Positions 1 to 64,000 of a stretch of DNA of 64,000 nucleotides are shown piece by piece. The position numbers and the translations under genes are program-made. The number at the start of each line of letters is the position of its first letter. Positions within the stretch are counted from its first letter, which is position 1. Origin of the DNA: Lachnospiraceae bacterium (GTDB lineage: Bacteria > Bacillota > Clostridia > Lachnospirales > Lachnospiraceae); contig SVEC01000001.1 of the NCBI GenBank assembly GCA_015057555.1, positions 248,001 through 312,000 on the forward strand, written 5' to 3'. The notes below the pieces were generated by a model, which was given only the letters and a program-made list of their open reading frames with translations, was not told the DNA's origin and searched no databases.

Positions 1-1661
1 GAATTACAGAGGTTAATCCATTGCCTGCTCACTATATTTGTCCTAAGTGCTTCTTTACAGATTTTGATTCTGAACATGTAAAGCCATATCAGATGCAGGG
101 TCAATCAGGCTGTGATATGCCAGACAGGGAATGTCCACACTGCGGACATCAGCTTATAAAGGAAGGACATGATATACCATTTGAGACCTTCCTAGGCTTT
201 AAGGGAGACAAGGAGCCGGATATAGATCTTAACTTCTCAGGAGAATATCAGGCAAATGCTCATGCCTATACTGAAGAGCTTTTTGGCAAGGGTAAGGCAT
301 TTAGAGCTGGTACTATAGGAACTCTTGCAGAGAAAACTGCCTATGGATACGTATACAATTATTTTAAGGATAAGGGTATGGAGGGCTCTAAACGCCGTGC
401 AGAGATGGAGAGAATTGCTGCGGGCTGTGAGGGCGTTAAGAGAACCACAGGTCAGCATCCGGGTGGAATGATAGTGCTTCCATCTCATGAGGAAATATAT
501 TCCTTTACACCTATCCAAAAGCCTGCAAATGATATGACTACGGACATTATCACTACTCATTTTGAGTACCATTCTATAGACCATAACCTTCTGAAGCTTG
601 ATATACTTGGACACGACGATCCAACTATGATTAAGAGATTAGAGGATTTGACAGGAGTGGACGCAAAGACTATACCATTAGATGATAAGCAGGTTATGAG
701 TTTGTTCCATAGCACAGAGGCCTTAGGTATAGTGCCAGAGGATATAGGTGGAACTAAGCTTGGTTCCCTTGGTGTACCTGAGTTTGGTACAGAGTTTGCT
801 ATGCAGATGCTTATCGATGCGGACCCACAAAATTTCTCTGATTTGGTTCGTATTGCAGGTCTTTCTCATGGTACAGATGTTTGGCTTGGAAATGCCCAGA
901 CTCTTATTCAAGAAGGAAAGTGTAAGCTGGGAACGGCTATTTGTACCAGAGATGATATTATGATTTATCTTATAAATATGGGACTTGAGTCAGGTCTGGC
1001 ATTTACTATTATGGAAAGCGTTCGTAAGGGTAAGGGCTTAAGGCCTGAGTGGGAGGAGGAGATGACCGCTCACGGGGTACCGGACTGGTACATATGGTCC
1101 TGTAAGAAGATTAAGTATATGTTCCCTAAGGCTCATGCAGCAGCCTATGTTATGATGGGATGGAGAGTGGCGTATTACAAGGTGAATTATCCACTGGCCT
1201 ATTATACAGCCTTCTTCAGTATTAGAGCTTCAGCCTTTGATTATAAGCTTATGTGTCAGGGTAAGGAGATACTTGAGGCAGAGCTGGCTGAACTTCAGAA
1301 AACACCGAAGGAGAAGATGACTGCCACTATTAAGGACACTATAAAGGATATGAAGCTGGTTCAAGAAATGTATGCAAGAGGTATAGAATTTATGCCGATA
1401 GACCTTTACAAGGCAGATGCTCATCGTTTCCAGATTATAGATGGTAAGATAATGCCAAGCTTTGCATCTATAGGAGGTATGGGCTCTAAGGCTGCAGAAA
1501 CTCTTCAGGAGGCAGCTAAACAGGGAGAGTTTATGTCCAAGGAGGACATAAGAGTTAGAGGTAAGGTATCTAAGACAATACTTGATGATATGGAGATGTT
1601 AGGCTTACTCAAGGGACTTCCAGAGACAAATCAGTACGATTTCTTTAGTTTGCTTAATTAA
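1..1661 (+). CDS. polC: DNA polymerase III alpha subunit PolC-type, C-terminal part (5' end outside window)
   Basis: This is the C-terminal part of the replicative DNA polymerase of Gram-positive bacteria. The frame is open from base 3 and reads ITEVNPLPAHYICPKC, so it continues in from the left; the TTG at 21 is internal. A Cys4 zinc-binding pattern (CPKC, then CPHCGHQL) opens the visible part. Polymerase and palm motifs typical of PolC follow (GTIGTLAEKTAYGYV, TTGQHPGGMIVLP, HNLLKLDILGHDDPTM, PKAHAAAYVMMGWR). About 550 of the roughly 1450 residues of a full PolC are visible. The 3' end is intact and matches the family, ending in NQYDFFSLLN. It is followed by ireB after 62 bases. Confidence 0.96.
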   Translation, partial: ITEVNPLPAHYICPKCFFTDFDSEHVKPYQMQGQSGCDMPDRECPHCGHQLIKEGHDIPFETFLGFKGDKEPDIDLNFSGEYQANAHAYTEELFGKGKAFRAGTIGTLAEKTAYGYVYNYFKDKGMEGSKRRAEMERIAAGCEGVKRTTGQHPGGMIVLPSHEEIYSFTPIQKPANDMTTDIITTHFEYHSIDHNLLKLDILGHDDPTMIKRLEDLTGVDAKTIPLDDKQVMSLFHSTEALGIVPEDIGGTKLGSLGVPEFGTEFAMQMLIDADPQNFSDLVRIAGLSHGTDVWLGNAQTLIQEGKCKLGTAICTRDDIMIYLINMGLESGLAFTIMESVRKGKGLRPEWEEEMTAHGVPDWYIWSCKKIKYMFPKAHAAAYVMMGWRVAYYKVNYPLAYYTAFFSIRASAFDYKLMCQGKEILEAELAELQKTPKEKMTATIKDTIKDMKLVQEMYARGIEFMPIDLYKADAHRFQIIDGKIMPSFASIGGMGSKAAETLQEAAKQGEFMSKEDIRVRGKVSKTILDDMEMLGLLKGLPETNQYDFFSLLN

Positions 1662-1723
1662 AGAGTTGATATTTTACTTCAAATATATTAAAATATTCCT
1701 ATATGTTTAAAGGACGTGATGAA

Positions 1724-1981
1724 ATGACTAATCAAAATACACAGGATATAGGAATTATAAGAGAATCAACTATAGAGGTTACAGAGATATTAGCTCAGGT
1801 ATATGGAGCACTTTCTGAGAAGGGTTATAACCCAGTAAGTCAGATAGTTGGATATGTTATGAGTGGTGACCCAACCTACATCACTAGCTATAAGAATGCT
1901 AGAAGCCTTATTATGAAGGCAGAGAGAGATGAGATTATAGAGGTTCTTCTTGAAAACTATATCGAGACAAGATTAAAATAA
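1724..1981 (+). CDS. ireB: IreB family regulatory phosphoprotein (UPF0297)
   Basis: This is an 85-aa member of the IreB/YrzL family. In enterococci IreB is a small protein phosphorylated by the Ser/Thr kinase IreK and affects cephalosporin tolerance; that role is known for the family, not shown here. Recognisable text is [19 protein letters not shown] followed by SGDPTYIT. An in-frame ATG lies at 1703. I chose 1724 because AAAGGA (1709-1714) sits about nine bases before it and the resulting length fits the family. It heads the conserved set ireB-ruvX-DUF1292, as in many Firmicutes. Confidence 0.93.
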
Positions 1982-2012
1982 TTAAAATATAATCAGAAGA
2001 TATATGAACACA

Positions 2013-2072
2013 TAATTACGGATATAATCATACGGATGAAAAATTATTTCTGTCTGGTTATATCCTTAATTA
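2013..2072 (+). repeat. Long imperfect inverted repeat between ireB and ruvX
   Basis: Arms 2013-2030 and 2055-2072 pair over 18 positions with one mismatch and one G-U pair, around a 24-base AT-rich loop. There is no T-run directly after the stem, so it does not look like a simple terminator. It ends about 20 bases before the ruvX start codon, so it could affect readthrough, mRNA processing or ruvX translation. The function is inference. Confidence 0.6.
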
Positions 2073-2091
2073 CTGTGAAGAGGGTGAAAAA

Positions 2092-2526
2092 TTGAGAGTA
2101 ATAGGACTTGATTACGGAACAAAAACAGTGGGTGTGGCCATAAGTGATGAGACGAAGCTTATCGCACAGCCTTTAGTTACTATAGAGAGAAAGCAGGCTA
2201 ATAAGCTGAGACAAACCTATGCTGCCATAGAGAAGATTATTGTGGACCAGCAGGTTGAGCTTATTGTTTTAGGACACCCTAAGAATATGAACAATACAGA
2301 GGGTGAAAGGGTAGAAGCTACCAAGGAGTTTAAGGAAGCTCTAGAGAGAAGAACTGGATTAGAAGTTGTTTTAGTAGATGAGAGGCTTACTACAGTTGAG
2401 GCCAATCGTATATTAGAGGATACAGGGGTTGCTTTAAGTGCCAGGAAGGAACATATTGACAAGATGGCTGCTGCTATTATATTGCAGAATTATCTTGATA
2501 TGGAGTACAACAAGAAGAATAGCTAA
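2092..2526 (+). CDS. ruvX: Putative pre-16S rRNA nuclease / Holliday junction resolvase RuvX (YqgF)
   Basis: This 144-aa RNase H-fold protein of the YqgF/RuvX family is implicated in 16S rRNA 5'-end processing and possibly in Holliday-junction resolution. The N-terminal GLDYGTKTVGVAIS carries the first catalytic aspartate. VLGHPKNMN and VDERLTTVEAN are the other family blocks, and the third acidic residue lies near HIDKMAA. The start is TTG at 2092, supported by GAGGGTG just upstream; the protein begins MRVIGLDYG as expected. It sits in the ireB-ruvX-DUF1292 cluster and has full family length. Confidence 0.95.
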   Translation: MRVIGLDYGTKTVGVAISDETKLIAQPLVTIERKQANKLRQTYAAIEKIIVDQQVELIVLGHPKNMNNTEGERVEATKEFKEALERRTGLEVVLVDERLTTVEANRILEDTGVALSARKEHIDKMAAAIILQNYLDMEYNKKNS

Positions 2527-2555
2527 GAAATTTGGATAATATAGGAGATATAATT

Positions 2556-2831
2556 ATGGAGAACAAGGATTACGAGAAGTTAGTATTTGATACAGAGGAT
2601 GGGGAAGTTGAATTATTTGTTTTAGAGCAGACTATGCTTGGGGGAGTAAACTACGTATTGGTAACAGAGGATACAGAGGACGATGAGGCAGGTTTCCTTA
2701 TACTTAAGGAAACACCTGATGAAGAGGATGAAGAATATAGCATCTATGAAGTAGTGGAGGATGAAAGCTTGCTTAAATCCTTGACTGCTATATTTAATGA
2801 ATTAATGGACGATTTTGATTTGGAGGTATAA
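2556..2831 (+). CDS. DUF1292 (YrzB/UPF0473) family protein
   Basis: This very acidic 91-aa protein of the DUF1292 family is nearly always found next to ruvX in Firmicutes. Its molecular function is unknown. Family text includes VFDTEDGEVELFVLEQT and NYVLVTE, and the rest is rich in Glu and Asp. The ATG at 2556 is preferred over an upstream in-frame TTG at 2532 because AGGAG (2543-2547) is spaced correctly for it. It lies 29 bases after ruvX and 2 bases before the RNase J gene, so co-transcription is likely. Confidence 0.9.
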   Translation: MENKDYEKLVFDTEDGEVELFVLEQTMLGGVNYVLVTEDTEDDEAGFLILKETPDEEDEEYSIYEVVEDESLLKSLTAIFNELMDDFDLEV

Positions 2832-2833
2832 GT

Positions 2834-4498
2834 TTGAAAGGTAAAGAAAAGAAGGCAGTTAAGATAATTCCTCTAGGAGGACTTGAACAGATTGGTATGA
2901 ATATAACTGCCATAGAATATGATGACACCATAGTTGTAATAGACTGTGGACTTGCATTCCCTGAGGATGAGATGCTGGGAATTGATTTGGTTATTCCAGA
3001 CGTAACATATTTAAAGGACAATGCTGATAAGGTAAAGGGTTTGGTAGTGACCCACGGACATGAGGACCATATAGGAGCTATTCCATATATTGAGAATGAG
3101 ATAAATATGCCAATATACTGTACGAAGCTTACTATGGGACTTATTGAGAACAAGCTAAAAGAACACAATAACCTTAACAATGTTAGAAGAAAGGTTGTAA
3201 GTCATGGACAGATTATTAACTTAGGATGTCTTAGAATAGAGTTTATAAGAACAAACCACTCAATAGTTGATGCAGCTGCATTAGCTATATACACACCAGA
3301 GGGAATTATTATTCATACGGGAGATTTTAAAGTGGATTTCACTCCTGTATTTGGAGAGGCTATTGACCTTCCTAGATTTGGAGAGCTTGGTAAGAAGGGC
3401 GTTCTTGCTCTTATGGCAGACTCTACTAATGCTGAGAGACCAGGTTATACTCAGTCGGAGAAAACCGTTGGTAAGACATTTGATAATTTGTTTGCTGATA
3501 ACAGAGAACACAGAATAATAATCGCTACATTTGCATCAAATGTAGACCGCGTGCAGCAGATAATTAACTCAGCCTACAAGTTTGGACGTAAGGTTGTGGT
3601 TGAGGGTAGAAGTATGGTAAATATTATCAATACTGCTACAGAATTGGGATATATTAGTATACCAGATAATACCCTTATAGATATTTCGCAGATTAAGAAT
3701 TACCCTGATGAGCAAATAGTGCTTATAACTACAGGAAGTCAGGGTGAAAATATGGCCGCCCTTTCCAGAATTGCAGCATCTATTCATAATAAGATAACTA
3801 TCAAGCCGGGAGATGTGGTTATATTCTCATCAAATCCTATTCCGGGCAATGAAAAGGCAGTATTTAAGGTGATTAATGAGCTAGAGATGAAGGGTGCTCA
3901 TGTAATATTCCAGGATACACATGTATCAGGACATGCATGTCAGGAAGAGCTTAAGCTTATGTATGCACTTACTAAACCTAAGTACGCCATTCCTGTACAC
4001 GGTGAGTATAGACATTTAAAGAGACATGCAGAGCTTGCTGTTGAAATGGGTGTTAAAAAGGAAAATGTTAAGATACTATCTACAGGTGATGTGCTTGAGA
4101 TAGGAGAGGATACATTTAAGGTGACTGATAAGGTTGTGGCTCAGGGTATTATGGTTGATGGCCTAGGTGTGGGAGATGTAGGTAATATTGTATTACGTGA
4201 CAGACAGCACCTTTCTCAAAACGGTCTTATGATAGTTGTGGTAACTCTAGAGCAGGGAAGCAATCAGGTGCTTGCAGGTCCAGATATAGTTTCTAGGGGC
4301 TTTGTGTATGTTAGGGAGTCAGAAACTCTTATGGACGAGTGTAGAGAGGTGGTTCAGGCCGCTATTGAATACTGTCAGGAAAAGGGTATAACTGACTGGG
4401 GTAAGATAAAGTCTACCATTAGAGATACCTTAGGAGATTTCCTTTGGAAGAAGACTAAGAGAAATCCTATGATACTACCTATTATTTCAGAAGTATAA
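2834..4498 (+). CDS. rnj: Ribonuclease J
   Basis: This 554-aa metallo-beta-lactamase/beta-CASP ribonuclease combines 5'-3' exonuclease and endonuclease activities in mRNA decay and rRNA maturation. The zinc ligands are visible in THGHEDH (residues 73-79). TNHSIVDAAALAI and HTGDFKVD follow, then the beta-CASP blocks MADSTNAERPG, TTGSQGE and VHGEYRHL. The TTG start at 2834 is set by GGAGGT at 2830-2835 relative position (bases 2820-2827 region) just upstream. Length and domain order match RNase J1/J2. It is followed 11 bases later by a YlbF-family gene, so two mRNA-decay functions may be co-expressed. Confidence 0.95.
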   Translation: MKGKEKKAVKIIPLGGLEQIGMNITAIEYDDTIVVIDCGLAFPEDEMLGIDLVIPDVTYLKDNADKVKGLVVTHGHEDHIGAIPYIENEINMPIYCTKLTMGLIENKLKEHNNLNNVRRKVVSHGQIINLGCLRIEFIRTNHSIVDAAALAIYTPEGIIIHTGDFKVDFTPVFGEAIDLPRFGELGKKGVLALMADSTNAERPGYTQSEKTVGKTFDNLFADNREHRIIIATFASNVDRVQQIINSAYKFGRKVVVEGRSMVNIINTATELGYISIPDNTLIDISQIKNYPDEQIVLITTGSQGENMAALSRIAASIHNKITIKPGDVVIFSSNPIPGNEKAVFKVINELEMKGAHVIFQDTHVSGHACQEELKLMYALTKPKYAIPVHGEYRHLKRHAELAVEMGVKKENVKILSTGDVLEIGEDTFKVTDKVVAQGIMVDGLGVGDVGNIVLRDRQHLSQNGLMIVVVTLEQGSNQVLAGPDIVSRGFVYVRESETLMDECREVVQAAIEYCQEKGITDWGKIKSTIRDTLGDFLWKKTKRNPMILPIISEV

Positions 4499-4509
4499 AG
4501 AGGTAACCT

Positions 4510-4845
4510 ATGAAGGAAGTAATAATCCGCAGTAAACAGCTTAATGCAGAGATTAAGGCAACAACTGAATACAAAACATATATTGACACCAAAAAGGCTT
4601 TATATGATAATATTGACTTATGTAATAGGCTTAGAGAATTTCGAAACAGAAATTATGAGCTACAGAATAGACAGGGAGTTAATCCTTATGATGAGATTTG
4701 TAATTTGGTTAGAGATTACGATGAGCTGTTGCATAATTCTATTGTCAGTGAATTTTTAAAGGCAGAGCAGAGAATTTGTAAGATGATGCAAGAGGTTTAC
4801 TGCTCTATTGCCGAAGGATTGGAGTTCGATTATTTAGATGAATAA
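4510..4845 (+). CDS. YlbF family protein (RicF/YmcA-like)
   Basis: This 111-aa all-helical protein of the YlbF/YmcA group has a family-like core (DLCNRLREFRNRNYELQ) and typical length. In Bacillus the Ric (Y-) complex YlbF-YmcA-YaaT stimulates maturation of polycistronic mRNAs with RNase Y and affects competence, biofilm and sporulation. That role is established for the Bacillus proteins and is inferred here only from family likeness. Its position 11 bases after RNase J supports a link to mRNA processing. RBS AGAGGTAACC precedes the ATG. The next gene starts inside its last codons (8-base overlap). Confidence 0.82.
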   Translation: MKEVIIRSKQLNAEIKATTEYKTYIDTKKALYDNIDLCNRLREFRNRNYELQNRQGVNPYDEICNLVRDYDELLHNSIVSEFLKAEQRICKMMQEVYCSIAEGLEFDYLDE

Positions 4846-5344
4846 GAATATTAATGAAGAACAAGTGAATAAGAGTACCGAAGTAAAAAAGACTAAAACC
4901 CAGACCTCTAAAAAAGGAAAGTCTAAGAAAAAGAAAAACTCTATAGAGCAGATTTTGGCTCCAAATAACATTAAAAAGGGGCTTAAGCATTCTGCAGGCT
5001 TTACAGGAAGCTTACTTATCAATGTATTGATAGTATTCTTTATTATTAAGGTATTTGCATATTCTTTTAACTTTACCTATAGTGTATTTGGAGATGTATG
5101 TAAGTATCCAGGTTCCACAGAGTACGTGGTTATAGAGATACCTGCAGACGCAACTATACTGGAGATAGGTCAGGCTTTAGTGGATGGTGAAATCATTGAT
5201 GACAAGTATGTATTCTTTGCAAAGGTAAAGGTAAAGGGTTATGGTGACAAGATTAAGTCTGGAAAGTTTGGACTTTCTGCCTCCATGACATATGATGAAA
5301 TATTAGAGGTTATATGTGATTTAGATACGGATGAGGAGGAGTAA
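4838..5344 (+). CDS. Short MltG/YceG-like membrane protein lacking the catalytic domain
   Basis: This 168-aa protein has a Lys-rich cytoplasmic tail (residues 16-34), one membrane segment (about 57-76), and an extracellular part (about 96-160) that reads like the LysM-like N-terminal domain of endolytic transglycosylase MltG: VVIEIPADATILEIGQAL, then KIKSGKFGLSASMTYDEILE. The catalytic YceG domain of a normal 340-380 aa MltG is absent and the protein ends cleanly in TDEEE. It holds the place of yrrL (mltG) in the Bacillus block ruvX-yrzB-yrrL-yrrM. It may be a regulatory or binding remnant rather than an enzyme; that is inference. Confidence 0.7.
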   Translation: MNKNINEEQVNKSTEVKKTKTQTSKKGKSKKKKNSIEQILAPNNIKKGLKHSAGFTGSLLINVLIVFFIIKVFAYSFNFTYSVFGDVCKYPGSTEYVVIEIPADATILEIGQALVDGEIIDDKYVFFAKVKVKGYGDKIKSGKFGLSASMTYDEILEVICDLDTDEEE

Positions 5345-5355
5345 TCTTATAGGTT

Positions 5356-6006
5356 ATGGAAGGAATATCGTTTGAGAGAATATCATCCTTCGTCAAATCT
5401 TACATAAGCGATGATGAGGGATTATTAGGTCAGATATATTCAGAGGCGATAAGGGATAGAGTTCCTGTTATGCGACCAGAAACCAGAGAGTTTCTCAAGA
5501 CTCAGCTAATTATGAAGAAGCCTATGCAGCTTTTAGAGATAGGAACTGCAGTAGGCTATTCTTCTATTTATATGAGCCAGTTTCTTGGAGAAGGTGGAAA
5601 GATAACCACCATAGAACTAGATGAAGAGAGAGTGAAAATCGCCAGAGCAAATATAGAGGCCATGGATTTAAGTCAGGTTATAAGTGTTATACAGGGGGAT
5701 GCATATGAGGTGTTAAAAACCCTTCCAGATGACACCTATGATTTTGCGTTTGTGGACGCTGCAAAGGGTCAGTATATTAATTACTATCCAGATGTTATGA
5801 GAGTGGTAAAAGCTGGTGGAATTATTATATCTGACAATATACTTCAGGATGGTGATGTTTTAGAATCTCATTTTACTGTTGATAAGAGAAACAGAACTAT
5901 TCATGATAGAATGAGAGAATACATTTACACTATAACTCATGATGAGAGGTTGGATACAGCGATATTGTCAGTTGGTGATGGTGTGGCTATTTCAGTAAAG
6001 AAATAA
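5356..6006 (+). CDS. trmR: SAM-dependent O-methyltransferase, probable tRNA 5-hydroxyuridine methyltransferase TrmR
   Basis: This 216-aa class I methyltransferase of the O-methyltransferase 3 family has SAM motif I EIGTAVGYSS (61-70), an acidic loop TTIELDEERV, a metal/substrate motif FVDAAKGQY (132-140) and SDNIL (159-163). In Bacillus, YrrM (TrmR) methylates 5-hydroxyuridine at position 34 of some tRNAs to give mo5U, and it is encoded just before yrrNO (TrhP). The same order here, trmR then trhP 11 bases later, supports that specific assignment over a generic catechol O-methyltransferase-like call. Confidence 0.85.
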   Translation: MEGISFERISSFVKSYISDDEGLLGQIYSEAIRDRVPVMRPETREFLKTQLIMKKPMQLLEIGTAVGYSSIYMSQFLGEGGKITTIELDEERVKIARANIEAMDLSQVISVIQGDAYEVLKTLPDDTYDFAFVDAAKGQYINYYPDVMRVVKAGGIIISDNILQDGDVLESHFTVDKRNRTIHDRMREYIYTITHDERLDTAILSVGDGVAISVKK

Positions 6007-6017
6007 TAGGTGATATT

Positions 6018-7277
6018 ATGAAAGATAAGAAAAAACCAGAATTATTAATACCTGCAGGTAGTTTAGATGTGCTTAAGGTCGCCATAGATTATGGTGCTGA
6101 TGCAGTGTATATAGGTGGCCAAAAATTTGGTCTTAGAGCCAAGGCAGGGAACTTTACCTTAGGGGAGATGGTGGAGGCTGCAGACTATGTTCATAAGGCA
6201 GGGAAGAAGCTATATGTTACTGTAAATATATTTGCTCACAATGATGATTTAGAGGGAGTAAAAAAGTACTTTAATGACATTAGAGCTTATGGCCTTCATG
6301 AGAAAATAGATGCGTTTATCATATCTGACCCTGGAATATTTACCTTGGCTAAGGAGATAGTACCGGAGATAGAGATTCACATAAGCACACAGTCTAATAA
6401 TACAAACTATCTCACCTACAACTTCTGGTACAATCAGGGTGCTACAAGAGTAGTGGCAGCCAGAGAGCTTTCTCTTAAGGAGATAAGAAAGATTAGAGAT
6501 AATATTCCGGAGGATATGGAGATAGAGGCCTTTATGCACGGCGCAATGTGTATATCATATTCCGGTAGATGCTTGCTTAGTAGTTATTTTACTGGAAGAG
6601 ATGCTAATAAGGGTGCATGTACACATCCTTGCAGATGGAAGTATTCAATAGTGGAAGAAAAGAGGCCAGGAGAGTATCTTCCTATAGAGGAGGATGATCG
6701 AGGAACTTATATATTCAATTCCAAGGATTTGTGTATGATAAATTATGTTCCTGAAATGATAGAAGCGGGTATTAATTCCTTTAAGATAGAGGGAAGAATG
6801 AAGACAGCACTTTATGTAGCTGTGGTGACTAGAACCTATAGAATGGCAATAGATGACTATTTTAAATCAGAGGAGTTGTATAGGGAAAGACAGCCTGTGT
6901 ATGATGAGGAGATATCTGCGTGTACCTTTAGACAATTCACAACAGGCTTTTATTTTGGAAAGACTGATGAGACAAGCCAGATATATGATAATAACACATA
7001 TATAAAGAATTATACCTACCTAGGTATTATAGAGGATATAACTGAGGATGGACTTATTCAGATACATCAAAAGAATAAGTTCTCAGTAGGCGATGAAATT
7101 AATATTATGGATTTCAATGGAGATAATCACTATGTAACAGTGGATGCAATGTTCGACGAACGTATGCATCCAGTGGAATCGGCACCACATCCTAAGCAGC
7201 TTTTATTCCTTAGGGTTAGTGCCAACAATGGATTATCTAAGGGAATGGTTATAAGATCAAGGCACTGCGAAGCTTAA
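6018..7277 (+). CDS. trhP: U32 family protein, probable tRNA 5-hydroxyuridine synthesis protein TrhP
   Basis: This 419-aa U32 (peptidase U32-type) protein resembles the YrrO/TrhP group that installs 5-hydroxyuridine at tRNA position 34 from prephenate. Family blocks are LLIPAGSLDVLKVAIDYGAD at the N-terminus, AFMHGAMCISYSGRC (161-175), CTHPC (191-195) and FKIEGRMK. Cys169, Cys175, Cys191 and Cys195 form the four-cysteine pattern of the family, possibly for an Fe-S cluster. Bacillus has two adjacent copies (yrrN, yrrO); only one is present here. Its last 29 bases overlap the convergent sigK-like gene. Confidence 0.87.
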   Translation: MKDKKKPELLIPAGSLDVLKVAIDYGADAVYIGGQKFGLRAKAGNFTLGEMVEAADYVHKAGKKLYVTVNIFAHNDDLEGVKKYFNDIRAYGLHEKIDAFIISDPGIFTLAKEIVPEIEIHISTQSNNTNYLTYNFWYNQGATRVVAARELSLKEIRKIRDNIPEDMEIEAFMHGAMCISYSGRCLLSSYFTGRDANKGACTHPCRWKYSIVEEKRPGEYLPIEEDDRGTYIFNSKDLCMINYVPEMIEAGINSFKIEGRMKTALYVAVVTRTYRMAIDDYFKSEELYRERQPVYDEEISACTFRQFTTGFYFGKTDETSQIYDNNTYIKNYTYLGIIEDITEDGLIQIHQKNKFSVGDEINIMDFNGDNHYVTVDAMFDERMHPVESAPHPKQLLFLRVSANNGLSKGMVIRSRHCEA

Positions 7278-7872
7278 GCAGTGCTTTTTTCTCTATGCGA
7301 GAAACATAGGAACGGGAAATGTTTAAAAGGCTGGCTACCTCGCGCTGAGTAAGCTCCCTATGCCCTAATAAACCATAACGAAGAATGATAACCTTTTGCT
7401 CCTTAGAATCCAAACAGGTTGGAAATAGGGAGGCTACTCTCTCTAGGTTTTCTCTTTCTATAAGATTACTTAGCATACTTTCTTCGTCACAGCCAATTAT
7501 ATCCATAAGACAAATTTCATTACCTTCCTTGTCAGTACCAATTGGTTCGTGGATGGAAACTTCCCTAGACTCCTTGCGCTCTTGCCTAAGTCGCATAAGC
7601 AACTCATTCTCTATACATCTAGAAGCGTAGGTAGCAAGTCGATTCCCTTTAGAACCATCGAAGGTATTTACAGCCTTTATAAGACCTATGGTCCCTATTG
7701 AAAGAAGGTCATCCATATCCCTGTTAGGAGAATAGTATTTCTTGGCTATGTGGGCAACAAGGCGAAGATTATACTCTACTAGAAGGTTGCGGGCATTTAG
7801 GTCCCCTTTTTTAACCAGTTCAAGGTAGGTTTGTTCATCTTCCGTTGAAAGAGGTTGTTTGAAGGTGTTCAA
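7249..7872 (-). CDS. sigK: Sporulation sigma factor SigK-like (sigma-70 family), without a pro-sequence
   Basis: This sigma factor of about 207 aa has region 2 (NLRLVAHIAKKYYSPNRDM, DLLSIGTIGLIKAVNTFD, RLATYASRCIENELL) and region 4 (LGHRELTQREVASLLNISRS, YVSRIEKKAL). The block HEPIGTDKEGNEICLMDI is characteristic of sigma-K/sigma-E. Sigma-K drives late mother-cell genes. I place the start at TTG 7872, with GGAG at 7880-7883 correctly spaced; TTG 7878 is the alternative. Either start leaves only a few residues before the conserved FKQPLSTEDE, so there is no hydrophobic pro-peptide. Clostridioides difficile SigK also lacks one. The 3' end overlaps trhP. Confidence 0.88.
   Translation of the reverse strand: MNTFKQPLSTEDEQTYLELVKKGDLNARNLLVEYNLRLVAHIAKKYYSPNRDMDDLLSIGTIGLIKAVNTFDGSKGNRLATYASRCIENELLMRLRQERKESREVSIHEPIGTDKEGNEICLMDIIGCDEESMLSNLIERENLERVASLFPTCLDSKEQKVIILRYGLLGHRELTQREVASLLNISRSYVSRIEKKALLKLRSALIL
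7262..7290 (+). terminator. Rho-independent terminator of the trhP operon, inside the sigK 3' coding end
   Basis: A perfect 7-bp stem GCACTGC/GCAGTGC (7262-7268 and 7278-7284) is followed by six T residues (7285-7290). The trhP stop codon lies in the loop. The whole hairpin is also coding sequence of the convergent sigK-like gene. Confidence 0.85.
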
Positions 7873-7907
7873 AAGCAAGCTCCATATTACCCTTTGTATA
7901 TAATATG

Positions 7908-7955
7908 AAGGGTGTGGAATAAAAGTGCTTTTCCACTTTTAATTTCCTCACCCTT
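7908..7955 (-). terminator. Nested hairpin between the leftward glycosyltransferases and sigK
   Basis: The outer arms 7908-7917 and 7946-7955 pair over 10 bases with one mismatch. The inner arms 7921-7927 and 7934-7940 are a perfect AAAAGTG/CACTTTT pair. Read on the minus strand, the inner stem ends in TTTTATT, so it may terminate transcripts from the glycosyltransferases before sigK. It also sits just upstream of sigK and could act in its leader. Confidence 0.5.
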
Positions 7956-7980
7956 TCGTATTTGTATAGATAAGTGTTAG

Positions 7981-8898
7981 TTATATTAAATTAAAAATCA
8001 ATCTAATTTTAAAGGATCTTTCCGCTAATTTAGAATATGAAATGCCATCAATGTGTTTCAGTAAGTATATTTTGCTTTTTAGTTTTCTTTTGTAATTACA
8101 AAGACAATTACAGAATAAATAATCCTCGGGACTTAAATCATTTTTACAATTGCTGATAATTTCCTTGGCATGTAGAGATATTTCTCCACGATTTTTTATC
8201 CATCTCTTGTATGTTTGTTTGAAAATTGAACGAACCCCTTTGTTGACCGGAGACTCAACATTGGATTCGTGTTGTCTATAGTCCAATGAAGGTAAATTGT
8301 CATAATAGATTTTGCCGTAAACTATACTGTATACAATTACTGATAAGTCGTGCATTATCATATGCTCTGTGCTCATTTTAATAAGCTTGTCTCTTAACTG
8401 AGAATTAAATACCATGGTACATCCTTGGCAGGTGCCAGTAATTAACTGAGAGCGAATGGTTAGCTTAATTGCATCTGGATTGTCGTAAGTGGTATCTCCT
8501 AAAGGAGATAGATTTTCGTCCACAAGCCTGCTGTTTGAAAAATATAGCTGAGGAGTGGAATTGTCTTCAAAAAATGATAAGGCACGTGAAAGTTTGTCCT
8601 GGTACCAAAAATCATCCTGATCAGCAAAGGCATAATAATCCGATTTGGGAGCTTGCTTTAGTAATTCCCAAAAGCTTTTTCCGGGCCCTAAATTACCAGT
8701 GGTTTTGCACCAAGATATATTTAACCGGTCTCCCCATGCGTCTATCAATTTTTTAGTGTTATCAGTGCTTCCGTCATCTCTTACAAATAAAGTTATGTCC
8801 ATGTTGATGTTTTGGTTAAAAATACTGCTGATTTGCTGGTCGATGTATTTTTCGCCATTGTATGTTGAAAGCATAATAATTAATTTTTTTTCTTTCAT
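7981..8898 (-). CDS. Family 2 glycosyltransferase (rhamnosyltransferase-like)
   Basis: This 305-aa GT-A fold transferase has the N-terminal nucleotide-sugar region IIMLSTYNGEKYIDQQI, RDDGSTDN (residues 40-47, containing the DXD-type Asp pair) and a second acidic motif FADQDDFW (91-98). Together with GLGPGKSF-like text (NLGPGKSFWELL), these are typical of rhamnosyl- or galactosyltransferases that build surface glycans. No membrane anchor is seen. It is transcribed leftward with the gene at 8927-9913, 28 bases apart. The DNA is visibly more AT-rich than the housekeeping genes to the left. The donor and acceptor sugars cannot be told from the sequence. Confidence 0.88.
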   Translation of the reverse strand: MKEKKLIIMLSTYNGEKYIDQQISSIFNQNINMDITLFVRDDGSTDNTKKLIDAWGDRLNISWCKTTGNLGPGKSFWELLKQAPKSDYYAFADQDDFWYQDKLSRALSFFEDNSTPQLYFSNSRLVDENLSPLGDTTYDNPDAIKLTIRSQLITGTCQGCTMVFNSQLRDKLIKMSTEHMIMHDLSVIVYSIVYGKIYYDNLPSLDYRQHESNVESPVNKGVRSIFKQTYKRWIKNRGEISLHAKEIISNCKNDLSPEDYLFCNCLCNYKRKLKSKIYLLKHIDGISYSKLAERSFKIRLIFNLI

Positions 8899-8926
8899 AT
8901 ATCACCCTATTTAGTACAAAAGATAA

Positions 8927-9913
8927 TTATTTGTGTTTTGAAAATAAAGAAATAAATAACTTGTCAGTTTTTGTTTTATGCATAGTTATATATATAAATA
9001 CAGCAAAGTTATTTAAAAACAAATCCCCCTTAGCCTTGAAAAGTCCAATCATCGGATTTTTCTTATATGTTGAAAAGTTTTTTTCTAGCCAAGAAAACAG
9101 ATTTTGATTTAATTTAAGCATATCTTGCTTATCACTTTGCATTAGGTTTGATAAAATATACCAAACAATAAATTTAATAAAATAATATTCTAGATAAATA
9201 TGATAAATCTTGCTATCTGTACACAAATCCTTTATAGTTTTGTCGAAAGTGACAATTGGATCAGTATATGAATTCACCTTGGTATAATTGACATTTGATA
9301 CAGAGGTTGGATTATCAAACCAAACATAAACGTATTCTGTAACGTATTTTATTTTATCTGTATAAGAGTATGCAACTAAATCGAAATACACATCCTCCCC
9401 AATGCCGGTTTTTAAAAACTTGATGTTGTTATCTGTAAGAAAATCTCGCCGTATTATTCTGGCCCATGGATAGGTAAAACAGAATTTTGACCATGGTGTG
9501 TTGACGGGCATCATCTTTCTGGTTGTTTTTCCTTTTTCGTTTCGTCTAAGAAAGCCTCCAATAACAATATCGTATTCCTCTGTTAGGGCAGAGTGAAATA
9601 CGCTACAAAAATTAGTAGATATATAATCGTCTTGATCCACGAAGGCAATATAAGTAGAATTAGCAAGTTTGATGCCTAGATTTCTAGCTTCTGCCACCCC
9701 CATATTACTTTGAGATTTAATTATTGTCTTGTGTTTTTTTGTGTTGTATAATGTAATGGTGGAATTTATAATCTGCAAAGAATTATCTGTTGAACCATCG
9801 TCGATTACGATTAATTCTAAGTTATTATAATCTTGAGCTAATATACTTTTTAAGCATCGTTTTATGTATTTTGCACCATTATATACAGGGATTATAAATG
9901 ATATTGATTCCAT
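8927..9913 (-). CDS. Family 2 glycosyltransferase
   Basis: This 328-aa GT-A fold transferase opens with ISFIIPVYNGAKYIKRCL, followed by VIDDGSTDNS (DDG at 38-40), NMGVAEARNLG and FVDQDDYIS (DQDD 93-96), the standard blocks of family 2 enzymes that extend capsular or wall polysaccharides. The C-terminal half is less conserved and rich in Tyr, Lys and Asn. It is probably the first gene of a two-gene leftward unit. Its start lies 73 bases from the start of the rightward unit, so the short spacer should carry divergent promoters. Strong AT bias suggests acquisition by transfer. Confidence 0.87.
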   Translation of the reverse strand: MESISFIIPVYNGAKYIKRCLKSILAQDYNNLELIVIDDGSTDNSLQIINSTITLYNTKKHKTIIKSQSNMGVAEARNLGIKLANSTYIAFVDQDDYISTNFCSVFHSALTEEYDIVIGGFLRRNEKGKTTRKMMPVNTPWSKFCFTYPWARIIRRDFLTDNNIKFLKTGIGEDVYFDLVAYSYTDKIKYVTEYVYVWFDNPTSVSNVNYTKVNSYTDPIVTFDKTIKDLCTDSKIYHIYLEYYFIKFIVWYILSNLMQSDKQDMLKLNQNLFSWLEKNFSTYKKNPMIGLFKAKGDLFLNNFAVFIYITMHKTKTDKLFISLFSKHK

Positions 9914-9986
9914 AGTCTCTCCTTAGTTATCATTTTTTATATGGTAATTTATTTTCTTTTATTTTTCAATAGTGAAAGGGAAAAAT

Positions 9987-11216
9987 ATGCTTGATTTACA
10001 TATCGCAAAAAATAAAGACATAGTATTGGCGGTTTCATATGGAGACTATCAAATAATGCATGGTGGTGTAAGTAGATATTTGATGGATTACACCAATAAT
10101 CTTTTGGAAAATGATATAAGTGTTATATTTTTTTATCCTAAGACCATAAAGAATTTGTCGGGCAAAACTATGCTTATGAAATATGGATGCAAAGTGGATG
10201 ATAAAGATATCAAGGGGGCTTATGATATTGCTGGTATAATCAGTATAGTTGATGATAATATTAATAAAGAAAAGAAACTTAGGGAATTTCATATTCATCA
10301 TTTGAAGGATGTTGATTTGGAAGATATAGATTGTTTGTTGAGAAACTATAATTTTAGTACCAGATATTTTATTCATGACTATTACTGTATAGCAACAAAT
10401 TATGTTGAAGGAATAGATTATCAACAGATACATATGACAGACCATTATAATGCATACAGAGAATTTTTTGACAGGAGAACTATAGATTTTATTGCGCCTT
10501 CTAAAGTGGCTGCTGGGGTTTTTAAAAAAGCCTTTGAATTAAAAAAAGATGTAAAGGTTATTCCACATCAAAAGTGCAGTATCGTAGCTGAAGGTTGCAG
10601 TTTTGAAAGAGAAGATAGTTCGGATATAAGAGTTGCGTATATAGGTAATACAAATAGAGAAAAAGGTTATGAATATTGGCTAGAGGCTCTTAACAATAAA
10701 GCTAACGGAGTGACATATATAGAATACTCAAATGCTAAAAACAGCAAAAATGCAATATTAAAATCGGGATACTATCAGCCTAATGACTTGAAATATATGG
10801 TTAAGAGTATGAAGGATGATAAGATAGATATTGTTGTATTATGGTCAATATGTAAAGAAACATATTCTTATACCTTTTTTGAAGCTCTAGAAGCAGGAAT
10901 AGTTATAATAACTAACTGGGAAAGTGGAAACATAGCGGCTATGGTTGAAGAGTATAATGCTGGGGAAATATATGACAAATCCGAACTAAAAAATATATTA
11001 TGTGATTATGATTATTTATATACGCTATTGGGTAAGAACAAGAATAAAGATAAATTTCGGGTAGAGTTCAATCCAGAGATAATAGAGTTAGTTAAACAAT
11101 CTCAGAGTGTTTCTATTGGAAAAACTTACTTAAAAAACAGAAGAAAGAAGTATATTATGTTTTCTGCTATTTACAATATCTACAATTGGCTAAGAGTAAA
11201 GGTGATAAAGGTATGA
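9987..11216 (+). CDS. Glycosyltransferase, GT-B fold (family 4-like)
   Basis: This protein of about 409 aa has a plausible GT4 layout. The N-terminal half contains HGGVSRYLMDYTNNLLENDI, and the C-terminal half contains IRVAYIGNTNREKGYEYWLEA and SYTFFEALEAGIVIITN, where the EAL-type acidic motif and following glycines match the nucleotide-sugar site of retaining GT-B enzymes. The start is ATG 9987, preceded by AAAGGG at 9975-9980; an in-frame GTG at 9972 is less well placed. It is the first gene of the rightward glycan unit and overlaps the FkbM methyltransferase by four bases. Substrate unknown. Confidence 0.72.
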   Translation: MLDLHIAKNKDIVLAVSYGDYQIMHGGVSRYLMDYTNNLLENDISVIFFYPKTIKNLSGKTMLMKYGCKVDDKDIKGAYDIAGIISIVDDNINKEKKLREFHIHHLKDVDLEDIDCLLRNYNFSTRYFIHDYYCIATNYVEGIDYQQIHMTDHYNAYREFFDRRTIDFIAPSKVAAGVFKKAFELKKDVKVIPHQKCSIVAEGCSFEREDSSDIRVAYIGNTNREKGYEYWLEALNNKANGVTYIEYSNAKNSKNAILKSGYYQPNDLKYMVKSMKDDKIDIVVLWSICKETYSYTFFEALEAGIVIITNWESGNIAAMVEEYNAGEIYDKSELKNILCDYDYLYTLLGKNKNKDKFRVEFNPEIIELVKQSQSVSIGKTYLKNRRKKYIMFSAIYNIYNWLRVKVIKV

Positions 11217-12082
11217 TTCACAAAAATATTGAAAAAATCAAACATATGTTGATTCACAACAGATTTTGGAAAAAATATATTGAAAAATCTATATTGAGAT
11301 ACTACTCAAGGCATGATGGTAGTCAATATGCTGAGGAATTGGAATACATAAAACACAGAGGAATCGAAGTGTTTAATTATGAGTTTGCTGATAAGTACAC
11401 ACGGGTCAAAAATAATATTTTCTTGGACGAGGAGAATGGACATAGGTATGTTGTTAACGAAAAGGGACATAGACTTTATTTTGCTAAGGGAATGTCTGAA
11501 GAGAGAATTAATGAGTACTATAATGGGATATGTATGGAACAAGATCCGCAGTCACCACATAGATATATAGATGAATCTATAGAAGAGGGTATGTATGATA
11601 CGATTCTAGATTTGGGTGGTGCTGAAGGTAATTTTACCCTTAGTGTTATTGACCAGATAAAAGAAGCTTACATATTCGAGTGTGATAAGGAATGGGTAGA
11701 GGCTATGAATTTGACCTTTGCACCATGGAAGGATAAAGTGCATATTGTTGAGAAATATGTATCCGACCAAACACGAGATGGTTTAATAAAGCTTGATGAC
11801 TGTGAATGGATAATAAATAAAAAAATAGATATTATTAAGATGGATATAGAGGGAGAGGAATTGCCTGCGCTTAAAGGTGCTGCAGAAATTCTGACAAAAA
11901 ACCCAAAATGTATATTGTTAGTATGCCTATATCATAATGCTGATGATTATGAAAATATAAGCCAGTACTTAAAGGCTTACAATAAAGAACTAAGAAAAGG
12001 TAGCCTTGTATTTATATATGATGCAAAAATAGCGCCGCCTTATTTTAGATATGGTCTTATGAAGGCATATAGGGAGTCTTAA
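11213..12082 (+). CDS. FkbM family methyltransferase
   Basis: This 289-aa protein has a methyltransferase domain in its C-terminal two thirds. SAM motif I appears as TILDLGGAEGNFTLSVI, an acidic motif as AYIFECDKEW, and the FkbM hallmark as IIKMDIEGEELPALKGA. FkbM-type enzymes O-methylate sugars or polyketides; in a glycan locus a sugar O-methylation is likely. The ATG at 11213 overlaps the stop of the previous gene (ATGA), which suggests translational coupling. An upstream in-frame start at 11186 inside the preceding gene is possible but unnecessary. The first 100 residues are unassigned. Confidence 0.82.
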   Translation: MIHKNIEKIKHMLIHNRFWKKYIEKSILRYYSRHDGSQYAEELEYIKHRGIEVFNYEFADKYTRVKNNIFLDEENGHRYVVNEKGHRLYFAKGMSEERINEYYNGICMEQDPQSPHRYIDESIEEGMYDTILDLGGAEGNFTLSVIDQIKEAYIFECDKEWVEAMNLTFAPWKDKVHIVEKYVSDQTRDGLIKLDDCEWIINKKIDIIKMDIEGEELPALKGAAEILTKNPKCILLVCLYHNADDYENISQYLKAYNKELRKGSLVFIYDAKIAPPYFRYGLMKAYRES

Positions 12083-12087
12083 CAAAG

Positions 12088-13464
12088 ATGAATAATCATG
12101 AGGAATTAAAAAGAGATTTTGGTATCGTTTTCGTATCAGGTATATTGACCGTTTTGATTACTAATCTAACTAGTGTTATTATTCCGTTGTTTACGAGTTA
12201 TGAGGTGTATGCGGGATATAAGATTTATTCTGTATATATGACATATAGTGGACTGTTTCACTTTGGATTGATTAATGGAGTGTATTTAAAATACGGCAAA
12301 TGCATGTATTCAGAGCTGCCAGCTGAAAAGATGAGAGGTATATTTAGACTACTGTGTGTGTTGCAAATTGCGTTTGTCGTAATAAATATTACCTTGATTA
12401 AGTTATTGGGAGTAACAGAGATTGCGTACTTGTTTGTTGCGATAAATATACCGTTTATTAACATAAATTGTTATTATACATTGGTTAATCAGTTTACAAA
12501 AAGATTTAAGTTGGATGCTGTTGTTCAGTTAATTCAAAATGTGATAATGATTGGTGTGATGGTACTAGCGTATATGGGGTGTTTTGAACGGTACAGCTAT
12601 CTTTTGATTGCTATTACGGTAGTAAATATAACAACCTGTATATCACAACTTTTTGTAAATCGAAAAATAACCTTTGGTAGATGTGAAGCTATCGAGGATA
12701 ACAAAGACGAAATAAGTGCACTGTTTTCGGATGGAAGATGGGTGATGTTTAGCGAGCTAGCTGGAATAGCTCTGCTAAATATTGATTTGATTTTTGTTCA
12801 ACATTTTTTTGATATAACTGATTTTGCGTTCTATTCATTCGCGTCATCGGTAATCAACGCAATTTATGCACTGATAATATATGTTAATAATATAGCCTAT
12901 CCGTATTTGGTTAGAAGCAAGGATTTAAAAAACATATCAGAAAAAATATATGATTTAATAATTAAACTTGGAATCTTAATAATGCCGACATATTACCTGA
13001 TTAGTATTTTTATGAAGGAATTTTTTGCCAAATACTATCCGAGTGTAAAAATAATTAGGATATTGTATTTAACGATTGTTTTTAAAATGTTGATTGTGTG
13101 TTTTTATGGTAATACATGTAAGGTAAATAAAACTAATGATATATATTTGAAAATAAATATAATAGTTCTAGTTATTGCCATTGCATTGAATGGTATAATG
13201 ATTTTTTTACTAGGTAAATATCAGGGGATTGCCATAGCTACTGTTGTAACTATGGTGATATGGTGGCTTATTCTCGAGATTAAATTAAATGAGAAAATAT
13301 CTCTTAAAAATATTATAAGAATAGTTGGAGCTAGTGTATGTTTTGCAATTATACCAGAAGATAATATGATTATGGGATTGTGTGCTTATGTGTTTATTAT
13401 TTTGGTGTTGTTTGCCTTTACAAAACATATGGATTTTAACAAGGAGGCAAAAGAATATGAATGA
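12088..13464 (+). CDS. Polysaccharide flippase-like membrane protein (Wzx/MATE-like)
   Basis: This 458-aa protein is almost entirely hydrophobic, with about 12-14 predicted membrane segments. Its N-terminal stretch (FGIVFVSGILTVLITNLTSV) and the conserved-looking middle (FSDGRWVMFSELAGIALLNI) resemble oligosaccharide flippases of the MOP superfamily. These move lipid-linked glycan repeat units across the membrane. Its place among glycosyltransferases supports this. It is very AT-rich. Stop and next start overlap by 8 bases. The assignment rests on topology and context more than on a diagnostic motif. Confidence 0.72.
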   Translation: MNNHEELKRDFGIVFVSGILTVLITNLTSVIIPLFTSYEVYAGYKIYSVYMTYSGLFHFGLINGVYLKYGKCMYSELPAEKMRGIFRLLCVLQIAFVVINITLIKLLGVTEIAYLFVAINIPFININCYYTLVNQFTKRFKLDAVVQLIQNVIMIGVMVLAYMGCFERYSYLLIAITVVNITTCISQLFVNRKITFGRCEAIEDNKDEISALFSDGRWVMFSELAGIALLNIDLIFVQHFFDITDFAFYSFASSVINAIYALIIYVNNIAYPYLVRSKDLKNISEKIYDLIIKLGILIMPTYYLISIFMKEFFAKYYPSVKIIRILYLTIVFKMLIVCFYGNTCKVNKTNDIYLKINIIVLVIAIALNGIMIFLLGKYQGIAIATVVTMVIWWLILEIKLNEKISLKNIIRIVGASVCFAIIPEDNMIMGLCAYVFIILVLFAFTKHMDFNKEAKEYE

Positions 13465-14413
13465 TATGTCAAAAATTATGTATATAGTTGTACCGTGCTT
13501 TAATGAGGAAGAGGTGCTTCTGGATACGAATTCCAAATTAATTACAAAAATCAAGGAATTGATTGATAATAAATTGATATCGGAAGTAAGTCGTGTATTA
13601 TATGTGGACGATGGATCTAGGGATTCAACGTGGGATATTATCTGTGAGCTTCATGAGAAACATGAGTATGTTACAGGATTGAAGCTTTCTAGAAATAAGG
13701 GTCATCAGAATGCCCTGATGGCAGGACTGATGGAGGCTAAGAATCATGCTGATATGGTTGTTTCCATGGATGCGGACCTACAAGATGACATTGATGTGCT
13801 AGAACGGTTTATTCAAGAATATGAAAATGGGGCAGATATAGTATATGGAGTTAGGAACTCTAGAAAAAAGGATTCGTTCTTTAAAAGAAATACCGCTATA
13901 GCTTTTTACAAGCTTATGAGAATGATGGGAGTGGAATTAGTTTATAACCACGCTGATTATAGACTAATGAGTAAAAGAGCTTTACATGAGTTAGAAGGAT
14001 ATAAAGAAGTAAATCTTTTCTTGAGAGGCATAATTCCTCTAATAGGTTTTAAAACAGCTACGGTAGAGTATGAGAGAGGTGAACGATTAGCCGGGGAAAC
14101 AAAGTATCCACTTAGGAAGATGCTTCAGTTTGCTATCGAGGGTATAACCTCTTGTAGCGTAAGACCTATACGTTTGATAGCCGTTACGGGAATGCTTATT
14201 GCATTAATGAGTGTTGTTATGCTTATACATACCATTGTAGGTTATTTTCAAGGTGGAACTATAGATGGCTGGGCTTCAATGGTGGTTATTATGTGCTTCT
14301 TAGGAGGGTTCCAAATCTTTAGTATAGGAATAGTTGGAGAATACGTTGGTAAGATATATCTTGAGGCAAAGGGTAGACCTAGATATGCCATAGAAAGCAA
14401 GAAGATAAAGTGA
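13457..14413 (+). CDS. GtrB/DPMS-like membrane glycosyltransferase (bactoprenol glucosyltransferase type)
   Basis: This 318-aa family 2 transferase has IVVPCFNEEEVLL, YVDDGSRDSTW, LSRNKGHQNALMAGL and MDADLQDD in the catalytic domain. Two C-terminal membrane segments follow (about 231-255 and 266-290) with a GGFQIFSIGIVGEYVGKIY signature. That layout is the GtrB/ArnC group, which loads a sugar onto undecaprenyl phosphate. The ATG at 13457 has AAGGAGG at 13441-13447. A flippase is encoded just before and a multi-span membrane protein just after, so a GtrB-type sugar-transfer system is plausible. Confidence 0.87.
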   Translation: MNDMSKIMYIVVPCFNEEEVLLDTNSKLITKIKELIDNKLISEVSRVLYVDDGSRDSTWDIICELHEKHEYVTGLKLSRNKGHQNALMAGLMEAKNHADMVVSMDADLQDDIDVLERFIQEYENGADIVYGVRNSRKKDSFFKRNTAIAFYKLMRMMGVELVYNHADYRLMSKRALHELEGYKEVNLFLRGIIPLIGFKTATVEYERGERLAGETKYPLRKMLQFAIEGITSCSVRPIRLIAVTGMLIALMSVVMLIHTIVGYFQGGTIDGWASMVVIMCFLGGFQIFSIGIVGEYVGKIYLEAKGRPRYAIESKKIK

Positions 14414-14420
14414 GGGTAAT

Positions 14421-15740
14421 ATGAAAGAAAAGAAAAAACTAAGAGACGTTCAAGTGGAAGAACTATTAAATCATAGGATAATTCCTTATATTTACTTATT
14501 TATAGTTATGGCTTTTTTTCACATATTCTGTTTTGAGGATTATGGGGATGATGTGACGGTCCTTGAAAATTTGTGTCCTACTGTGTGGGAGGAAATCAAG
14601 TTTATCCCTAGTATATGTAACGGGTGGAGTGGAAGGTATATTATAAATCCGTTCATACATATTATGATGCATTTTGATTATAGAGTGTGGTTGGTATTTG
14701 AGCTTATTTTTATTATGGGTATGTATAATATTATAAGGAAATATGGCTTGAGTAATGATAGAGTTCCGTGTCTATATATGCTTTCTTCATCCATGTGTAC
14801 CCTGACACTTTTAGATTACTATGAGGTAGGATGGAGAGTAGTGAGTATTACATATATTTGGGTTGCTATTGCTGCTATGGTTGCATGCCTTTCCATTGTG
14901 AAAAGTTATACAGATAAAAGTGTTAAGTGGTATATGTGGATAGTATATCTGCTTTTGACAATGGTTGCTGCTAATAAAGAAGAAATGTCAGTAATGTTTG
15001 TGATAATATTTACGGTGGCAGTTGTAATGCTGATCAAAGAGAAAAAACAGGTTTTGTTAGTTGCATTACAAACAGTTGTTTGCTATATAAGCTTATTTTC
15101 ACATCTGTTTTCCTCTGACAATCAGGCCAGGTACGAAACAAAAATGGTAGTTGCTGCTAGAAGCCATACCTTTATTGATAGAGCAATTATTGGTGTGTCT
15201 ACCACCTTTAGACATATACTTTTTGAGTACAACTTGGGATTTTTTTGTTTGGCGATAGTGCTCGTTTTAGTTATTTGGTTTAGTAAGAAGGATATAATTC
15301 CAAGATTGATATCCCTGATTCCACTTGTGCTTTGGTTTATGACCTGGATACCAGGAGAGATAGACTATATGTTTGGAACTAATACAACGGGCGGACCAAG
15401 GATTGTGGCGACGATTATATTGGGCGTCATTGCTGTGCTTGCTATAGTAATTTGCTTTTATTATATGTATGGCTTTAATTGGAAATTTGTTTGGATGAGT
15501 GTTGTGTTAATTGCTGGAATTGCTGGTAGGTTCGTAGTTGGCTTTGGCAACTCAGGGTGGCAACGTTATGAAAGAACGTACACATTTTTGTATATAGTAA
15601 TGATTGCTATCACAGCCATAATTGCCAGCGATGTGTGGGACAAGCTATCCTATAGGAAAAAGCAGGTTTTGTTTGGCGTGATAGTAACTCTTGGTTGTGT
15701 GGGAATTTTTAAGAATATACTTGATTTGGGTGTAATATAA
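14421..15740 (+). CDS. Polytopic membrane protein, DUF6056-like (GtrC/glucosyltransferase-like)
   Basis: This 439-aa protein has about 10 membrane segments. The first extracellular loop contains DYGDDVTVLENLCP and SICNGWSGRYII, an acidic-aromatic pattern resembling the DUF6056/GT-C-like proteins of surface-glycan loci. It follows the GtrB-like gene by 7 bases. In Gtr systems a polytopic third protein transfers the sugar from the lipid carrier to the polymer on the outer face, and this protein could play that part. That is inferred from position and topology, and I see no certain catalytic motif. Confidence 0.62.
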   Translation: MKEKKKLRDVQVEELLNHRIIPYIYLFIVMAFFHIFCFEDYGDDVTVLENLCPTVWEEIKFIPSICNGWSGRYIINPFIHIMMHFDYRVWLVFELIFIMGMYNIIRKYGLSNDRVPCLYMLSSSMCTLTLLDYYEVGWRVVSITYIWVAIAAMVACLSIVKSYTDKSVKWYMWIVYLLLTMVAANKEEMSVMFVIIFTVAVVMLIKEKKQVLLVALQTVVCYISLFSHLFSSDNQARYETKMVVAARSHTFIDRAIIGVSTTFRHILFEYNLGFFCLAIVLVLVIWFSKKDIIPRLISLIPLVLWFMTWIPGEIDYMFGTNTTGGPRIVATIILGVIAVLAIVICFYYMYGFNWKFVWMSVVLIAGIAGRFVVGFGNSGWQRYERTYTFLYIVMIAITAIIASDVWDKLSYRKKQVLFGVIVTLGCVGIFKNILDLGVI

Positions 15741-15755
15741 AAATGGAGGATTACT

Positions 15756-16538
15756 ATGAAGCATGCATTTGTGATATGTGCATACGGAAAATCCAAATAT
15801 CTTGAGCAATGTGTAAAATCAGTAGTGGGACAGAGTATACCCACTACTGTATTAATGTGTACATCTACACCATCAGAGTACATTTCGGGTATTGCAACAA
15901 AATATGGAATTCCGTTGTACGTTAGAGAAGGGAAAAACAATATAAAGGATGACTGGAATTATGCATATAATTTGCCGGATGCTGACTATGTAACAGTGGC
16001 GCATCAGGATGATGTTTACCATAAGGATTATGTAAAATATATGCAGAAAAAATTAAGAAACTCTAACAAACAGGATGTTATTATGTATCTTACCGGCTAC
16101 AGACCTCTAAAATCGGGAAGGGTTTCTTTTGATATTAATTGCCTGCTTAGAGCGTTTCTTCGTTTCCCTTTAAGGTTTAAGATGTTAAGAAAGAGTAGCT
16201 TTGTTAGGAAGTGCTGTCTTGCATTTGGAAATAGTATATGTTGTCCAACTGTCACATATAATAAATCAAAGCTGGGACAGGATGTGTTTACATCGGATAT
16301 GTCCTTTAACATTGATTGGGATACCTTTTATAAGCTAGCTCAGTATGAAGGTGAATTTGTGTATGAATCCAAGTGCTTGACACTTTATAGGATTCATGAC
16401 GAAGCTACAAGTAAGGAGTTTATAGATAACCACAATAGAATTCTTGAAGATACAGAAATGTTTGATAAATTTTGGCCCAAATCAATAGTGGGAATTCTTA
16501 TGAAATTCTATGTAAAAGCGTATGATACATATAGTTGA
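15756..16538 (+). CDS. Family 2 glycosyltransferase-like protein
   Basis: This 260-aa protein begins AFVICAYGKSKYLEQCVKSV, a family 2 N-terminus. It has VAHQDDVYHKDYV as the acidic motif (in place of the usual DQDD) and NIDWDTFYKLAQYEG further on. It has no membrane segment. RBS GGAGG precedes the ATG. It closes the rightward glycan unit; the type IV pilus operon promoter begins about 50 bases after its stop. Whether this enzyme decorates pili or a wall polymer cannot be decided from sequence, but adjacency to pilB makes pilin glycosylation worth considering. Confidence 0.78.
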   Translation: MKHAFVICAYGKSKYLEQCVKSVVGQSIPTTVLMCTSTPSEYISGIATKYGIPLYVREGKNNIKDDWNYAYNLPDADYVTVAHQDDVYHKDYVKYMQKKLRNSNKQDVIMYLTGYRPLKSGRVSFDINCLLRAFLRFPLRFKMLRKSSFVRKCCLAFGNSICCPTVTYNKSKLGQDVFTSDMSFNIDWDTFYKLAQYEGEFVYESKCLTLYRIHDEATSKEFIDNHNRILEDTEMFDKFWPKSIVGILMKFYVKAYDTYS

Positions 16539-16590
16539 TTGGAATTCTTGTAAAAATGTTGAAAAAGGTCGGAATTACATAAAAATTTCC

Positions 16591-16619
16591 TTTTCAATTA
16601 GTATAAAATGTGGTACTAT
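16591..16619 (+). promoter_or_regulatory. Putative sigma-A promoter of the pilus operon
   Basis: TTTTCA (16591-16596) and TACTAT (16614-16619) are separated by 17 bases. Each matches the consensus at four of six positions. The element sits 38 bases before the pilB start in an otherwise featureless AT-rich spacer. Confidence 0.5.
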
Positions 16620-16656
16620 AGTAATTAACTAAAACTATAATGAGAGGTAATGTGCT

Positions 16657-18378
16657 ATGCGAATAAGTAGTGGAAGAAAAAAGATTCGTGTAGGTGATTT
16701 GCTTGTAGAAGCCGGGGCGATTACAGAAGAGGAGCTTCAAGAGGCACTTGCTTACCAAAAAGAAAACGGTGGTAGAATAGGTAATGTTATATTGGAGATG
16801 GGTTTCATCAGCCAGGACCTCCTGGTAACAGTTCTTACCACACAGATGGGTATTGACTATATTGAAATTAAAGCGTGTAGATTGGAGGATGAAGTTCTTA
16901 AACTTATACCTGAGACACTTGTTAACAAGTACAAGGTTATGCCTATAGAATTCGATCCGAATAATCCTAACGTGCTTAAGGTAGCCATGATAGATCCTAT
17001 GGATCTTAATGCTATAGATGATATTACCATAGCAACCAACCTACAGGTTGAGCCGCTTCTTGCTATGGAGAACGATATGAATGAAGCCATAGGTAAGTAC
17101 TATGGTAATTCTCAGGCTATGGAAGCCGCTGAGCAGTATCGTAGAGAGATGGAGCAGGATGGTCTTTCAACTGCTGAGGAGGATGCTATTAATGAGGATA
17201 TCGAAAATTCTCCGGTAGTTCTCCTTGTTAAACAGATTATCGAGGGTGGAGTAAGACAGAGAGCATCCGATATACATATAGAGCCACTTGAGACCAGTGT
17301 AAGAGTTAGATATCGTATAGATGGTGCTCTTAAGCAGGTTATGACCTATGATTACAGTCTTTTGTCAGCTATTAGTGCCCGTATCAAGATTATCGGTGGT
17401 ATGGATATTGCTGAGAAGAGAAAACCACAGGATGGTCGTATCACCATCATGGTAGATAGAAGAGAGTACGATGTCAGAGTTTCTATGCTCCCTACAGTGT
17501 ATGGAGAGAAGACAGTTATGAGACTTACCTCCAAGGACGGTCTTACAAAGCCTAAGAGCGCGCTTGGATTCGACCCGGAAACACTTAAGGTTTTTGATGG
17601 TATTTTGAGTAACCCACATGGTATTATCCTGGTAACAGGACCTACAGGTTCAGGTAAGTCTACTACACTTTATACGTCCCTTAGTGAGCTTAATACAGAG
17701 GATGTTAACATCATCACTGTTGAGGACCCTGTAGAGGCAAATATTGATGGTATCAATCAGGTACAGGTTAACGTTAAGGCTGAGATGACATTTGCTGCAG
17801 CCCTTCGTTCTATCCTTCGTCAGGACCCTGATATCATTATGATAGGAGAGATTCGAGATGGCGAGACTGCACAGATTGCGGTACAGGCCGCTATCACAGG
17901 ACACCTTGTTGTATCAACACTCCATACAAACTCAGCAGCCTCAACTGTTACACGTATTATAGATATGGGTATAGAACCATACGTTGCAGGAGATGCGTTA
18001 GTAGGAGTTATCGCACAGAGACTTGTGAGAAGACTGTGTACCTCATGTAAGCAGCCTAGACTGGCAGAACCTGAAGAGAAGAAGATTCTTGGAATTGAGG
18101 ATGAAGAGGAAGATGTTATCGTATATGAGCCAGTTGGATGTACCCTTTGTGGTGATACAGGCTATGCAGGTCGAATTGGTGTATACGAGATGATGCCGGT
18201 ATCGAAGGAACTTCAGGCAGTTATATCAAAGGGTGCAACAGCTGATGTTATAGAAAAACAGGCATTGTCAGAGGGTATGCTTACTCTTAAGATGGGTGCT
18301 GCAAAGCATGTTATAAACGGTATAACATCTATGATGGAGATGAAGAAGATTGTTTATACCACTGGTGACGAATATTAA
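16657..18378 (+). CDS. pilB: Type IV pilus assembly ATPase PilB with MshEN domain
   Basis: This 573-aa hexameric extension ATPase of the GspE/PilB family powers pilin polymerisation at the inner face of the membrane. Residues 11-34 and 40-63 form two repeats of the MshEN pattern R-[VI]-G-x2-[LI]-x5-I-x4-L-x3-L-x2-Q, the c-di-GMP-binding motif known from MshE. Walker A is GPTGSGKST (328-336), the Asp box is in DVNIITVEDPVE, and Walker B lies in DPDIIMIGEIRDGETA. A C-terminal zinc site is CTSC...CTLC. It is followed by pilT after 24 bases. Full length, with no sign of decay. Confidence 0.96.
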   Translation: MRISSGRKKIRVGDLLVEAGAITEEELQEALAYQKENGGRIGNVILEMGFISQDLLVTVLTTQMGIDYIEIKACRLEDEVLKLIPETLVNKYKVMPIEFDPNNPNVLKVAMIDPMDLNAIDDITIATNLQVEPLLAMENDMNEAIGKYYGNSQAMEAAEQYRREMEQDGLSTAEEDAINEDIENSPVVLLVKQIIEGGVRQRASDIHIEPLETSVRVRYRIDGALKQVMTYDYSLLSAISARIKIIGGMDIAEKRKPQDGRITIMVDRREYDVRVSMLPTVYGEKTVMRLTSKDGLTKPKSALGFDPETLKVFDGILSNPHGIILVTGPTGSGKSTTLYTSLSELNTEDVNIITVEDPVEANIDGINQVQVNVKAEMTFAAALRSILRQDPDIIMIGEIRDGETAQIAVQAAITGHLVVSTLHTNSAASTVTRIIDMGIEPYVAGDALVGVIAQRLVRRLCTSCKQPRLAEPEEKKILGIEDEEEDVIVYEPVGCTLCGDTGYAGRIGVYEMMPVSKELQAVISKGATADVIEKQALSEGMLTLKMGAAKHVINGITSMMEMKKIVYTTGDEY

Positions 18379-18402
18379 AATGAGAAGGAGATATAAAGTA
18401 TT

Positions 18403-19455
18403 ATGTTAGACATGAAGGAACTTCTGGCATTTGCTGTAGAGCAGAATGCGTCAGATATTCACATTGCGTGTGGAATACCACCTAAGCTTCGTATACATGG
18501 TAAGCTTACAGAGGTTGAGGTTCCACCACTTGGACCTCAGGATGTAGCAGAGGCTATCGGCTCTACTATGCACGAGAGACATAAGGCTATACTTAAGGAG
18601 AGAGGAGAGGTTGACTTCTCATATGCATCAGCCGAGACTGGTCGATTCCGTGTTAATGTATTTATGGACAGAGGTAATATGGCTGCTGCATACAGAAAGG
18701 TTGATACAAACATACCTAGACCTGATATGCTTGGTATTCCTGATTCGGTAGTACAGCTTTATAAGAAGAAGAGAGGACTTGTTCTAGTAACAGGACCTAC
18801 AGGCTCAGGTAAGTCAACAACACTTGCTTCTATTATTAATAAGGCAAATGAAAACTTAACTGACCACATTATTACACTTGAGGATCCTATCGAGTATGTA
18901 CATAAGCACAAGAAGTCAGTTGTTAACCAGCGAGAGATTGGTATGGATACCCTTACATATGCAAATGCTCTTAGAGCAGCACTCCGTGAGGACCCAGATA
19001 TTATCCTCGTAGGAGAGATGAGAGACCTTGAGACAATCTCAACTGCCATAACTGCAGCAGAGACAGGTCACTTGGTATTCTCCACACTCCATACTATTGG
19101 TGCAGCGTCTACTATCGACCGTATCGTCGACGTATTCCCACCACATCAGCAGCAGCAGACACGTATTCAGCTTTCTATGGTACTTGAGGGTGTTATATCA
19201 CAGTCTCTTATACCTACAGCAGATGGTAATGGTCGAGTAGCAGCCTTCGAGGTTATGCTTGCAACTCCAGCTATCCGAAGCCTGATTAGAGATTCTAAGA
19301 CACACCAGATACAGTCACATATCCAGACAAGTAGAGCCCAGGGTATGGTTACCATGGATGACTTTATCTTAGAATTATATAGAAATGGAAGCATTACAAG
19401 AGACAATGCACTTATCTATGCGCAGGATCAAGCTGCTATGAAGAAGCAGATGTAA
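18403..19455 (+). CDS. pilT: Type IV pilus retraction ATPase PilT
   Basis: This 350-aa twitching motor ATPase depolymerises the pilus. Walker A is GPTGSGKSTT (131-140), the Asp box is ITLEDPIEYVH, Walker B is DPDIILVGEMRDLET, and the His box is GHLVFSTLHT. Near the C-terminus, AIRSLIRDSKTHQIQSHIQT corresponds to the AIRNLIRE region required for retraction in PilT proteins. The enzyme is of normal length and all motifs are intact, so the pilus is predicted to retract. A dedicated promoter for pilC follows its stop. Confidence 0.96.
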   Translation: MLDMKELLAFAVEQNASDIHIACGIPPKLRIHGKLTEVEVPPLGPQDVAEAIGSTMHERHKAILKERGEVDFSYASAETGRFRVNVFMDRGNMAAAYRKVDTNIPRPDMLGIPDSVVQLYKKKRGLVLVTGPTGSGKSTTLASIINKANENLTDHIITLEDPIEYVHKHKKSVVNQREIGMDTLTYANALRAALREDPDIILVGEMRDLETISTAITAAETGHLVFSTLHTIGAASTIDRIVDVFPPHQQQQTRIQLSMVLEGVISQSLIPTADGNGRVAAFEVMLATPAIRSLIRDSKTHQIQSHIQTSRAQGMVTMDDFILELYRNGSITRDNALIYAQDQAAMKKQM

Positions 19456-19506
19456 TAAAAACATTTGTACAATATTCACAAAATATTAAAAAATTATCTT
19501 ATAATA

Positions 19507-19535
19507 TTGCAATAATCGACGCTTTAGTGTAATAT
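19507..19535 (+). promoter_or_regulatory. Putative sigma-A promoter before pilC
   Basis: TTGCAA (19507-19512), 17 bases, then TAATAT (19530-19535). It lies in the 145-base gap between pilT and pilC and would give a leader of about 60 bases. This would allow the structural pilus genes to be expressed separately from the motors. Confidence 0.6.
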
Positions 19536-19600
19536 TACATTAAGATACAATGTTAATATTTTGTTCATTTTTAAAAATTTTGGGTCGGAGGAGTTATGTA

Positions 19601-20803
19601 ATGGCACAGTACAATTACAAGGTTATGGACAAAAGCGGCAAAACCAAGAAGGGTGTCGTTGAGGCCGTAAGCGAAGACAAAGCAAAAGAGAAGCTCAAAG
19701 CTGAGGGCTTTATAGTTCAGGAGCTTAAGGAGCAGGGCGCTGGCAAGAAGTCAGGCGGTAAGAAGGTAAAGGATAAGGATCTTGCAGTATTCTGTAAGCA
19801 GTTCGTGGCAGTTCTTAATGCAGGTGTTACTGTTATAGCAGCACTTGAGATGATGTCAGAGCAGATGGATAACAAGACCTTACAGAGAGGCTTAAGAGAG
19901 GCTCAGGCTTTCGTTCAGAAGGGTGGTTCTCTTGCAGATGCATTTAGAATTAACCCTAAGATATTCCCACCTATACTTGTAAACATGGTACAGGCTGGTG
20001 AAATGTCAGGTAACTTAGAGGTAGCTTTCGAGAGACTTACTACTCATTTTGAGAACTCTAACAAGTTAAAGTCTAAGGTAAAGGGTGCTATGACATATCC
20101 TTGTGTTATCCTTATAGTAGTTATCATAGTTGTTATCGTTCTCTTGGTAGCGGTTATACCACAGTTTGAGCAGATGTTCTCAGATTTAGGCTCAGAGTTA
20201 CCGCTTGCTACTAAATTATTGGTTAATTTCAGTAATTTCTTACAGCATAAGTGGTATATATGTGTTGCGATTGTGGCAGCGATAGTATTTGGCGCTATTG
20301 CATTCGGTAAGACTGAAGGCGGTTCTTATTTATATGCAAAGATTGCTCTTAAGGCACCAGTATTTGGTAACCTTACTATTAAGTCAGCAGCAGCTACATT
20401 CTCTAGAACACTTAGTACACTTCTTGCATCAGGTATACCACTCATCGATGCTATCGAGCAGGTTGCCAAGATGAATAATAATAGAATTATTAGAGAAGGC
20501 TTACTTGACGCTAAGGTTCAGGTTGCAAAGGGTGTACCTCTTTCAAAGCCTATTAGAGATATGGAACTATTCCCAACTATGTTACCTCAGATGATTAAGA
20601 TTGGTGAGGAAACAGGTAATATCGAGGAGATGGTTGACAAGGTTGCAGATTATTACGAGATGGAAGTTAATGATGCAACTGACGCACTTACAGCTATGAT
20701 GGAGCCACTTATCATCGTAGTTATGGGTATTGTTGTAGGTGGTATAGTTCTTGCTATCTACTCACCTATGCTTAACATGTATGACGCAATTGATTCATAC
20801 TAA
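19601..20803 (+). CDS. pilC: Type IV pilus inner-membrane platform protein PilC
   Basis: This 400-aa platform protein of the GspF/PilC family rotates between the motor and the pilin pool. Two repeats of the T2SSF domain are visible. The first contains KDLAVFCKQFVAVLNAGVTV, with ILVNMVQAGEMSGNLE. The second contains SAAATFSRTLSTLLASGIPL, with MLPQMIKIGEETGNIEEM. Three hydrophobic segments occur near 185, 235 and the C-terminus. The start is ATG 19601, with GGAGGAG at 19587-19593. Upstream in-frame residues from 19550 would add an unusual hydrophobic extension and are not needed. Confidence 0.95.
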   Translation: MAQYNYKVMDKSGKTKKGVVEAVSEDKAKEKLKAEGFIVQELKEQGAGKKSGGKKVKDKDLAVFCKQFVAVLNAGVTVIAALEMMSEQMDNKTLQRGLREAQAFVQKGGSLADAFRINPKIFPPILVNMVQAGEMSGNLEVAFERLTTHFENSNKLKSKVKGAMTYPCVILIVVIIVVIVLLVAVIPQFEQMFSDLGSELPLATKLLVNFSNFLQHKWYICVAIVAAIVFGAIAFGKTEGGSYLYAKIALKAPVFGNLTIKSAAATFSRTLSTLLASGIPLIDAIEQVAKMNNNRIIREGLLDAKVQVAKGVPLSKPIRDMELFPTMLPQMIKIGEETGNIEEMVDKVADYYEMEVNDATDALTAMMEPLIIVVMGIVVGGIVLAIYSPMLNMYDAIDSY

Positions 20804-20814
20804 AGCTTACATAC

Positions 20815-20851
20815 GGATAATGGCTGTTGGGCGAGGACGGCAGCTTTATCA
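20815..20851 (+). promoter_or_regulatory. Hairpin in the pilA leader
   Basis: GATAA (20816-20820) pairs with TTATC (20846-20850), and GCTGTT (20823-20828) pairs with bases 20839-20844 (four canonical and two G-U pairs), around a loop of about ten bases. There is no T-run immediately after it, so it is more likely a 5' stabiliser or processing site for the abundant pilin mRNA than a terminator. Function inferred. Confidence 0.45.
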
Positions 20852-20900
20852 TATATAATTTAAAGAAACTATATTTTAAAAAGAAAAGGAGAGAAAATTT

Positions 20901-21392
20901 ATGAAGAAGATGAACAACAAAGGTTTCTCACTCGTTGAGCTTATTATCGTTATAGCTATCATGGCTATCCTTGCAGGTGCTATCGCACCAGCACTTATCA
21001 GATACATTGATAAGTCAAGAAAGTCAAATGATGTTTCATCATGTAAGACTATTAAGACAGCAGTAGAGACAGCTATGGCTAACGAGGAGACTTATGAGTT
21101 ACTCACTAACAATGGTTCAGGTTCAACTATCGTAGTTACTCCTGGTACATCAACATCAGGCGGTGGTGGTGTTTCTATTACAGCTGGTTCAGGTGCTTCT
21201 ACTACAGCAGCTGCAACTGAGATTGCTGCTAACATCGGTGAGAAGACTCCAAAGATTAAGTATAAGAAGAACAGTGCTACACACTTTATCGTACAGATTA
21301 CTGCAGCTGGTACAGTTAAGGTTGGTATGTCTACAGATGGTACAAATATGACTTACGAAGTAGCTCCAGAGCTTGACCCTGAGTATCAGTAA
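20901..21392 (+). CDS. pilA: Major type IV pilin PilA
   Basis: This 163-aa type IVa-like prepilin has a short leader MKKMNNKG, cleavage expected between Gly8 and Phe9, and FSLVELIIVIAIMAILAG as the hydrophobic assembly helix with Glu13 (+5 of the mature pilin). The rest is a small Thr/Ser/Gly/Ala-rich globular domain with no cysteine after the leader. A very strong RBS (AAGGAGAG) precedes the ATG and a strong terminator follows, as expected for the most abundant pilus subunit. The prepilin peptidase gene comes next. Confidence 0.93.
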   Translation: MKKMNNKGFSLVELIIVIAIMAILAGAIAPALIRYIDKSRKSNDVSSCKTIKTAVETAMANEETYELLTNNGSGSTIVVTPGTSTSGGGGVSITAGSGASTTAAATEIAANIGEKTPKIKYKKNSATHFIVQITAAGTVKVGMSTDGTNMTYEVAPELDPEYQ

Positions 21393-21413
21393 GATTAATT
21401 TAATACAGTCTTT

Positions 21414-21451
21414 ATTCCACCTGCCACGCCAGGTGGAATTTAGCTGTTTTT
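21414..21451 (+). terminator. Rho-independent terminator/attenuator after pilA
   Basis: A perfect 10-bp stem ATTCCACCTG/CAGGTGGAAT (21414-21423 and 21430-21439) with a 6-base loop is followed within 7 bases by a T5 run. Partial readthrough would give much pilin mRNA and less of the downstream pilD-pilMN-pilO genes. Confidence 0.85.
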
Positions 21452-21484
21452 ATTCATACATTTTGACGTAGGAAGGTTATTGTA

Positions 21485-22243
21485 ATGCTAGATGTAGTGT
21501 TTAGTGTATTTTTTTGCTTATATGGAATTGTAATAGGAAGCTTTTTAAATGTTCTCATATTAAGGATTCCTATAAAGGAAAGTGTAGCCTTGACTAGGTC
21601 ACATTGTATGACGTGTGGTCATGTGCTAAGCTGGTATGAACTTATACCGTTGTTTAGCTACATATTTTTAGGTGGAAAGTGCAGGCATTGTAGGACACGT
21701 ATTTCAGCTCAGTATCCTATAGTGGAAGCATTGAACGGAATAGTCTACGTGGTATTGTACCTCGCATGCGGTATCAGTATAGAGTGTATTCTCTATTGCC
21801 TGTGTACTTCTGCCTTGATTGCGCTAAGCTTTATAGATTGGCGCACCAAAGAAATCCCGTTGGGATTCAACATATTTATATTACTTTTAGGACTGATTAG
21901 ACTTGTTACTGATTTAAGTAATTGGCATCAGTATGTAATCGGTTTGTTTGCGGTCAGCGGTTTCTTATACTTACTTTTTCTTTTATCGAACGGTAAGGCA
22001 ATGGGAGGCGGCGACATGAAACTTATGGCAGCAACCGGCTTACTATTGGGCTGGCAGCTTATTATTGTAGCATTTTTGGTGGGATGTATAGTGGGTTCTG
22101 TTATACACCTGGCACTAATGGCTATTAAGAAGGTCGGCCGAGAGTTGGCGTTTGGTCCGTACTTATCGGCGGGCGTATTTTTAGCAATGATATGGGGTGA
22201 GCAGCTCGTGAGCTGGTACCTAAGTATGTGGGCTACCTATTAG
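21485..22243 (+). CDS. pilD: Prepilin peptidase PilD
   Basis: This 252-aa bifunctional A24 aspartyl protease and N-methyltransferase matures pilins at the membrane. The N-terminal loop carries two cysteine pairs, CMTCG and CRHCR, typical of the zinc-binding methyltransferase domain. Catalytic aspartates are in FIDWRTKEIP and in the AMGGGDMKLMA loop. About seven to eight hydrophobic segments span the protein. It has full family length, with the start at ATG 21485 after GGAAGG. Confidence 0.95.
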   Translation: MLDVVFSVFFCLYGIVIGSFLNVLILRIPIKESVALTRSHCMTCGHVLSWYELIPLFSYIFLGGKCRHCRTRISAQYPIVEALNGIVYVVLYLACGISIECILYCLCTSALIALSFIDWRTKEIPLGFNIFILLLGLIRLVTDLSNWHQYVIGLFAVSGFLYLLFLLSNGKAMGGGDMKLMAATGLLLGWQLIIVAFLVGCIVGSVIHLALMAIKKVGRELAFGPYLSAGVFLAMIWGEQLVSWYLSMWATY

Positions 22244-22292
22244 TCCTTATCATTATTATTAAATCACTGATTAGCGAGGGAGGCTATAAAGA

Positions 22293-23891
22293 ATGGCAAA
22301 GAGCAATAAGGTGTTATCTATTGATATCACAAATGAAAGTATTACTATTATCGAATTGACAGCTTCTGCTAAGAAGCAGACTAACATTCACAATGTTATT
22401 ATTTTTGAAACTCCTGAAGACTCATTTGAAGATGGTGTTATCAGAGAGCCAGAGAAGATTGCAGCTGCAATCAAGGAAAATCTTTCAGCAAGAGGAATTA
22501 CAAATAAGAATGCAGTATTCGTACTTTCTTCAGCTAAGATTGTTAACAGAGAGGTTGTTATACCTTTCGTAAAGGAGAATAAAATCAGAGGAATCATCAA
22601 CTCAAACTCATCAGAGTATTTCCCTGTAAATATAGAGGATTACGTGGTTTCTCACACTGTACTTGAGACAGTAGTAGATGAGGAGAATAACAAGCAGATT
22701 AGAGTTTTAGCTGTTGCTGCTCCATCACATATGGTTAAGTCATACTATGATTTAGCTGAGATGGCAGGTCTTAATGTTATCGACCTTGATTACATCGGTA
22801 ACTCTATGCTTCAGCTTATTAAGACACAGACTAATGCAAATGCTACAACAATGGTAATCCAGTTAGGAAGCGAGTCAACAGTACTTAATATCGTACAGGG
22901 TGACAACCTTCTTCTTCAGAGAACAGTTCCATATGGTACTAACTCAGTAGTAAATGTAGTAATGGATGAGAAGGGTGTAGACGCTACTACAGCTATGACA
23001 TTACTTCAGAATGACAGACTTATCACTGTAGATTTCGATGATAACGAGGCTACAGGTGCATTTAGATATCTTATTAATAATATCGGAAGAGTTATGGACT
23101 TCTATGCTTCTAAGAACCCAGATAAGCCAATTGAGGATGTATTCCTTACAGGTGATGGTGCTCTTATTAGAGGTATTGATGGTCTTTTCAAGATTCAGTT
23201 AAATGTTAGCACAAGAATTATGGATAGCTTATATAATATTAAGTTCGATCCAAGCATCGACCTTAAGGTATATAACCCAGTATATCTCGTTACTCCTATT
23301 GGTGCAGCATTTGCTCCTATGGGCTTTGAGCTTCCAGATGCTTCTGGCAAGGTTAAGGGTTCAAGCGAGGGTGGAAGCGTAGCTCCATTTGTGGCAGTAT
23401 TTATACTTGCAGCTATCGGTGCAGCTGCTTTAGCATATGTTTCTATTAACGCTAAGCAGAAGGAACAGGATAGAAAAGAGCAGCTTCAGGCTGATATCAA
23501 CAGACTTAGTGATGTAGAGCAGATTGTTGCTGATTTAGAGGATTCAAGAGCGTTAGTTCTTGATGTTACAACTATGGTAGGTACTACTTATCAGCTCAAT
23601 GAGAATGTTAGAGAGTTTATCTCAGAGCTCGAGAATAAGATTCCAACAAGTGTTACAATTACTAGCTTTGCATCAAGTAATGCTGGTATCTCTATTCCAG
23701 CGATTTCTACAAGCTATGATGCTATTGCTGACTTTATTATGCAGCTTAAGACTATGGATTGTATCAGTGATGCTTACGTTGCAAACATCGTAGAAGACGA
23801 GGATGACAATGGAGAGATTATTTATAACTTTACAGTAACTGCAGTTTATACAATGCCAGTAACTGATACAGAAGCAGAGAAAGCTGAGTAA
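22293..23891 (+). CDS. pilM: PilM-PilN fusion protein of the type IV pilus alignment complex
   Basis: This 532-aa protein joins two normally separate subunits. Residues 1 to about 350 form the actin-like cytoplasmic PilM part: VLSIDITNESITIIEL, MVIQLGSESTVLNIVQG, and VFLTGDGALIRGIDGLF as the late glycine-rich block. One membrane segment follows (about 367-388). The remainder reads as PilN: a short coiled coil (QLQADINRLSDVEQIVADLE) and a ferredoxin-like periplasmic-type domain with IPTSVTITSFASS. In diderms PilM binds the PilN N-terminal tail; here the link is covalent. Next gene pilO. Confidence 0.88.
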   Translation: MAKSNKVLSIDITNESITIIELTASAKKQTNIHNVIIFETPEDSFEDGVIREPEKIAAAIKENLSARGITNKNAVFVLSSAKIVNREVVIPFVKENKIRGIINSNSSEYFPVNIEDYVVSHTVLETVVDEENNKQIRVLAVAAPSHMVKSYYDLAEMAGLNVIDLDYIGNSMLQLIKTQTNANATTMVIQLGSESTVLNIVQGDNLLLQRTVPYGTNSVVNVVMDEKGVDATTAMTLLQNDRLITVDFDDNEATGAFRYLINNIGRVMDFYASKNPDKPIEDVFLTGDGALIRGIDGLFKIQLNVSTRIMDSLYNIKFDPSIDLKVYNPVYLVTPIGAAFAPMGFELPDASGKVKGSSEGGSVAPFVAVFILAAIGAAALAYVSINAKQKEQDRKEQLQADINRLSDVEQIVADLEDSRALVLDVTTMVGTTYQLNENVREFISELENKIPTSVTITSFASSNAGISIPAISTSYDAIADFIMQLKTMDCISDAYVANIVEDEDDNGEIIYNFTVTAVYTMPVTDTEAEKAE

Positions 23892-23910
23892 TTAGGGGAG
23901 GTATATAGAG

Positions 23911-25005
23911 ATGAGTAAGAGTAATATTAAAGTATTATTAGTATTAGCGACAGTCGCTGTACTTGTATTTTCTTATATGTATGTATATAAGCCAAACATG
24001 GAAGATAAGGATGCTATTGCAGCAGAGAATACTACACTTGAGACAAAGGTAGCTGATCTTAAGGAGAAGGATGCACACAGAGATGAGTATCTTGCAGAGA
24101 TTGAGGTTAACAAGGCATATTTTGATGAAGTAGTTAAGTATTTCCCAGCATCTCTTGACCAGGAAATTTCAGTAATGTTCATCAAGGGTGTAGAGAAGGA
24201 TAAGGGTAACCTTCAGTTTGACGTTAAGTCAGCAGGTCTTGGAAGACCAACATTGTTCTATACATTAGCAGGCTCATCAGATGAGAGTGCAGAGGGTGCT
24301 GCATATGAGTGTTATTCAGCAGGCTTCCCACTTGTATACGAGGGCTCATATGAGGGTCTTAAGGACTTTATCGATTATATTATGAACTACAAGTATAGAA
24401 TGAATATTTCAGCAGTTAATATTGAGTACAATTCAGATACAGATGTATATAAGGGTACAGTTCAGCTTAATGCTTACTGCGTATCAGGCGAGGGTAGAGT
24501 TGCAGATACAGTAACAGTAAATGTTGACAATGGTGTTTACAACCCATTCTTAGGTGGAGACGATGCAGCTAGCGTATCATCATCAGCATATGATGCAGAT
24601 GACGGAGCTTCAATCGCAAACGATCATGACATTTTATTTGCACTTAACAATGCTAACAATGATTCAACAGATGGAATTATCATCTCAGCAGGTGGTAGTG
24701 ATACATATGTAACAAGCTCAGATAACTCAGTAGTAGATGTAAAGATTACTGTAGAAGAGGTTGATGGTAAGAATCAGGTAACATATTCAATCGGAGATTC
24801 ATCATACAGCTTCGAGCTTGCTGACGCTGAACTTACTATTTATGTAGAGTCAAGTGACAGAGTAGATGCAGACGATGCAAACGGAGTAAACGTTAAGGTT
24901 GAGAACTCAACAGATGTTTCTGTATATGTAAAGGTAGAAGGCGATGATACAACTTCTCCTAGATTTGTAGTAGGAAGTAAGACAGGTGTTGTAAAGGTAT
25001 ACTAA
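23911..25005 (+). CDS. pilO: PilO-like type IV pilus protein with C-terminal extension
   Basis: This 364-aa protein has one N-terminal membrane segment (about 8-27) and a coiled coil (about 38-75: LETKVADLKEKDAHRDEYLA). A PilO-like domain of about 120 residues contains YFPASLDQEISVMF and YEGSYEGLKDFIDYIM. PilO pairs with PilN in the alignment complex. From about residue 200 onward there is an extra acidic, Ser/Asp/Val-rich region (DDAASVSSSAYDADD and beta-rich text) that usual PilO proteins of about 200 aa lack; its role is unknown. Confidence 0.82.
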   Translation: MSKSNIKVLLVLATVAVLVFSYMYVYKPNMEDKDAIAAENTTLETKVADLKEKDAHRDEYLAEIEVNKAYFDEVVKYFPASLDQEISVMFIKGVEKDKGNLQFDVKSAGLGRPTLFYTLAGSSDESAEGAAYECYSAGFPLVYEGSYEGLKDFIDYIMNYKYRMNISAVNIEYNSDTDVYKGTVQLNAYCVSGEGRVADTVTVNVDNGVYNPFLGGDDAASVSSSAYDADDGASIANDHDILFALNNANNDSTDGIIISAGGSDTYVTSSDNSVVDVKITVEEVDGKNQVTYSIGDSSYSFELADAELTIYVESSDRVDADDANGVNVKVENSTDVSVYVKVEGDDTTSPRFVVGSKTGVVKVY

Positions 25006-25021
25006 GAGAGGATGAGGATTT

Positions 25022-26668
25022 ATGGCAAAAAGGAATAATAAAGGTTTCTCTTTAATAGAAATTGTTATAGCCATGGCCGTATTAACATTACTTTTAACAC
25101 CTATCATCAAGCAGTTTGCTCAGACCATGAGGGTAAGCCGTCAGGCTAAGCAACAGCAGTATATCAATGAAGAAGCTTCATATTCCTTGGAGGAGGCTCA
25201 GGTTACTCCTGCCAAGGAATATGAGAAGAAATATCTAGACTATGTTGCAGCGAATCCGGAATATTCATTCACTACTGGTACAGATGCAGTGCAGTGTACG
25301 CTTGTAGATAGCTCTGGTAATGTGATTGACATAGTAGATGGAAATGGTAATAAATTCAAAGATGCTTCCGGTAGCGAAATAAACTACGTTGAATATACTG
25401 TGGAAAGCTATGTTCTTGGAAATCTTCAGATTGGTTATAATAAGGCTGAATATGATAAAGTAGTTACAGTAGATAATCTTGCAACTCAGATAAGGGGCTG
25501 TAAGAACTCTGTAAATGATATGGGTCTTAATGTAAAGTATAATATGACTGAAGCAGAGCTTCCAACAGATGAGTACACCTTGACTAACGAGGGTAGTGCT
25601 GTTAAGAGAGATGCTAATGGTAATGTTATAAGTGTTGTTGTTGAGGAAACAACTTTTGTTGGTAACCCTAACGACACTAACCTTGGTAACATGCAGAATT
25701 TAGATTATGAAACTGTAGCTATGATTAATGGTACAGCCACTAACTTCGATGATATGGCTGAAAACGCATTATTCTCACAGGCTATGGAAAAGCTTAAGGA
25801 GATTAACTATAGTGACTGGGAACAGGGTATGCTTCATAATTCCAATGATAATATTCTTCTTCAGAATGGATATTCTCCTATAATTAATAAGCTTACAAAG
25901 ATTTATGTTGAAAAGTTAACTGATGCGACAACAGGTAAGGATTATTATCAAGTATTGTGTGATGTGTATTACAAGTGTAGCTACACCCTTGGTGGAGAAA
26001 CATTTACTCCAACATTGAGCTACAATGTATTCTCACAAAAGTTCTTTATTGAAAAGTGCCCTGATATTTATTTCCAATATCAGCCATTTATTTCTAGTTC
26101 TACTAATAATGGTGATGGAACATACACAGTAAATTATGCTGATAATGATTATATTTTGATAGACAATTATGTAGAAGATGTAAAGATATACCTCTATAAG
26201 CCATTTAGCGATGCAATTAATGTAACTGATAATGCATCATACAGTGATGTTATAGCTGGAAAGAGCGATACTTATACATATACTACAAAGGCTCCTACTG
26301 ATGCTGATAAGGCATCAGAGACAGCATATGAAAGCTTCTTGCTTAATAATGCAGTGGCAATTCATGTAGCTAAGGCCAATAACAATGTTAAGGATGCTAA
26401 GATATTTACAAATCTTAATACAGAGGACAATGGTACTAATTCACAGTTCTTTATAGCATCGTCAACATTTAGTTCGTTTAGTGAAGTAAAGTCCAGCAAT
26501 GCGTCATATGCTTCTTTAAATATGGCTGATTATGATAGAAGTTTAATACTTCCAATTGATGCAGATACACGTTATGATGATAGATTAAGAACAGTAACAG
26601 TGACCATGCTTCCGGCAGACCAGCATGCCAATACTGTAATATTATCTGGAGCAAAGGGGGAAAAATAG
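25022..26668 (+). CDS. Large minor pilin-like protein (PulG/PilV-type N-terminus)
   Basis: This 548-aa prepilin-like protein has a leader MAKRNNKG, expected cleavage before Phe9, and a mature N-terminus FSLIEIVIAMAVLTLLLTPI with Glu13 at +5, so it should be processed by PilD and enter the pilus base or tip. The globular part is about 500 residues, several times larger than a normal minor pilin, acidic and Asn/Thr/Asp-rich, with no domain that I recognise. It is the first of four consecutive minor-pilin-like genes, and its stop is directly followed by the next start. Confidence 0.8.
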   Translation: MAKRNNKGFSLIEIVIAMAVLTLLLTPIIKQFAQTMRVSRQAKQQQYINEEASYSLEEAQVTPAKEYEKKYLDYVAANPEYSFTTGTDAVQCTLVDSSGNVIDIVDGNGNKFKDASGSEINYVEYTVESYVLGNLQIGYNKAEYDKVVTVDNLATQIRGCKNSVNDMGLNVKYNMTEAELPTDEYTLTNEGSAVKRDANGNVISVVVEETTFVGNPNDTNLGNMQNLDYETVAMINGTATNFDDMAENALFSQAMEKLKEINYSDWEQGMLHNSNDNILLQNGYSPIINKLTKIYVEKLTDATTGKDYYQVLCDVYYKCSYTLGGETFTPTLSYNVFSQKFFIEKCPDIYFQYQPFISSSTNNGDGTYTVNYADNDYILIDNYVEDVKIYLYKPFSDAINVTDNASYSDVIAGKSDTYTYTTKAPTDADKASETAYESFLLNNAVAIHVAKANNNVKDAKIFTNLNTEDNGTNSQFFIASSTFSSFSEVKSSNASYASLNMADYDRSLILPIDADTRYDDRLRTVTVTMLPADQHANTVILSGAKGEK

Positions 26669-29600
26669 TTGAAGAAAATTAAAAAGCTATTTAAAAAACT
26701 AAATAACGACGGCTCCAGTTTAGTAATGGTTATAGTTGCTTTAGCATTTATAGGAATTATCGTAGGTGCTCTTCTTACTGCTGTAGGCTATTCATATAGA
26801 CTTAAGCTCCAGGATTTGAACTCTAGAGATAACTTCTATTATGTAGAGCAGGCTATGAATGAAATCTATGCAGGAGTCGGTTCAGAGGTAGTAAGTGATA
26901 TGCAGGATGCATATGCTCATACTGTTGAGAATATGCTTGTATATGATTTTCAAACAAAGGCATATATTGCAAAGTCTGACAAGCAAGTACAGGCTGATTT
27001 CGCAAATAAGTTTATGCAAAATGTACAGAACAATGGTTCTTTGATTGATGCAAATATTGCCGATACCCTAGAAAGCTATATTACAAATGATTCTGTTAAG
27101 CTTGATAGAAGTAAGGTATACGTACAGAAGATACATGAAAATCCAAACGACCCAACTAGTAAGGTTGTTAAGATAGTTATTAAGAATGTTACTCTTACAA
27201 GAACTCAGGACTATAATAAGAATATAGCTGCAGGTTCTTACACTCAGACTATTTCAACTGATATTGAGATAGGTGAGCCAGAGTTTAGCGTTCTCTTCAA
27301 CTCAACTACTGATGATTATGCAAACATATTTAAGTACTCTATGGTTGCAGATATGGGTATTGAGGTTTCACAGTCACCAAGTTATCCGCTTTCTATAGCT
27401 GGTAATGTATATGCTGCGTCAGACTATTACAACAAAAAGTATAATGAAAGCACTTATGTTGTTGATGAGAGTGGTAATTATACAGTATCAGATAGTAGTA
27501 AGAAATTTAATTCAGGACAGCCTGATTATAATGTTGTTGTAGGCAAGGATGAGAATGGTAATGATATTGTAGAGCAGGAAAGCCCTGATAAATACACTCA
27601 TGGTAGTGTAACTTCAAAGCTGTTTTCAGCCTCACCAGCATTTAATATGTATTACAATCAGTATTCAACAGCAAATAGTCCTGCTGTAGCTGGTTCAAAT
27701 GACTATTTTGATGGTGTGCTTGAGAGAAGTATGTATTCAGGATTTTTTGTAGAGAATACAGATGTATCTGTTATGGCAGACCTTGTAATTGTACCAGGTA
27801 CTGTAGCGGTAATGGATGAAGGTAGCTTCGCATTATACGGTAAAAACGGTAGTAAAACCGCAGCTTCAGAGCTTTGGGCTGATAATATTGTATTAGGTGG
27901 CTCAAGCGACAAGTCTATCGATTCTGATACAAATAAGCCAGTATATTCTGGTTCTTCTGTGGTACTTAAGGCAGATACATATGTAAAGGACGATACAGAA
28001 ATTAATGCTGCAGGTTCAACCTTCTCATTAAATGGTAGATACTTCGGTTATGGAGATAGTACTGAGAGAGATGCCAGAGTATTTATTCCAACAGTTGATG
28101 CTAACAATTTCCAGATTACATACACTGATGGAACAGTAGATAACAGAGGTCATTACAACAGTAGTGCTATTATTGTAAATGGTCAGCAGTCTACTCTTGA
28201 TTTAGCGCAGACACAGACTATTTACCTTGCAGGACGTTCATATATTGAATTATCTAAAGACGTTACTCCTTTAGAGGAAACTACAGGCGAGGGAGCAGAT
28301 GCAAAGACAACAGTGTCTGAGACATACTCATTCCTTCCAGAGACAAATAACTTTGTTACATCAGCTGCTGATGATACAGAATATTTAAGAGATTATAAGA
28401 CTGGTGAAAGTATTTCACTTAAGACTAACCAGCTTGCATATATACCTGTTATGTATACAGGTATGCCAGAACCGGTATATTCAGATAGTGGAGTATTTGC
28501 AGGATATTTTGAAGCAGAGCTTCATGTTGCACTTAAGGATAGTGCTTTGTTTGAAAAGTATTTCCCTAAGGCTGTTTTCCAGGATTACAAGATTCCTTGT
28601 GTTATGCAGGAGGTATCTGGAAGAAAGTATTATTACTATGATTTTGAGACAGCTTATATTAGGGTCAGAAGACATAGTAATAATCAGGGTACGCTTACAT
28701 CATTCACAAATAGGTATCCTTCAGCTCAGTATTATGCATCTGCTTTTATAGTTGATTATATGGCAGAGCTTAATGATGATGACAGTTTAATTAGAGAATA
28801 TCTCACAGATATAAGCAATTTTGAAGACCTTGAGTTCAATGCTGGAAATATTATTCTTCCAAGCACAGAGTTTGATGAAAGTGTATCTATTTACTCTAGT
28901 GGAGCTATAACCACAAAGTATGATACAGAGTTTGACATAATTCAGTCAACCTCATGGAATACAAATGCACTTTCTGATTTGCTTTCATCTACTAGAGCTA
29001 AGTATAATAACGGCTTTGCCTTAGATGAAAATGAGACTTCAAATAGTGATGCAGATGCAAATTACTATCAGTCAGCCTATATGGTTTCAAATGAGCTTGA
29101 GCTTGAGTATAACTTAGTAAAGTGGAATTTGGGTCATTATGATTTAAGTGCAACTGATGCTAATACGTATACTCGCAACGCAAGTGAGATAGCATATTTA
29201 AAGGTTCTTTTACAGGATGAAGACTTTGGTGAGGCAAGTATTACACCTATTAATAAGTTCCTTAATATGAATGTAATTACTGGTTCAACTAATATTACAC
29301 CAAATGGAATCAACCTTCCATCAGGCTATAGTGTATGGGTAACTGATGAGAATGTTACAATTTCTACAGATGCTGAAGATGGAACAGTTAGAGGTATTGT
29401 TGTAACTAAGAATGATGTATTCTTTGATTCAAGCGTTAAGAGCTTTGAGGGACTTATAGTATCAGGTGGTAAGGTATTTATTACTGAGAACCTTTCAAAT
29501 ATGTACTCAAGCCCAGCAATTTGTCAGGCAGTACTTAGAGAGTGTCAGTTACTTGGCACAGAGGATGCCAAGACAGTGCTTAATCTCTTTAAGGGATATG

Positions 29601-29737
29601 AGGTAGATGGTAGCTCAACAGGAGGCAGTACTCCAGTTGCTTCACCTACAGATCCTTCAAATGGTGCAAAGACAATAGATAGCATTGATTATTCAGATGT
29701 TTGTAGATTCAGCAACTGGATGAAGAATGTAGAATAG
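26669..29737 (+). CDS. Giant PilX/GspK-like minor pilin lacking Glu5
   Basis: This 1022-aa protein has the leader KKIKKLFKKLNNDG and a mature hydrophobic helix SSLVMVIVALAFIGIIVGAL. The +5 residue is Met20 instead of Glu. Loss of Glu5 is a known feature of GspK-type tip pseudopilins, and PilX-family N-termini look similar. The large ectodomain is rich in Asn, Ser, Thr, Asp and Tyr and includes blocks such as NVYAASDYYNKKYNES and LVIVPGTVAVMDEGSFALYG that suggest repeated beta structure. The start is TTG 26669. It probably sits at or near the pilus tip. No catalytic motif seen. Confidence 0.75.
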   Translation: MKKIKKLFKKLNNDGSSLVMVIVALAFIGIIVGALLTAVGYSYRLKLQDLNSRDNFYYVEQAMNEIYAGVGSEVVSDMQDAYAHTVENMLVYDFQTKAYIAKSDKQVQADFANKFMQNVQNNGSLIDANIADTLESYITNDSVKLDRSKVYVQKIHENPNDPTSKVVKIVIKNVTLTRTQDYNKNIAAGSYTQTISTDIEIGEPEFSVLFNSTTDDYANIFKYSMVADMGIEVSQSPSYPLSIAGNVYAASDYYNKKYNESTYVVDESGNYTVSDSSKKFNSGQPDYNVVVGKDENGNDIVEQESPDKYTHGSVTSKLFSASPAFNMYYNQYSTANSPAVAGSNDYFDGVLERSMYSGFFVENTDVSVMADLVIVPGTVAVMDEGSFALYGKNGSKTAASELWADNIVLGGSSDKSIDSDTNKPVYSGSSVVLKADTYVKDDTEINAAGSTFSLNGRYFGYGDSTERDARVFIPTVDANNFQITYTDGTVDNRGHYNSSAIIVNGQQSTLDLAQTQTIYLAGRSYIELSKDVTPLEETTGEGADAKTTVSETYSFLPETNNFVTSAADDTEYLRDYKTGESISLKTNQLAYIPVMYTGMPEPVYSDSGVFAGYFEAELHVALKDSALFEKYFPKAVFQDYKIPCVMQEVSGRKYYYYDFETAYIRVRRHSNNQGTLTSFTNRYPSAQYYASAFIVDYMAELNDDDSLIREYLTDISNFEDLEFNAGNIILPSTEFDESVSIYSSGAITTKYDTEFDIIQSTSWNTNALSDLLSSTRAKYNNGFALDENETSNSDADANYYQSAYMVSNELELEYNLVKWNLGHYDLSATDANTYTRNASEIAYLKVLLQDEDFGEASITPINKFLNMNVITGSTNITPNGINLPSGYSVWVTDENVTISTDAEDGTVRGIVVTKNDVFFDSSVKSFEGLIVSGGKVFITENLSNMYSSPAICQAVLRECQLLGTEDAKTVLNLFKGYEVDGSSTGGSTPVASPTDPSNGAKTIDSIDYSDVCRFSNWMKNVE

Positions 29738-29747
29738 AGGTGCGCCT

Positions 29748-30335
29748 ATGGAGAGAAGAATGAAAAAACTAAACAACAAAGGTTACTCTTTGATAGAGAT
29801 GATTATAGTAATAGCTATCGTTGCGGTTCTTACAGGAGCCGCAATGGTAACCCTTAAGGTAATGCATTCAGCAAAGGTTAAGGAGGCAGCTATAACCTTC
29901 GAATCAGAGATTTCAGAATTATTAAGTATGTCCAAGAACAAGATATGCGATCCTAATGGCGATGGAGTAATCGAGGATAGTGAAAAGGAATACTCAGTAG
30001 GACTTAGATTATACAAATCAGGAAGTAAATGCTATATACAGGAGGTTCTTGTAAAGAACGGGGCGTATGAAGCAAATTCTACATATGAGAATGCAAATAA
30101 TCCTAACAGTGGTAAGGGTATAAGTCTTTCAACCTATGTAGATGTAAAATATACCGACCTATCAGGCAATTCCTTTATGATTGGAACAGCAGAAGATAAG
30201 CAGGTAACAATTCATTTCAAGAGAAATGGTTCATGTGACTTAGGTTATGGAACCTTTGATTTCATTAGAAATAGTAGTAACAGCAAGGTAGCAACTATGA
30301 CTATCAACAAAAATGGTAGTCATCAGGCGAAATAA
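29748..30335 (+). CDS. Minor pilin (GspH/FimT-like)
   Basis: This 195-aa prepilin has a leader ending NNKG and a mature N-terminus YSLIEMIIVIAIVAVLTGAA with Glu17 at +5. Its size and the C-terminal phrase VTIHFKRNGSCDLGYGTFDF resemble the GspH/FimT class, which sits in the tip complex. ATG 29748 has AGAGGTG upstream; ATG 29760 is an alternative and has GGAGAG upstream. The mature protein is the same either way. It is part of the four-gene minor-pilin set. Confidence 0.85.
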   Translation: MERRMKKLNNKGYSLIEMIIVIAIVAVLTGAAMVTLKVMHSAKVKEAAITFESEISELLSMSKNKICDPNGDGVIEDSEKEYSVGLRLYKSGSKCYIQEVLVKNGAYEANSTYENANNPNSGKGISLSTYVDVKYTDLSGNSFMIGTAEDKQVTIHFKRNGSCDLGYGTFDFIRNSSNSKVATMTINKNGSHQAK

Positions 30336-30351
30336 TAAGGAGGGATAAACT

Positions 30352-31275
30352 GTGAAGATATTTAAGAAAAATAATAGCGGTTTTACTCTCATCGAGTTAA
30401 TTATTGCTATGGCTGTTTTGGCTTTCCTTATGACAGCAATTGCCTCTCTTATGGGAAGTAGTGTTGCAAGTCATAAGAAGCAGAAGGCAGAAATTAGAGT
30501 TCATACATCGGCGCAGGAAACATACAACCAGATAACTGATTCCATTATGCAGGCTAAGGAAGTTGTAATAGTTGGTTATGAATCATCAACGGAGTATAGC
30601 TTCTCTAAGGCTGGCGTAGATGTAGGTAGTACACCTCAGTTGGTTTACTATGTTAAGAATTCCGAGATGCGTGAATTTATAAAGAATAACCCATCAGTAT
30701 ATGGTACTGACGGTGCAGCTTCCGTAGGAGATATAAATATTAAACTCTTCACAGAGTTTGATAATTCAAAGTATTTCTATGTAAAGAAGATTGCTATTAT
30801 GACATCTGTACCTTTGGATATGTCTATGGTTCCTGCTTCAGTTATTAAGGATAATGCTACTGATAAATATGTTCTATATGACCAGTTGGCTGAATTAGCT
30901 AGCAATGAGGTTACTGTTAAAAAAGAACTTACCGCATCAGGTTTAAATGCATTAGGAGCTAATGATAATGTAGTTCATATATATACCTTTGATGGTGCTA
31001 ATATGTACTATGAGAAGCAGTATAGCTTTATGACAACACAGAATGATATGATTTCTGGTACAGATAAGGATAACTGGTTATACAATACTAGCCTTAGCTA
31101 TGTAAAAACTAGTGATACAACTCCAGTTGATATATCTGGTTGTAGAGTAACTATTGACGCAAATAATGGTGCAATAGGAGTTGACCTTATGTTTAATGAT
31201 TTAAACATGACATACACTACTAAGGGTATGGTAAATATAAGAAACTCATTTGTACTTAAGGGAAGAAAGGATTAA
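30352..31275 (+). CDS. Minor pilin (PilW/GspJ-like)
   Basis: This 307-aa prepilin has the leader MKIFKKNNSG and a mature N-terminus FTLIELIIAMAVLAFLMTAI with Glu15 at +5. The segment after the helix (RVHTSAQETYNQITDSIMQAKEVV) has the pattern of PilW/GspJ-type proteins. The start is GTG 30352 after AAGGAGGG. It stands between the GspH-like gene and the 1714-aa secreted protein. A V-H-J-K-like set, here enlarged, is the usual make-up of the pilus tip complex. Confidence 0.84.
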   Translation: MKIFKKNNSGFTLIELIIAMAVLAFLMTAIASLMGSSVASHKKQKAEIRVHTSAQETYNQITDSIMQAKEVVIVGYESSTEYSFSKAGVDVGSTPQLVYYVKNSEMREFIKNNPSVYGTDGAASVGDINIKLFTEFDNSKYFYVKKIAIMTSVPLDMSMVPASVIKDNATDKYVLYDQLAELASNEVTVKKELTASGLNALGANDNVVHIYTFDGANMYYEKQYSFMTTQNDMISGTDKDNWLYNTSLSYVKTSDTTPVDISGCRVTIDANNGAIGVDLMFNDLNMTYTTKGMVNIRNSFVLKGRKD

Positions 31276-31292
31276 TAAGGAGGTAAAGCAAA

Positions 31293-34200
31293 GTGAAAAG
31301 AAATAAAAAGCTTACGATTTCTGCTCTCGCAGTATTGCTGGTTATGGCTTTAACTGTTACCGTTGTATCCTTTTCTCTCGCAGGTAATGATAACAAGGGT
31401 GAGCTTGTTGATGAAGCTGTTTTCGTAGCAGCAACCGTTGACACTAACACCAATATTGATAACATTATTGAGAATTCTTATATGACAGGTGAGGGTACTG
31501 ATCCTGTGTATAAGATAGTTGAGATTGGTTCAGGTGCTCCATCTAGCCTTAAGACATTAGTTGAGAATGGCGGATTTGAGAACTATGTAATCAATGGTAA
31601 CACAACATTAGACACTATTACTGTTACAGATGAAACAGGGCTTGAGACAATTAAAGCTGCTGTTATGAATGCAGATTGTATAACATATGAGTTCTACAAG
31701 GCATCAGCTGTTACAGATGATAATGCTACTGCACTTGCAGCGATTTCAAATGCAGACTTTATCTATGTAAGTAATGATGAGTCTTCAAAGTATAGCCAGT
31801 CTAATGATTTGGGCGAGGAATTATATAACATTCTTCATACCTACGCAGTAGGTGATTATAAGCCACTTGTTATTGATAACATCGGTAGCACAGGTGGTTC
31901 ATCTGACGAGCCAGGTGGTAGTACAGGTACTACTTATTCTATGAGTAGTCTTGTTAATAAGGTATTTGATAGATCAGGTAAGTATTACTATACTTTTAAG
32001 TGGGATACTGCTGCTCAGACAGCAGAGCAGTTCTTTAAGCATGAGAATGGTTCAGCTTACTTGGGTATCAATGGTGATAAGAAGGCTTCAAAGTGGACAG
32101 ATGTTACTTTAGCTACAAATATTGTAGATGGTGTATTAGTGGATGATACAAAAGTTTATAGAATGTCAGAGATTCTTGTTATCTCTAATGGTGATACTAC
32201 TTTATCAGGTTCATTGTTTGCTGATTTTAACCCTGCATTTACAGATGTTGTAGATTTATCTGGTAATCCTATGGCTGGAGATGTTTATGACATTAAGGCT
32301 GGCGATAAATTATTCTATAGAAGTGCATACAACGCTAGATATACTCGTCCAGATATGGTACGTGTAAATAAGATTGCGTTAGCTAATGTTGCTACTGAAG
32401 ACTTAGATAAGTACGATATGGTTATCATCGAGCCAGATTGTAATGTAGATATTGATCAGGCTGTTTACAAGAAGCTTGGTTCAGCTATGTATGCAAGCGT
32501 AAGTATTGTATATCCAGCAACATTTTCAACAAGTTCTGGTTCAGGTAATGGTTCTGGTACATCAGCAGGTAATGGTTCTGTACAGCAGGAGACTAACTAC
32601 TCAGAGCTTTTCTATATGGTAGCTACTAGTACAGGACAGGTTAGATATGAGAACGTTATGATAACTAACAAGACTGAGTTTGACTTTATTGCATTAAGTA
32701 ACAGCTCAGATACTTGCAAGGTTATCGCAGACCTTATTAACGCATCTGCCTTTAGAGGCAATGGTGGACCAAAGGGTTCAGCTAACAAGTTTACAGTCCT
32801 TGAGATCCAGCCATGTTATCCTATAGATGAGGATTTGGCTGCAGCTCAGAAGGATTACTATAAGATACCTTCAGATGTGGTAAATGGTAAGACTAAGGAA
32901 GAGCTCGATGAGGGTACTGAGTATTATGCATGGGAACTTACAAAGCCTATGATAGCAGAGGCATTTAATATCTCAGCAGACCAGATTACTATAGATCATA
33001 TGTCAACTGAGCAGCTTGCTTCTACTAAGGAGGAGATTCTTGGTAAGTATGACTTGGTTTATGTAGGTGGTAATATTTCAGCTCTTAAGCCAGCAAGACA
33101 TTATGCATCATATGGTATGCCATCTATGTCAACTAACTTTGAGAAGCTTAATATGGCTGTTGATAGTTTGAAGAAGTTACCTGTTTACGAGATGTATACA
33201 CATACAGGCGAGCTTGTTGAGACAAACTTTGGTGCTTTAGGTGAGGCGTCAGGAACCGTTCTTGGTAATGTTCCAACCGGTTATGTGAATATTAATGGAA
33301 CTATGCAGAAGAGCTATGGTATGCTTAATGGTAATGATATAACAACCCTTAAGCTTACACATCTTCAAGAATATGTAGATGCAGGAATGCCTATCGTATT
33401 TAGTAATGATGTTTCTGTAGCTTGTGATGCAGTAATTAATGACGGATATTTCCAGAATTCCATTGACCCAGATTCAAATATGTTTAAGTTCTTAAAGTAT
33501 TGTAAGGATTTGGGTGCTGTAAAGAATATTAAGTGGAACTTTGATAATACACAGCTTATAGATGTAGATAATAATGGTGGAGATTACGGTGATACTCAGA
33601 CAGGATTTGTAAAGGTATTTGCAGAGACACAGTCTGATGAGTTGCAGGATTTATATGCAAAGTCTGATAAGAGACCTAAGATAACACTAACACAGACACC
33701 ATACATCTATAATATGTATGATGATGCAACAATTATTAAAAATAAGAAGCTTACCTTCCAGTATAAGGTAACCGGTTCTACTAATTACACTGTTGACCTT
33801 TATGTTGATGATGATGGAAATAGTACATTTGAAACTAAGGTAGCATCAGGCGATAAGGAAAAGCTTGAGTTTACAGCTGGAGATAGCTATTTTGGACCAG
33901 TTTATTGGAAGCTTGTAGTTACTGACAAGTCAGGACAGGAGGCAAGCACAACTGGTATATCATATATTGCTAATTCAACTAAATCAAAGCAGAAGGTTAA
34001 AATCCTTCAGATTATGCCAGGTGAGTTTACAAAGGCTGGTGTAAGAAATGCAGCGGCTGGTGAGACAGCACAGGGTAAGAATTCACTTTACTTCTGTACT
34101 ATATGTCAGCAGGCATATGAGAGATTAGAGTATAATCCAAGTGCTGAGTCTGGTGATAGACTTGATTATACAGCATTGTACGATGGTCGTATGGTTGACC

Positions 34201-36437
34201 ATGAAGGTGGTTATAGCTATCAGGGTGCTGCAAATAAGAAGTATCTTGGCTTACATGAGCATGAATTCGGTATAGTTAAGTACGAAAGCTCAAGAACTGC
34301 CGGTCAGTATGTTGGAGCAGATAATTGGGATTTAAATCTTGCTGATGAGGTAAGAGATAAGTATGATTTCGATATCGAGATTATGATGAGAAGTGAATTT
34401 GTTGACCTTAGTAATGCAATTGTTGCTGCAAATGATGTTGAAAATCTTACAGAGGAAGAGAAGACTGCTCTTACAGATGGCTATGAGAAATCTATGTCAG
34501 ATGCTCTTAAGGAGTACACAGCTCTTAATTCTCTTATTAAGTATACTGATGCTGATATGGAGAAGGCCTTTGTAGATTATCAGTATTTAGATGAGCTTAA
34601 GTTAGAGATGGGCACTCTTTCAGATACTGATAAGACTGCTTCAGGTCTTACAATGTCAGCTATAGATGCAGAGATTGACCTTAGAACAGCTCTTATGCAT
34701 ATGAGAGATGAGCTTGGTGCTGGAACCTTCCAAGGTCAGGAGATTCATAGATTACTTACAACAAGACATTACTGGGATTATTATTCAACTCAGAATGGTA
34801 AGTATTGTTGGCCAGAGGACAATTATACTACAGCTCAGGGAGAGAATATCAATACTCTTTATCAGACTTATATTAAGTTAAGTGACCAGAAGATTCTCGC
34901 TGACCAGGATTATAAGCTATATTCACGTTACCTAAGTGGTACTGAGTGGATGTTTGATAGCTTTGATATGGTAGTTATCGGTGCTTCTGAGGACTTTGCA
35001 AATGATGACTTTGTAGAAACTGGATCAACTCAGCCAGCAGTTAATGCTTTAGCTGACCTTGAGTACTACCTTTCAGAGGGTGGAAGTATACTTATGTTCC
35101 ATGATTCTGTAACAAGATTTGAGGATGCAGGCTCTGTTTATCTTACTAAGCTTGTTAGAAAGTATTCTGGTATGGATAGATTTAATATGGAAATAGATGC
35201 TACAAAGACCGATAATCTTGCAGCAAGCTACTTGGTTCCATATACATCTACAGATCCGGATAAGTACTTTATGACAGACCTTTCTGTGGCAGGTAGCACA
35301 AGCACAGGTGCTAATAAGTACAAGAATTGGTTAAGTGAAACAACAGCAATCTTTAAGGAGAATTACGGTTGGTACACACCAAAGACCTTATATGTAACAG
35401 ACGAGGCTTATACGGATTCAACTTGGATAACTTCAAGTACTGGTGCTCATGATGATCAGATGCCATATAAGTACTCTGAGATTGGATGGGCGATAGCTGC
35501 AATTTGGGCTAGAGATGACCAGACATATATTAAGGGAAAGACTTCTGGCGATTATGGTGCAGATAAGGCAAGTCGTACAAACGAGGGTGTTGTAACACTT
35601 TATCCATTTACACTTGCAGACCAGCTTAATGTATCATTTACACATGCTCAGGCATATGCTCTTGACCTTGAGAATGAGGATATAACAGTTTGGTACTCAA
35701 TGGGTGGTGGAACTGGATCTAAGAAGGGTTCTTCAGTCTATGCTGCATCACCTAACGATGGTATGGATAGCTACTTTATCTACACTTATGAGAACTTTAA
35801 CTACTGTGGTGCCGGTCACTGTAATGTAACTGGTGTTTGGAAGGATAACAACGATGAGAGACGTCTCTACATCAACATTATCTGTAACTCAGTTAAGAAG
35901 AGCATAGCTCAGCCGGATATCTTAGTATATGATTACAACACTACTGATAACAAGGTTATCAAGAAGAATGGTGATATCTATGTTACTAAGGTTGATACTG
36001 CAGAAGAGTATCCAGAGTTCAGCTTCCTTGCTAGATTAGATGAGGATGCTCAGATTGAACGTGTTAGAATCTACTATGATTTAGATTACCTCACAAAGGT
36101 TACAGATGAGTATACAGCTGATAATAATCATAAGCTTATCGCTGACTGGACTAGAGAGCAGGTAATCGAGGGTATGCTTAAGAATGTATTTAGATATGAT
36201 AGTACGCTTAAGGTACTTTTTGATGAAAATGGTAAGGCAATTGAAGAAACATATGTGGATGAAAAGGGAGATTCATATGCTGTTTACGCTTCTATGCTTA
36301 AGCTTCAGCCATCATACTTCGATCCTTATAATGGTCAGTATACTTATATCGTAATTGAGGTTACAGATACGGAGGGTAATGTTTCTTACAAGCGTATTAA
36401 GATACAGCTCAAGGATAAGTTATTCAATTTGACCTAA
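31293..36437 (+). CDS. Very large secreted pilus-locus protein (DUF5057-like), candidate tip adhesin
   Basis: This 1714-aa protein starts at GTG 31293 after AAGGAGG. A Sec-type signal or anchor (LTISALAVLLVMALTVTVVS, about 8-27) opens it. There is no LPXTG, C-terminal anchor or pilin motif. Several stretches look like Rossmann or flavodoxin-type alpha/beta text (YDLVYVGGNISALKPARHYA near 590, MPIVFSNDVS, MVVIGASEDFAND). A repeated-domain middle includes KVKILQIMPGEFTKAG, resembling DUF5057. One possible metal site is FCTICQQAYE. Its place as last gene of the pilus operon before a terminator suggests a secreted partner of the minor-pilin tip, perhaps an adhesin. Function is inferred. Confidence 0.7.
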   Translation: MKRNKKLTISALAVLLVMALTVTVVSFSLAGNDNKGELVDEAVFVAATVDTNTNIDNIIENSYMTGEGTDPVYKIVEIGSGAPSSLKTLVENGGFENYVINGNTTLDTITVTDETGLETIKAAVMNADCITYEFYKASAVTDDNATALAAISNADFIYVSNDESSKYSQSNDLGEELYNILHTYAVGDYKPLVIDNIGSTGGSSDEPGGSTGTTYSMSSLVNKVFDRSGKYYYTFKWDTAAQTAEQFFKHENGSAYLGINGDKKASKWTDVTLATNIVDGVLVDDTKVYRMSEILVISNGDTTLSGSLFADFNPAFTDVVDLSGNPMAGDVYDIKAGDKLFYRSAYNARYTRPDMVRVNKIALANVATEDLDKYDMVIIEPDCNVDIDQAVYKKLGSAMYASVSIVYPATFSTSSGSGNGSGTSAGNGSVQQETNYSELFYMVATSTGQVRYENVMITNKTEFDFIALSNSSDTCKVIADLINASAFRGNGGPKGSANKFTVLEIQPCYPIDEDLAAAQKDYYKIPSDVVNGKTKEELDEGTEYYAWELTKPMIAEAFNISADQITIDHMSTEQLASTKEEILGKYDLVYVGGNISALKPARHYASYGMPSMSTNFEKLNMAVDSLKKLPVYEMYTHTGELVETNFGALGEASGTVLGNVPTGYVNINGTMQKSYGMLNGNDITTLKLTHLQEYVDAGMPIVFSNDVSVACDAVINDGYFQNSIDPDSNMFKFLKYCKDLGAVKNIKWNFDNTQLIDVDNNGGDYGDTQTGFVKVFAETQSDELQDLYAKSDKRPKITLTQTPYIYNMYDDATIIKNKKLTFQYKVTGSTNYTVDLYVDDDGNSTFETKVASGDKEKLEFTAGDSYFGPVYWKLVVTDKSGQEASTTGISYIANSTKSKQKVKILQIMPGEFTKAGVRNAAAGETAQGKNSLYFCTICQQAYERLEYNPSAESGDRLDYTALYDGRMVDHEGGYSYQGAANKKYLGLHEHEFGIVKYESSRTAGQYVGADNWDLNLADEVRDKYDFDIEIMMRSEFVDLSNAIVAANDVENLTEEEKTALTDGYEKSMSDALKEYTALNSLIKYTDADMEKAFVDYQYLDELKLEMGTLSDTDKTASGLTMSAIDAEIDLRTALMHMRDELGAGTFQGQEIHRLLTTRHYWDYYSTQNGKYCWPEDNYTTAQGENINTLYQTYIKLSDQKILADQDYKLYSRYLSGTEWMFDSFDMVVIGASEDFANDDFVETGSTQPAVNALADLEYYLSEGGSILMFHDSVTRFEDAGSVYLTKLVRKYSGMDRFNMEIDATKTDNLAASYLVPYTSTDPDKYFMTDLSVAGSTSTGANKYKNWLSETTAIFKENYGWYTPKTLYVTDEAYTDSTWITSSTGAHDDQMPYKYSEIGWAIAAIWARDDQTYIKGKTSGDYGADKASRTNEGVVTLYPFTLADQLNVSFTHAQAYALDLENEDITVWYSMGGGTGSKKGSSVYAASPNDGMDSYFIYTYENFNYCGAGHCNVTGVWKDNNDERRLYINIICNSVKKSIAQPDILVYDYNTTDNKVIKKNGDIYVTKVDTAEEYPEFSFLARLDEDAQIERVRIYYDLDYLTKVTDEYTADNNHKLIADWTREQVIEGMLKNVFRYDSTLKVLFDENGKAIEETYVDEKGDSYAVYASMLKLQPSYFDPYNGQYTYIVIEVTDTEGNVSYKRIKIQLKDKLFNLT

Positions 36438-36456
36438 ATTTAAATTACATTTTCAA

Positions 36457-36487
36457 GAGGTGAAGAGAAATCTTCACCTCTTTCTTT
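36457..36487 (+). terminator. Rho-independent terminator ending the pilus operon
   Basis: A perfect 11-bp stem AGAGGTGAAGA/TCTTCACCTCT (36457-36467 and 36472-36482) with a GAAA-type loop is followed by a T-rich tract. Confidence 0.9.
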
Positions 36488-36549
36488 ATTCACAATTAGG
36501 TTAAAGTATGATACATTTATTTGTAATAAAAATATGAGAGGAAGCAACT

Positions 36550-37638
36550 ATGAAAGAAAGATTAGACAGGCTATATAATATTATTGAGGATAAAAAGCTT
36601 TCAGGCATTGTACTTACAGATGGTTACAATATAGATTATCTTACAGGTTATAAGGGCCATACCGGGATGGTTCTGATGCTGGATAAGGATAGATTTATAC
36701 TAACTGATTCCAGATATACTGAACAGGCGCAGCTGGAGGCAAGCCAGTTTACCTGTGTTGATATAGGCTTGGATGGTTATTCAAAAACTGTAAGAAAAAT
36801 AATGGATGAAAAGTATAGTAACAAAAAGGATATTGTACTTGGCTTTGAGGATAAATCTATATCATATAGTCAGTATAAAGCATTGAAAGATAATTTGGGT
36901 GACGCAGTGCAGTTAGTTGAGCTTGGAGAGTCTATTAACTATCTTCGTATGGTAAAGTCCAAGGATGAGATAGAGCTTATATCCAAGGCTGAAGCTATAG
37001 GAGATGAGGCATTTAACCATATTATAAATTTTATAGAAGTAGGAATGACTGAAAAGCAGGTTGCACTTGAGCTGGAATATGTAATGAAAAGTCTAGGAGC
37101 AGATGGTCTTAGCTTTGATACCATAGTTGCCTCGGGAGCAAATTCATCCATGCCTCACGCAGTTCCTACAGACAAGGTCATAGAAGAGGGAGATTTTGTT
37201 ACCTTAGACTTTGGTTGTATATATAATGGTTATTGCTCTGATATGACTAGAACAGTTCATATGGGAGACGAGATGACGGAGAAACAGCTAGAGGTTTATA
37301 CCACAGTTCTTAACGCTCAGAAATTAGCTCTTATGTCTATTAAACCGGGAAATGTCTGTAGTGATATAGATAAGATAGCTAGAGATTATATAGAAGATGC
37401 CGGCTACGGAGAGTACTTTGGTCATGGTTTAGGACATGGTGTTGGTTTATATATTCATGAGGAGCCACGTTTTTCCAGAAGCTGTGATGTAATCTTACAG
37501 CCAGGTATGGTGCTATCTGTAGAACCGGGGATATATCTTCCGGGAGAGTTTGGTGTAAGAATAGAGGATTTAATAGTGGTAACGGAGGATGGATATGATA
37601 ATTTAGCCTCTTCTCCCAAAGTTTTAATATTGATGTAG
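36550..37638 (+). CDS. pepP: M24B Xaa-Pro aminopeptidase
   Basis: This 362-aa two-domain creatinase/prolidase-fold metallopeptidase removes N-terminal residues preceding proline. The N-terminal domain contains SGIVLTDGYNIDYLTGYKGH. The catalytic domain shows the five metal ligands in LDFGCIYNGYCSDMTRT (two Asp), GHGLGHGVGLYIHEEP (His and nearby residues), LSVEPGIYLPG (Glu) and VRIEDL (Glu). In Firmicutes this gene regularly precedes efp, as here. GAGAGGAAG provides the RBS. Confidence 0.94.
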   Translation: MKERLDRLYNIIEDKKLSGIVLTDGYNIDYLTGYKGHTGMVLMLDKDRFILTDSRYTEQAQLEASQFTCVDIGLDGYSKTVRKIMDEKYSNKKDIVLGFEDKSISYSQYKALKDNLGDAVQLVELGESINYLRMVKSKDEIELISKAEAIGDEAFNHIINFIEVGMTEKQVALELEYVMKSLGADGLSFDTIVASGANSSMPHAVPTDKVIEEGDFVTLDFGCIYNGYCSDMTRTVHMGDEMTEKQLEVYTTVLNAQKLALMSIKPGNVCSDIDKIARDYIEDAGYGEYFGHGLGHGVGLYIHEEPRFSRSCDVILQPGMVLSVEPGIYLPGEFGVRIEDLIVVTEDGYDNLASSPKVLILM

Positions 37639-37685
37639 GTAACTAGAGCATATATTCATTTTATTATATTATAGGTAAAAAATAG

Positions 37686-37714
37686 TTGAAAAAATGTATC
37701 ACTTATATTAAAAT
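37686..37714 (+). promoter_or_regulatory. Putative sigma-A promoter of efp
   Basis: TTGAAA (37686-37691), 17 bases, TAAAAT (37709-37714), about 30 bases before the efp start. Confidence 0.65.
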
Positions 37715-37744
37715 GTTTTATATGCGATTTTAAGGAGGATTATT

Positions 37745-38302
37745 ATGGTTTCAGCAGGCGATTTTAGAAATGGTGTTACAATCGAGTTAGAGGGTAACGT
37801 ATATCAGATTATTGAATTCCAGCATGTAAAGCCTGGTAAGGGCGCTGCTTTCGTTAGAACAAAGCTTAAGAATATTAAGTCAGGTGGTGTAGTTGAGAAG
37901 ACTTTTAGACCAACTGAGAAGTGTCCAAAGGCTCATATTGATAGAAAGGAAATGCAGTACTTATATTCAGATGGTGAGTTATTCAACTTCATGGATATGG
38001 AGACTTATGAGCAGATTGCTTTAAATGCAGATGTTATCGGTGATGCATTAAAGTTTGTTAAGGAGAACGAGATGTGTAAGATCGCTTCTCATAATGGACA
38101 GGTATTCGCAGTAGAGCCACCACTCTTCGTAGAGCTTGAGATTACTGAGTGTGAGCCAGGTGTAAAGGGTGATACTGCTACTGGTGCTACAAAGCCATGT
38201 ACAGTTGAGACAGGTGCTACTCTTAACGTACCTCTCTTCGTTAACCAGGGCGACACTATTAAGATTGATACTAGAACTGGAGAGTATCTCTCAAGAGTGT
38301 AA
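37745..38302 (+). CDS. efp: Elongation factor P
   Basis: This 185-aa, three-domain beta-barrel translation factor relieves ribosome stalling at polyproline. The N-terminal [20 protein letters not shown] and the tip loop [17 protein letters not shown] carry the position that is lysine in many EF-P proteins. The C-terminal part has [20 protein letters not shown] and ends with [11 protein letters not shown]. It has its own promoter and a very strong RBS (TAAGGAGG). Its stop codon is the first base of a long inverted repeat that contains a bidirectional terminator. Confidence 0.97.
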
Positions 38303-38442
38303 CTACTCTGAGATATGCAGAATAAAAAATAGGACACGGTTGAGCTTGCTCATAACCGTGTCCTATTTTTTTATTCTATATGGTGAAGCCATTTACCGAC
38401 TCGCAGCGAAGCGAAGAGGAGGTATTTGGCTCAGAGTAGTTA
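38300..38442. repeat. Nested palindromic intergenic element between efp and spoIIIAA
   Basis: A perfect 13-bp outer pair, TAACTACTCTGAG (38300-38312) and CTCAGAGTAGTTA (38430-38442), encloses two inner structures. The first is a strong terminator (38321-38375). The second is an imperfect stem, GCCATTTACC (38388-38397) with GGTATTTGGC (38421-38430), capped by a small TCGC/GCGA hairpin. The GC-rich piece 38398-38420 stands out from its AT-rich surroundings. It could be a dispersed palindromic repeat or a three-part RNA structure. Confidence 0.65.
38321..38375. terminator. Terminator downstream of efp
   Basis: A 12-bp stem TAGGACACGGTT/AACCGTGTCCTA (38330-38341 and 38354-38365) is flanked by an A-rich left and T7 right side, so it could work in both directions. 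A GAG/CTC extension lies near the loop. Confidence 0.9.
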
Positions 38443-38470
38443 TTTATTTGTAATAAATTCGAACCTACAG

Positions 38471-38478
38471 CATATATA
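38471..38478 (+). promoter_or_regulatory. Possible sigma-E-type -10 element of the spoIIIA operon
   Basis: CATATATA at 38471-38478 is close to the mother-cell sigma-E -10 consensus CATACANNT and lies 20 bases before the spoIIIAA start. An AATAAATT-like stretch upstream might be the -35. The spoIIIA operon is a sigma-E target in Bacillus. The match is weak. Confidence 0.3.
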
Positions 38479-38497
38479 TACTTATGAGGTGAATAGT

Positions 38498-39442
38498 ATG
38501 GACGTGGGAGTAAAAGGTGTTTTGTCCCCAGCTATTAGAGTTTTGTTGGATAGAGCGGATATAGATGAGTCTAAATTGCTTGAGATTCGATTAAGAGTAA
38601 ATAGACCAGTGATATTAGTATATAGTTATGGTGAGAATATAATTCATACAGAAACAAATCATGATTACATAGTAAATTTAGAGGATATTAGAGCAACTTT
38701 AGATTTGATATCAAGCTATTCTCTGTATTCTTATGAACATGAGCTGCGTCAGGGCTTTATAACCATAAGAGGAGGTCATAGAGTTGGTGTTACAGGGCAG
38801 GTTGTTATGGAAGGTGACAGGGTTAAAAGCGTGAAGCATATATCATTTGTAAATATAAGAGTTTCACATGAGATAAAAGGCTGTGGTCTAAAGATTTTGC
38901 CTTACATGATAGGAAACGGAAGAGTACTTAATACTTTGATAGTTTCCCCACCTGGCTGCGGTAAGACTACATTATTGAGAGATGTTATTAGATTATTATC
39001 TTCAGGAAGTAATTATTTAAAGGGTGTAAATGTTGGAGTTTGTGATGAAAGGTCAGAGCTTGCAGCTTGTCATATGGGGATTCCGCAAAATGATTTAGGT
39101 CCTAGGACAGACGTGATGGATGCTTGTCCTAAGGCAGAGGGAATGCTTATGCTACTTAGAAGCATGAATCCAAGGGTTATAGCCGTGGATGAGATAGGTA
39201 CCAGAGAGGATGTGGAGGCAATTAATTATGTTATTAATTGTGGGTGTTCTATCATAGCTACTATACATGGAGCTACCATTGATGATGTTAGGACCAGACC
39301 AGTTCTTAGAAAGCTGGTTGAGGAAAGAGTGTTTGAAAGATATATAGTACTGGGAAATAGAGGTCAGGTAGGTTGCATAGAGAATATATTTGATGAGAGG
39401 GGAAATGAGCTATATATGCCTTTACTTTCTGTAGCAAATTAG
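38498..39442 (+). CDS. spoIIIAA: Stage III sporulation protein AA (secretion-type ATPase)
   Basis: This 314-aa ATPase of the SpoIIIAA family is proposed to energise the SpoIIIA-SpoIIQ channel between mother cell and forespore. Walker A is SPPGCGKTTLLRD; VGVCDERSELAACHMGIPQ and MRPRVIAVDEIGT-like text (MNPRVIAVDEIGTRED) provide the other nucleotide-site blocks. HGATIDDVRTRP is conserved in the family. ATG 38498 follows GAGGTGA (38486-38492); the open frame extends to 38426 without a better start. First of eight genes. Confidence 0.95.
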   Translation: MDVGVKGVLSPAIRVLLDRADIDESKLLEIRLRVNRPVILVYSYGENIIHTETNHDYIVNLEDIRATLDLISSYSLYSYEHELRQGFITIRGGHRVGVTGQVVMEGDRVKSVKHISFVNIRVSHEIKGCGLKILPYMIGNGRVLNTLIVSPPGCGKTTLLRDVIRLLSSGSNYLKGVNVGVCDERSELAACHMGIPQNDLGPRTDVMDACPKAEGMLMLLRSMNPRVIAVDEIGTREDVEAINYVINCGCSIIATIHGATIDDVRTRPVLRKLVEERVFERYIVLGNRGQVGCIENIFDERGNELYMPLLSVAN

Positions 39443-39471
39443 TAGGAGCGATTCTAGTCATAGCTGGAAGC

Positions 39472-39972
39472 TTGGTTATGGGAATTAAAATTGCGTATAT
39501 GATGAAGGGGAGAATAGTTGCTTTAAGGGAGATAGAACGAATAATAGGCTATTTAGAGGGTGAACTAAGATGCAAACAGGCCACTTTAGGTGAAGCTTTA
39601 TATAATGTATCTCGAAAGTGCTCAGAACCATATAACACATGGCTTAATCAGTTAGAGGAAGCTGTTGATGGTCAAGCTGTGGAGCTTAAAGACAGGACCT
39701 CATATCAGGATTTTTTTACTATGTGGAGTAAGTCATTGGAAATATTAAAGGTTAGTACCTTACTTAACACAAGAGATATTAATCTGCTTCGTGGTGTGGG
39801 GAAGGCTTTGGGATATTTGGATATTGAAAGCCAGCTGTTGAATCTTGATATGGAGAAGGAGCTTATACATAATACGGTTCTTGAATTGGACAAGGATATT
39901 GGTGCACGTATGAAAAATGCTATTGTTCTTTCCTTTTTAGGAGGAATTTTGACGGTAATAGCACTTCTGTAG
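39472..39972 (+). CDS. spoIIIAB: Stage III sporulation protein AB
   Basis: This protein of about 166 aa belongs to the SpoIIIAB family. Family text is ALREIERIIGYLEGELRCKQ, with the expected C-terminal membrane segment (NAIVLSFLGGILTVIALL). The start is uncertain. The frame upstream of TTG 39472 encodes a hydrophobic KLVGAILVIAGSLVMG that matches the normal N-terminal membrane segment, but it has no ATG, GTG or TTG before 39472. ATG 39478 has GGAAG at 39466-39470. Either initiation is non-standard or this AB has lost its N-terminal anchor. Confidence 0.85.
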   Translation: MVMGIKIAYMMKGRIVALREIERIIGYLEGELRCKQATLGEALYNVSRKCSEPYNTWLNQLEEAVDGQAVELKDRTSYQDFFTMWSKSLEILKVSTLLNTRDINLLRGVGKALGYLDIESQLLNLDMEKELIHNTVLELDKDIGARMKNAIVLSFLGGILTVIALL

Positions 39973-39987
39973 AGGGGAGGAAATGGG

Positions 39988-40182
39988 GTGACTATTGAGT
40001 TAATATTTAAGATAGGGGCAGTAGGGATAATAGTCTCCCTACTTAATCAGGTGTTAAAGCATTCGGGAAGAGAAGATCAAGCATATCTGGTTTCCTTGAC
40101 TGGTCTTATTATTGTACTTACCTGGATTATTCCCTATGTGTATCAATTATTTCAGGATATCAATGGGCTATTTAATTTCTAA
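39988..40182 (+). CDS. spoIIIAC: Stage III sporulation protein AC
   Basis: This 64-aa protein has two membrane segments and the usual family length. The N-terminal text IELIFKIGAVGIIVSLLNQV and the DQAYLVSLTGLIIVLTWIIP stretch are typical of SpoIIIAC. It and AD are predicted membrane parts of the mother-cell side of the channel. GTG start at 39988, with GGGAGG at 39975-39980. Confidence 0.93.
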   Translation: MTIELIFKIGAVGIIVSLLNQVLKHSGREDQAYLVSLTGLIIVLTWIIPYVYQLFQDINGLFNF

Positions 40183-40196
40183 TAGGAGGATTACCT

Positions 40197-40580
40197 ATGA
40201 GTATTGGACTTGTTATGGCATTTATTATAATTGCAGTTATCTTGGCCATAAGCTTAAAGTCAAAAAGTCCGGAATTTAGTAGCTTAATAAGTGTGGCCTT
40301 AGGGATTACAGTTATTTCTCTTTGTGTAAGTAAGCTTAGAGTCATAGTTGATAATCTAAGAGAGATAACTAACTATATTGACATTGATAAGACCTATATA
40401 GCTATCCTTATAAAGCTTATAGGAATAGCCTATATATGTGAGTTTGCAGCAGGTATTAGTAAGGATGCAGGCTACGGAGCTGTGGCGTCACAGATAGAGC
40501 TGATAGGGAAGCTCACTATGCTTATGGTGTCCCTGCCTATTCTTATGCAGCTAGTGGAAAGTATAGCAGGTCTTATGTAA
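40197..40580 (+). CDS. spoIIIAD: Stage III sporulation protein AD
   Basis: This 127-aa integral membrane protein has three to four hydrophobic segments. The central KLIGIAYICEFAAGISKDAG (about 71-90) is the strongest SpoIIIAD signature, followed by YGAVASQIELIGKLTMLMVS. It is spaced 14 bases after AC and 15 before AE, with its own RBS TAGGAGG. Likely a channel component with AC and AE. Confidence 0.94.
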   Translation: MSIGLVMAFIIIAVILAISLKSKSPEFSSLISVALGITVISLCVSKLRVIVDNLREITNYIDIDKTYIAILIKLIGIAYICEFAAGISKDAGYGAVASQIELIGKLTMLMVSLPILMQLVESIAGLM

Positions 40581-40595
40581 GGAGGATTATTCTAA

Positions 40596-41810
40596 TTGAA
40601 AATAGTGATGCTTCTTACTTTTTTTTATATAGGTATTTGTTCCGGTGGAGATGAAAGCTGGGAATTATCAGATGCTAGATATATTGCAACGTCAACAGAT
40701 AGTGCACATTACAGTGAAGATTATTCCGACCAAGATGATAAAGAGAGCATATACGATTATCAGGTTGAGTATGATGATATTTACAACATTCTAAGGGTAA
40801 ATGACACGGAAAAGCAGCTTAGGCAGGCAAATGTAAATATGGATTTGCCTCAATTACTAAAAGATATAGTTGATGGTAATGGTGATGATGTGGGTAAAAA
40901 ACTGGTAACCATATGCAAAGATGCCTTAGTAGGGGAGTTGCTTCTTAACAAGGAGCTTATGTTTCAGATTGTAATAATAGTTTTACTAGGCTCAATATTT
41001 GTCAATTTGGCTTCCTCCTTCGGTTCAGGGTTCATCAGTGAAAATGGATTCTATATTACATACTTAATTATTACATCAATTATGCTGGTTTCCTTTGTAA
41101 GCACCATGGATATGGCTTATCAGGCTATAGAGCGTATGCTTGTAGTGGTTAAGATTGTTGTCCCACTGTATGCACTGGCCATGAACTTTGTGGGACAAAC
41201 TGTGGCATCAGCAGGGATGTACGAGCTGGTAATGGTGGGGATTTGGATAGTTCAGGTGATAATATTAAGGTTTATTCTACCAATGATTAAATTCTACGTG
41301 ATTATTTCCCTAATCAATAATCTAAATCAAGAGGATAGCTTTTCAAAAATGGGGACACTGGTAACAAATGTAGTTAACTGGGTATTAAAAACAACAGTGT
41401 ATTTTATCCTTGGACTTAATGTTATTAAAGGACTGATAGAGCCTCAAATTGATGCTATAGGTAGAAGTACTGTCAATAGACTTTCAACCATTGTTCCAGG
41501 AGGTGGTATAGTATCAGCCTTAACTGGTACATTTTTAGGTGCAGGAGCTGTGGTGAAAAATAGTATTGGTGTGGCCGGAATTATTATATTACTAGGTGTT
41601 GTAATGATTCCAATAATTAAGATTTTGTTTATTATGCTTACCGTTAGAATAACCTCAGTTATGATTCAGCCAATAGGAGAAAAACGTTATGTGGATGGCG
41701 TGGAAGCTCTGGCTAAGGGTAATCAAATGCTACTTCACACTATGTTTGGTTCAGTGGTGTTGTTTTTGCTTACGGTAGCCATAGTGGCCTATTCCGCCAA
41801 GGGGGTGTAG
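40596..41810 (+). CDS. spoIIIAE: Stage III sporulation protein AE
   Basis: This 404-aa polytopic protein has a signal-like N-terminus (KIVMLLTFFYIGICSGG), an acidic extracytoplasmic stretch of about 90 residues and about seven to eight membrane segments. Conserved phrases include TVNRLSTIVPGGGIVSALTG and SVMIQPIGEKRYVDGVEALA. SpoIIIAE is the largest membrane subunit of the complex and has weak likeness to permease-type proteins. TTG start at 40596 after GGAGG. Full length. Confidence 0.94.
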   Translation: MKIVMLLTFFYIGICSGGDESWELSDARYIATSTDSAHYSEDYSDQDDKESIYDYQVEYDDIYNILRVNDTEKQLRQANVNMDLPQLLKDIVDGNGDDVGKKLVTICKDALVGELLLNKELMFQIVIIVLLGSIFVNLASSFGSGFISENGFYITYLIITSIMLVSFVSTMDMAYQAIERMLVVVKIVVPLYALAMNFVGQTVASAGMYELVMVGIWIVQVIILRFILPMIKFYVIISLINNLNQEDSFSKMGTLVTNVVNWVLKTTVYFILGLNVIKGLIEPQIDAIGRSTVNRLSTIVPGGGIVSALTGTFLGAGAVVKNSIGVAGIIILLGVVMIPIIKILFIMLTVRITSVMIQPIGEKRYVDGVEALAKGNQMLLHTMFGSVVLFLLTVAIVAYSAKGV

Positions 41811-41813
41811 ACT

Positions 41814-42290
41814 TTGCTGTTTGGATGGATGAAAAGTCTGATTATATATCTTATATTTGCCGGAGCGGTTATTAATATGACTCCTGCTGGTAGTTATAAG
41901 AAATATATAAAATTTTTTACAGGGATTGTGGCAATTATTATACTTATGAAGCCCATATCCTTCATATTTGACTTTGATGAGAGTAAGCTTTATGGAATAG
42001 TTAATCAGATGGATGTATATGGCAATGAAAGCAAAATGAATGATAACCAGGTTGTTGATTATTATAATTTAAGCCTGGCTGAAGCAATAAAGATAGAGCT
42101 TAGTGATAGAGGATTTTCCATAGAACAGGTATCAGTAATTACTGACAAGGATAATAAGCTGTTAAGCTGTGTGGTTTATGTTAGTAAGAAATCTGAACTT
42201 GATATGGAATTTGAGAATAATAATATAAAAAAATATTTATTTCAAGTCTATAATTTGGATAACCATAATATAAATGTTGTAAGACGGTGA
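41814..42290 (+). CDS. spoIIIAF: Stage III sporulation protein AF
   Basis: This 158-aa protein has two N-terminal membrane segments (about 5-24 and 34-51), with KYIKFFTGIVAIIILMKPI as the family core, and an extracytoplasmic C-terminal domain that in Bacillus AF has a ring-building fold. TTG start at 41814, 3 bases after the AE stop. Its C-terminal domain runs to NINVVRR, as expected. Confidence 0.9.
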   Translation: MLFGWMKSLIIYLIFAGAVINMTPAGSYKKYIKFFTGIVAIIILMKPISFIFDFDESKLYGIVNQMDVYGNESKMNDNQVVDYYNLSLAEAIKIELSDRGFSIEQVSVITDKDNKLLSCVVYVSKKSELDMEFENNNIKKYLFQVYNLDNHNINVVRR

Positions 42291-42294
42291 TGGT

Positions 42295-42699
42295 GTGGAG
42301 CATAAAAATAATAAGGAAAAACTAAATAAGATTATTACTGTGATTTTAGTGGGTTTATTGTTGCTTATTATAGTGGTGCCCATTGGTGAACAGAATAAAA
42401 AGGAAGGTAGCATTAGTTTTCAAGAGGAGAGTGCGCAGATGGTGACTGACGCTGCTTATTATGAGGAACGTTTAAGGAGCATACTGGAGAAAACCTATGG
42501 TGAGGGAACTATGGAAGTTATGGTGCATATGAAAAAGGATTCTAAGGACGCGGGAATGTATGAGGATGAAGAACTTATAGTAGATGGAATACTTATAGTC
42601 GCAGATGTTGATGGTGATACTGATGTTGGTGATATTTCATTTGCAGTATGTGCTTTGTTTGATTTGCCAGCACATAAAGTGGCAGTAATTAAAAAATAA
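42295..42699 (+). CDS. spoIIIAG: Stage III sporulation protein AG, short form
   Basis: This 134-aa protein has one membrane segment (about 14-31) and an extracellular ring-building-type domain: YYEERLRSILEKTYGEGTME, then VDGILIVADVDGDTDVGDI and LFDLPAHKVAVIKK. Bacillus SpoIIIAG has 229 aa because a beta-triangle insertion interrupts the ring domain. Here only about 15 residues separate the two halves of the domain, so the insertion is absent. GTG start at 42295. Position and end motif make the identity clear. Confidence 0.9.
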   Translation: MEHKNNKEKLNKIITVILVGLLLLIIVVPIGEQNKKEGSISFQEESAQMVTDAAYYEERLRSILEKTYGEGTMEVMVHMKKDSKDAGMYEDEELIVDGILIVADVDGDTDVGDISFAVCALFDLPAHKVAVIKK

Positions 42700-42711
42700 G
42701 GGGGATTTGTC

Positions 42712-43338
42712 TTGAAAAAAATAGTAAAAAAGAATCAAATAGTTATTGGTGCATTGGCAGTCTTGCTGGCTGTGGCAGGATACATAAATTTCGGAGGAAA
42801 TCAGCTTAATCTAAGTAACAGTGATTCTATAGGTAAGGCTACCGGTAGTGAGGCGGCTTTCGCAGAAAGTGAATACGATGTGGCTGCGGGAGAAATTACT
42901 ATGGATGAGATGGGAGAGGAAGAGCACATTGAGCTTAATTCTGATGAGGACAGTATAGGTCAGGCTGTTTTAGCATCCACTGATTCAACTGGAGTTAGTA
43001 TGGTAAATGTTAAGCTTAGCAGAGAGCAGACTCGTTCTAAGGCAAAGGAATATTATCTGGAGATTATGAATAGTGATGGAATGGATGAGGCTTCCGTTGC
43101 TTCGGCGACAGACGCTTATATGAAAATGACCGAAAATATGGAGCTTGAAACTGAGGCAGAGACTGTACTTATGGCAAAGGGTTTTTCAAATGTAATGGTT
43201 ACAATCAATGATAGCTCAGTTGATGTTCTAATAGGCAAGGAAAGCCTTACAGAGGAAGAAAAAGCACAGATTGAGGATGTGGTGGTAAGAAAGACCGGAT
43301 GTACTATTGATATGCTTACTATCTCCTTAGCAAAATAG
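42712..43338 (+). CDS. spoIIIAH: Stage III sporulation protein AH
   Basis: This 208-aa protein has one membrane segment (about 8-25), an acidic linker (about 35-95) and a C-terminal ring-building (YscJ-like) domain: EQTRSKAKEYYLEIMNSDG, MLMAKGF-like text and FSNVMVTINDSSVDVLIGKE. In Bacillus SpoIIIAH meets forespore SpoIIQ across the intermembrane space. No spoIIQ is present in this window. TTG start at 42712 after AGGGGGA. It closes the spoIIIA operon. Confidence 0.93.
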   Translation: MKKIVKKNQIVIGALAVLLAVAGYINFGGNQLNLSNSDSIGKATGSEAAFAESEYDVAAGEITMDEMGEEEHIELNSDEDSIGQAVLASTDSTGVSMVNVKLSREQTRSKAKEYYLEIMNSDGMDEASVASATDAYMKMTENMELETEAETVLMAKGFSNVMVTINDSSVDVLIGKESLTEEEKAQIEDVVVRKTGCTIDMLTISLAK

Positions 43339-43372
43339 AATTATACAATGCTTTACTCCCATAATAACTTAG

Positions 43373-43401
43373 TTGCATTATCATAAATTATTGGGTATAA
43401 T
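43373..43401 (+). promoter_or_regulatory. Strong putative sigma-A promoter of asp23-nusB-xseAB
   Basis: TTGCAT (43373-43378), 17 bases, then a perfect TATAAT (43396-43401), 40 bases before the Asp23-family start. It separates vegetative genes from the sporulation operon upstream. Confidence 0.8.
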
Positions 43402-43440
43402 TACAATAGTCTAATTATATGATAAGGAGGAACAATTTTC

Positions 43441-43809
43441 ATGGGAGATATAATTAATAACGATAATAACGAGGCAAAGTTAGGTAATATTAGAATAGCT
43501 GATGGTGTAGTTGCATCTATTGCAGGTATTGCAGCTATCGAGGTAGATGGTGTTTCAAAGCTTACAGGTAATATTTCTAAGGAATTAGTAAGTAAGCTTG
43601 GCAAGAAGAACCTTGCAAATGGAGTAAAGGTTGAAATCGTTGAAGGTGTTGTAGTGGCTGATATTTCAGTTGAGATTAAGTACGGCAGTGCTATTAAGAA
43701 GGTTTCAGAGGAGATACAGGCAAAGGTTAAGCAGGCTATAGAAACTATGACCGGCCTTTCAGTAGGTGTGGTAAATGTTGTTGTTTCAGGTATTAAGCTT
43801 GACAACTAA
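43441..43809 (+). CDS. Asp23/Gls24 family envelope stress response protein
   Basis: This 122-aa member of the Asp23 (DUF322) family has GNIRIADGVVASIAGIAAIE at the N-terminus and VEIVEGVVVADISVEIKYG, with VKQAIETMTGLSVGVVNVVV near the end. Family members associate with the membrane and influence envelope homeostasis in staphylococci. It corresponds to yqhY in the Bacillus accBC-yqhY-nusB region. Strong RBS AAGGAGG. 23 bases before nusB. Confidence 0.93.
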   Translation: MGDIINNDNNEAKLGNIRIADGVVASIAGIAAIEVDGVSKLTGNISKELVSKLGKKNLANGVKVEIVEGVVVADISVEIKYGSAIKKVSEEIQAKVKQAIETMTGLSVGVVNVVVSGIKLDN

Positions 43810-43832
43810 TGCTTTTAGAAGCGGAGTAGGTT

Positions 43833-44231
43833 ATGACTAGAAGACAGTTAAGAGAAAATATATTTAAGATATTATTTAAATTGGAGTTTAATAGTGTAGA
43901 GGAGATGCCAGAGCAGCTGGAGTTTTCTTTAGAGGATAATCCTGAGATTGATGAGAAGGATGTTAATTATATCACTGATAAGACTAATAAGATTATTAGT
44001 CTTATCGCTGATATTGATGATATTATCTGTAATGTTTCATCAGGATGGAAGCTAGATAGAATTGGTAAAGCTGAGCTTGCAATTCTTAGACTTGCAATTT
44101 ATGAGATGAAGTATGATGCGGATGTACCATATAAGGTAGCTATCAATGAAGCTGTTGAGCTTTCTAAGATTTATTGCAATGAGGAAGCTAAGAGCTTTAT
44201 TAATGGTGTTCTTGCAAAGGTGGAAGAATAG
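43833..44231 (+). CDS. nusB: Transcription antitermination factor NusB
   Basis: This 132-aa helical protein binds boxA RNA with NusE/S10 in rRNA antitermination. It has TRRQLRENIFKILFKLEFN at the N-terminus, WKLDRIGKAELAILRLAIYE in the middle, and VPYKVAINEAVELSKIYCNE then FINGVLAKV at the end, all standard NusB blocks. xseA starts 3 bases after its stop. The context asp23-nusB-xseA-xseB-ispA-dxs is the classic Firmicutes order. Confidence 0.96.
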   Translation: MTRRQLRENIFKILFKLEFNSVEEMPEQLEFSLEDNPEIDEKDVNYITDKTNKIISLIADIDDIICNVSSGWKLDRIGKAELAILRLAIYEMKYDADVPYKVAINEAVELSKIYCNEEAKSFINGVLAKVEE

Positions 44232-44234
44232 TAT

Positions 44235-45608
44235 ATGAGAGAATATAGTAGTGTCAAAAGCCTCAATGAAGAGATAAAGACAACTCTTATATTGAATCCT
44301 GACCTAGGCTCTACGTTTAGTGTTAGAGGAGAGCTTTCTGGCTGTAGCTACAGAGGAAATAATTTATTCTTTAAGATTCTTGACAAGCCAGAGTCAGGAG
44401 CGGTTGTTGATAAAAGCAAGCTTCCAAGTATAGCTGGTAGTGTTTGGAATTATGCCTCTTATGGTATAAGTAGAGATCTTAAAGATGGTCAGGCAGTTGT
44501 GGTTAAGGGCAAGATAGATGTATGGACCAATAAGGGTGAGTACCGTATCAATGCATCTTCCATAGCTTTAGATGGTCAGGGACTAAGAGAACAGCAGCTG
44601 GCACAGCTTAAGGCTAAGCTGGAAGCAGAAGGTTTTTTTGATCCTGCTAATAAAAAGCCATTACCTAGGTTTCCTAAGCGTGTTGGTATAGTAACCGCAA
44701 CAACCGGCAAGGGGTTGAATGATATTACACATGCGGCTCATGCCAAGAATCCATATCTAAGGTTTGTATTTCAACCGGTTCAGGTAGAGGGAAAAGGCTC
44801 AGCGGAATCTGTTGCTAGAGGTATTCAGGTGTTGGATGCTATGGGCCTTGACATAATCATTGTTGGACGTGGTGGCGGTTCCCCAGAATCCCTTTGGACC
44901 TTTGATGAGGAGCTTGTGTTAAGGGCTATTTTTAATGCTAATACACCTATTATTTCTGCAGTAGGACATGAGGATGATTATCTTTTGTCCGATTTTGTTG
45001 CTGATGTGAGGGCAAATACTCCTACCTATGCTGGAGATATGGTTGCAGTGGATATGTTCGAGATATTTAGAAGTCTGGATGAGTCTAGGGAAAAATATTT
45101 CAGGCATATTGATAATAAGCTTAATACCCTAAGACTTTTACTTAATAATTCAAAAGCAAAGCTAGAGGGCTTAAGTCCGGTGAGAAAGCTGGATAATCAG
45201 AAAAAACAGCTAGAGATTTATACTAATAATTTAAATCAAAGCATAGATAAGCTGGTCTTAGCTAAGCATAATACATTGGCAAATTATCAGGTTAGGCTTG
45301 AAGCATCAAAACCTGAAAAGCTTTTAGAAAAGCGCAAACAGGAATATGCTATGCTTAGCAAAATTCTTTCTAGAAATATGTTGGATAAGTACCAGCGAAC
45401 TGCAGAAAAATTTAATTATCTGGTGGCTAAGCTTAACGGTTTATCACCTACAGCAAAGCTGGTCAATGGTTTTGGATATATAGCTGTAGAGGGAGAAGCC
45501 TTGACTACTGCTAAGGCAGTATCAAAGGGTGACAGCCTTAAGGTTACTGTGAGTGATGGTGAGATAAATGCAGCTGTAGAGAATGTTTTGATAAAGGATT
45601 TTAATTAG
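44235..45608 (+). CDS. xseA: Exodeoxyribonuclease VII large subunit
   Basis: This 457-aa large subunit degrades single-stranded DNA. An N-terminal OB domain (about 1-105, with FSVRGELSGCSYRGNNLFFK) is followed by the catalytic domain with RVGIVTATTGKGLNDI, IIIVGRGGGSPESLWTFDEE and ISAVGHEDDYLLSDFVAD. A long coiled coil (about 275-400) and a C-terminal VNGFGYIAVEGEAL block complete it. xseB follows. Length matches the family. Confidence 0.96.
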   Translation: MREYSSVKSLNEEIKTTLILNPDLGSTFSVRGELSGCSYRGNNLFFKILDKPESGAVVDKSKLPSIAGSVWNYASYGISRDLKDGQAVVVKGKIDVWTNKGEYRINASSIALDGQGLREQQLAQLKAKLEAEGFFDPANKKPLPRFPKRVGIVTATTGKGLNDITHAAHAKNPYLRFVFQPVQVEGKGSAESVARGIQVLDAMGLDIIIVGRGGGSPESLWTFDEELVLRAIFNANTPIISAVGHEDDYLLSDFVADVRANTPTYAGDMVAVDMFEIFRSLDESREKYFRHIDNKLNTLRLLLNNSKAKLEGLSPVRKLDNQKKQLEIYTNNLNQSIDKLVLAKHNTLANYQVRLEASKPEKLLEKRKQEYAMLSKILSRNMLDKYQRTAEKFNYLVAKLNGLSPTAKLVNGFGYIAVEGEALTTAKAVSKGDSLKVTVSDGEINAAVENVLIKDFN

Positions 45609-45636
45609 ATATTCAGATATGCATAAGGAGAATATT

Positions 45637-45840
45637 ATGGATAATAATATGATAGATAATGAATTTTCAGTGGAGAAGGCATTTGAGAGATTAGCCGAGA
45701 TTAATTCTCTGCTTGAAAATCCTCAAGTTAGTCTCAAGGATTCCCTTGCATTATATACAGAGGGAGTAAAGCTTGTAGATTCCTGTAAGAAGAACTTAGA
45801 GGATGTGGAAAAGGAGATTAAGATACTAAATGAAGTATAG
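45637..45840 (+). CDS. xseB: Exodeoxyribonuclease VII small subunit
   Basis: This 67-aa small helical subunit has FSVEKAFERLAEINSLLENP followed by VSLKDSLALYTEGVKLVDSC, the family signature. ATG 45637 is chosen because AAGGAG (45625-45630) is correctly spaced; an in-frame ATG at 45619 would lie before this RBS. Its end overlaps the ispA start by 11 bases, which suggests coupling. Confidence 0.94.
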   Translation: MDNNMIDNEFSVEKAFERLAEINSLLENPQVSLKDSLALYTEGVKLVDSCKKNLEDVEKEIKILNEV

Positions 45841-46717
45841 CACTAAGGACATTGAAAATATTTTATATAAGTATCTTCCGATTGAAGAGGGGTATCAGCG
45901 AGCTGTTATAGAGGCAATGAATTATTCCTTTAGAGCAGGTGGCAAAAGACTCCGACCTATGATTATGAAGCTTGTCTATGATATGTTTGCTATAGAAGAG
46001 AAACTAGACCTTATAGGTCCGTTTATGGCGGCTTTAGAGATGATACATACCTATTCGTTGATACACGATGATTTGCCTGCCTTAGATAATGACTTGGTTA
46101 GACGTGGTTTACCAACCTGTCATGCTAAGTATGGAGAGGATATGGCTATTCTTGCTGGAGACGGATTACTGAATTTTGCCTTTGAGACAGCGTCAAAGGC
46201 TTTTTTGGCGTGTCCAGGTAATGTGGCTGTAGAAAAAGCTTTTGTAAGCTTGGCAAAGAGACCGGGCATATATGGTATGATTGGTGGACAGGTACTAGAT
46301 GTAGCTATGTCTGGGAAACCACTAGATGACGAGCAGATTGATTTTATAAATATTAATAAAACAGCAGCTTTGATTGTTTGTGCTATGGAGATAGGTGGTT
46401 TACTTGGTGGCGCAGATGAGACAGATTGTGAGAATCTGGGACATATTGCTAAGTGTGTAGGTCTTGCCTTCCAGGTTCAGGATGATATTTTGGATATAAT
46501 TGGAGATGAGGAAAAGCTTGGGAAGCCGGTTAAAAGTGATGAAAAGAATGCAAAATATAATTATGCCACGGTGCATGGTCTGGAAGAAGCAAAGTGCTAT
46601 GTAATGGAAATGTCCCGAAAGGCTATAATGATGATAAAGGATATAAAGGCTTCCAATGAGGATGCTAGACAGCAGCTTATGGAGCTTGTAAATAGCTTGA
46701 TAAATAGAGAATTTTGA
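45830..46717 (+). CDS. ispA: Farnesyl (polyprenyl) diphosphate synthase
   Basis: This 295-aa trans-prenyltransferase condenses isopentenyl diphosphate units. The first aspartate-rich motif is in YSLIHDDLPALDNDLVRRG and the second in FQVQDDILDIIGDEEKLGK. AGGKRLRPM near residue 35 and GGQVLDVAMSG are other family blocks. Two residues in the first motif (PA, DDxxxxD spacing) indicate a bacterial short-chain farnesyl-type enzyme. It feeds undecaprenyl carriers used by wall and surface-glycan synthesis, and sits beside dxs, the first step of the same pathway. Confidence 0.95.
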   Translation: MKYSTKDIENILYKYLPIEEGYQRAVIEAMNYSFRAGGKRLRPMIMKLVYDMFAIEEKLDLIGPFMAALEMIHTYSLIHDDLPALDNDLVRRGLPTCHAKYGEDMAILAGDGLLNFAFETASKAFLACPGNVAVEKAFVSLAKRPGIYGMIGGQVLDVAMSGKPLDDEQIDFININKTAALIVCAMEIGGLLGGADETDCENLGHIAKCVGLAFQVQDDILDIIGDEEKLGKPVKSDEKNAKYNYATVHGLEEAKCYVMEMSRKAIMMIKDIKASNEDARQQLMELVNSLINREF

Positions 46718-46733
46718 CACAGGAAGTACTAGA

Positions 46734-48590
46734 ATGAGTATATTAGGGAAGATATCAAATCCTAATGATATCAAAGAATTAAATAAAAAAGAATATGATG
46801 CTTTGGCCTCAGAAATCAGAGAATTCTTAGTAGATAAGGTGAGTGAAAGAGGTGGTCATTTAGCTTCTAATTTAGGTGCGGTAGAGCTGACTATGGCACT
46901 TCATCTTTGTATGGATTTTCCTAAGGACAAGCTTATATTTGATGTTGGTCATCAAGCATATACTCATAAAATTTTAACTGGTCGTATGAATGAATTTGAG
47001 CATTTGAGAGAGTTTGGGGGATTAAGTGGATTTCCTAAGACTAAGGAAAGTGATACAGATTCCTTTAATACTGGTCATAGTTCAACAAGTATATCGGCTG
47101 CTATGGGATATGCCGTGGCAAGAGATATGAGGGGATCTGATGAGAAGGTTGCTTGTGTTATAGGTGATGGTTCCCTTACAGGTGGTATGGCTTATGAGGC
47201 TATAAACTGTTTAGCACAGCACAGAACGGGTTGTGTAATAATATTAAATGACAATGAGATGTCCATCGATAAGAATGTAGGTGGGCTTTCAAAGTACTTA
47301 AATAGCATAAGAGTAGGTTCTGCTTATAATGAGCTTAAGGAAGGTGTGGAAAACTCCCTATTAGCCACAAAGGTAGGTACAAAGGTGGCTAAGACCTTAA
47401 AACATTCTAAGGATACTCTTAAACAGTTTTTGGTTCCTGGTATGTTTTTTGAGGAGCTTGGAATTACCTATGTTGGTCCTATTGATGGACACAATGTGGA
47501 CGATTTGGTTTCTACTATTAAGAGTGCATTTAAGCTTAATAAGCCTATTATAATACATGTTAAAACCAAGAAAGGTAAAGGATATGCCCTAGCCGAGAAG
47601 CATCCTGACTATTTTCATGGTGTTGCACCATTTTACAAGGATACAGGAAAGCTTAAGACCAAGAAGGTGACCAGTACCTATACAGATATGTTTGGTAGAC
47701 ATATGGTGGAGCTTGGTGCAAAATATGATAATTTAACTGCAATAAGTGCTGCTATGTCTATAGGAACAGGTCTTAATCGCTTTAGTGAGGTCTATCCGGA
47801 TAGATTTTTTGATGTGGGAATTGCGGAGCAGCATGCTGTTACCTTTGCGGCTGGTATGGCTTCAGCTGGTATGATTCCAGTGGTGGCTATATATTCATCA
47901 TTTCTACAAAGAAGCTATGACCAAATTCTTCACGATGTTTGTCTTCAAAATTTACATGTGGTATTTTGCATTGATAGAACAGGTTTAGTAGGTCAGGATG
48001 GAGAAACTCATCAGGGTATATATGATGTGTCTTATTTATCACATCTACCTAATATGACAGTTCTAGCACCAAAGAATAGGGTGGAGCTTATTCGTATGAT
48101 GGATTATGCTATGGAGTGCAATGGTCCAGTAGCTATAAAGTATCCAAGAGGTTCAGCTTCAAAGGAGCTTATGGATGTGGATACACCAATCAAGTATGGC
48201 AAGAGTGAGGTAGTATACAAGGGTGAGGATATTGCAATATATTCCTGTGGACATATGATGGAGGAAGCTCTAAAGCTTTACAATATGCTCCTTGATGCAG
48301 GTAGGAAGCCAACGCTTATAAATGCCCGTTTCATAAATATTATAGATGATGAACTTTTAGTTGATATAACTAAAACTCATAACACCATAGTTACTATAGA
48401 AGAAAATGTAACCGTAGGTGGCTTTGGGCAGATGCTTATGGCAAGGCTAAGTAATCTTTCTGTAGATAAGGTTACACACATAGATGCATCTATTCATGCA
48501 GGAAAGGTAGAGCAAGGCACTATCAAGGAGCTAAGACATATGCTTGGCATAGATGCGGAGAGTATCTTCCACAAGGTGGATAATTTTTAG
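46734..48590 (+). CDS. dxs: 1-deoxy-D-xylulose-5-phosphate synthase
   Basis: This 618-aa thiamine-diphosphate enzyme makes DXP from pyruvate and glyceraldehyde 3-phosphate, the entry step of the MEP isoprenoid pathway. RGGHLASNLGAVELTMALH and FDVGHQAYTHKILTGR open the protein. CVIGDGSLTGGMAYEAINCL followed by ILNDNEMSI is the ThDP/magnesium motif. DVGIAEQHAVTFAAGMA and DRTGLVGQDGETHQGIYDVS are in the second half, and a C-terminal transketolase domain is present. No clear terminator follows; the structured element before tlyA comes next. Confidence 0.97.
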   Translation: MSILGKISNPNDIKELNKKEYDALASEIREFLVDKVSERGGHLASNLGAVELTMALHLCMDFPKDKLIFDVGHQAYTHKILTGRMNEFEHLREFGGLSGFPKTKESDTDSFNTGHSSTSISAAMGYAVARDMRGSDEKVACVIGDGSLTGGMAYEAINCLAQHRTGCVIILNDNEMSIDKNVGGLSKYLNSIRVGSAYNELKEGVENSLLATKVGTKVAKTLKHSKDTLKQFLVPGMFFEELGITYVGPIDGHNVDDLVSTIKSAFKLNKPIIIHVKTKKGKGYALAEKHPDYFHGVAPFYKDTGKLKTKKVTSTYTDMFGRHMVELGAKYDNLTAISAAMSIGTGLNRFSEVYPDRFFDVGIAEQHAVTFAAGMASAGMIPVVAIYSSFLQRSYDQILHDVCLQNLHVVFCIDRTGLVGQDGETHQGIYDVSYLSHLPNMTVLAPKNRVELIRMMDYAMECNGPVAIKYPRGSASKELMDVDTPIKYGKSEVVYKGEDIAIYSCGHMMEEALKLYNMLLDAGRKPTLINARFINIIDDELLVDITKTHNTIVTIEENVTVGGFGQMLMARLSNLSVDKVTHIDASIHAGKVEQGTIKELRHMLGIDAESIFHKVDNF

Positions 48591-48616
48591 TTTTTTTATG
48601 TTTTATATAGACATTA

Positions 48617-48748
48617 CAAAGAAGTCGTGCCAGTAAATAGAATCCGGCCGCGACAGTGGTCGGGACTAAGCTGACCATTGCTATGCACGTGTCAGCGTGG
48701 ACCGACCCCAGGCAGGCCGGCCATTATAGTAGATTCACGACTTCTTTG
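48617..48748 (+). ncRNA. Candidate structured RNA between dxs and tlyA (strand assumed)
   Basis: A perfect 13-bp outer stem (48617-48629 with 48736-48748) encloses a CCGGCC/GGCCGG stem (48644-48649 with 48715-48720), GGTCGG/CCGACC (48658-48663 with 48702-48707) and GCTGAC/GTCAGC (48670-48675 with 48691-48696), all collinear. A competing fold is visible: CAGTGGTC (48654-48661) with GACCATTG (48673-48680), plus CACG/CGTG (48686-48689 with 48696-48699). It is clearly GC-rich in an AT-rich region and has no ORF. It ends 22 bases before tlyA. I do not recognise a known class; a mobile palindromic element is the main alternative. Confidence 0.6.
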
Positions 48749-48770
48749 AAGAATATATCAAGAGGTTAGT

Positions 48771-49604
48771 ATGCAAGAAAAGATAAAAAAGGAAAGATTA
48801 GACATTCTTATAGTGAATCGTGGACTTGCTCCATCCAGGGAAAAGGCCAAGGCAATTATTATGTCAGGTATAGTTTACGTAGATGGTGAAAAGGAAGATA
48901 AGGCAGGCACCACATTTCCAGAGAATGTAAATATAGAAATAAAGGGCAATACCTTAAAATATGTTAGTCGTGGTGGCTTAAAGCTTGAGAAGGCTATGAA
49001 TCAGTTTGGCTTAAGACTAGATGGCTTTGTTTGTATGGATGTAGGTTCATCTACTGGTGGATTTACAGACTGTATGCTACAAAATGGTGCCACAAAGGTA
49101 TATGCAGTAGATGTGGGACATGGACAGCTTGACTGGAAGCTTAGAAATGATGAGAGAGTTGTATGTATGGAGAAGACTAATATAAGATATGTAACTCCAG
49201 AGCACATAGATGATCAGCTGGATTTTTCATCTATAGACGTATCCTTTATATCCTTGACTAAGGTTTTAACACCAGTTAAGGAGCTGCTTAAGGATACTGG
49301 AAGAATAGTTTGTCTTATTAAGCCACAGTTTGAGGCTGGCCGTGAAAAGGTTGGTAAAAAAGGCGTAGTAAGAGATAAGAAGGTTCATGAAGAGGTTATT
49401 GATATGGTGGTGGAGTACGCAAAAAGTATTGAGTTATATCCACTTAGATTAGATTTCTCTCCGGTAAAGGGACCAGAGGGTAATATCGAATATTTATTAT
49501 ACCTTTCAAATAACCTAGAGGATGTGAATGAAATTGGGGATACCCAGTTCAGTATAAATGAGGTGGTAGAAGCCTCACATAAGACACTTGATAAGGAAGT
49601 ATAA
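48771..49604 (+). CDS. tlyA: TlyA family rRNA methyltransferase / hemolysin-type protein
   Basis: This 277-aa protein has an N-terminal S4 RNA-binding domain (RLDILIVNRGLAPSREKAKA) followed by an FtsJ-like methyltransferase domain: CMDVGSSTGGFTDCML as SAM motif I, VYAVDVGHGQLDWKL, SIDVSFISLTKVL, and VCLIKPQFEAGREKVGKKG. TlyA proteins 2'-O-methylate 16S or 23S rRNA; the Bacillus homologue is YqxC. Genomic place dxs-tlyA-nadK-argR-recN is conserved. AGAGGTT precedes the ATG. Confidence 0.94.
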   Translation: MQEKIKKERLDILIVNRGLAPSREKAKAIIMSGIVYVDGEKEDKAGTTFPENVNIEIKGNTLKYVSRGGLKLEKAMNQFGLRLDGFVCMDVGSSTGGFTDCMLQNGATKVYAVDVGHGQLDWKLRNDERVVCMEKTNIRYVTPEHIDDQLDFSSIDVSFISLTKVLTPVKELLKDTGRIVCLIKPQFEAGREKVGKKGVVRDKKVHEEVIDMVVEYAKSIELYPLRLDFSPVKGPEGNIEYLLYLSNNLEDVNEIGDTQFSINEVVEASHKTLDKEV

Positions 49605-49621
49605 TACATAGGGGAAGACGA

Positions 49622-50458
49622 ATGAATAAATTTCTCATACTTGCTAATACGGATAAGGATGTAAATCTTAGTCTTAGCAACAAGATAAGTGAATATTTAT
49701 TAAATAAGGGAGCTAAAGCTACTATTGTTAGTGATGTGGATGACCACTATGAGGATCTTCGTGTCAAGGAGGAACTTATGAGGGGAGTTCAAGCAGCTAT
49801 CGTATTAGGCGGCGATGGAACAATGCTTAGAGCTGCCCACAGTATAGGTACCTATGATGTGCCATACATAGGTATTAATCTTGGAACCCTAGGCTTTTTG
49901 GCTGAGATAGAGGAGTCTAATGTGTATGAGGCATTAGATAGGCTGTTAAAGGATGAGTTTATCATAGAAAAGCGTATGATGATTGAGGGAAGTGTTAAGG
50001 ATAAGGTGTTTCATTCCTTAAATGATGTGGTTATAACCAGAGCAGGCTTCTCTCGTATAATAGGTCTTAAGGTATACGTAAATAATCAGCTTTTAGACAC
50101 CTACGAAGCAGATGGTGTTATTGTAGCTACACCTACAGGCTCTACCGGGTATAATATGTCCGCAGGAGGACCTATAGTAAGTCCTAAGGCGAGTGCTATA
50201 GTTGTTACACCTATTTCTCCGCATTCACTTACATCAAAGAGTGTTGTATTTGACAGTACAGAGGAAATTCGTGTAGAGATTATGAAAAAGAGAAAAACAC
50301 AGGAAACTGAGGCAATTGTTTCCTTTGATGGAAGTAATAGTATAGAGCTTGCAGCAGGAGATGTGGTAAATGTTAAGCTTTCAGCTAGAAGCATTAGCTT
50401 AATTAAAATGTATGATGTGAATTTTTACACCGTACTTAGAGATAAGATAGGAGGATAA
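49622..50458 (+). CDS. nadK: NAD kinase
   Basis: This 278-aa ATP-NAD kinase makes NADP. The catalytic GGDG motif is in VLGGDGTMLRAAHSIG, followed by GINLGTLGFLAEIEESN and the conserved TPTGSTGYNMSAGGPIV with SPHSLTSKSVVF. Full length, one domain. It stands 17 bases after tlyA and 4 bases before argR in a tight operon. Confidence 0.96.
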   Translation: MNKFLILANTDKDVNLSLSNKISEYLLNKGAKATIVSDVDDHYEDLRVKEELMRGVQAAIVLGGDGTMLRAAHSIGTYDVPYIGINLGTLGFLAEIEESNVYEALDRLLKDEFIIEKRMMIEGSVKDKVFHSLNDVVITRAGFSRIIGLKVYVNNQLLDTYEADGVIVATPTGSTGYNMSAGGPIVSPKASAIVVTPISPHSLTSKSVVFDSTEEIRVEIMKKRKTQETEAIVSFDGSNSIELAAGDVVNVKLSARSISLIKMYDVNFYTVLRDKIGG

Positions 50459-50462
50459 GGCC

Positions 50463-50909
50463 TTGAAGAAGAGAAGACAGGAGGCTATTGTCAATTTAAT
50501 AAATAATAATAGCATTGAGACTCAGGAGGAACTCTTAAGTCTTCTTATGAAGAGTGGTTTTAACACTACGCAGGCTACAGTTTCAAGAGATATTAAGGAA
50601 CTTAATGTTACAAAGATTACCTACGATGGAAATAAGCACAAGTACGTGGTGGGTAAGCTTGTGGACAACGCAGGAGCAAAATCTTATAAGCATCTTTTGG
50701 GTAATTGTATCATTTCCATAGATTATGCAGAAAATATAGTTGTGGTAAAGACTGTTGCAGGTATGGCAATGGCAGTGGCAGCAGCTATAGATAGTCTTTC
50801 AATAGATGATATAGTGGGAAGCATTGCAGGAGATGATACCATTTTTCTAGCTATAAGACGTAGCAATCTGGTGGATAAAGTAATTGGAGATATTAAAAAA
50901 TGTTGTTAA
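50463..50909 (+). CDS. argR: Arginine repressor ArgR/AhrC
   Basis: This 148-aa hexameric repressor has an N-terminal winged helix with TTQATVSRDIKELNVTKITY as recognition region and a C-terminal arginine-binding domain containing VVVKTVAGMAMAVAAAID and GSIAGDDTIFLAIR. It controls arginine biosynthesis and catabolism; no arginine genes are in the window. TTG start at 50463 after TAGGAGG. Its end overlaps the recN start by 10 bases. Confidence 0.95.
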   Translation: MKKRRQEAIVNLINNNSIETQEELLSLLMKSGFNTTQATVSRDIKELNVTKITYDGNKHKYVVGKLVDNAGAKSYKHLLGNCIISIDYAENIVVVKTVAGMAMAVAAAIDSLSIDDIVGSIAGDDTIFLAIRRSNLVDKVIGDIKKCC

Positions 50910-52588
50910 ATATGCATATTAAAAATTTGGCTCTCATCAATGAAATTGATATTAATTTCAATGAGGGCTTAAATATACTTACAGGTGAGACAGGCGCCGG
51001 CAAGTCAATAATTATCGGTTCTTTGGGCATTTGTTTGGGAGGAAAGTTCTCCAAGGAGTTGCTTAGAGATGATACTAAGGATGGACTTGTGGAGCTAATG
51101 TTTTCTGTGGACAGTCAGGAAATTAAGGATGAGCTTTGCGCTCTTGAGGTTTATCCTGATGAAGAGGATGTTATACTTGTTTCCAGAAGAATTAATAATG
51201 CCGGCAAGACTATCAATAGAATAAATGATAATACTGTTACTATAGGTAAGCTTAAGGATGTAGCCAGCGTGCTCATAGATTTACATGCTCAGCACGAGCA
51301 GCAAACTCTTCTTAAGGTGTCTAAGCATATGGATATACTGGATAGATTCGGTGGAGAAGAGCTGTCAAAGCTTAAAGCCCAGGTAGCATTAACATATCAG
51401 CAGTATATGGAGATAAAGACAAGGCTTGAAGATGAGTCTATGGATGAGAATGAAAAAAATAAGCAGATTGATTACCTTCAGTATCAGATTGATGAGATTG
51501 AGAAGGCTAATTTAAAGCAAGGTGAGGATCAGGAACTTGAGGTACTTTATAAAAAAATAGTCAACTCTAAGGAAATTCTTACTACTGCGGATGAGATTTA
51601 TAGTTCAACCGGTTACGGTTCAAGAGATTCTGCAGCAGAACAAATTGGTCGTGCCCTAAATCAGATGAAGAGGGTTGCTGAACTTGATGAGGACTTCCAG
51701 TCATCATATGATACATTGGTTGATATAGACAGTATGTTAAATGATTTTAACAGAGAGTTGTCAGCCTATATGAAGGGTATGGAATTTGATGATGAGGAGT
51801 TTAAGACTGTGGAGTCTAGACTTGACCTAATAAATTCCTTAAAGGCAAAATATGGCAGAGAAATTACAGACATTTTCAATGTCCTTAAAAATTATAGGAC
51901 TGAATTAGAAAAGCTTGTAAGCTTTGATGAATATATTGCTAAGCTAAGAAATGAGCTGTTAAATGTGGAGCAGGAATTAAAGGCTAAGTGCAACAGACTC
52001 TCTGCTAAACGTAAGGAAGTTTCAGTTAATATGTGCAAGCAGATAAAGGATTCTTTATTTGAGCTTAACTTTATGTCTGTGGAGTTTGAGATGAGGTTCG
52101 AGGAGCTTGATAGATTTACTGCTTCAGGAACAGACAGTGCACAGTTTTACATATCAACAAATGTAGGTGAAGCTATAAGACCATTAAGTCAGGTGGCGTC
52201 TGGTGGAGAGCTTTCTAGGGTAATGCTAGCATTGAAATCTTGCATAGCTAATCTAGATGCTACACCAACCCTTGTATTTGACGAAATAGATGTGGGAATA
52301 AGTGGTAGAACAGCTCAGGCTGTGGCACAGAAGATGAGTGTAATAGGAAGAAATCATCAGCTTATATGTATAACTCACCTTCCACAGATAGCAGCTATGG
52401 CTGATACCCATTATGTAATTGAAAAAAATGTGGAAAATAATAAAACAATTACCAGCATTAAAGAACTGTCAAAGAAAGAGGAAATAAACGAAATAGCCAG
52501 ACTTTTAGGTGGAGCGGAGATAACTGAAGCAACCATTAAATCTGCAGAGGAGATGAAAGGATTGGCAGATAGAACAAAAATATACTAA
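50900..52588 (+). CDS. recN: DNA repair protein RecN
   Basis: This 562-aa SMC-like ATPase acts in double-strand break repair. Walker A is LTGETGAGKSIIIGSLGICL, the signature region is QVASGGELSRVMLALKSC, Walker B is PTLVFDEIDVGISGRTA, and ICITHLPQIAAMADTHYVI closes the head domain. Long coiled coils flank the middle (about 165-215 and 300-370). A strong terminator follows the stop. Confidence 0.96.
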   Translation: MLLNMHIKNLALINEIDINFNEGLNILTGETGAGKSIIIGSLGICLGGKFSKELLRDDTKDGLVELMFSVDSQEIKDELCALEVYPDEEDVILVSRRINNAGKTINRINDNTVTIGKLKDVASVLIDLHAQHEQQTLLKVSKHMDILDRFGGEELSKLKAQVALTYQQYMEIKTRLEDESMDENEKNKQIDYLQYQIDEIEKANLKQGEDQELEVLYKKIVNSKEILTTADEIYSSTGYGSRDSAAEQIGRALNQMKRVAELDEDFQSSYDTLVDIDSMLNDFNRELSAYMKGMEFDDEEFKTVESRLDLINSLKAKYGREITDIFNVLKNYRTELEKLVSFDEYIAKLRNELLNVEQELKAKCNRLSAKRKEVSVNMCKQIKDSLFELNFMSVEFEMRFEELDRFTASGTDSAQFYISTNVGEAIRPLSQVASGGELSRVMLALKSCIANLDATPTLVFDEIDVGISGRTAQAVAQKMSVIGRNHQLICITHLPQIAAMADTHYVIEKNVENNKTITSIKELSKKEEINEIARLLGGAEITEATIKSAEEMKGLADRTKIY

Positions 52589-52616
52589 ATTATATTTCTC
52601 TAAAGTTAAGATAATA

Positions 52617-52652
52617 AGAGTACATTCATTTTTATGAGTGTGCTCTTTTTTT
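52617..52652 (+). terminator. Rho-independent terminator after recN
   Basis: A 13-bp stem (52617-52629 with 52634-52646, two G-U pairs) with a T4 loop is followed by six T residues. It separates the vegetative argR-recN unit from spoIVB. Confidence 0.88.
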
Positions 52653-52676
52653 ATACTTATAGAAGGGAGAACTAAT

Positions 52677-53774
52677 ATGAAAAATTATAGAAGATATTTA
52701 TTTTTACTAGTGGCACTTGATATATGTCTTATATGTGCTGGACTTGTAAAGTATAATGATGCGTATGTGGAGGCCTCAGAGATAAAATACACAGTTCCTG
52801 CAAGCGATATTAATGAGGAAGATATATGGGTTGTTCCTTCTGGGGAGCCCATAGGTATATATGTAAAATCTGAGGGTGTTATGGTTATAGGTATGGGTGA
52901 GGTTACAGGAGAAGATGGAGATAAGCATTCTCCTTGTGAGGGACTTCTTTCAGCAGGAGATTACATCTTATCAATAGAAGGAGAAATGATAGATGATAAG
53001 GTGGAACTGTCAGATATGGTCAATGCTTGCATGGGGGATGCCATAGATATGACTGTTCAAAAGAAGGTTAGTAATGATTCTGGTGATATAAAGATAGAAA
53101 CTCTTTCGGTTACCCCGGTCAAGAACCAGCAGGGAGATTATATGCTGGGACTTTGGGTTAAGGATGACATATCGGGTATAGGTACTCTCACATATTACAA
53201 TGAGGCAACCTTCGGAGCTTTAGGTCACAGTATAAATGATAACGATACAGGAGAAGTTTTCGAGATATCAGATGGAGCAATATATAAAACCAATTTAATC
53301 AATATTGTAAAGTCAAATAGAAAGCTACCAGGTCGTTTAGAAGGTATGATTGATTATTCCTCCTATAATATGTTAGGTAGAGTTCAGTCAAATTCTTGCT
53401 ATGGAATTAGTGGTTATGTCACAAATGTAGGACGACAGCAGCTTAGCTATCAGGAGTATATGCCAGTTGCCCATAGAGAAGAGGTGAAGGTAGGGGAAGC
53501 TTATTTATTATCTGCTATTTCAGGTGAGCCTATGTATTATTCTGTAGAAATTACTGATATAATGCATCATCAGGCAGAAGCTAATAAGGAGCTTCAGATA
53601 AGGATTACGGACTCCAGACTTATTGACCTTACCAGCGGAATAGTTCAGGGTATGAGCGGAACACCTATAATTCAGAATGGCAAGCTTGTTGGAGCAGTTA
53701 CTCATGTGTTGGTGAATGACCCCACAAAAGGGTATGGGATCTTTATCCAAAATATGTTAAGTAATGGAAGTTAA
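52677..53774 (+). CDS. spoIVB: SpoIVB serine peptidase (S55)
   Basis: This 365-aa forespore-secreted peptidase starts sigma-K checkpoint signalling in Bacillus by cutting SpoIVFA. An N-terminal signal/anchor (YRRYLFLLVALDICLICAGL) is followed by a PDZ domain (about 75-145, with GEVTGEDGDKHSPCEGLLSA) and the S55 domain: FGALGHSI with the catalytic His, and GIVQGMSGTPIIQNGKLVGA with the catalytic Ser, then VNDPTKGYGIFI. ATG 52677 follows AAGGGAGA; the open frame from 52638 runs through the recN terminator and is not the start. The sigma-K-like factor here lacks a pro-sequence, so the downstream signalling may differ. Confidence 0.95.
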   Translation: MKNYRRYLFLLVALDICLICAGLVKYNDAYVEASEIKYTVPASDINEEDIWVVPSGEPIGIYVKSEGVMVIGMGEVTGEDGDKHSPCEGLLSAGDYILSIEGEMIDDKVELSDMVNACMGDAIDMTVQKKVSNDSGDIKIETLSVTPVKNQQGDYMLGLWVKDDISGIGTLTYYNEATFGALGHSINDNDTGEVFEISDGAIYKTNLINIVKSNRKLPGRLEGMIDYSSYNMLGRVQSNSCYGISGYVTNVGRQQLSYQEYMPVAHREEVKVGEAYLLSAISGEPMYYSVEITDIMHHQAEANKELQIRITDSRLIDLTSGIVQGMSGTPIIQNGKLVGAVTHVLVNDPTKGYGIFIQNMLSNGS

Positions 53775-53822
53775 CTTAAGATAGGGAAGATTAAAAATAA
53801 TCCCAAATATGATATTAAAGTA

Positions 53823-53850
53823 TTGCGAAAAGTGTAAAAAGATATAAAAT
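53823..53850 (+). promoter_or_regulatory. Possible promoter upstream of the MerR gene
   Basis: TTGCGA (53823-53828), 16 bases, TAAAAT (53845-53850). Modest match. Confidence 0.35.
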
Positions 53851-53877
53851 TATAAATAGAATAGAAAAAATTTTCTT

Positions 53878-53916
53878 ATTACGTAGGGTAAGGTATTGCT
53901 TGTTACCCTACGTAAT
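53878..53916. promoter_or_regulatory. Perfect 14-bp dyad before the MerR gene
   Basis: ATTACGTAGGGTAA (53878-53891) and TTACCCTACGTAAT (53903-53916) form a perfect inverted repeat around an 11-base spacer, ending 17 bases before the RBS of the MerR-type gene. It may be an operator for this regulator or a leader hairpin. There is no T-run, so termination is unlikely. Its arms are farther apart than in classic MerR operators. Confidence 0.55.
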
Positions 53917-53946
53917 GTGCTATATATGCCATTAGGAGGTGCAAAA

Positions 53947-54666
53947 ATGTCATTATACACTACAGGAGAAGCAGCTAAAATATGTAATGTTACTGTTCGT
54001 ACCATTCAATACTATGACAAGGAAGGAATAATACATCCTAGTGAAATCTCAGTTGGTGGAAGAAGGCTATACTCAGAGGAGGATATAAATAATCTTAAAA
54101 AGGTTTGTATGATAAAATCCCTGGGAGTGTCTTTGGCAGGCATCAAGGAGATTATGAAGGATGAGGAGGGTGAGAAGGTTATACAGGTATTTCTAGAGGA
54201 ACAGGAAAAGGAAATCGCTGAAAATATTGATAATCTCACCGAACAGGTCAAACGTATTCGAGTGGTTAGGGACAGCATAAAGGAAAGTGGCTTTCTGCCT
54301 GTAAATTCAAACGAAGACATTGAAGAACTAATGGAAGAAAAGAAGAATATAAAAAAGCTTAGGCTATTCTTACTTGCTGTGGGAATACCAGTTTCTATTA
54401 TGGAGTGGACTGGAATTATATACTGGATTATGTCAGGAAATCCCAAACTTTTTCTTGTGTTCTTACCTATTATCATAATATTAAGTGTTTTTGTATTTGT
54501 TATCTATTACGGAAGAACAAAATTTTTATGTCCACATTGTCATACTTTGTTTAAGCCAAGGGTTGTAGAGTATATTTTTGCTAATCACACTCTAAAGCTT
54601 AGGAAGCTTACATGCACCTCTTGTGGTCACAAGGGAATGTGCATAGAAAAGTACAGTATAGATTAA
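53947..54666 (+). CDS. Membrane-anchored MerR family regulator with C-terminal zinc ribbon
   Basis: This 239-aa protein has a MerR winged helix-turn-helix (about 1-70: LYTTGEAAKICNVTVRTIQY, GRRLYSEEDINNL). A coiled coil follows (about 80-140), then two membrane segments (about 144-163 and 169-190), and a C-terminal part with CPHC and CTSC, a likely zinc ribbon. Cytosolic MerR proteins normally end after the effector domain, so membrane sensing is plausible. ATG 53947 follows AGGAGGTG. It leads an operon with YxlEFG-like genes, which it probably controls in response to an envelope signal. Confidence 0.85.
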   Translation: MSLYTTGEAAKICNVTVRTIQYYDKEGIIHPSEISVGGRRLYSEEDINNLKKVCMIKSLGVSLAGIKEIMKDEEGEKVIQVFLEEQEKEIAENIDNLTEQVKRIRVVRDSIKESGFLPVNSNEDIEELMEEKKNIKKLRLFLLAVGIPVSIMEWTGIIYWIMSGNPKLFLVFLPIIIILSVFVFVIYYGRTKFLCPHCHTLFKPRVVEYIFANHTLKLRKLTCTSCGHKGMCIEKYSID

Positions 54667-54678
54667 GGAGAAATAATT

Positions 54679-54903
54679 ATGTTATTAGAAGGAATGAAAT
54701 TAGAACAACTGAAGGAGTATTTTCCGTTTTTAGTACCACTTATTATATTAGAATTTGTATTACTGTTTTTTACTATAAGACATATATTAACACACAGCAC
54801 CTATAAACGTGGAAATAGAACTATATGGATGATAGTTGCCATAGTTGGTATGAATATGATTGGGCCAATTCTATATTTTACGCTTGGAAAAGAGGATGAA
54901 TAA
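54679..54903 (+). CDS. PLDc_N domain small membrane protein (YxlE-like)
   Basis: This 74-aa protein has two membrane segments and the PLDc_N-type phrase RGNRTIWMIVAIVGMNMIGP followed by ILYFTLGK. Similar small proteins accompany ABC exporters, for example YxlE with YxlF and YxlG in the Bacillus sigY operon, where they take part in peptide resistance or immunity. RBS AAGGAG. The stop is immediately followed by the ABC ATPase start. Confidence 0.85.
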   Translation: MLLEGMKLEQLKEYFPFLVPLIILEFVLLFFTIRHILTHSTYKRGNRTIWMIVAIVGMNMIGPILYFTLGKEDE

Positions 54904-55734
54904 ATGGATAATATACTTTCTATAAAAGGGGTGTCTAAAAGCTTTGGCAGTAAGAAAATACTCGATGAATTAAGCTTTGACGTGCCTAGAAATTCTATAT
55001 ATGGTTTTGTGGGTAAAAATGGTGCTGGTAAAACCACAACCATGAAGCTTATCTTAGGTATGTACCAGGCTGATGGTGGAGAAATATATGTTAACGGGGA
55101 AAAGGTTACCTACGGTGCCAATAAAACTAACAAATATATAGGATATCTTCCAGATGTGCCGGAGTATTATGGATATATGAAACCAAAGGAATATCTAAGA
55201 CTTTGTGCAGATATAACTGGTATGCCAAAGGAAACCATGGAAGAGGAAATTGATAGAATGCTTGAGATGGTTGGCCTTAGCAAAGATAACAAGAGAATCG
55301 CGGGCTTTTCTAGAGGTATGAAGCAAAGACTTGGCATAGCCCAGGCACTGCTTTCAAAACCACAGCTACTTATATGTGACGAGCCAACCAGTGCCCTTGA
55401 CCCTGTGGGACGAAAGGAGATACTAGATATTCTAAAATCTGTAAGCCAGGAAACTACAGTCATATTTTCAACTCACATATTGTCTGACGTGGAGCGTATA
55501 TGTGACCATGTGGGAATCTTAAATGATGGTAAATTAGCTTGGCAGGGGGATAGAGATAGTCTTAAAGCCATGAGCAAGAATACTGGCTTCGAGGTGGAAT
55601 TTGAGTCAGTAGAAGAACTGAAAAAAGCTATAAAGCTTTTAGAGGAGAATAATATTGGAATTAAGAGCCTAGATATGAAAGATTCTAACCTGGAAGATTT
55701 GTTTATGGAGGTGATGAACCATGAGACAGTTTAA
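54904..55734 (+). CDS. ABC transporter ATP-binding protein (YxlF/BcrA-like)
   Basis: This 276-aa ATPase has Walker A GKNGAGKTTTMKLILG, the Q-loop region YIGYLPDVPEYYGYM, the signature FSRGMKQRLGIAQALLSKPQ, Walker B LLICDEPTSALDP and H-loop FSTHILSDVERICDH. It belongs to the drug/peptide exporter group (BcrA, YxlF). The last 14 bases overlap the permease start. Substrate unknown; antimicrobial peptide export is the usual role in this class. Confidence 0.92.
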   Translation: MDNILSIKGVSKSFGSKKILDELSFDVPRNSIYGFVGKNGAGKTTTMKLILGMYQADGGEIYVNGEKVTYGANKTNKYIGYLPDVPEYYGYMKPKEYLRLCADITGMPKETMEEEIDRMLEMVGLSKDNKRIAGFSRGMKQRLGIAQALLSKPQLLICDEPTSALDPVGRKEILDILKSVSQETTVIFSTHILSDVERICDHVGILNDGKLAWQGDRDSLKAMSKNTGFEVEFESVEELKKAIKLLEENNIGIKSLDMKDSNLEDLFMEVMNHETV

Positions 55735-56494
55735 TGCCTTTATAAAGAAAGAATGGATGGAACAAAGCAGAACCAATAAATTGCTTATATTAGGAATAGT
55801 ATCAGTGGTATTTGGCATTATGAGCCCTGCTGTGGCAAAGCTTACTCCTGTTATATTTGAAGCAATGTCACAAAGCTTATCGGATCAGGGAATATCCTCC
55901 ATACAGCTTGGTGAGGTTACTGCAATTACCTCATGGCAGCAGTTTTACAAGAACATATCGACACTAATGATAGTATTTGTTGTTATGGCTTCGGGAAACA
56001 TAACTAATGAGTACCAGAAGGGGACCTTAGTAAATATAGTTACAAAGGGTATGCCTCGTCATAAAATACTTATCTCGAAGCTTTTTGTTCAGGTGGTTAT
56101 ATGGACGTTAAGTTATTTTATAACCTTTTTTACTACCTACATTTACACAATATACTACTGGGATAACAGTGTGGTAAAGTACTGCTTTTTGGCTGCTTTA
56201 CTACCATATCTATTTGGCTTATGGCTTATAGCTTTTATATTCCTAGCCTCAACCATATCAAATAATAATATCTCAGTTTTACTATTTGTAGGAGGAGCAG
56301 TAGCACTTTGTTATCTGTTGGGAATAGCTCCAGACTTAAAAGAGTACTTGCCTACCACATTGCTTAGTGCAGGAAACTTGCTTACAGGAGCTAGTTTGCC
56401 AGAAGACTTTGTTAAGGCTACCGTGGTTACAGCTTTCACAGGTATGGTTGCTATATTAGTGTCCATTTCCACATTTAACAAGAAGAAGCTATAG
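55721..56494 (+). CDS. ABC-2 type permease (YxlG-like)
   Basis: This 257-aa permease has six membrane segments and the ABC-2 layout: an N-terminal cytosolic stretch FIKKEWMEQSRTNKLLILGI, a large outer loop, then MASGNITNEYQKGTLVNIVT before the second segment. It partners with the ATPase encoded just before. It ends the merR-led operon; a palindromic terminator follows. Confidence 0.9.
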   Translation: MRQFNAFIKKEWMEQSRTNKLLILGIVSVVFGIMSPAVAKLTPVIFEAMSQSLSDQGISSIQLGEVTAITSWQQFYKNISTLMIVFVVMASGNITNEYQKGTLVNIVTKGMPRHKILISKLFVQVVIWTLSYFITFFTTYIYTIYYWDNSVVKYCFLAALLPYLFGLWLIAFIFLASTISNNNISVLLFVGGAVALCYLLGIAPDLKEYLPTTLLSAGNLLTGASLPEDFVKATVVTAFTGMVAILVSISTFNKKKL

Positions 56495-56513
56495 ATTATA
56501 TGAGTAATAAAGA

Positions 56514-56543
56514 ATAAAACCCAGTACATGTACTGGGTTTTAT
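56514..56543. terminator. Bidirectional terminator between permease and dehydrogenase
   Basis: This is a perfect 30-base palindrome (arms 56514-56528 and 56529-56543) with AAAA on the left and TTTT on the right. It serves the two convergent genes. Confidence 0.9.
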
Positions 56544-56559
56544 CTTTATAAAATATGAT

Positions 56560-57489
56560 TTATAGGAAATCCTTGATTTGACTATGGATGATATTCATAA
56601 GGTTGGTACGAGCTTCGACACTGGCCCATCCTATATGCGGAGTGATGAGAATCTTTGACTTGTCCTGTACATTTAAGAGAGGACAAGCTGGGCTCATTGG
56701 CTCAACTGCAATAACATCAAGTCCTGCGGCAGCAATAACATTATTGTTCAGTGCATTGGTTAAAGCCACTTCATCTACTATAGGTCCACGTCCTAAGTTA
56801 AGAAATATGGCATTTGGTTTCATCTTAGAAAATGCCACCTCATTCATAAGTCCTTCTGTATACTCATTTAGAGGTGCGTGGACGGAAACTATGTCAGAAG
56901 TTGTAAGAAGAGTATCAAGATTCACTTGGTTGTAGCCTTTCTGTGCTGGTGCGCCAGAGGCAGAATAGTATATTACCTTGGCACCAAAGACCTTAGCTAT
57001 GTCGGCTACACGTCGACCAATGGCGCCAAGACCTATAATTCCCCAGGTTTTTCCTGAAATCTGGGGAAAAACCTTGTCGAAGTGGGTGAACATGGTGTCG
57101 TTAATATATTTTCCGTCTTTTACATAGCTATCGTAGTAGGCCATATGCTCAAGAAGATAAAAAAGCATAGAAAATGTATGCTGAGCTACGGATTCTGTGG
57201 AATAACCAGCCACATTGCGCCATGCTATACCACGCTTATCTAGGTATTCTTTGTCTAAATTATTGGTGCCAGTAGCAGTTACACATACCAGTTTAAGATT
57301 TTTTGCAGAACCGATTGTGGATTCATTAATGGGGATTTTGTTGATAACTAAAATATCAGCGTCAGCCACTCTGTCTGGAACCTCCTCAACTGAAGAAAAA
57401 TTATATTCCACAACCTCTCCAAAATCCTTAAAAATAGACAGATCTATATCATCACCTATTGTTTTTCTATCTAAAAATACCAGCTTCAT
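56560..57489 (-). CDS. D-2-hydroxyacid dehydrogenase (NAD-dependent)
   Basis: This 309-aa dehydrogenase of the D-isomer family acts on glycerate, glyoxylate or a related 2-ketoacid. The NAD motif is GLGAIGR in KTWGIIGLGAIGRRVADIAK, the catalytic Arg is in LGRGPIVDEVAL, Glu in VIAVEPMSPACPLL and His in ITPHIGWASVEART. TTGTNNLDKEYLDKRGI precedes the NAD domain. It is a single leftward gene, convergent with the ABC operon and divergent from spo0A, so the 355-base spacer to spo0A carries regulation for both. Substrate uncertain. Confidence 0.92.
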   Translation of the reverse strand: MKLVFLDRKTIGDDIDLSIFKDFGEVVEYNFSSVEEVPDRVADADILVINKIPINESTIGSAKNLKLVCVTATGTNNLDKEYLDKRGIAWRNVAGYSTESVAQHTFSMLFYLLEHMAYYDSYVKDGKYINDTMFTHFDKVFPQISGKTWGIIGLGAIGRRVADIAKVFGAKVIYYSASGAPAQKGYNQVNLDTLLTTSDIVSVHAPLNEYTEGLMNEVAFSKMKPNAIFLNLGRGPIVDEVALTNALNNNVIAAAGLDVIAVEPMSPACPLLNVQDKSKILITPHIGWASVEARTNLMNIIHSQIKDFL

Positions 57490-57527
57490 AATTTATCTCC
57501 TTTATTCAATATAATTTAAAATAATAT

Positions 57528-57563
57528 GTTGATTACTCTGTTGATTAGACTGTTGATAATTAT
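57528..57563. repeat. Three tandem 12-base repeats (GTTGAT core)
   Basis: GTTGATTA starts at 57528 and 57540 and GTTGATAA at 57552, a regular 12-base period. On the other strand the units read TTATCAACA, TAATCAACA and TAATCAACA. The first is one base from the DnaA box TTATCCACA; the others are two bases away. Confidence 0.6.
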
Positions 57564-57721
57564 AAATTCGTCAAAATATTCATTCTCGTATATTATACAT
57601 TAGAACCTAAATGATGACAATAAATACCTATAAAATCCCTAATATGCCACAATGGGATGTAAATAGCTATGCATTATTTAGTCGAGTAAATTTGCAAATT
57701 ATGCCGTCATATTTTAGGTGT

Positions 57722-57732
57722 CGCAACTTGCG
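57722..57732. promoter_or_regulatory. 11-base palindrome upstream of the spo0A promoter
   Basis: CGCAA-C-TTGCG at 57722-57732, directly preceded by TGT, so that the Spo0A-box-like TGTCGCA overlaps its left arm. It ends 12 bases before the -35 element. A possible operator, perhaps for Spo0A itself. Confidence 0.45.
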
Positions 57733-57744
57733 TTTTGTTACATA

Positions 57745-57773
57745 TTGCCCTAGATGTAATACCAACATATAAT
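57745..57773 (+). promoter_or_regulatory. Putative sigma-A promoter of the first spo0A gene
   Basis: TTGCCC (57745-57750), 17 bases, perfect TATAAT (57768-57773). The leader would be about 65 bases, ending in AAGGAGG. Confidence 0.7.
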
Positions 57774-57844
57774 GACGTAGATGTTAGAAAAGTATCAGCA
57801 TTTTAAATTAAATAGATAAAATGCAAAAATAAGGAGGAAGAAAT

Positions 57845-58639
57845 ATGAGAACGAGGGTATTGGTAATTAAGCATGATACCAAGGGCAGAGATGAATTGAA
57901 AAAGGAGCTTATGGGGAAAGCAGATATTGAGGTTTGTAAATGGATTAGTGACGGAGCAGATGGGGTAACTGCAATTAAAAGATTTAATCCAGATGTTGTA
58001 TTATTGGATTTATTATTACCTAATGTGGATGGTCTTGCAATATTAGAGGAGATAAATGCTTTGGGCCCTAAAGGTTTTAGATTTTTGATAACAGCAAACG
58101 ATAGTCAAATCAAATTTATAGAAGCTTCATATAAAAATAGGTTGGAAAATATACTTGCTGTATTAGTTGAGGAGGGTAACGAAGCCTTTAATATATATGA
58201 TGAGATAGGTAGAGTTAAGAACCTAAAAACTAAGGATATTTTACATATAAGAAAAGACGATGAGGGAAGTCTAAGAGAGAGTCAGTTAGAAATGACAGTA
58301 ACTGAAATTATTCATGAAATAGGAGTTCCGGCACACATAAAGGGATATCAATATCTTAGAAGCTCTATATTGCTTGCCGTAAGTGATATGGATATATTAA
58401 ATTCAATTACTAAGCAGCTGTATCCTTCTATTGCAAAGAAGTATGATACAACCTCTAGTAGGGTGGAAAGAGCCATAAGACATGCTATTGAGGTTGCATG
58501 GGAGAGAGGGAAAACAGATACAATAGACGAGCTGTTTGGTTATACTCTTAACAAGGGTAGACAGAAGCCAACTAATTCAGAGTTTATTGCTCTTATAGCA
58601 GATAAAATAAGATTAGATTGCAAGATGAAAAGTGCATAA
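57845..58639 (+). CDS. spo0A: Spo0A paralogue 1, with degenerate receiver domain
   Basis: This 264-aa protein has an N-terminal receiver (1 to about 120) and a C-terminal Spo0A DNA-binding domain (about 150-262: [53 protein letters not shown]), highly conserved. In the receiver the Asp that is normally phosphorylated is kept (Asp55 in [11 protein letters not shown]) and Thr83 is kept. The acidic pair that binds magnesium is replaced by Lys9-His10, and the conserved Lys before the final turn (KP in normal receivers) is missing. Phosphorylation by the usual route is therefore doubtful. RBS AAGGAGG. Confidence 0.92.
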
Positions 58640-58741
58640 AGAACAGAAATTATTTATATATTTCAAAATATGACAGATTAAAATAATTAAATATGGTAAT
58701 TTATTATAAATCTAAGATAAGTAATAAAGTAAGGAGTTAAT

Positions 58742-59542
58742 ATGAATAGTGAATTAATCAAGGTTCTTATAGCTGATAGCGATTGCGACAATATCGGCAA
58801 TCAACTACTAGAGCAAAATAAGCAGGACACAAAAGAAGGCCTTGAGATTGTATATAAAACCAGTGATGGTGAAGCGGTATATGACTTGGTATGTAAATAT
58901 AAGCCAGATATATTGCTACTTGATGTATTCGTTTCAAGTGTAGATGGTATAGAGATAGTAGAACAAATTAGGGCCAACGAGGAATTTGATAACATTAAAA
59001 TTATTTTTCTATCTACAGTAGGTTCTCCTAGAATTATTAATATGGCATTTAGCTTAGGTGCAGATTATTACATAATGAAGCCATATAGTGTAAGCATATT
59101 ATACAAGAGAATAAAGCAGCTTGCAAATAGCACCTCAGGTGTAGGCGAACATAATGAGGGATTAATTGTATATGATACCACTGAACAAAATATAGAAAAT
59201 GATGTTACAGAAATAATTAGAGAAATAGGTATACCTGCACACATAAAAGGTTATCAGTATATTAGGGAGGGCATTATAATGTCTATAAGAGACATAAATA
59301 TGCTCAATTATATTACTAAACTGTTATATCCTAGCATTGCAAAAAAATACAAAACTACATCAAGTAGTGTTGAAAGAGCAATAAGGCATGCTATAGAGGT
59401 GGCATGGGCAAGAGGTAAGATAGATGTTATTGAAAATATGTTTGGATATACTGTAAGTGCAGGTAAAGGAAAACCTACAAATTCAGAGTTTATAGCCCTT
59501 ATTGCAGATAAATTAAGAATAGAGTATAAGTTGCATGCGTAA
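58742..59542 (+). CDS. spo0A: Spo0A paralogue 2
   Basis: This 266-aa second Spo0A starts 102 bases after the first. The receiver keeps one acidic-pocket Asp (Asp12 in IADSDCD; the next position is Ser13), the phospho-acceptor Asp61 (LLLDVFVSS), Ser91 at the switch position and Lys103 (IMKP). The usual Pro after the acceptor loop is replaced by VFVSS text. The DNA-binding domain is intact ([44 protein letters not shown]), but the SRVERAIR of copy 1 and of Bacillus is SSVERAIR here, a change at the start of the recognition helix. RBS AAGGAG. Confidence 0.93.
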
Positions 59543-59598
59543 AAAAGAAATATTGCATAAAAAAGGTCAAAAAAGTTCACAATTTTTACAAATTTTTG

Positions 59599-59627
59599 TT
59601 GACGAAAATCTTATCCTAAAATAAAAT
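59599..59627 (+). promoter_or_regulatory. Putative sigma-A promoter of the basic low-complexity gene
   Basis: TTGACG (59599-59604), 17 bases, TAAAAT (59622-59627), 43 bases before the GTG start. Confidence 0.65.
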
Positions 59628-59670
59628 ATAATAGTTAGATACTATTCATTTTTTGGAAGGAGATTTTAAA

Positions 59671-60270
59671 GTGGCAACCCAGGAAACTAATGAAGGCGGT
59701 TCCGGAATGAACAAGACTGGCGGTCAAAAGACCACCTATACTAGGACCTTTAGAAACGAAAACAAGCGTGAAAAAGGTGACGGCAGAAAATTTGAAAAGG
59801 GTGACAGACCTGTAAGAAATGACCGTGGTGAGAGACCTGAGCGAGGCGATAGACCACCAAGAACTGATAGAGCAGGTGGTTATCAGAAACAGGACAATGG
59901 ACAGGGAGGCAAGCCTAGATATAATAAGACAGAGGGAGGCCGTCCACCAAAATCTGACCATTACGATAAAAATAGAGGATATAATAGTCAGCCTAGATTC
60001 CCTAATAAGGATGAGGATGATGAGGATAATAGCAGAAGAAGTAAGTCATCTAGACCTAAGGAGAGCAAACCAACTGTTGCTATACCTGATAAGAATAAGG
60101 TTCAGCTTAGACTTGAGAAGGAACAGAAGTCTATGAAGAAGAAACAGTCCAAGAAGAAGGAAAGTAATAGACCTCAGCCTAAGGTTAAGAGAGCAAATAA
60201 TGTAAATTATACTAAGAACTATGCAAATGGTGATTATGATGATTATGAAGATTATTATGATGACTTCTAA
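59671..60270 (+). CDS. Basic low-complexity protein (Arg/Gly/Asp-rich, RNA-binding-like)
   Basis: This 199-aa protein appears to be disordered throughout. Residues about 20-90 are rich in Arg, Gly, Asp and Pro (RNDRGERPERGDRPPRTDRA), the middle is Asp/Glu/Ser-rich, about 140-180 is a Lys-rich stretch (KKKQSKKKESNRPQPKVKRA), and the tail is acidic and Tyr-rich (DYDDYEDYYDDF). GTG 59671 with GGAAGGAGA at 59655-59663 is the start. I do not recognise the family. The RG-type composition resembles RNA-binding or condensate-forming segments; this is inference only. Confidence 0.75.
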   Translation: MATQETNEGGSGMNKTGGQKTTYTRTFRNENKREKGDGRKFEKGDRPVRNDRGERPERGDRPPRTDRAGGYQKQDNGQGGKPRYNKTEGGRPPKSDHYDKNRGYNSQPRFPNKDEDDEDNSRRSKSSRPKESKPTVAIPDKNKVQLRLEKEQKSMKKKQSKKKESNRPQPKVKRANNVNYTKNYANGDYDDYEDYYDDF

Positions 60271-60274
60271 GATA

Positions 60275-60334
60275 TAATTAATCACAAATGAAAAATCCTG
60301 CCATATGGCAGGATTTTTCATTTGTGATTAATTA
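60275..60334. terminator. Perfect 60-base palindromic bidirectional terminator
   Basis: The arms 60275-60304 and 60305-60334 are exact reverse complements. A GC core (ATCCTGCCATATGGCAGGAT) is flanked by A5 and T5 runs, so it can end transcription from both sides. It includes the stop codon of the leftward gene (60332-60334). Confidence 0.93.
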
Positions 60335-60532
60335 GTCTATTGAAAAGCTTCCAGTCTCATCTTCGTTAAATACGTAGTAAACCATATTCTCTTCTGGCTT
60401 TACATAAAGTTTGAGCGAAGTCAACTCTGATGCTTTCTTACCTGATTTTGTCCAGATAGCCTTAGCAGCCTTAACTAATTCAGCCTGATCTAGCTGCTTT
60501 CCGTAAAATTCTAAGTAAAATGTCTGCTTCAA
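60332..60532 (-). CDS. Small DUF6465-like protein
   Basis: This 66-aa protein reads KQTFYLEFYGKQLDQAELVK, then KLYVKPEENMVYYVFNEDET, ending GSFSID. The pattern resembles DUF6465-type small proteins common in Lachnospiraceae, with no known function. TTG 60532 is chosen because GGAGG lies 8 bases upstream on the minus strand. A longer frame from 60625 would include an unlikely Phe/Tyr-rich leader. It is convergent with the basic protein gene and divergent from the acidic membrane protein. Confidence 0.75.
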   Translation of the reverse strand: MKQTFYLEFYGKQLDQAELVKAAKAIWTKSGKKASELTSLKLYVKPEENMVYYVFNEDETGSFSID

Positions 60533-60629
60533 GATTTTCACCTCCCATATATTATCATAAACAAAGTAATCATATACTAAACTGAATAAAAAAGCAATAT
60601 TTATCCCTATCTTCATATCAAACAATTTC

Positions 60630-60658
60630 TTGTTTATTGATATATTTTGTGATATTAT
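60630..60658 (+). promoter_or_regulatory. Putative sigma-A promoter of the acidic membrane protein/hisH unit
   Basis: TTGTTT (60630-60635), 17 bases, TATTAT (60653-60658), about 50 bases before the ATG. Confidence 0.5.
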
Positions 60659-60709
60659 TATTTTAACTGTGTAAGGTTTTTGATTAGTTGTGATTAATGT
60701 GGAGGAAAT

Positions 60710-62284
60710 ATGGACGAGAATTATCTTGATGACCTTCTAAAAGGGGTTTCAACCGACAATCAAAAAAAGAATAGCTTTGACAAAACCGTTGATAAGGATT
60801 CGGGGATTAATGTGGATTTTGAAGATTTTGATGATATATCCTTAGATGAGCTTGATAGCTTGGATGATATTTCCTTAGATGATTTGGATCTTGAAGCGTT
60901 GGAAGATGTAGATTTTGATGATTTAGATATTATAAATCTAGATGCAGATAAGAATAAGGCATCTTTCGAATACATACCAGAGAAAGAGGACTTTAATGCT
61001 GACGATATGTTAGCTGGTATAGATGATATAGAAGATATATCTGAATTATCCGATATATCAGAATTGTCCGATATTGAGAATAACGAGCTTGAAGAAGTTG
61101 TAGAAACTCAGATTGATACTAAAAATGATGATGTCATGTTGAGTGAAGCAGATATAGCGGATTTGTTTAGTCAGATTAAAGGAGAAGAAACGGTAGATAT
61201 TCCTTCTGATATGGGAGGAGATTCAAATTCATTAGACGGTCTTGATGCTTTGTTTTCAGAGTCAGATAGTAGTTCTGGTGATGATATAGAGAGTATGGAT
61301 TTAGATGATCTATTTTCTGCTCTTGGTATAGATGAAACAGAAGGTGTTGCCACAGACAATTATGTTAGTGGTGAGGATGATTTGGATCAGCTGCTTCAAG
61401 CTACTATGGCAAGTAGCTTTGGGGATGATGAACTAGCTGATATAGAGGATATTTCTGAAAAAACAGGGAAAAAGAATAAAAATAAGTCCAAAACTAAGAT
61501 AAAGGAAAAGAAGTCTATGTCAGAAATTCTTTTTGGAGAACCTGATGAGGATGATGAAGAGGAAGAGAGACTTCTTGAGATAAAAAAGGCAGAAAAAGAA
61601 GCTAAAAAGGCCAAGAAAAAAGAAGATGCCGAGATAAAGAAAGCAGCGAAGCAAGAAAAGCTTCAGTTAAAGAATGCTGATGACGCTAAGAAAAAGAGTG
61701 AAAAGGCCGAGAAAAAAAGAGTAAAGGAAGCTGCCCTTATTGCAGAGCTAGAAGCTGAAAAGGGACAAAAGAAGGTTCCTACATCGGTAGTTATTATTGT
61801 TTTTGCTACATTTGTTGCTTTGGGCTTAATAGTAATAATTGGAGCTAAAAATTTTAATTATTCACAAGTTATTAGAAAGGCTACAGATTACTTTGAAAGA
61901 CAAAGATATAGACTTGCTTATGAAGAGGTTGCAGGTATTGAGGTTAAGGAAGAGGATGAGGAACTTCGCGATAGAATATATACAGTTATGTATGTGGAGC
62001 GACTCTATGAATCCTATGAGAACAATATGACCCTAGAAAGACCTGATAAAGCATTAGATTCATTGATTAGAGGACTAGAAAAGTATGACGAGCATTATGA
62101 TGAGGCAGTAGTTTTAGGCATAGCTAAGGATATAAAGTCTGTTAAGGAAAAGATTGTGAATGCATTATGGAATACTTATGGACTTTCAGAGGCTGCTGCC
62201 TATGATATTATGAAGCTAGATGGAATAGAGTATAGCGATGCTCTTATTAAGGCTAGTGAAAAATTAATGCCGTTAGGAGAATAA
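60710..62284 (+). CDS. Highly acidic single-pass membrane protein of unknown function
   Basis: This 524-aa protein has an extremely acidic, low-complexity half (about 1-250) with repeated DDISLDELDSLDD and ISELSDISELSD text. A Lys/Glu-rich coiled coil follows (about 280-350), then one membrane segment (about 357-380, VVIIVFATFVALGLIVIIGA), and a helical, TPR-like C-terminal domain of about 140 residues (YFERQRYRLAYEEVAGIEVK). By the charge rule the acidic half is probably cytoplasmic. I recognise no family. Its stop is one base from the hisH start, so they are co-transcribed. Confidence 0.78.
   Translation: MDENYLDDLLKGVSTDNQKKNSFDKTVDKDSGINVDFEDFDDISLDELDSLDDISLDDLDLEALEDVDFDDLDIINLDADKNKASFEYIPEKEDFNADDMLAGIDDIEDISELSDISELSDIENNELEEVVETQIDTKNDDVMLSEADIADLFSQIKGEETVDIPSDMGGDSNSLDGLDALFSESDSSSGDDIESMDLDDLFSALGIDETEGVATDNYVSGEDDLDQLLQATMASSFGDDELADIEDISEKTGKKNKNKSKTKIKEKKSMSEILFGEPDEDDEEEERLLEIKKAEKEAKKAKKKEDAEIKKAAKQEKLQLKNADDAKKKSEKAEKKRVKEAALIAELEAEKGQKKVPTSVVIIVFATFVALGLIVIIGAKNFNYSQVIRKATDYFERQRYRLAYEEVAGIEVKEEDEELRDRIYTVMYVERLYESYENNMTLERPDKALDSLIRGLEKYDEHYDEAVVLGIAKDIKSVKEKIVNALWNTYGLSEAAAYDIMKLDGIEYSDALIKASEKLMPLGE
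60843..61078 (+). repeat. Short in-frame tandem repeats coding the acidic domain
   Basis: Two kinds are visible. At about 60832-60900 a 33-base unit recurs, encoding DDISLDELDSL and DDISLDDLDLE. At 61034-61078 an 18-base unit (GATATATCTGAATTATCC-like) occurs two and a half times, encoding DISELS repeats. They indicate growth by repeat expansion. Confidence 0.6.
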
Positions 62285-62285
62285 T

Positions 62286-62891
62286 ATGATTTCTATAATT
62301 GATTATGATGCAGGTAATATTAAAAGTGTAGAGAAGGCTTTGGAGTACCTGGGACAGGAAGTTATAATTACAAGAGATAAAGATATTATAATGAGCAGTG
62401 ATAAAGTTATTTTACCTGGTGTAGGATGCTTTATGGATGCTATGGACAAGATTAGAGAGTATAAGCTGGAGAATGTAATATATGATGTTTGTGACTCTGG
62501 GAAACCTTTTCTTGGAATATGCTTAGGCTTGCAGCTACTATATAAAACCAGTGAGGAAAGTCCAGGTGCTACAGGTTTAGGAATATTAGATGGTGAGATT
62601 GTTAGAATACCAGATGCTCCAGGATTAAAGATACCACAGATAGGCTGGAATTCATTAAAAATTACCCCAGGTGCAAAGCTGTTTAAGAATATCGCTGATG
62701 ATTCCTATGTGTACTTTGTACATTCTTACTATTTAAAATCAAAGAATATTGAGGATGTGGCTGCAACTACAGAGTATTCAACTCTAATTCATGCAAGTGT
62801 AGAGAGGGATAATGTATTTGCTTGTCAGTTCCATCCAGAAAAGAGTTCATCTGTTGGTCTTACAATTCTTAAAAATTTTGTAGAGCTGTAG
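62286..62891 (+). CDS. hisH: Imidazole glycerol phosphate synthase, glutaminase subunit HisH
   Basis: This 201-aa class I glutamine amidotransferase supplies ammonia to HisF in histidine biosynthesis. The catalytic Cys is in FLGICLGLQLLYKTSEES, and His-Glu in FACQFHPEKSSSVG. IIDYDAGNIKSVEKALEYLG opens the protein as usual, and PQIGWNSL is a further block. The start is directly coupled to the acidic membrane protein gene. HisF follows after an 81-base gap with a hairpin. No other his genes are in the window. Confidence 0.96.
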   Translation: MISIIDYDAGNIKSVEKALEYLGQEVIITRDKDIIMSSDKVILPGVGCFMDAMDKIREYKLENVIYDVCDSGKPFLGICLGLQLLYKTSEESPGATGLGILDGEIVRIPDAPGLKIPQIGWNSLKITPGAKLFKNIADDSYVYFVHSYYLKSKNIEDVAATTEYSTLIHASVERDNVFACQFHPEKSSSVGLTILKNFVEL

Positions 62892-62896
62892 ATTTA

Positions 62897-62930
62897 TAAT
62901 ACCCCGGTACATTACCGGGATATTATTTTG
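62897..62930 (+). terminator. Hairpin between hisH and hisF, possible attenuator
   Basis: CCCGGT (62903-62908) pairs with ACCGGG (62914-62919), extended by AT pairs on both sides, and is followed by a TATTATTTT tract. It could partly end transcription between the two subunits. Confidence 0.6.
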
Positions 62931-62972
62931 AAAGAACATAGAATATGATACATATGTTTGAGGAGTAATAAT

Positions 62973-63734
62973 ATGCATACTAAAAGAATAATACCTTGTT
63001 TAGATGTGAATAATGGACGAGTAGTAAAAGGCATAAATTTTGTTAATTTAAAGGATGCCGGAGATCCGGTTGCTGTTGCTGCAGCTTATGATAAGGCTGG
63101 GGCAGATGAGTTAGTATTTCTCGATATTACTGCATCTTCAGATTCTAGAAATATTGTTGTAGATATGGTTAGAAAGGTTGCCGAGACTGTATTTATTCCA
63201 TTTACAGTAGGAGGAGGGATTAGAACAGTAGATGATTTTAGAACTATTCTCCGTGAAGGAGCAGATAAAATTTCTATCAATTCTTCAGCCATCAATACAC
63301 CAGAGCTTATAAGTGATGCAGCAGACAAATTTGGTAGCCAGTGCGTGGTTGTTGCCATTGATGCCAGAAGAAGAGAGGATGGATCTGGCTGGAATGTATA
63401 TAAGAATGGTGGAAGAATTGATACAGGACTTGATGCTATAGAGTGGGCTATGAAGGCTGACAAGATGGGTGCAGGAGAAATTCTTTTAACCAGCATGGAC
63501 TGTGATGGTACAAAAGCAGGCTATGATGTGGAGCTTACAGGATTAATTGCAGAAAATGTTTCCATACCTGTTATTGCATCTGGTGGTGCTGGCACTATGG
63601 ACCATTTTTATGATGCACTAACTGAGGGTAAGGCAGATGCCGCACTTGCTGCTTCTTTGTTCCATTATAAAGAACTTGAAATAATGGATTTAAAGAGATA
63701 TTTGAGAGAAAAGGGCCTTTCTATGAGAATGTAG
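62973..63734 (+). CDS. hisF: Imidazole glycerol phosphate synthase, cyclase subunit HisF
   Basis: This 253-aa TIM-barrel cyclase makes IGP and AICAR with HisH. The N-terminal [20 protein letters not shown] carries the catalytic Asp, [17 protein letters not shown] and [18 protein letters not shown] carry the second Asp region, and [17 protein letters not shown] and [17 protein letters not shown] are the late phosphate-binding loops. ATG 62973 follows AGGAG (62961-62965); an in-frame TTG at 62958 precedes this RBS and is rejected. Confidence 0.96.
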
Positions 63735-63771
63735 AGATATATTTGACCATAGAAAGTATAGGTAATTTAGT

Positions 63772-64000
63772 TTGATAACTTTAGTTGAAAATGCTATAAG
63801 CATAGATGAATATTTGTATCTCAGAGAACAGGTGGGATGGGCACAGCTTTCAGATAGACAGGCTCAGCTTGCTCTGGAAAATTGTTTGTATAACATTAAA
63901 GCGGTTGATGATAATGGATATATTTTAGGTATGGGACGTATAGTCGGTGATGGTGCTGTTATATGTTATATTCAAGATTTGGTAGTAATACCTGAGGCAC
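63772..64000 (+). CDS. GNAT family acetyltransferase, N-terminal part (3' end outside window)
   Basis: The open frame begins at TTG 63772 and runs off the window. The 76 visible residues read LREQVGWAQLSDRQAQLALE, then GYILGMGRIVGDGAVICYIQ and DLVVIPEA, the beta-strand pattern before the acetyl-CoA loop of GNAT enzymes. The acetyl-CoA motif itself lies beyond the edge. The RBS is weak (ATAGGT). Substrate unknown. Confidence 0.75.
   Translation, partial: MITLVENAISIDEYLYLREQVGWAQLSDRQAQLALENCLYNIKAVDDNGYILGMGRIVGDGAVICYIQDLVVIPEA

Follow-up and report, generated by a model that had tools for sequence, protein, structure and literature searches.

The window, by which we mean the whole 64-kb stretch of DNA analysed, contains two spo0A genes in tandem, and comparison with related genomes points to an old split of Spo0A specific to Lachnospiraceae. 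In the explanation that we prefer, which we judge to have an even chance of being right, both paralogues would work together at 0A boxes, and the control by phosphate would have been weakened or replaced. The two Spo0As would share the same boxes, and most likely either heterodimerise on them or bind side by side as neighbouring subunits. Copy 1, which has Arg211 and has lost its phosphorylation pocket, would be a DNA-competent partner with no need of phosphate; copy 2, which has Ser211 and keeps the Asp, Thr/Ser, Lys and coupling Tyr, would provide the remaining signal input or act through its abundance. Joint action is favoured because the BldM–WhiI pair of Streptomyces is the closest worked example, and because in B. 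subtilis the dimerisation of Spo0A needs phosphate and DNA binding by the output domain on its own does not (PMC3485338; papers are cited here by accession, from excerpts of their text).

Gene layout of the spo0A locus

Both genes are located on the forward strand, copy 1 at 57845..58639 (264 aa) and copy 2 at 58742..59542 (266 aa), and are separated by a gap of 102 bases (58640..58741, + strand), where a scan of the window's sequence found no terminator-like site. Each protein has receiver and Spo0A_C domain matches; the output domain comprises residues 152-255 in copy 1 (58298..58609, +) and 155-258 in copy 2 (59204..59515, +). Both exceed the 200-bit cut-off of the Spo0A equivalog family (NCBIfam TIGR02875), with 233.9 bits for copy 1 and 275.3 for copy 2, in agreement with the first-pass annotation of the window, which had described two full-length tandem spo0A genes.

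Based on domain matches, argR, recN and spoIVB are found upstream of the pair (50463..53774, +). The order argR-recN-spoIVB-spo0A is the classical spo0A neighbourhood. The spoIVB-spo0A neighbourhood is present in the window, with about 4 kb of other genes intervening. In the two relatives L123 and L124, no more than 103 and 109 bases separate the end of spoIVB from copy 1, so copy 1 occupies the ancestral place, with copy 2 after it. The genes which separate spoIVB from spo0A in the window (53896-57489) are a MerR regulator, an ABC transporter and an opposite-strand 2-hydroxyacid dehydrogenase; they are absent from this place in L123 and L124. Downstream of the pair, two genes have no Pfam match. 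The first (59653-60270) encodes a basic, Arg/Gly/Asp-rich low-complexity protein, and the second (60710-62284) a long protein, acidic and then Lys-rich, with a predicted-looking membrane stretch; clear counterparts of the latter also follow the pair in L123 and L124.

Distribution of the tandem pair

Spo0A_C matches are found in 29 of the 37 genomes of the window's genus, and 27 of these 29 contain both copies on one contig and in the same order. The exceptions are G230, where copy 2 lies at a contig edge, and G214, which contains an output-only protein alone. Two of the relatives in the genus are metagenome assemblies, one of them from roe deer abomasum. In a wider survey of 334 sampled Lachnospiraceae genera, in which the best-scoring or adjacent matches were read and the genus count is therefore a lower bound, tandem pairs are present in at least 13 further genera (G040, G070, G106, G131, G151, G162, G175, G183, G188, G278, G294, G354 and G369). 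G275 possesses both copy types on different contigs; the number of genera possessing copy 2 is likewise a minimum. Among the matches listed for the copy-2 output profile in 291 genomes from the class, no copy 2 is found outside Lachnospiraceae, where the best score is 193.6 bits, compared with 223-243 bits for the eleven clearest copies 2. The divergent copies 2 of G294, G369 and G275 score 209.2-215.0 bits, a range overlapping an unread match of 213.6 bits in G311, and they were assigned by sequence because the scores alone do not separate them from that match.

Conserved residues of the receiver domains

The receivers were compared at five positions: the metal-binding acidic pair (DD1 and DD2), the acceptor Asp (D), the Thr/Ser (T) and the Lys (K). 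Neither copy in the window is complete. In copy 1, Lys9-His10 (57869..57874, +) replace the acidic pair, Asp55 (58007..58009, +) is retained as acceptor, and the Thr/Ser and Lys are also gone. Copy 2 contains Asp12-Ser13 (58775..58780, +), with the second metal-binding acid gone, the acceptor Asp61 (58922..58924, +), Ser91 and the pocket lysine Lys113 (59078..59080, +), so that DD2 is the one residue of the five that is missing; it also lacks the Pro at D+4. The residue alignment thus confirms the pocket first described for copy 1 and the altered loop after the acceptor of copy 2; the residues named for the copy 2 pocket were correct except for the lysine, which had been placed at 103.

Across 15 genera, the acceptor Asp is present in 41/41 copies 2 and the Lys in 37/41, and the second acid is present in none of the 41. 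All five residues are found in six of the 39 copies 1 (G162, G183, G275, G278, G294 and G354), bearing in mind that the alignment of the second half of the copy-1 receivers is uncertain outside the genus. In the comparison set, each of the 18 non-tandem Spo0As is complete at these five positions (18/18); this set includes two proteins from G169 and the third copy of G221, and leaves out the third copies of G106 and G188. In the residue counts, copy 1 of G229 was dropped as an output fragment, G230 is represented by copy 2 only, and the pairs of G202 and G234 are not among the rows. Concerning whole pairs, no complete receiver is found in either copy of the 24 genus pairs read (24/24), nor in nine pairs from eight other genera (G040, G070, G106, G131, G151, G175, G188 and G369, the last with two pairs). 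In G188, a genome which is 99% complete and contains SpoIVA, SpoIVB, SpoIIGA and SASP, copy 1 lacks all five residues and copy 2 lacks three. Also, the copy-1 receivers of the genus have near-invariant residues of their own (His10, Asp11, Asn60, Asn85 and Gln88, each in at least 95% of the 24).

A pseudo-receiver is defined as a receiver missing any one of DD, D, T and K, and the second acid contacts the metal directly (PMC12632262). Judged by their residues, both copies are pseudo-receivers under the definition given in that excerpt, copy 2 included because the acid that binds the metal directly is gone in all 41 cases. Copy 1 should be incapable of ordinary receiver phosphorylation, and copy 2 might be phosphorylated less efficiently. 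Since neither copy has a complete receiver in the window's genus, Spo0A is probably not switched there by ordinary Spo0A~P.

An earlier proposal makes copy 2 the Spo0A that responds to phosphate; copy 1, either constitutive or gated by a ligand, would compete with it at 0A boxes or act there as a brake. As a whole we find this unlikely, although parts of it hold. In the genus, it is very improbable that copy 1 works as a normal phospho-receiver, as the acceptor is the only one of the five residues left (D kept, and DD1, DD2, T and K absent, in 24/24). Copy 2 of the genus keeps the D and the K in 26/26, the Thr/Ser in 25/26 and the Tyr at K-3 in 26/26, and for this reason some response to phosphate is plausible. 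On the other hand, every copy 2 lacks the second acid, the Pro at D+4 is gone in 26/26 copies 2 of the genus, and the complete receiver belongs to copy 1 in six other genera, so the proposed roles are not fixed. Kept residues also count against the preferred explanation, as they argue that phosphate may still matter: beside those kept in copy 2 of the genus, the acceptor Asp is retained in all 41 copies 2 and in all 24 genus copies 1.

Receiver-truncated Spo0As in other genera

At least 23 rows of the Lachnospiraceae survey have open frames of 179-226 aa. Six were analysed further (G086, G031, G003, G177, G416 and G107, at L074-L077, L136 and L137; frames of 180-221 aa). In these six most of the receiver is deleted, and a short N-terminal part leads directly into an output domain that is normal and has Arg211. 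Five of the N-terminal parts resemble single-copy receivers over the first strand and helix (best E-values from 9.4e-7 to 5.6e-4); the remnant in G086 has no match to these receivers but can be aligned in the same way. A search of the 5.0-5.5 kb around each of the six revealed no separate receiver gene. SASP is present in 6/6 of these genomes, and SpoIVA and SpoIVB in 5/5 searched. The occurrence of such proteins in genomes with sporulation markers makes a phosphate-free Spo0A more plausible in the family. A stronger form of the preferred explanation, which we regard as possible but rather doubtful, is that the pair-bearing bacteria are a clade of spore formers which do without aspartate phosphorylation of Spo0A and depend on an obligate Spo0A1-Spo0A2 heterodimer, and that other genera would have become phosphate-free by deletion of most of the receiver.

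Output domains and the recognition helix

In the window the output domains of the two copies are 68% identical and the receivers 20%; the description of the output domains as near-identical was too strong. Position 211 (B. subtilis numbering, counted on the solved output domain 1LQ1, whose chain of 120 residues is assumed to correspond to residues 148-267) is Arg in 39/39 copies 1 and Ser in 41/41 copies 2 of 15 genera, and Arg in 17/18 non-tandem Spo0As. The corresponding residues of the window, at the start of the recognition helix, are Arg206 of copy 1 (58460..58462, +) and Ser209 of copy 2 (59366..59368, +); the Ser-for-Arg change reported for copy 2 of the window is thus shared by all copies 2. 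Copy 1 matches the B. subtilis helix SRVERAIRH, and copy 2 differs by the Ser at 211, with VERAIRH otherwise unchanged. Position 162 is Arg in 38/41 copies 2 and His in 39/39 copies 1; in B. subtilis Spo0A, H162R is reported to suppress the defect of A257V (PMC9195935). By these characters copy 2 is classified as a distinct paralogue, and the Arg211/Ser211 split together with the loss of the second acid across 15 genera is more than chance.

0A boxes near the pair and spoIIGA

The core of the 0A box is TGTCGAA (PMC3485338). The gaps between the copies in 24 congeners contain 13 perfect cores (in 13/24 congeners), where 0.2 would be expected and none of 200 shuffles gave more than 3. Within 350 bases upstream of copy 1 there are 11, where 1.0 would be expected and shuffling gave at most 4. 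These shuffle tests, and the one for spoIIGA below, overstate the significance because the species sampled are related. A perfect core in one or the other place is found in 20/24 congeners. Upstream of spoIIGA there is a perfect core in 6/15 genomes of the genus (0.41 expected, no shuffle above 3), and four of these cores lie at -94 to -96; 5/13 other genomes have one as well. The count is rough, as several SpoIIGA starts or frames are misassigned (e.g. G208 and G294). In the window itself, no perfect TGTCGAA was found in the gap or upstream of copy 1; upstream there is only a TGACGAA (57567..57573, - strand), nearer to the divergent dehydrogenase gene. Another TGACGAA lies downstream of copy 2 (59600-59606); it shares bases with a promoter-like -35 hexamer and was left uncounted; a TGNCGAA site downstream of copy 2 is present in 9/24 congeners.

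Since perfect cores persist near the pair and near spoIIGA, the DNA target seems unchanged. This bears on a division of targets, in which each copy would form a homodimer on its own promoters and the changes at 211 and 162 would shift the DNA or polymerase preference of copy 2. Such a division would agree with the fixed Arg211Ser and the near-fixed His162Arg of copy 2, and with a within-genome identity of the output domains of just 63-69% (six genomes). It is at odds with the unchanged VERAIRH and with the persisting cores, and we consider it improbable.

Ancestry of the two copies

In output-domain trees, which are based on about 115 columns and leave many inner forks open, the tandem copies 1 all fall into one clade (SH-aLRT 96; 97/98 in a second tree) and the copies 2 all group together (88; 97/78 in the second tree, with position 211 masked). 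The second tree omitted 12 rows from six near-identical genomes, as well as the third copy of G188. The extra copy-2-like protein of G106 lies inside the copy-2 group, and a long branch at the base of this group leads to the third Spo0A of G221. Copy 1 of G275, which is not in tandem, is placed among the single Spo0As. The 25 copies 1 that have lost the pocket form one group (90/93, output tree); G151 and G175 are separate losses of single residues. The receiver tree is less tidy, with the copies 2 of G162 and G131 outside the copy-2 group; receivers evolve faster.

Because all tandem copies 1 fall into one clade and all copies 2 into another, the simplest reading of the trees is one old duplication inside Lachnospiraceae, passed on as a pair. 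The pair appears ancient: a recent, non-conserved duplication, which the first-pass annotation had named as the finding that would speak against it, is ruled out by the genus-wide and multi-genus spread and by trees which group the copies by type. Gene conversion as the source of the output likeness is not supported, as each copy clusters with its own type rather than with its partner from the same genome, and the two share only the within-genome output identity given above.

Selection and co-occurrence with sporulation genes

Both genes are under strong purifying selection. For the eight closest pairs of the genus, dN/dS is 0.044-0.096 for the receivers of copy 1, 0.032-0.215 for those of copy 2 and 0-0.031 for the outputs. 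Over 276 genus pairs, mean identity is 49% (copy 1) and 60% (copy 2) for the receivers, and 83% and 91% for the outputs. Copy 1 of G210 has no standard start codon ahead of the first receiver strand.

Sporulation markers are found in nearly all genomes searched: SpoIVA in 62/64, SpoIVB in 61/64, SpoIIGA in 29/33 and alpha/beta SASP in 49/51, counts which leave out four incomplete genus genomes without Spo0A (G223, G226, G231 and G232). The congeners G180 (100% complete) and G213 (99%) contain no Spo0A, SpoIVA, SpoIVB, SpoIIGA or SASP. The remaining gaps occur in genomes of lower completeness (SpoIVB in G200, 75%; SpoIIGA in G201, 87%, and G205, 84%). G215 (87%) and G200 have SpoIVA and no Spo0A match, and G214 (91%) has SpoIVA, SpoIVB and SASP with the output-only protein and no pair found. 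On the whole, this distribution fits a pair that serves sporulation.

Two further readings may be weighed against these data. If the pair were a relic, decaying in bacteria that no longer sporulate, the loss of the pocket, the fast divergence of the receivers and the start codon of G210 would be expected; this is contradicted by dN/dS values far below 1, by the conserved outputs, and by the sporulation markers, which occur in nearly all pair-bearing genomes and were lost with the pair in G180 and G213, and we give it almost no credence. Control by amount alone, both copies being active without phosphate and transcription of the pair setting sporulation, has a small chance of being right. The lack of a complete receiver in all 24 genus pairs, the 0A cores at the locus, which suggest self-regulation, and the receiver-truncated Spo0As elsewhere in Lachnospiraceae agree with it, but the receivers are conserved (dN/dS well below 1) and copy 2 keeps its coupling residues. 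Against joint action on 0A boxes, which we still prefer, stand the copies 2 of G162 and G131 on the receiver tree, the window's lack of a perfect core near the pair, the sporulation markers without the pair in G214 and G215, and the start codon of G210 copy 1.

Comparison with known systems

Like the Spo0A of B. subtilis and C. difficile (TIGR02875), both proteins combine a receiver with Spo0A_C and score as equivalogs, and the locus has spoIVB as neighbour and 0A-type cores nearby; unlike it, there are two genes with incomplete receivers, and Ser211 and Arg162 are found in copy 2. Most spore-formers have one Spo0A, according to an excerpt of one of two papers (PMC4890492, PMC3804516). In the same two, Clostridium thermocellum has two homologues in one organism, and deletion of one of them, Clo1313_1409, abolished sporulation; the tags Clo1313_0637 and Clo1313_1409 are far apart, so that these genes, 56% identical overall, are not in tandem. 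BldM and WhiI of Streptomyces are likewise two atypical response regulators which jointly govern the development of spores. In WhiI the Lys is missing, as is one acid of the pair, and the heterodimer runs late sporulation genes (PMC4125116). They differ in being of the NarL/FixJ type, not tandem Spo0A paralogues, and in belonging to exospore-forming actinobacteria; the heterodimer is shown there, whereas here it is inferred.

Both copies also resemble the known pseudo-receivers and atypical response regulators. Of the changes which the excerpted review (PMC12632262) lists for these, a non-acidic residue in place of the second acid is the commonest; a term search of that review gave no mention of Spo0A. 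Among the open-access titles and starts of abstracts listed, a scope which leaves subscription papers mostly outside, we found no account of a tandem Spo0A pair or of sporulation with a Spo0A that lacks a complete receiver, and there is none in the excerpts of PMC11210211, PMC3416734, PMC8340488, PMC6136694 and PMC3533761. The pair can be described as atypical response regulators, a kind already known, which occupy the place of Spo0A. In the excerpts cited, phosphorylation of Spo0A is treated as the step that launches sporulation. Bacteria with sporulation genes, an old Spo0A pair and no complete phospho-receiver would be natural test cases for the role of the receiver, and may be a second example, after BldM-WhiI, of paired atypical regulators governing spore development. 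The pair would also bear on genome-based predictions of sporulation which score Spo0A as present or absent.

Other Spo0A_C proteins

The possibility that the genomes of the genus hide a complete Spo0A elsewhere was rejected. Among the matches listed, a further full-length Spo0A in the genus is found in G221 only; this third protein (L106, G221:C148), beside the pair of that genome, has a complete receiver. G106 contains a third, copy-2-like protein with an incomplete receiver, G188 a third, divergent Spo0A_C protein (1.9e-24) with a complete receiver, and G369 a second, more degraded tandem pair (L198, G369:C9). The third Spo0A_C match of the window's genome is a 132-aa protein without a receiver. 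The short protein at L064 (G000:C22:30094-30402) is hardly more than a divergent Spo0A_C domain, and similar matches are present in G204, G205, G209, G212 and G214 (frames of 128-154 aa). Such short Spo0A_C-only proteins are found in 6/37 genomes of the genus, with or without the pair alongside.
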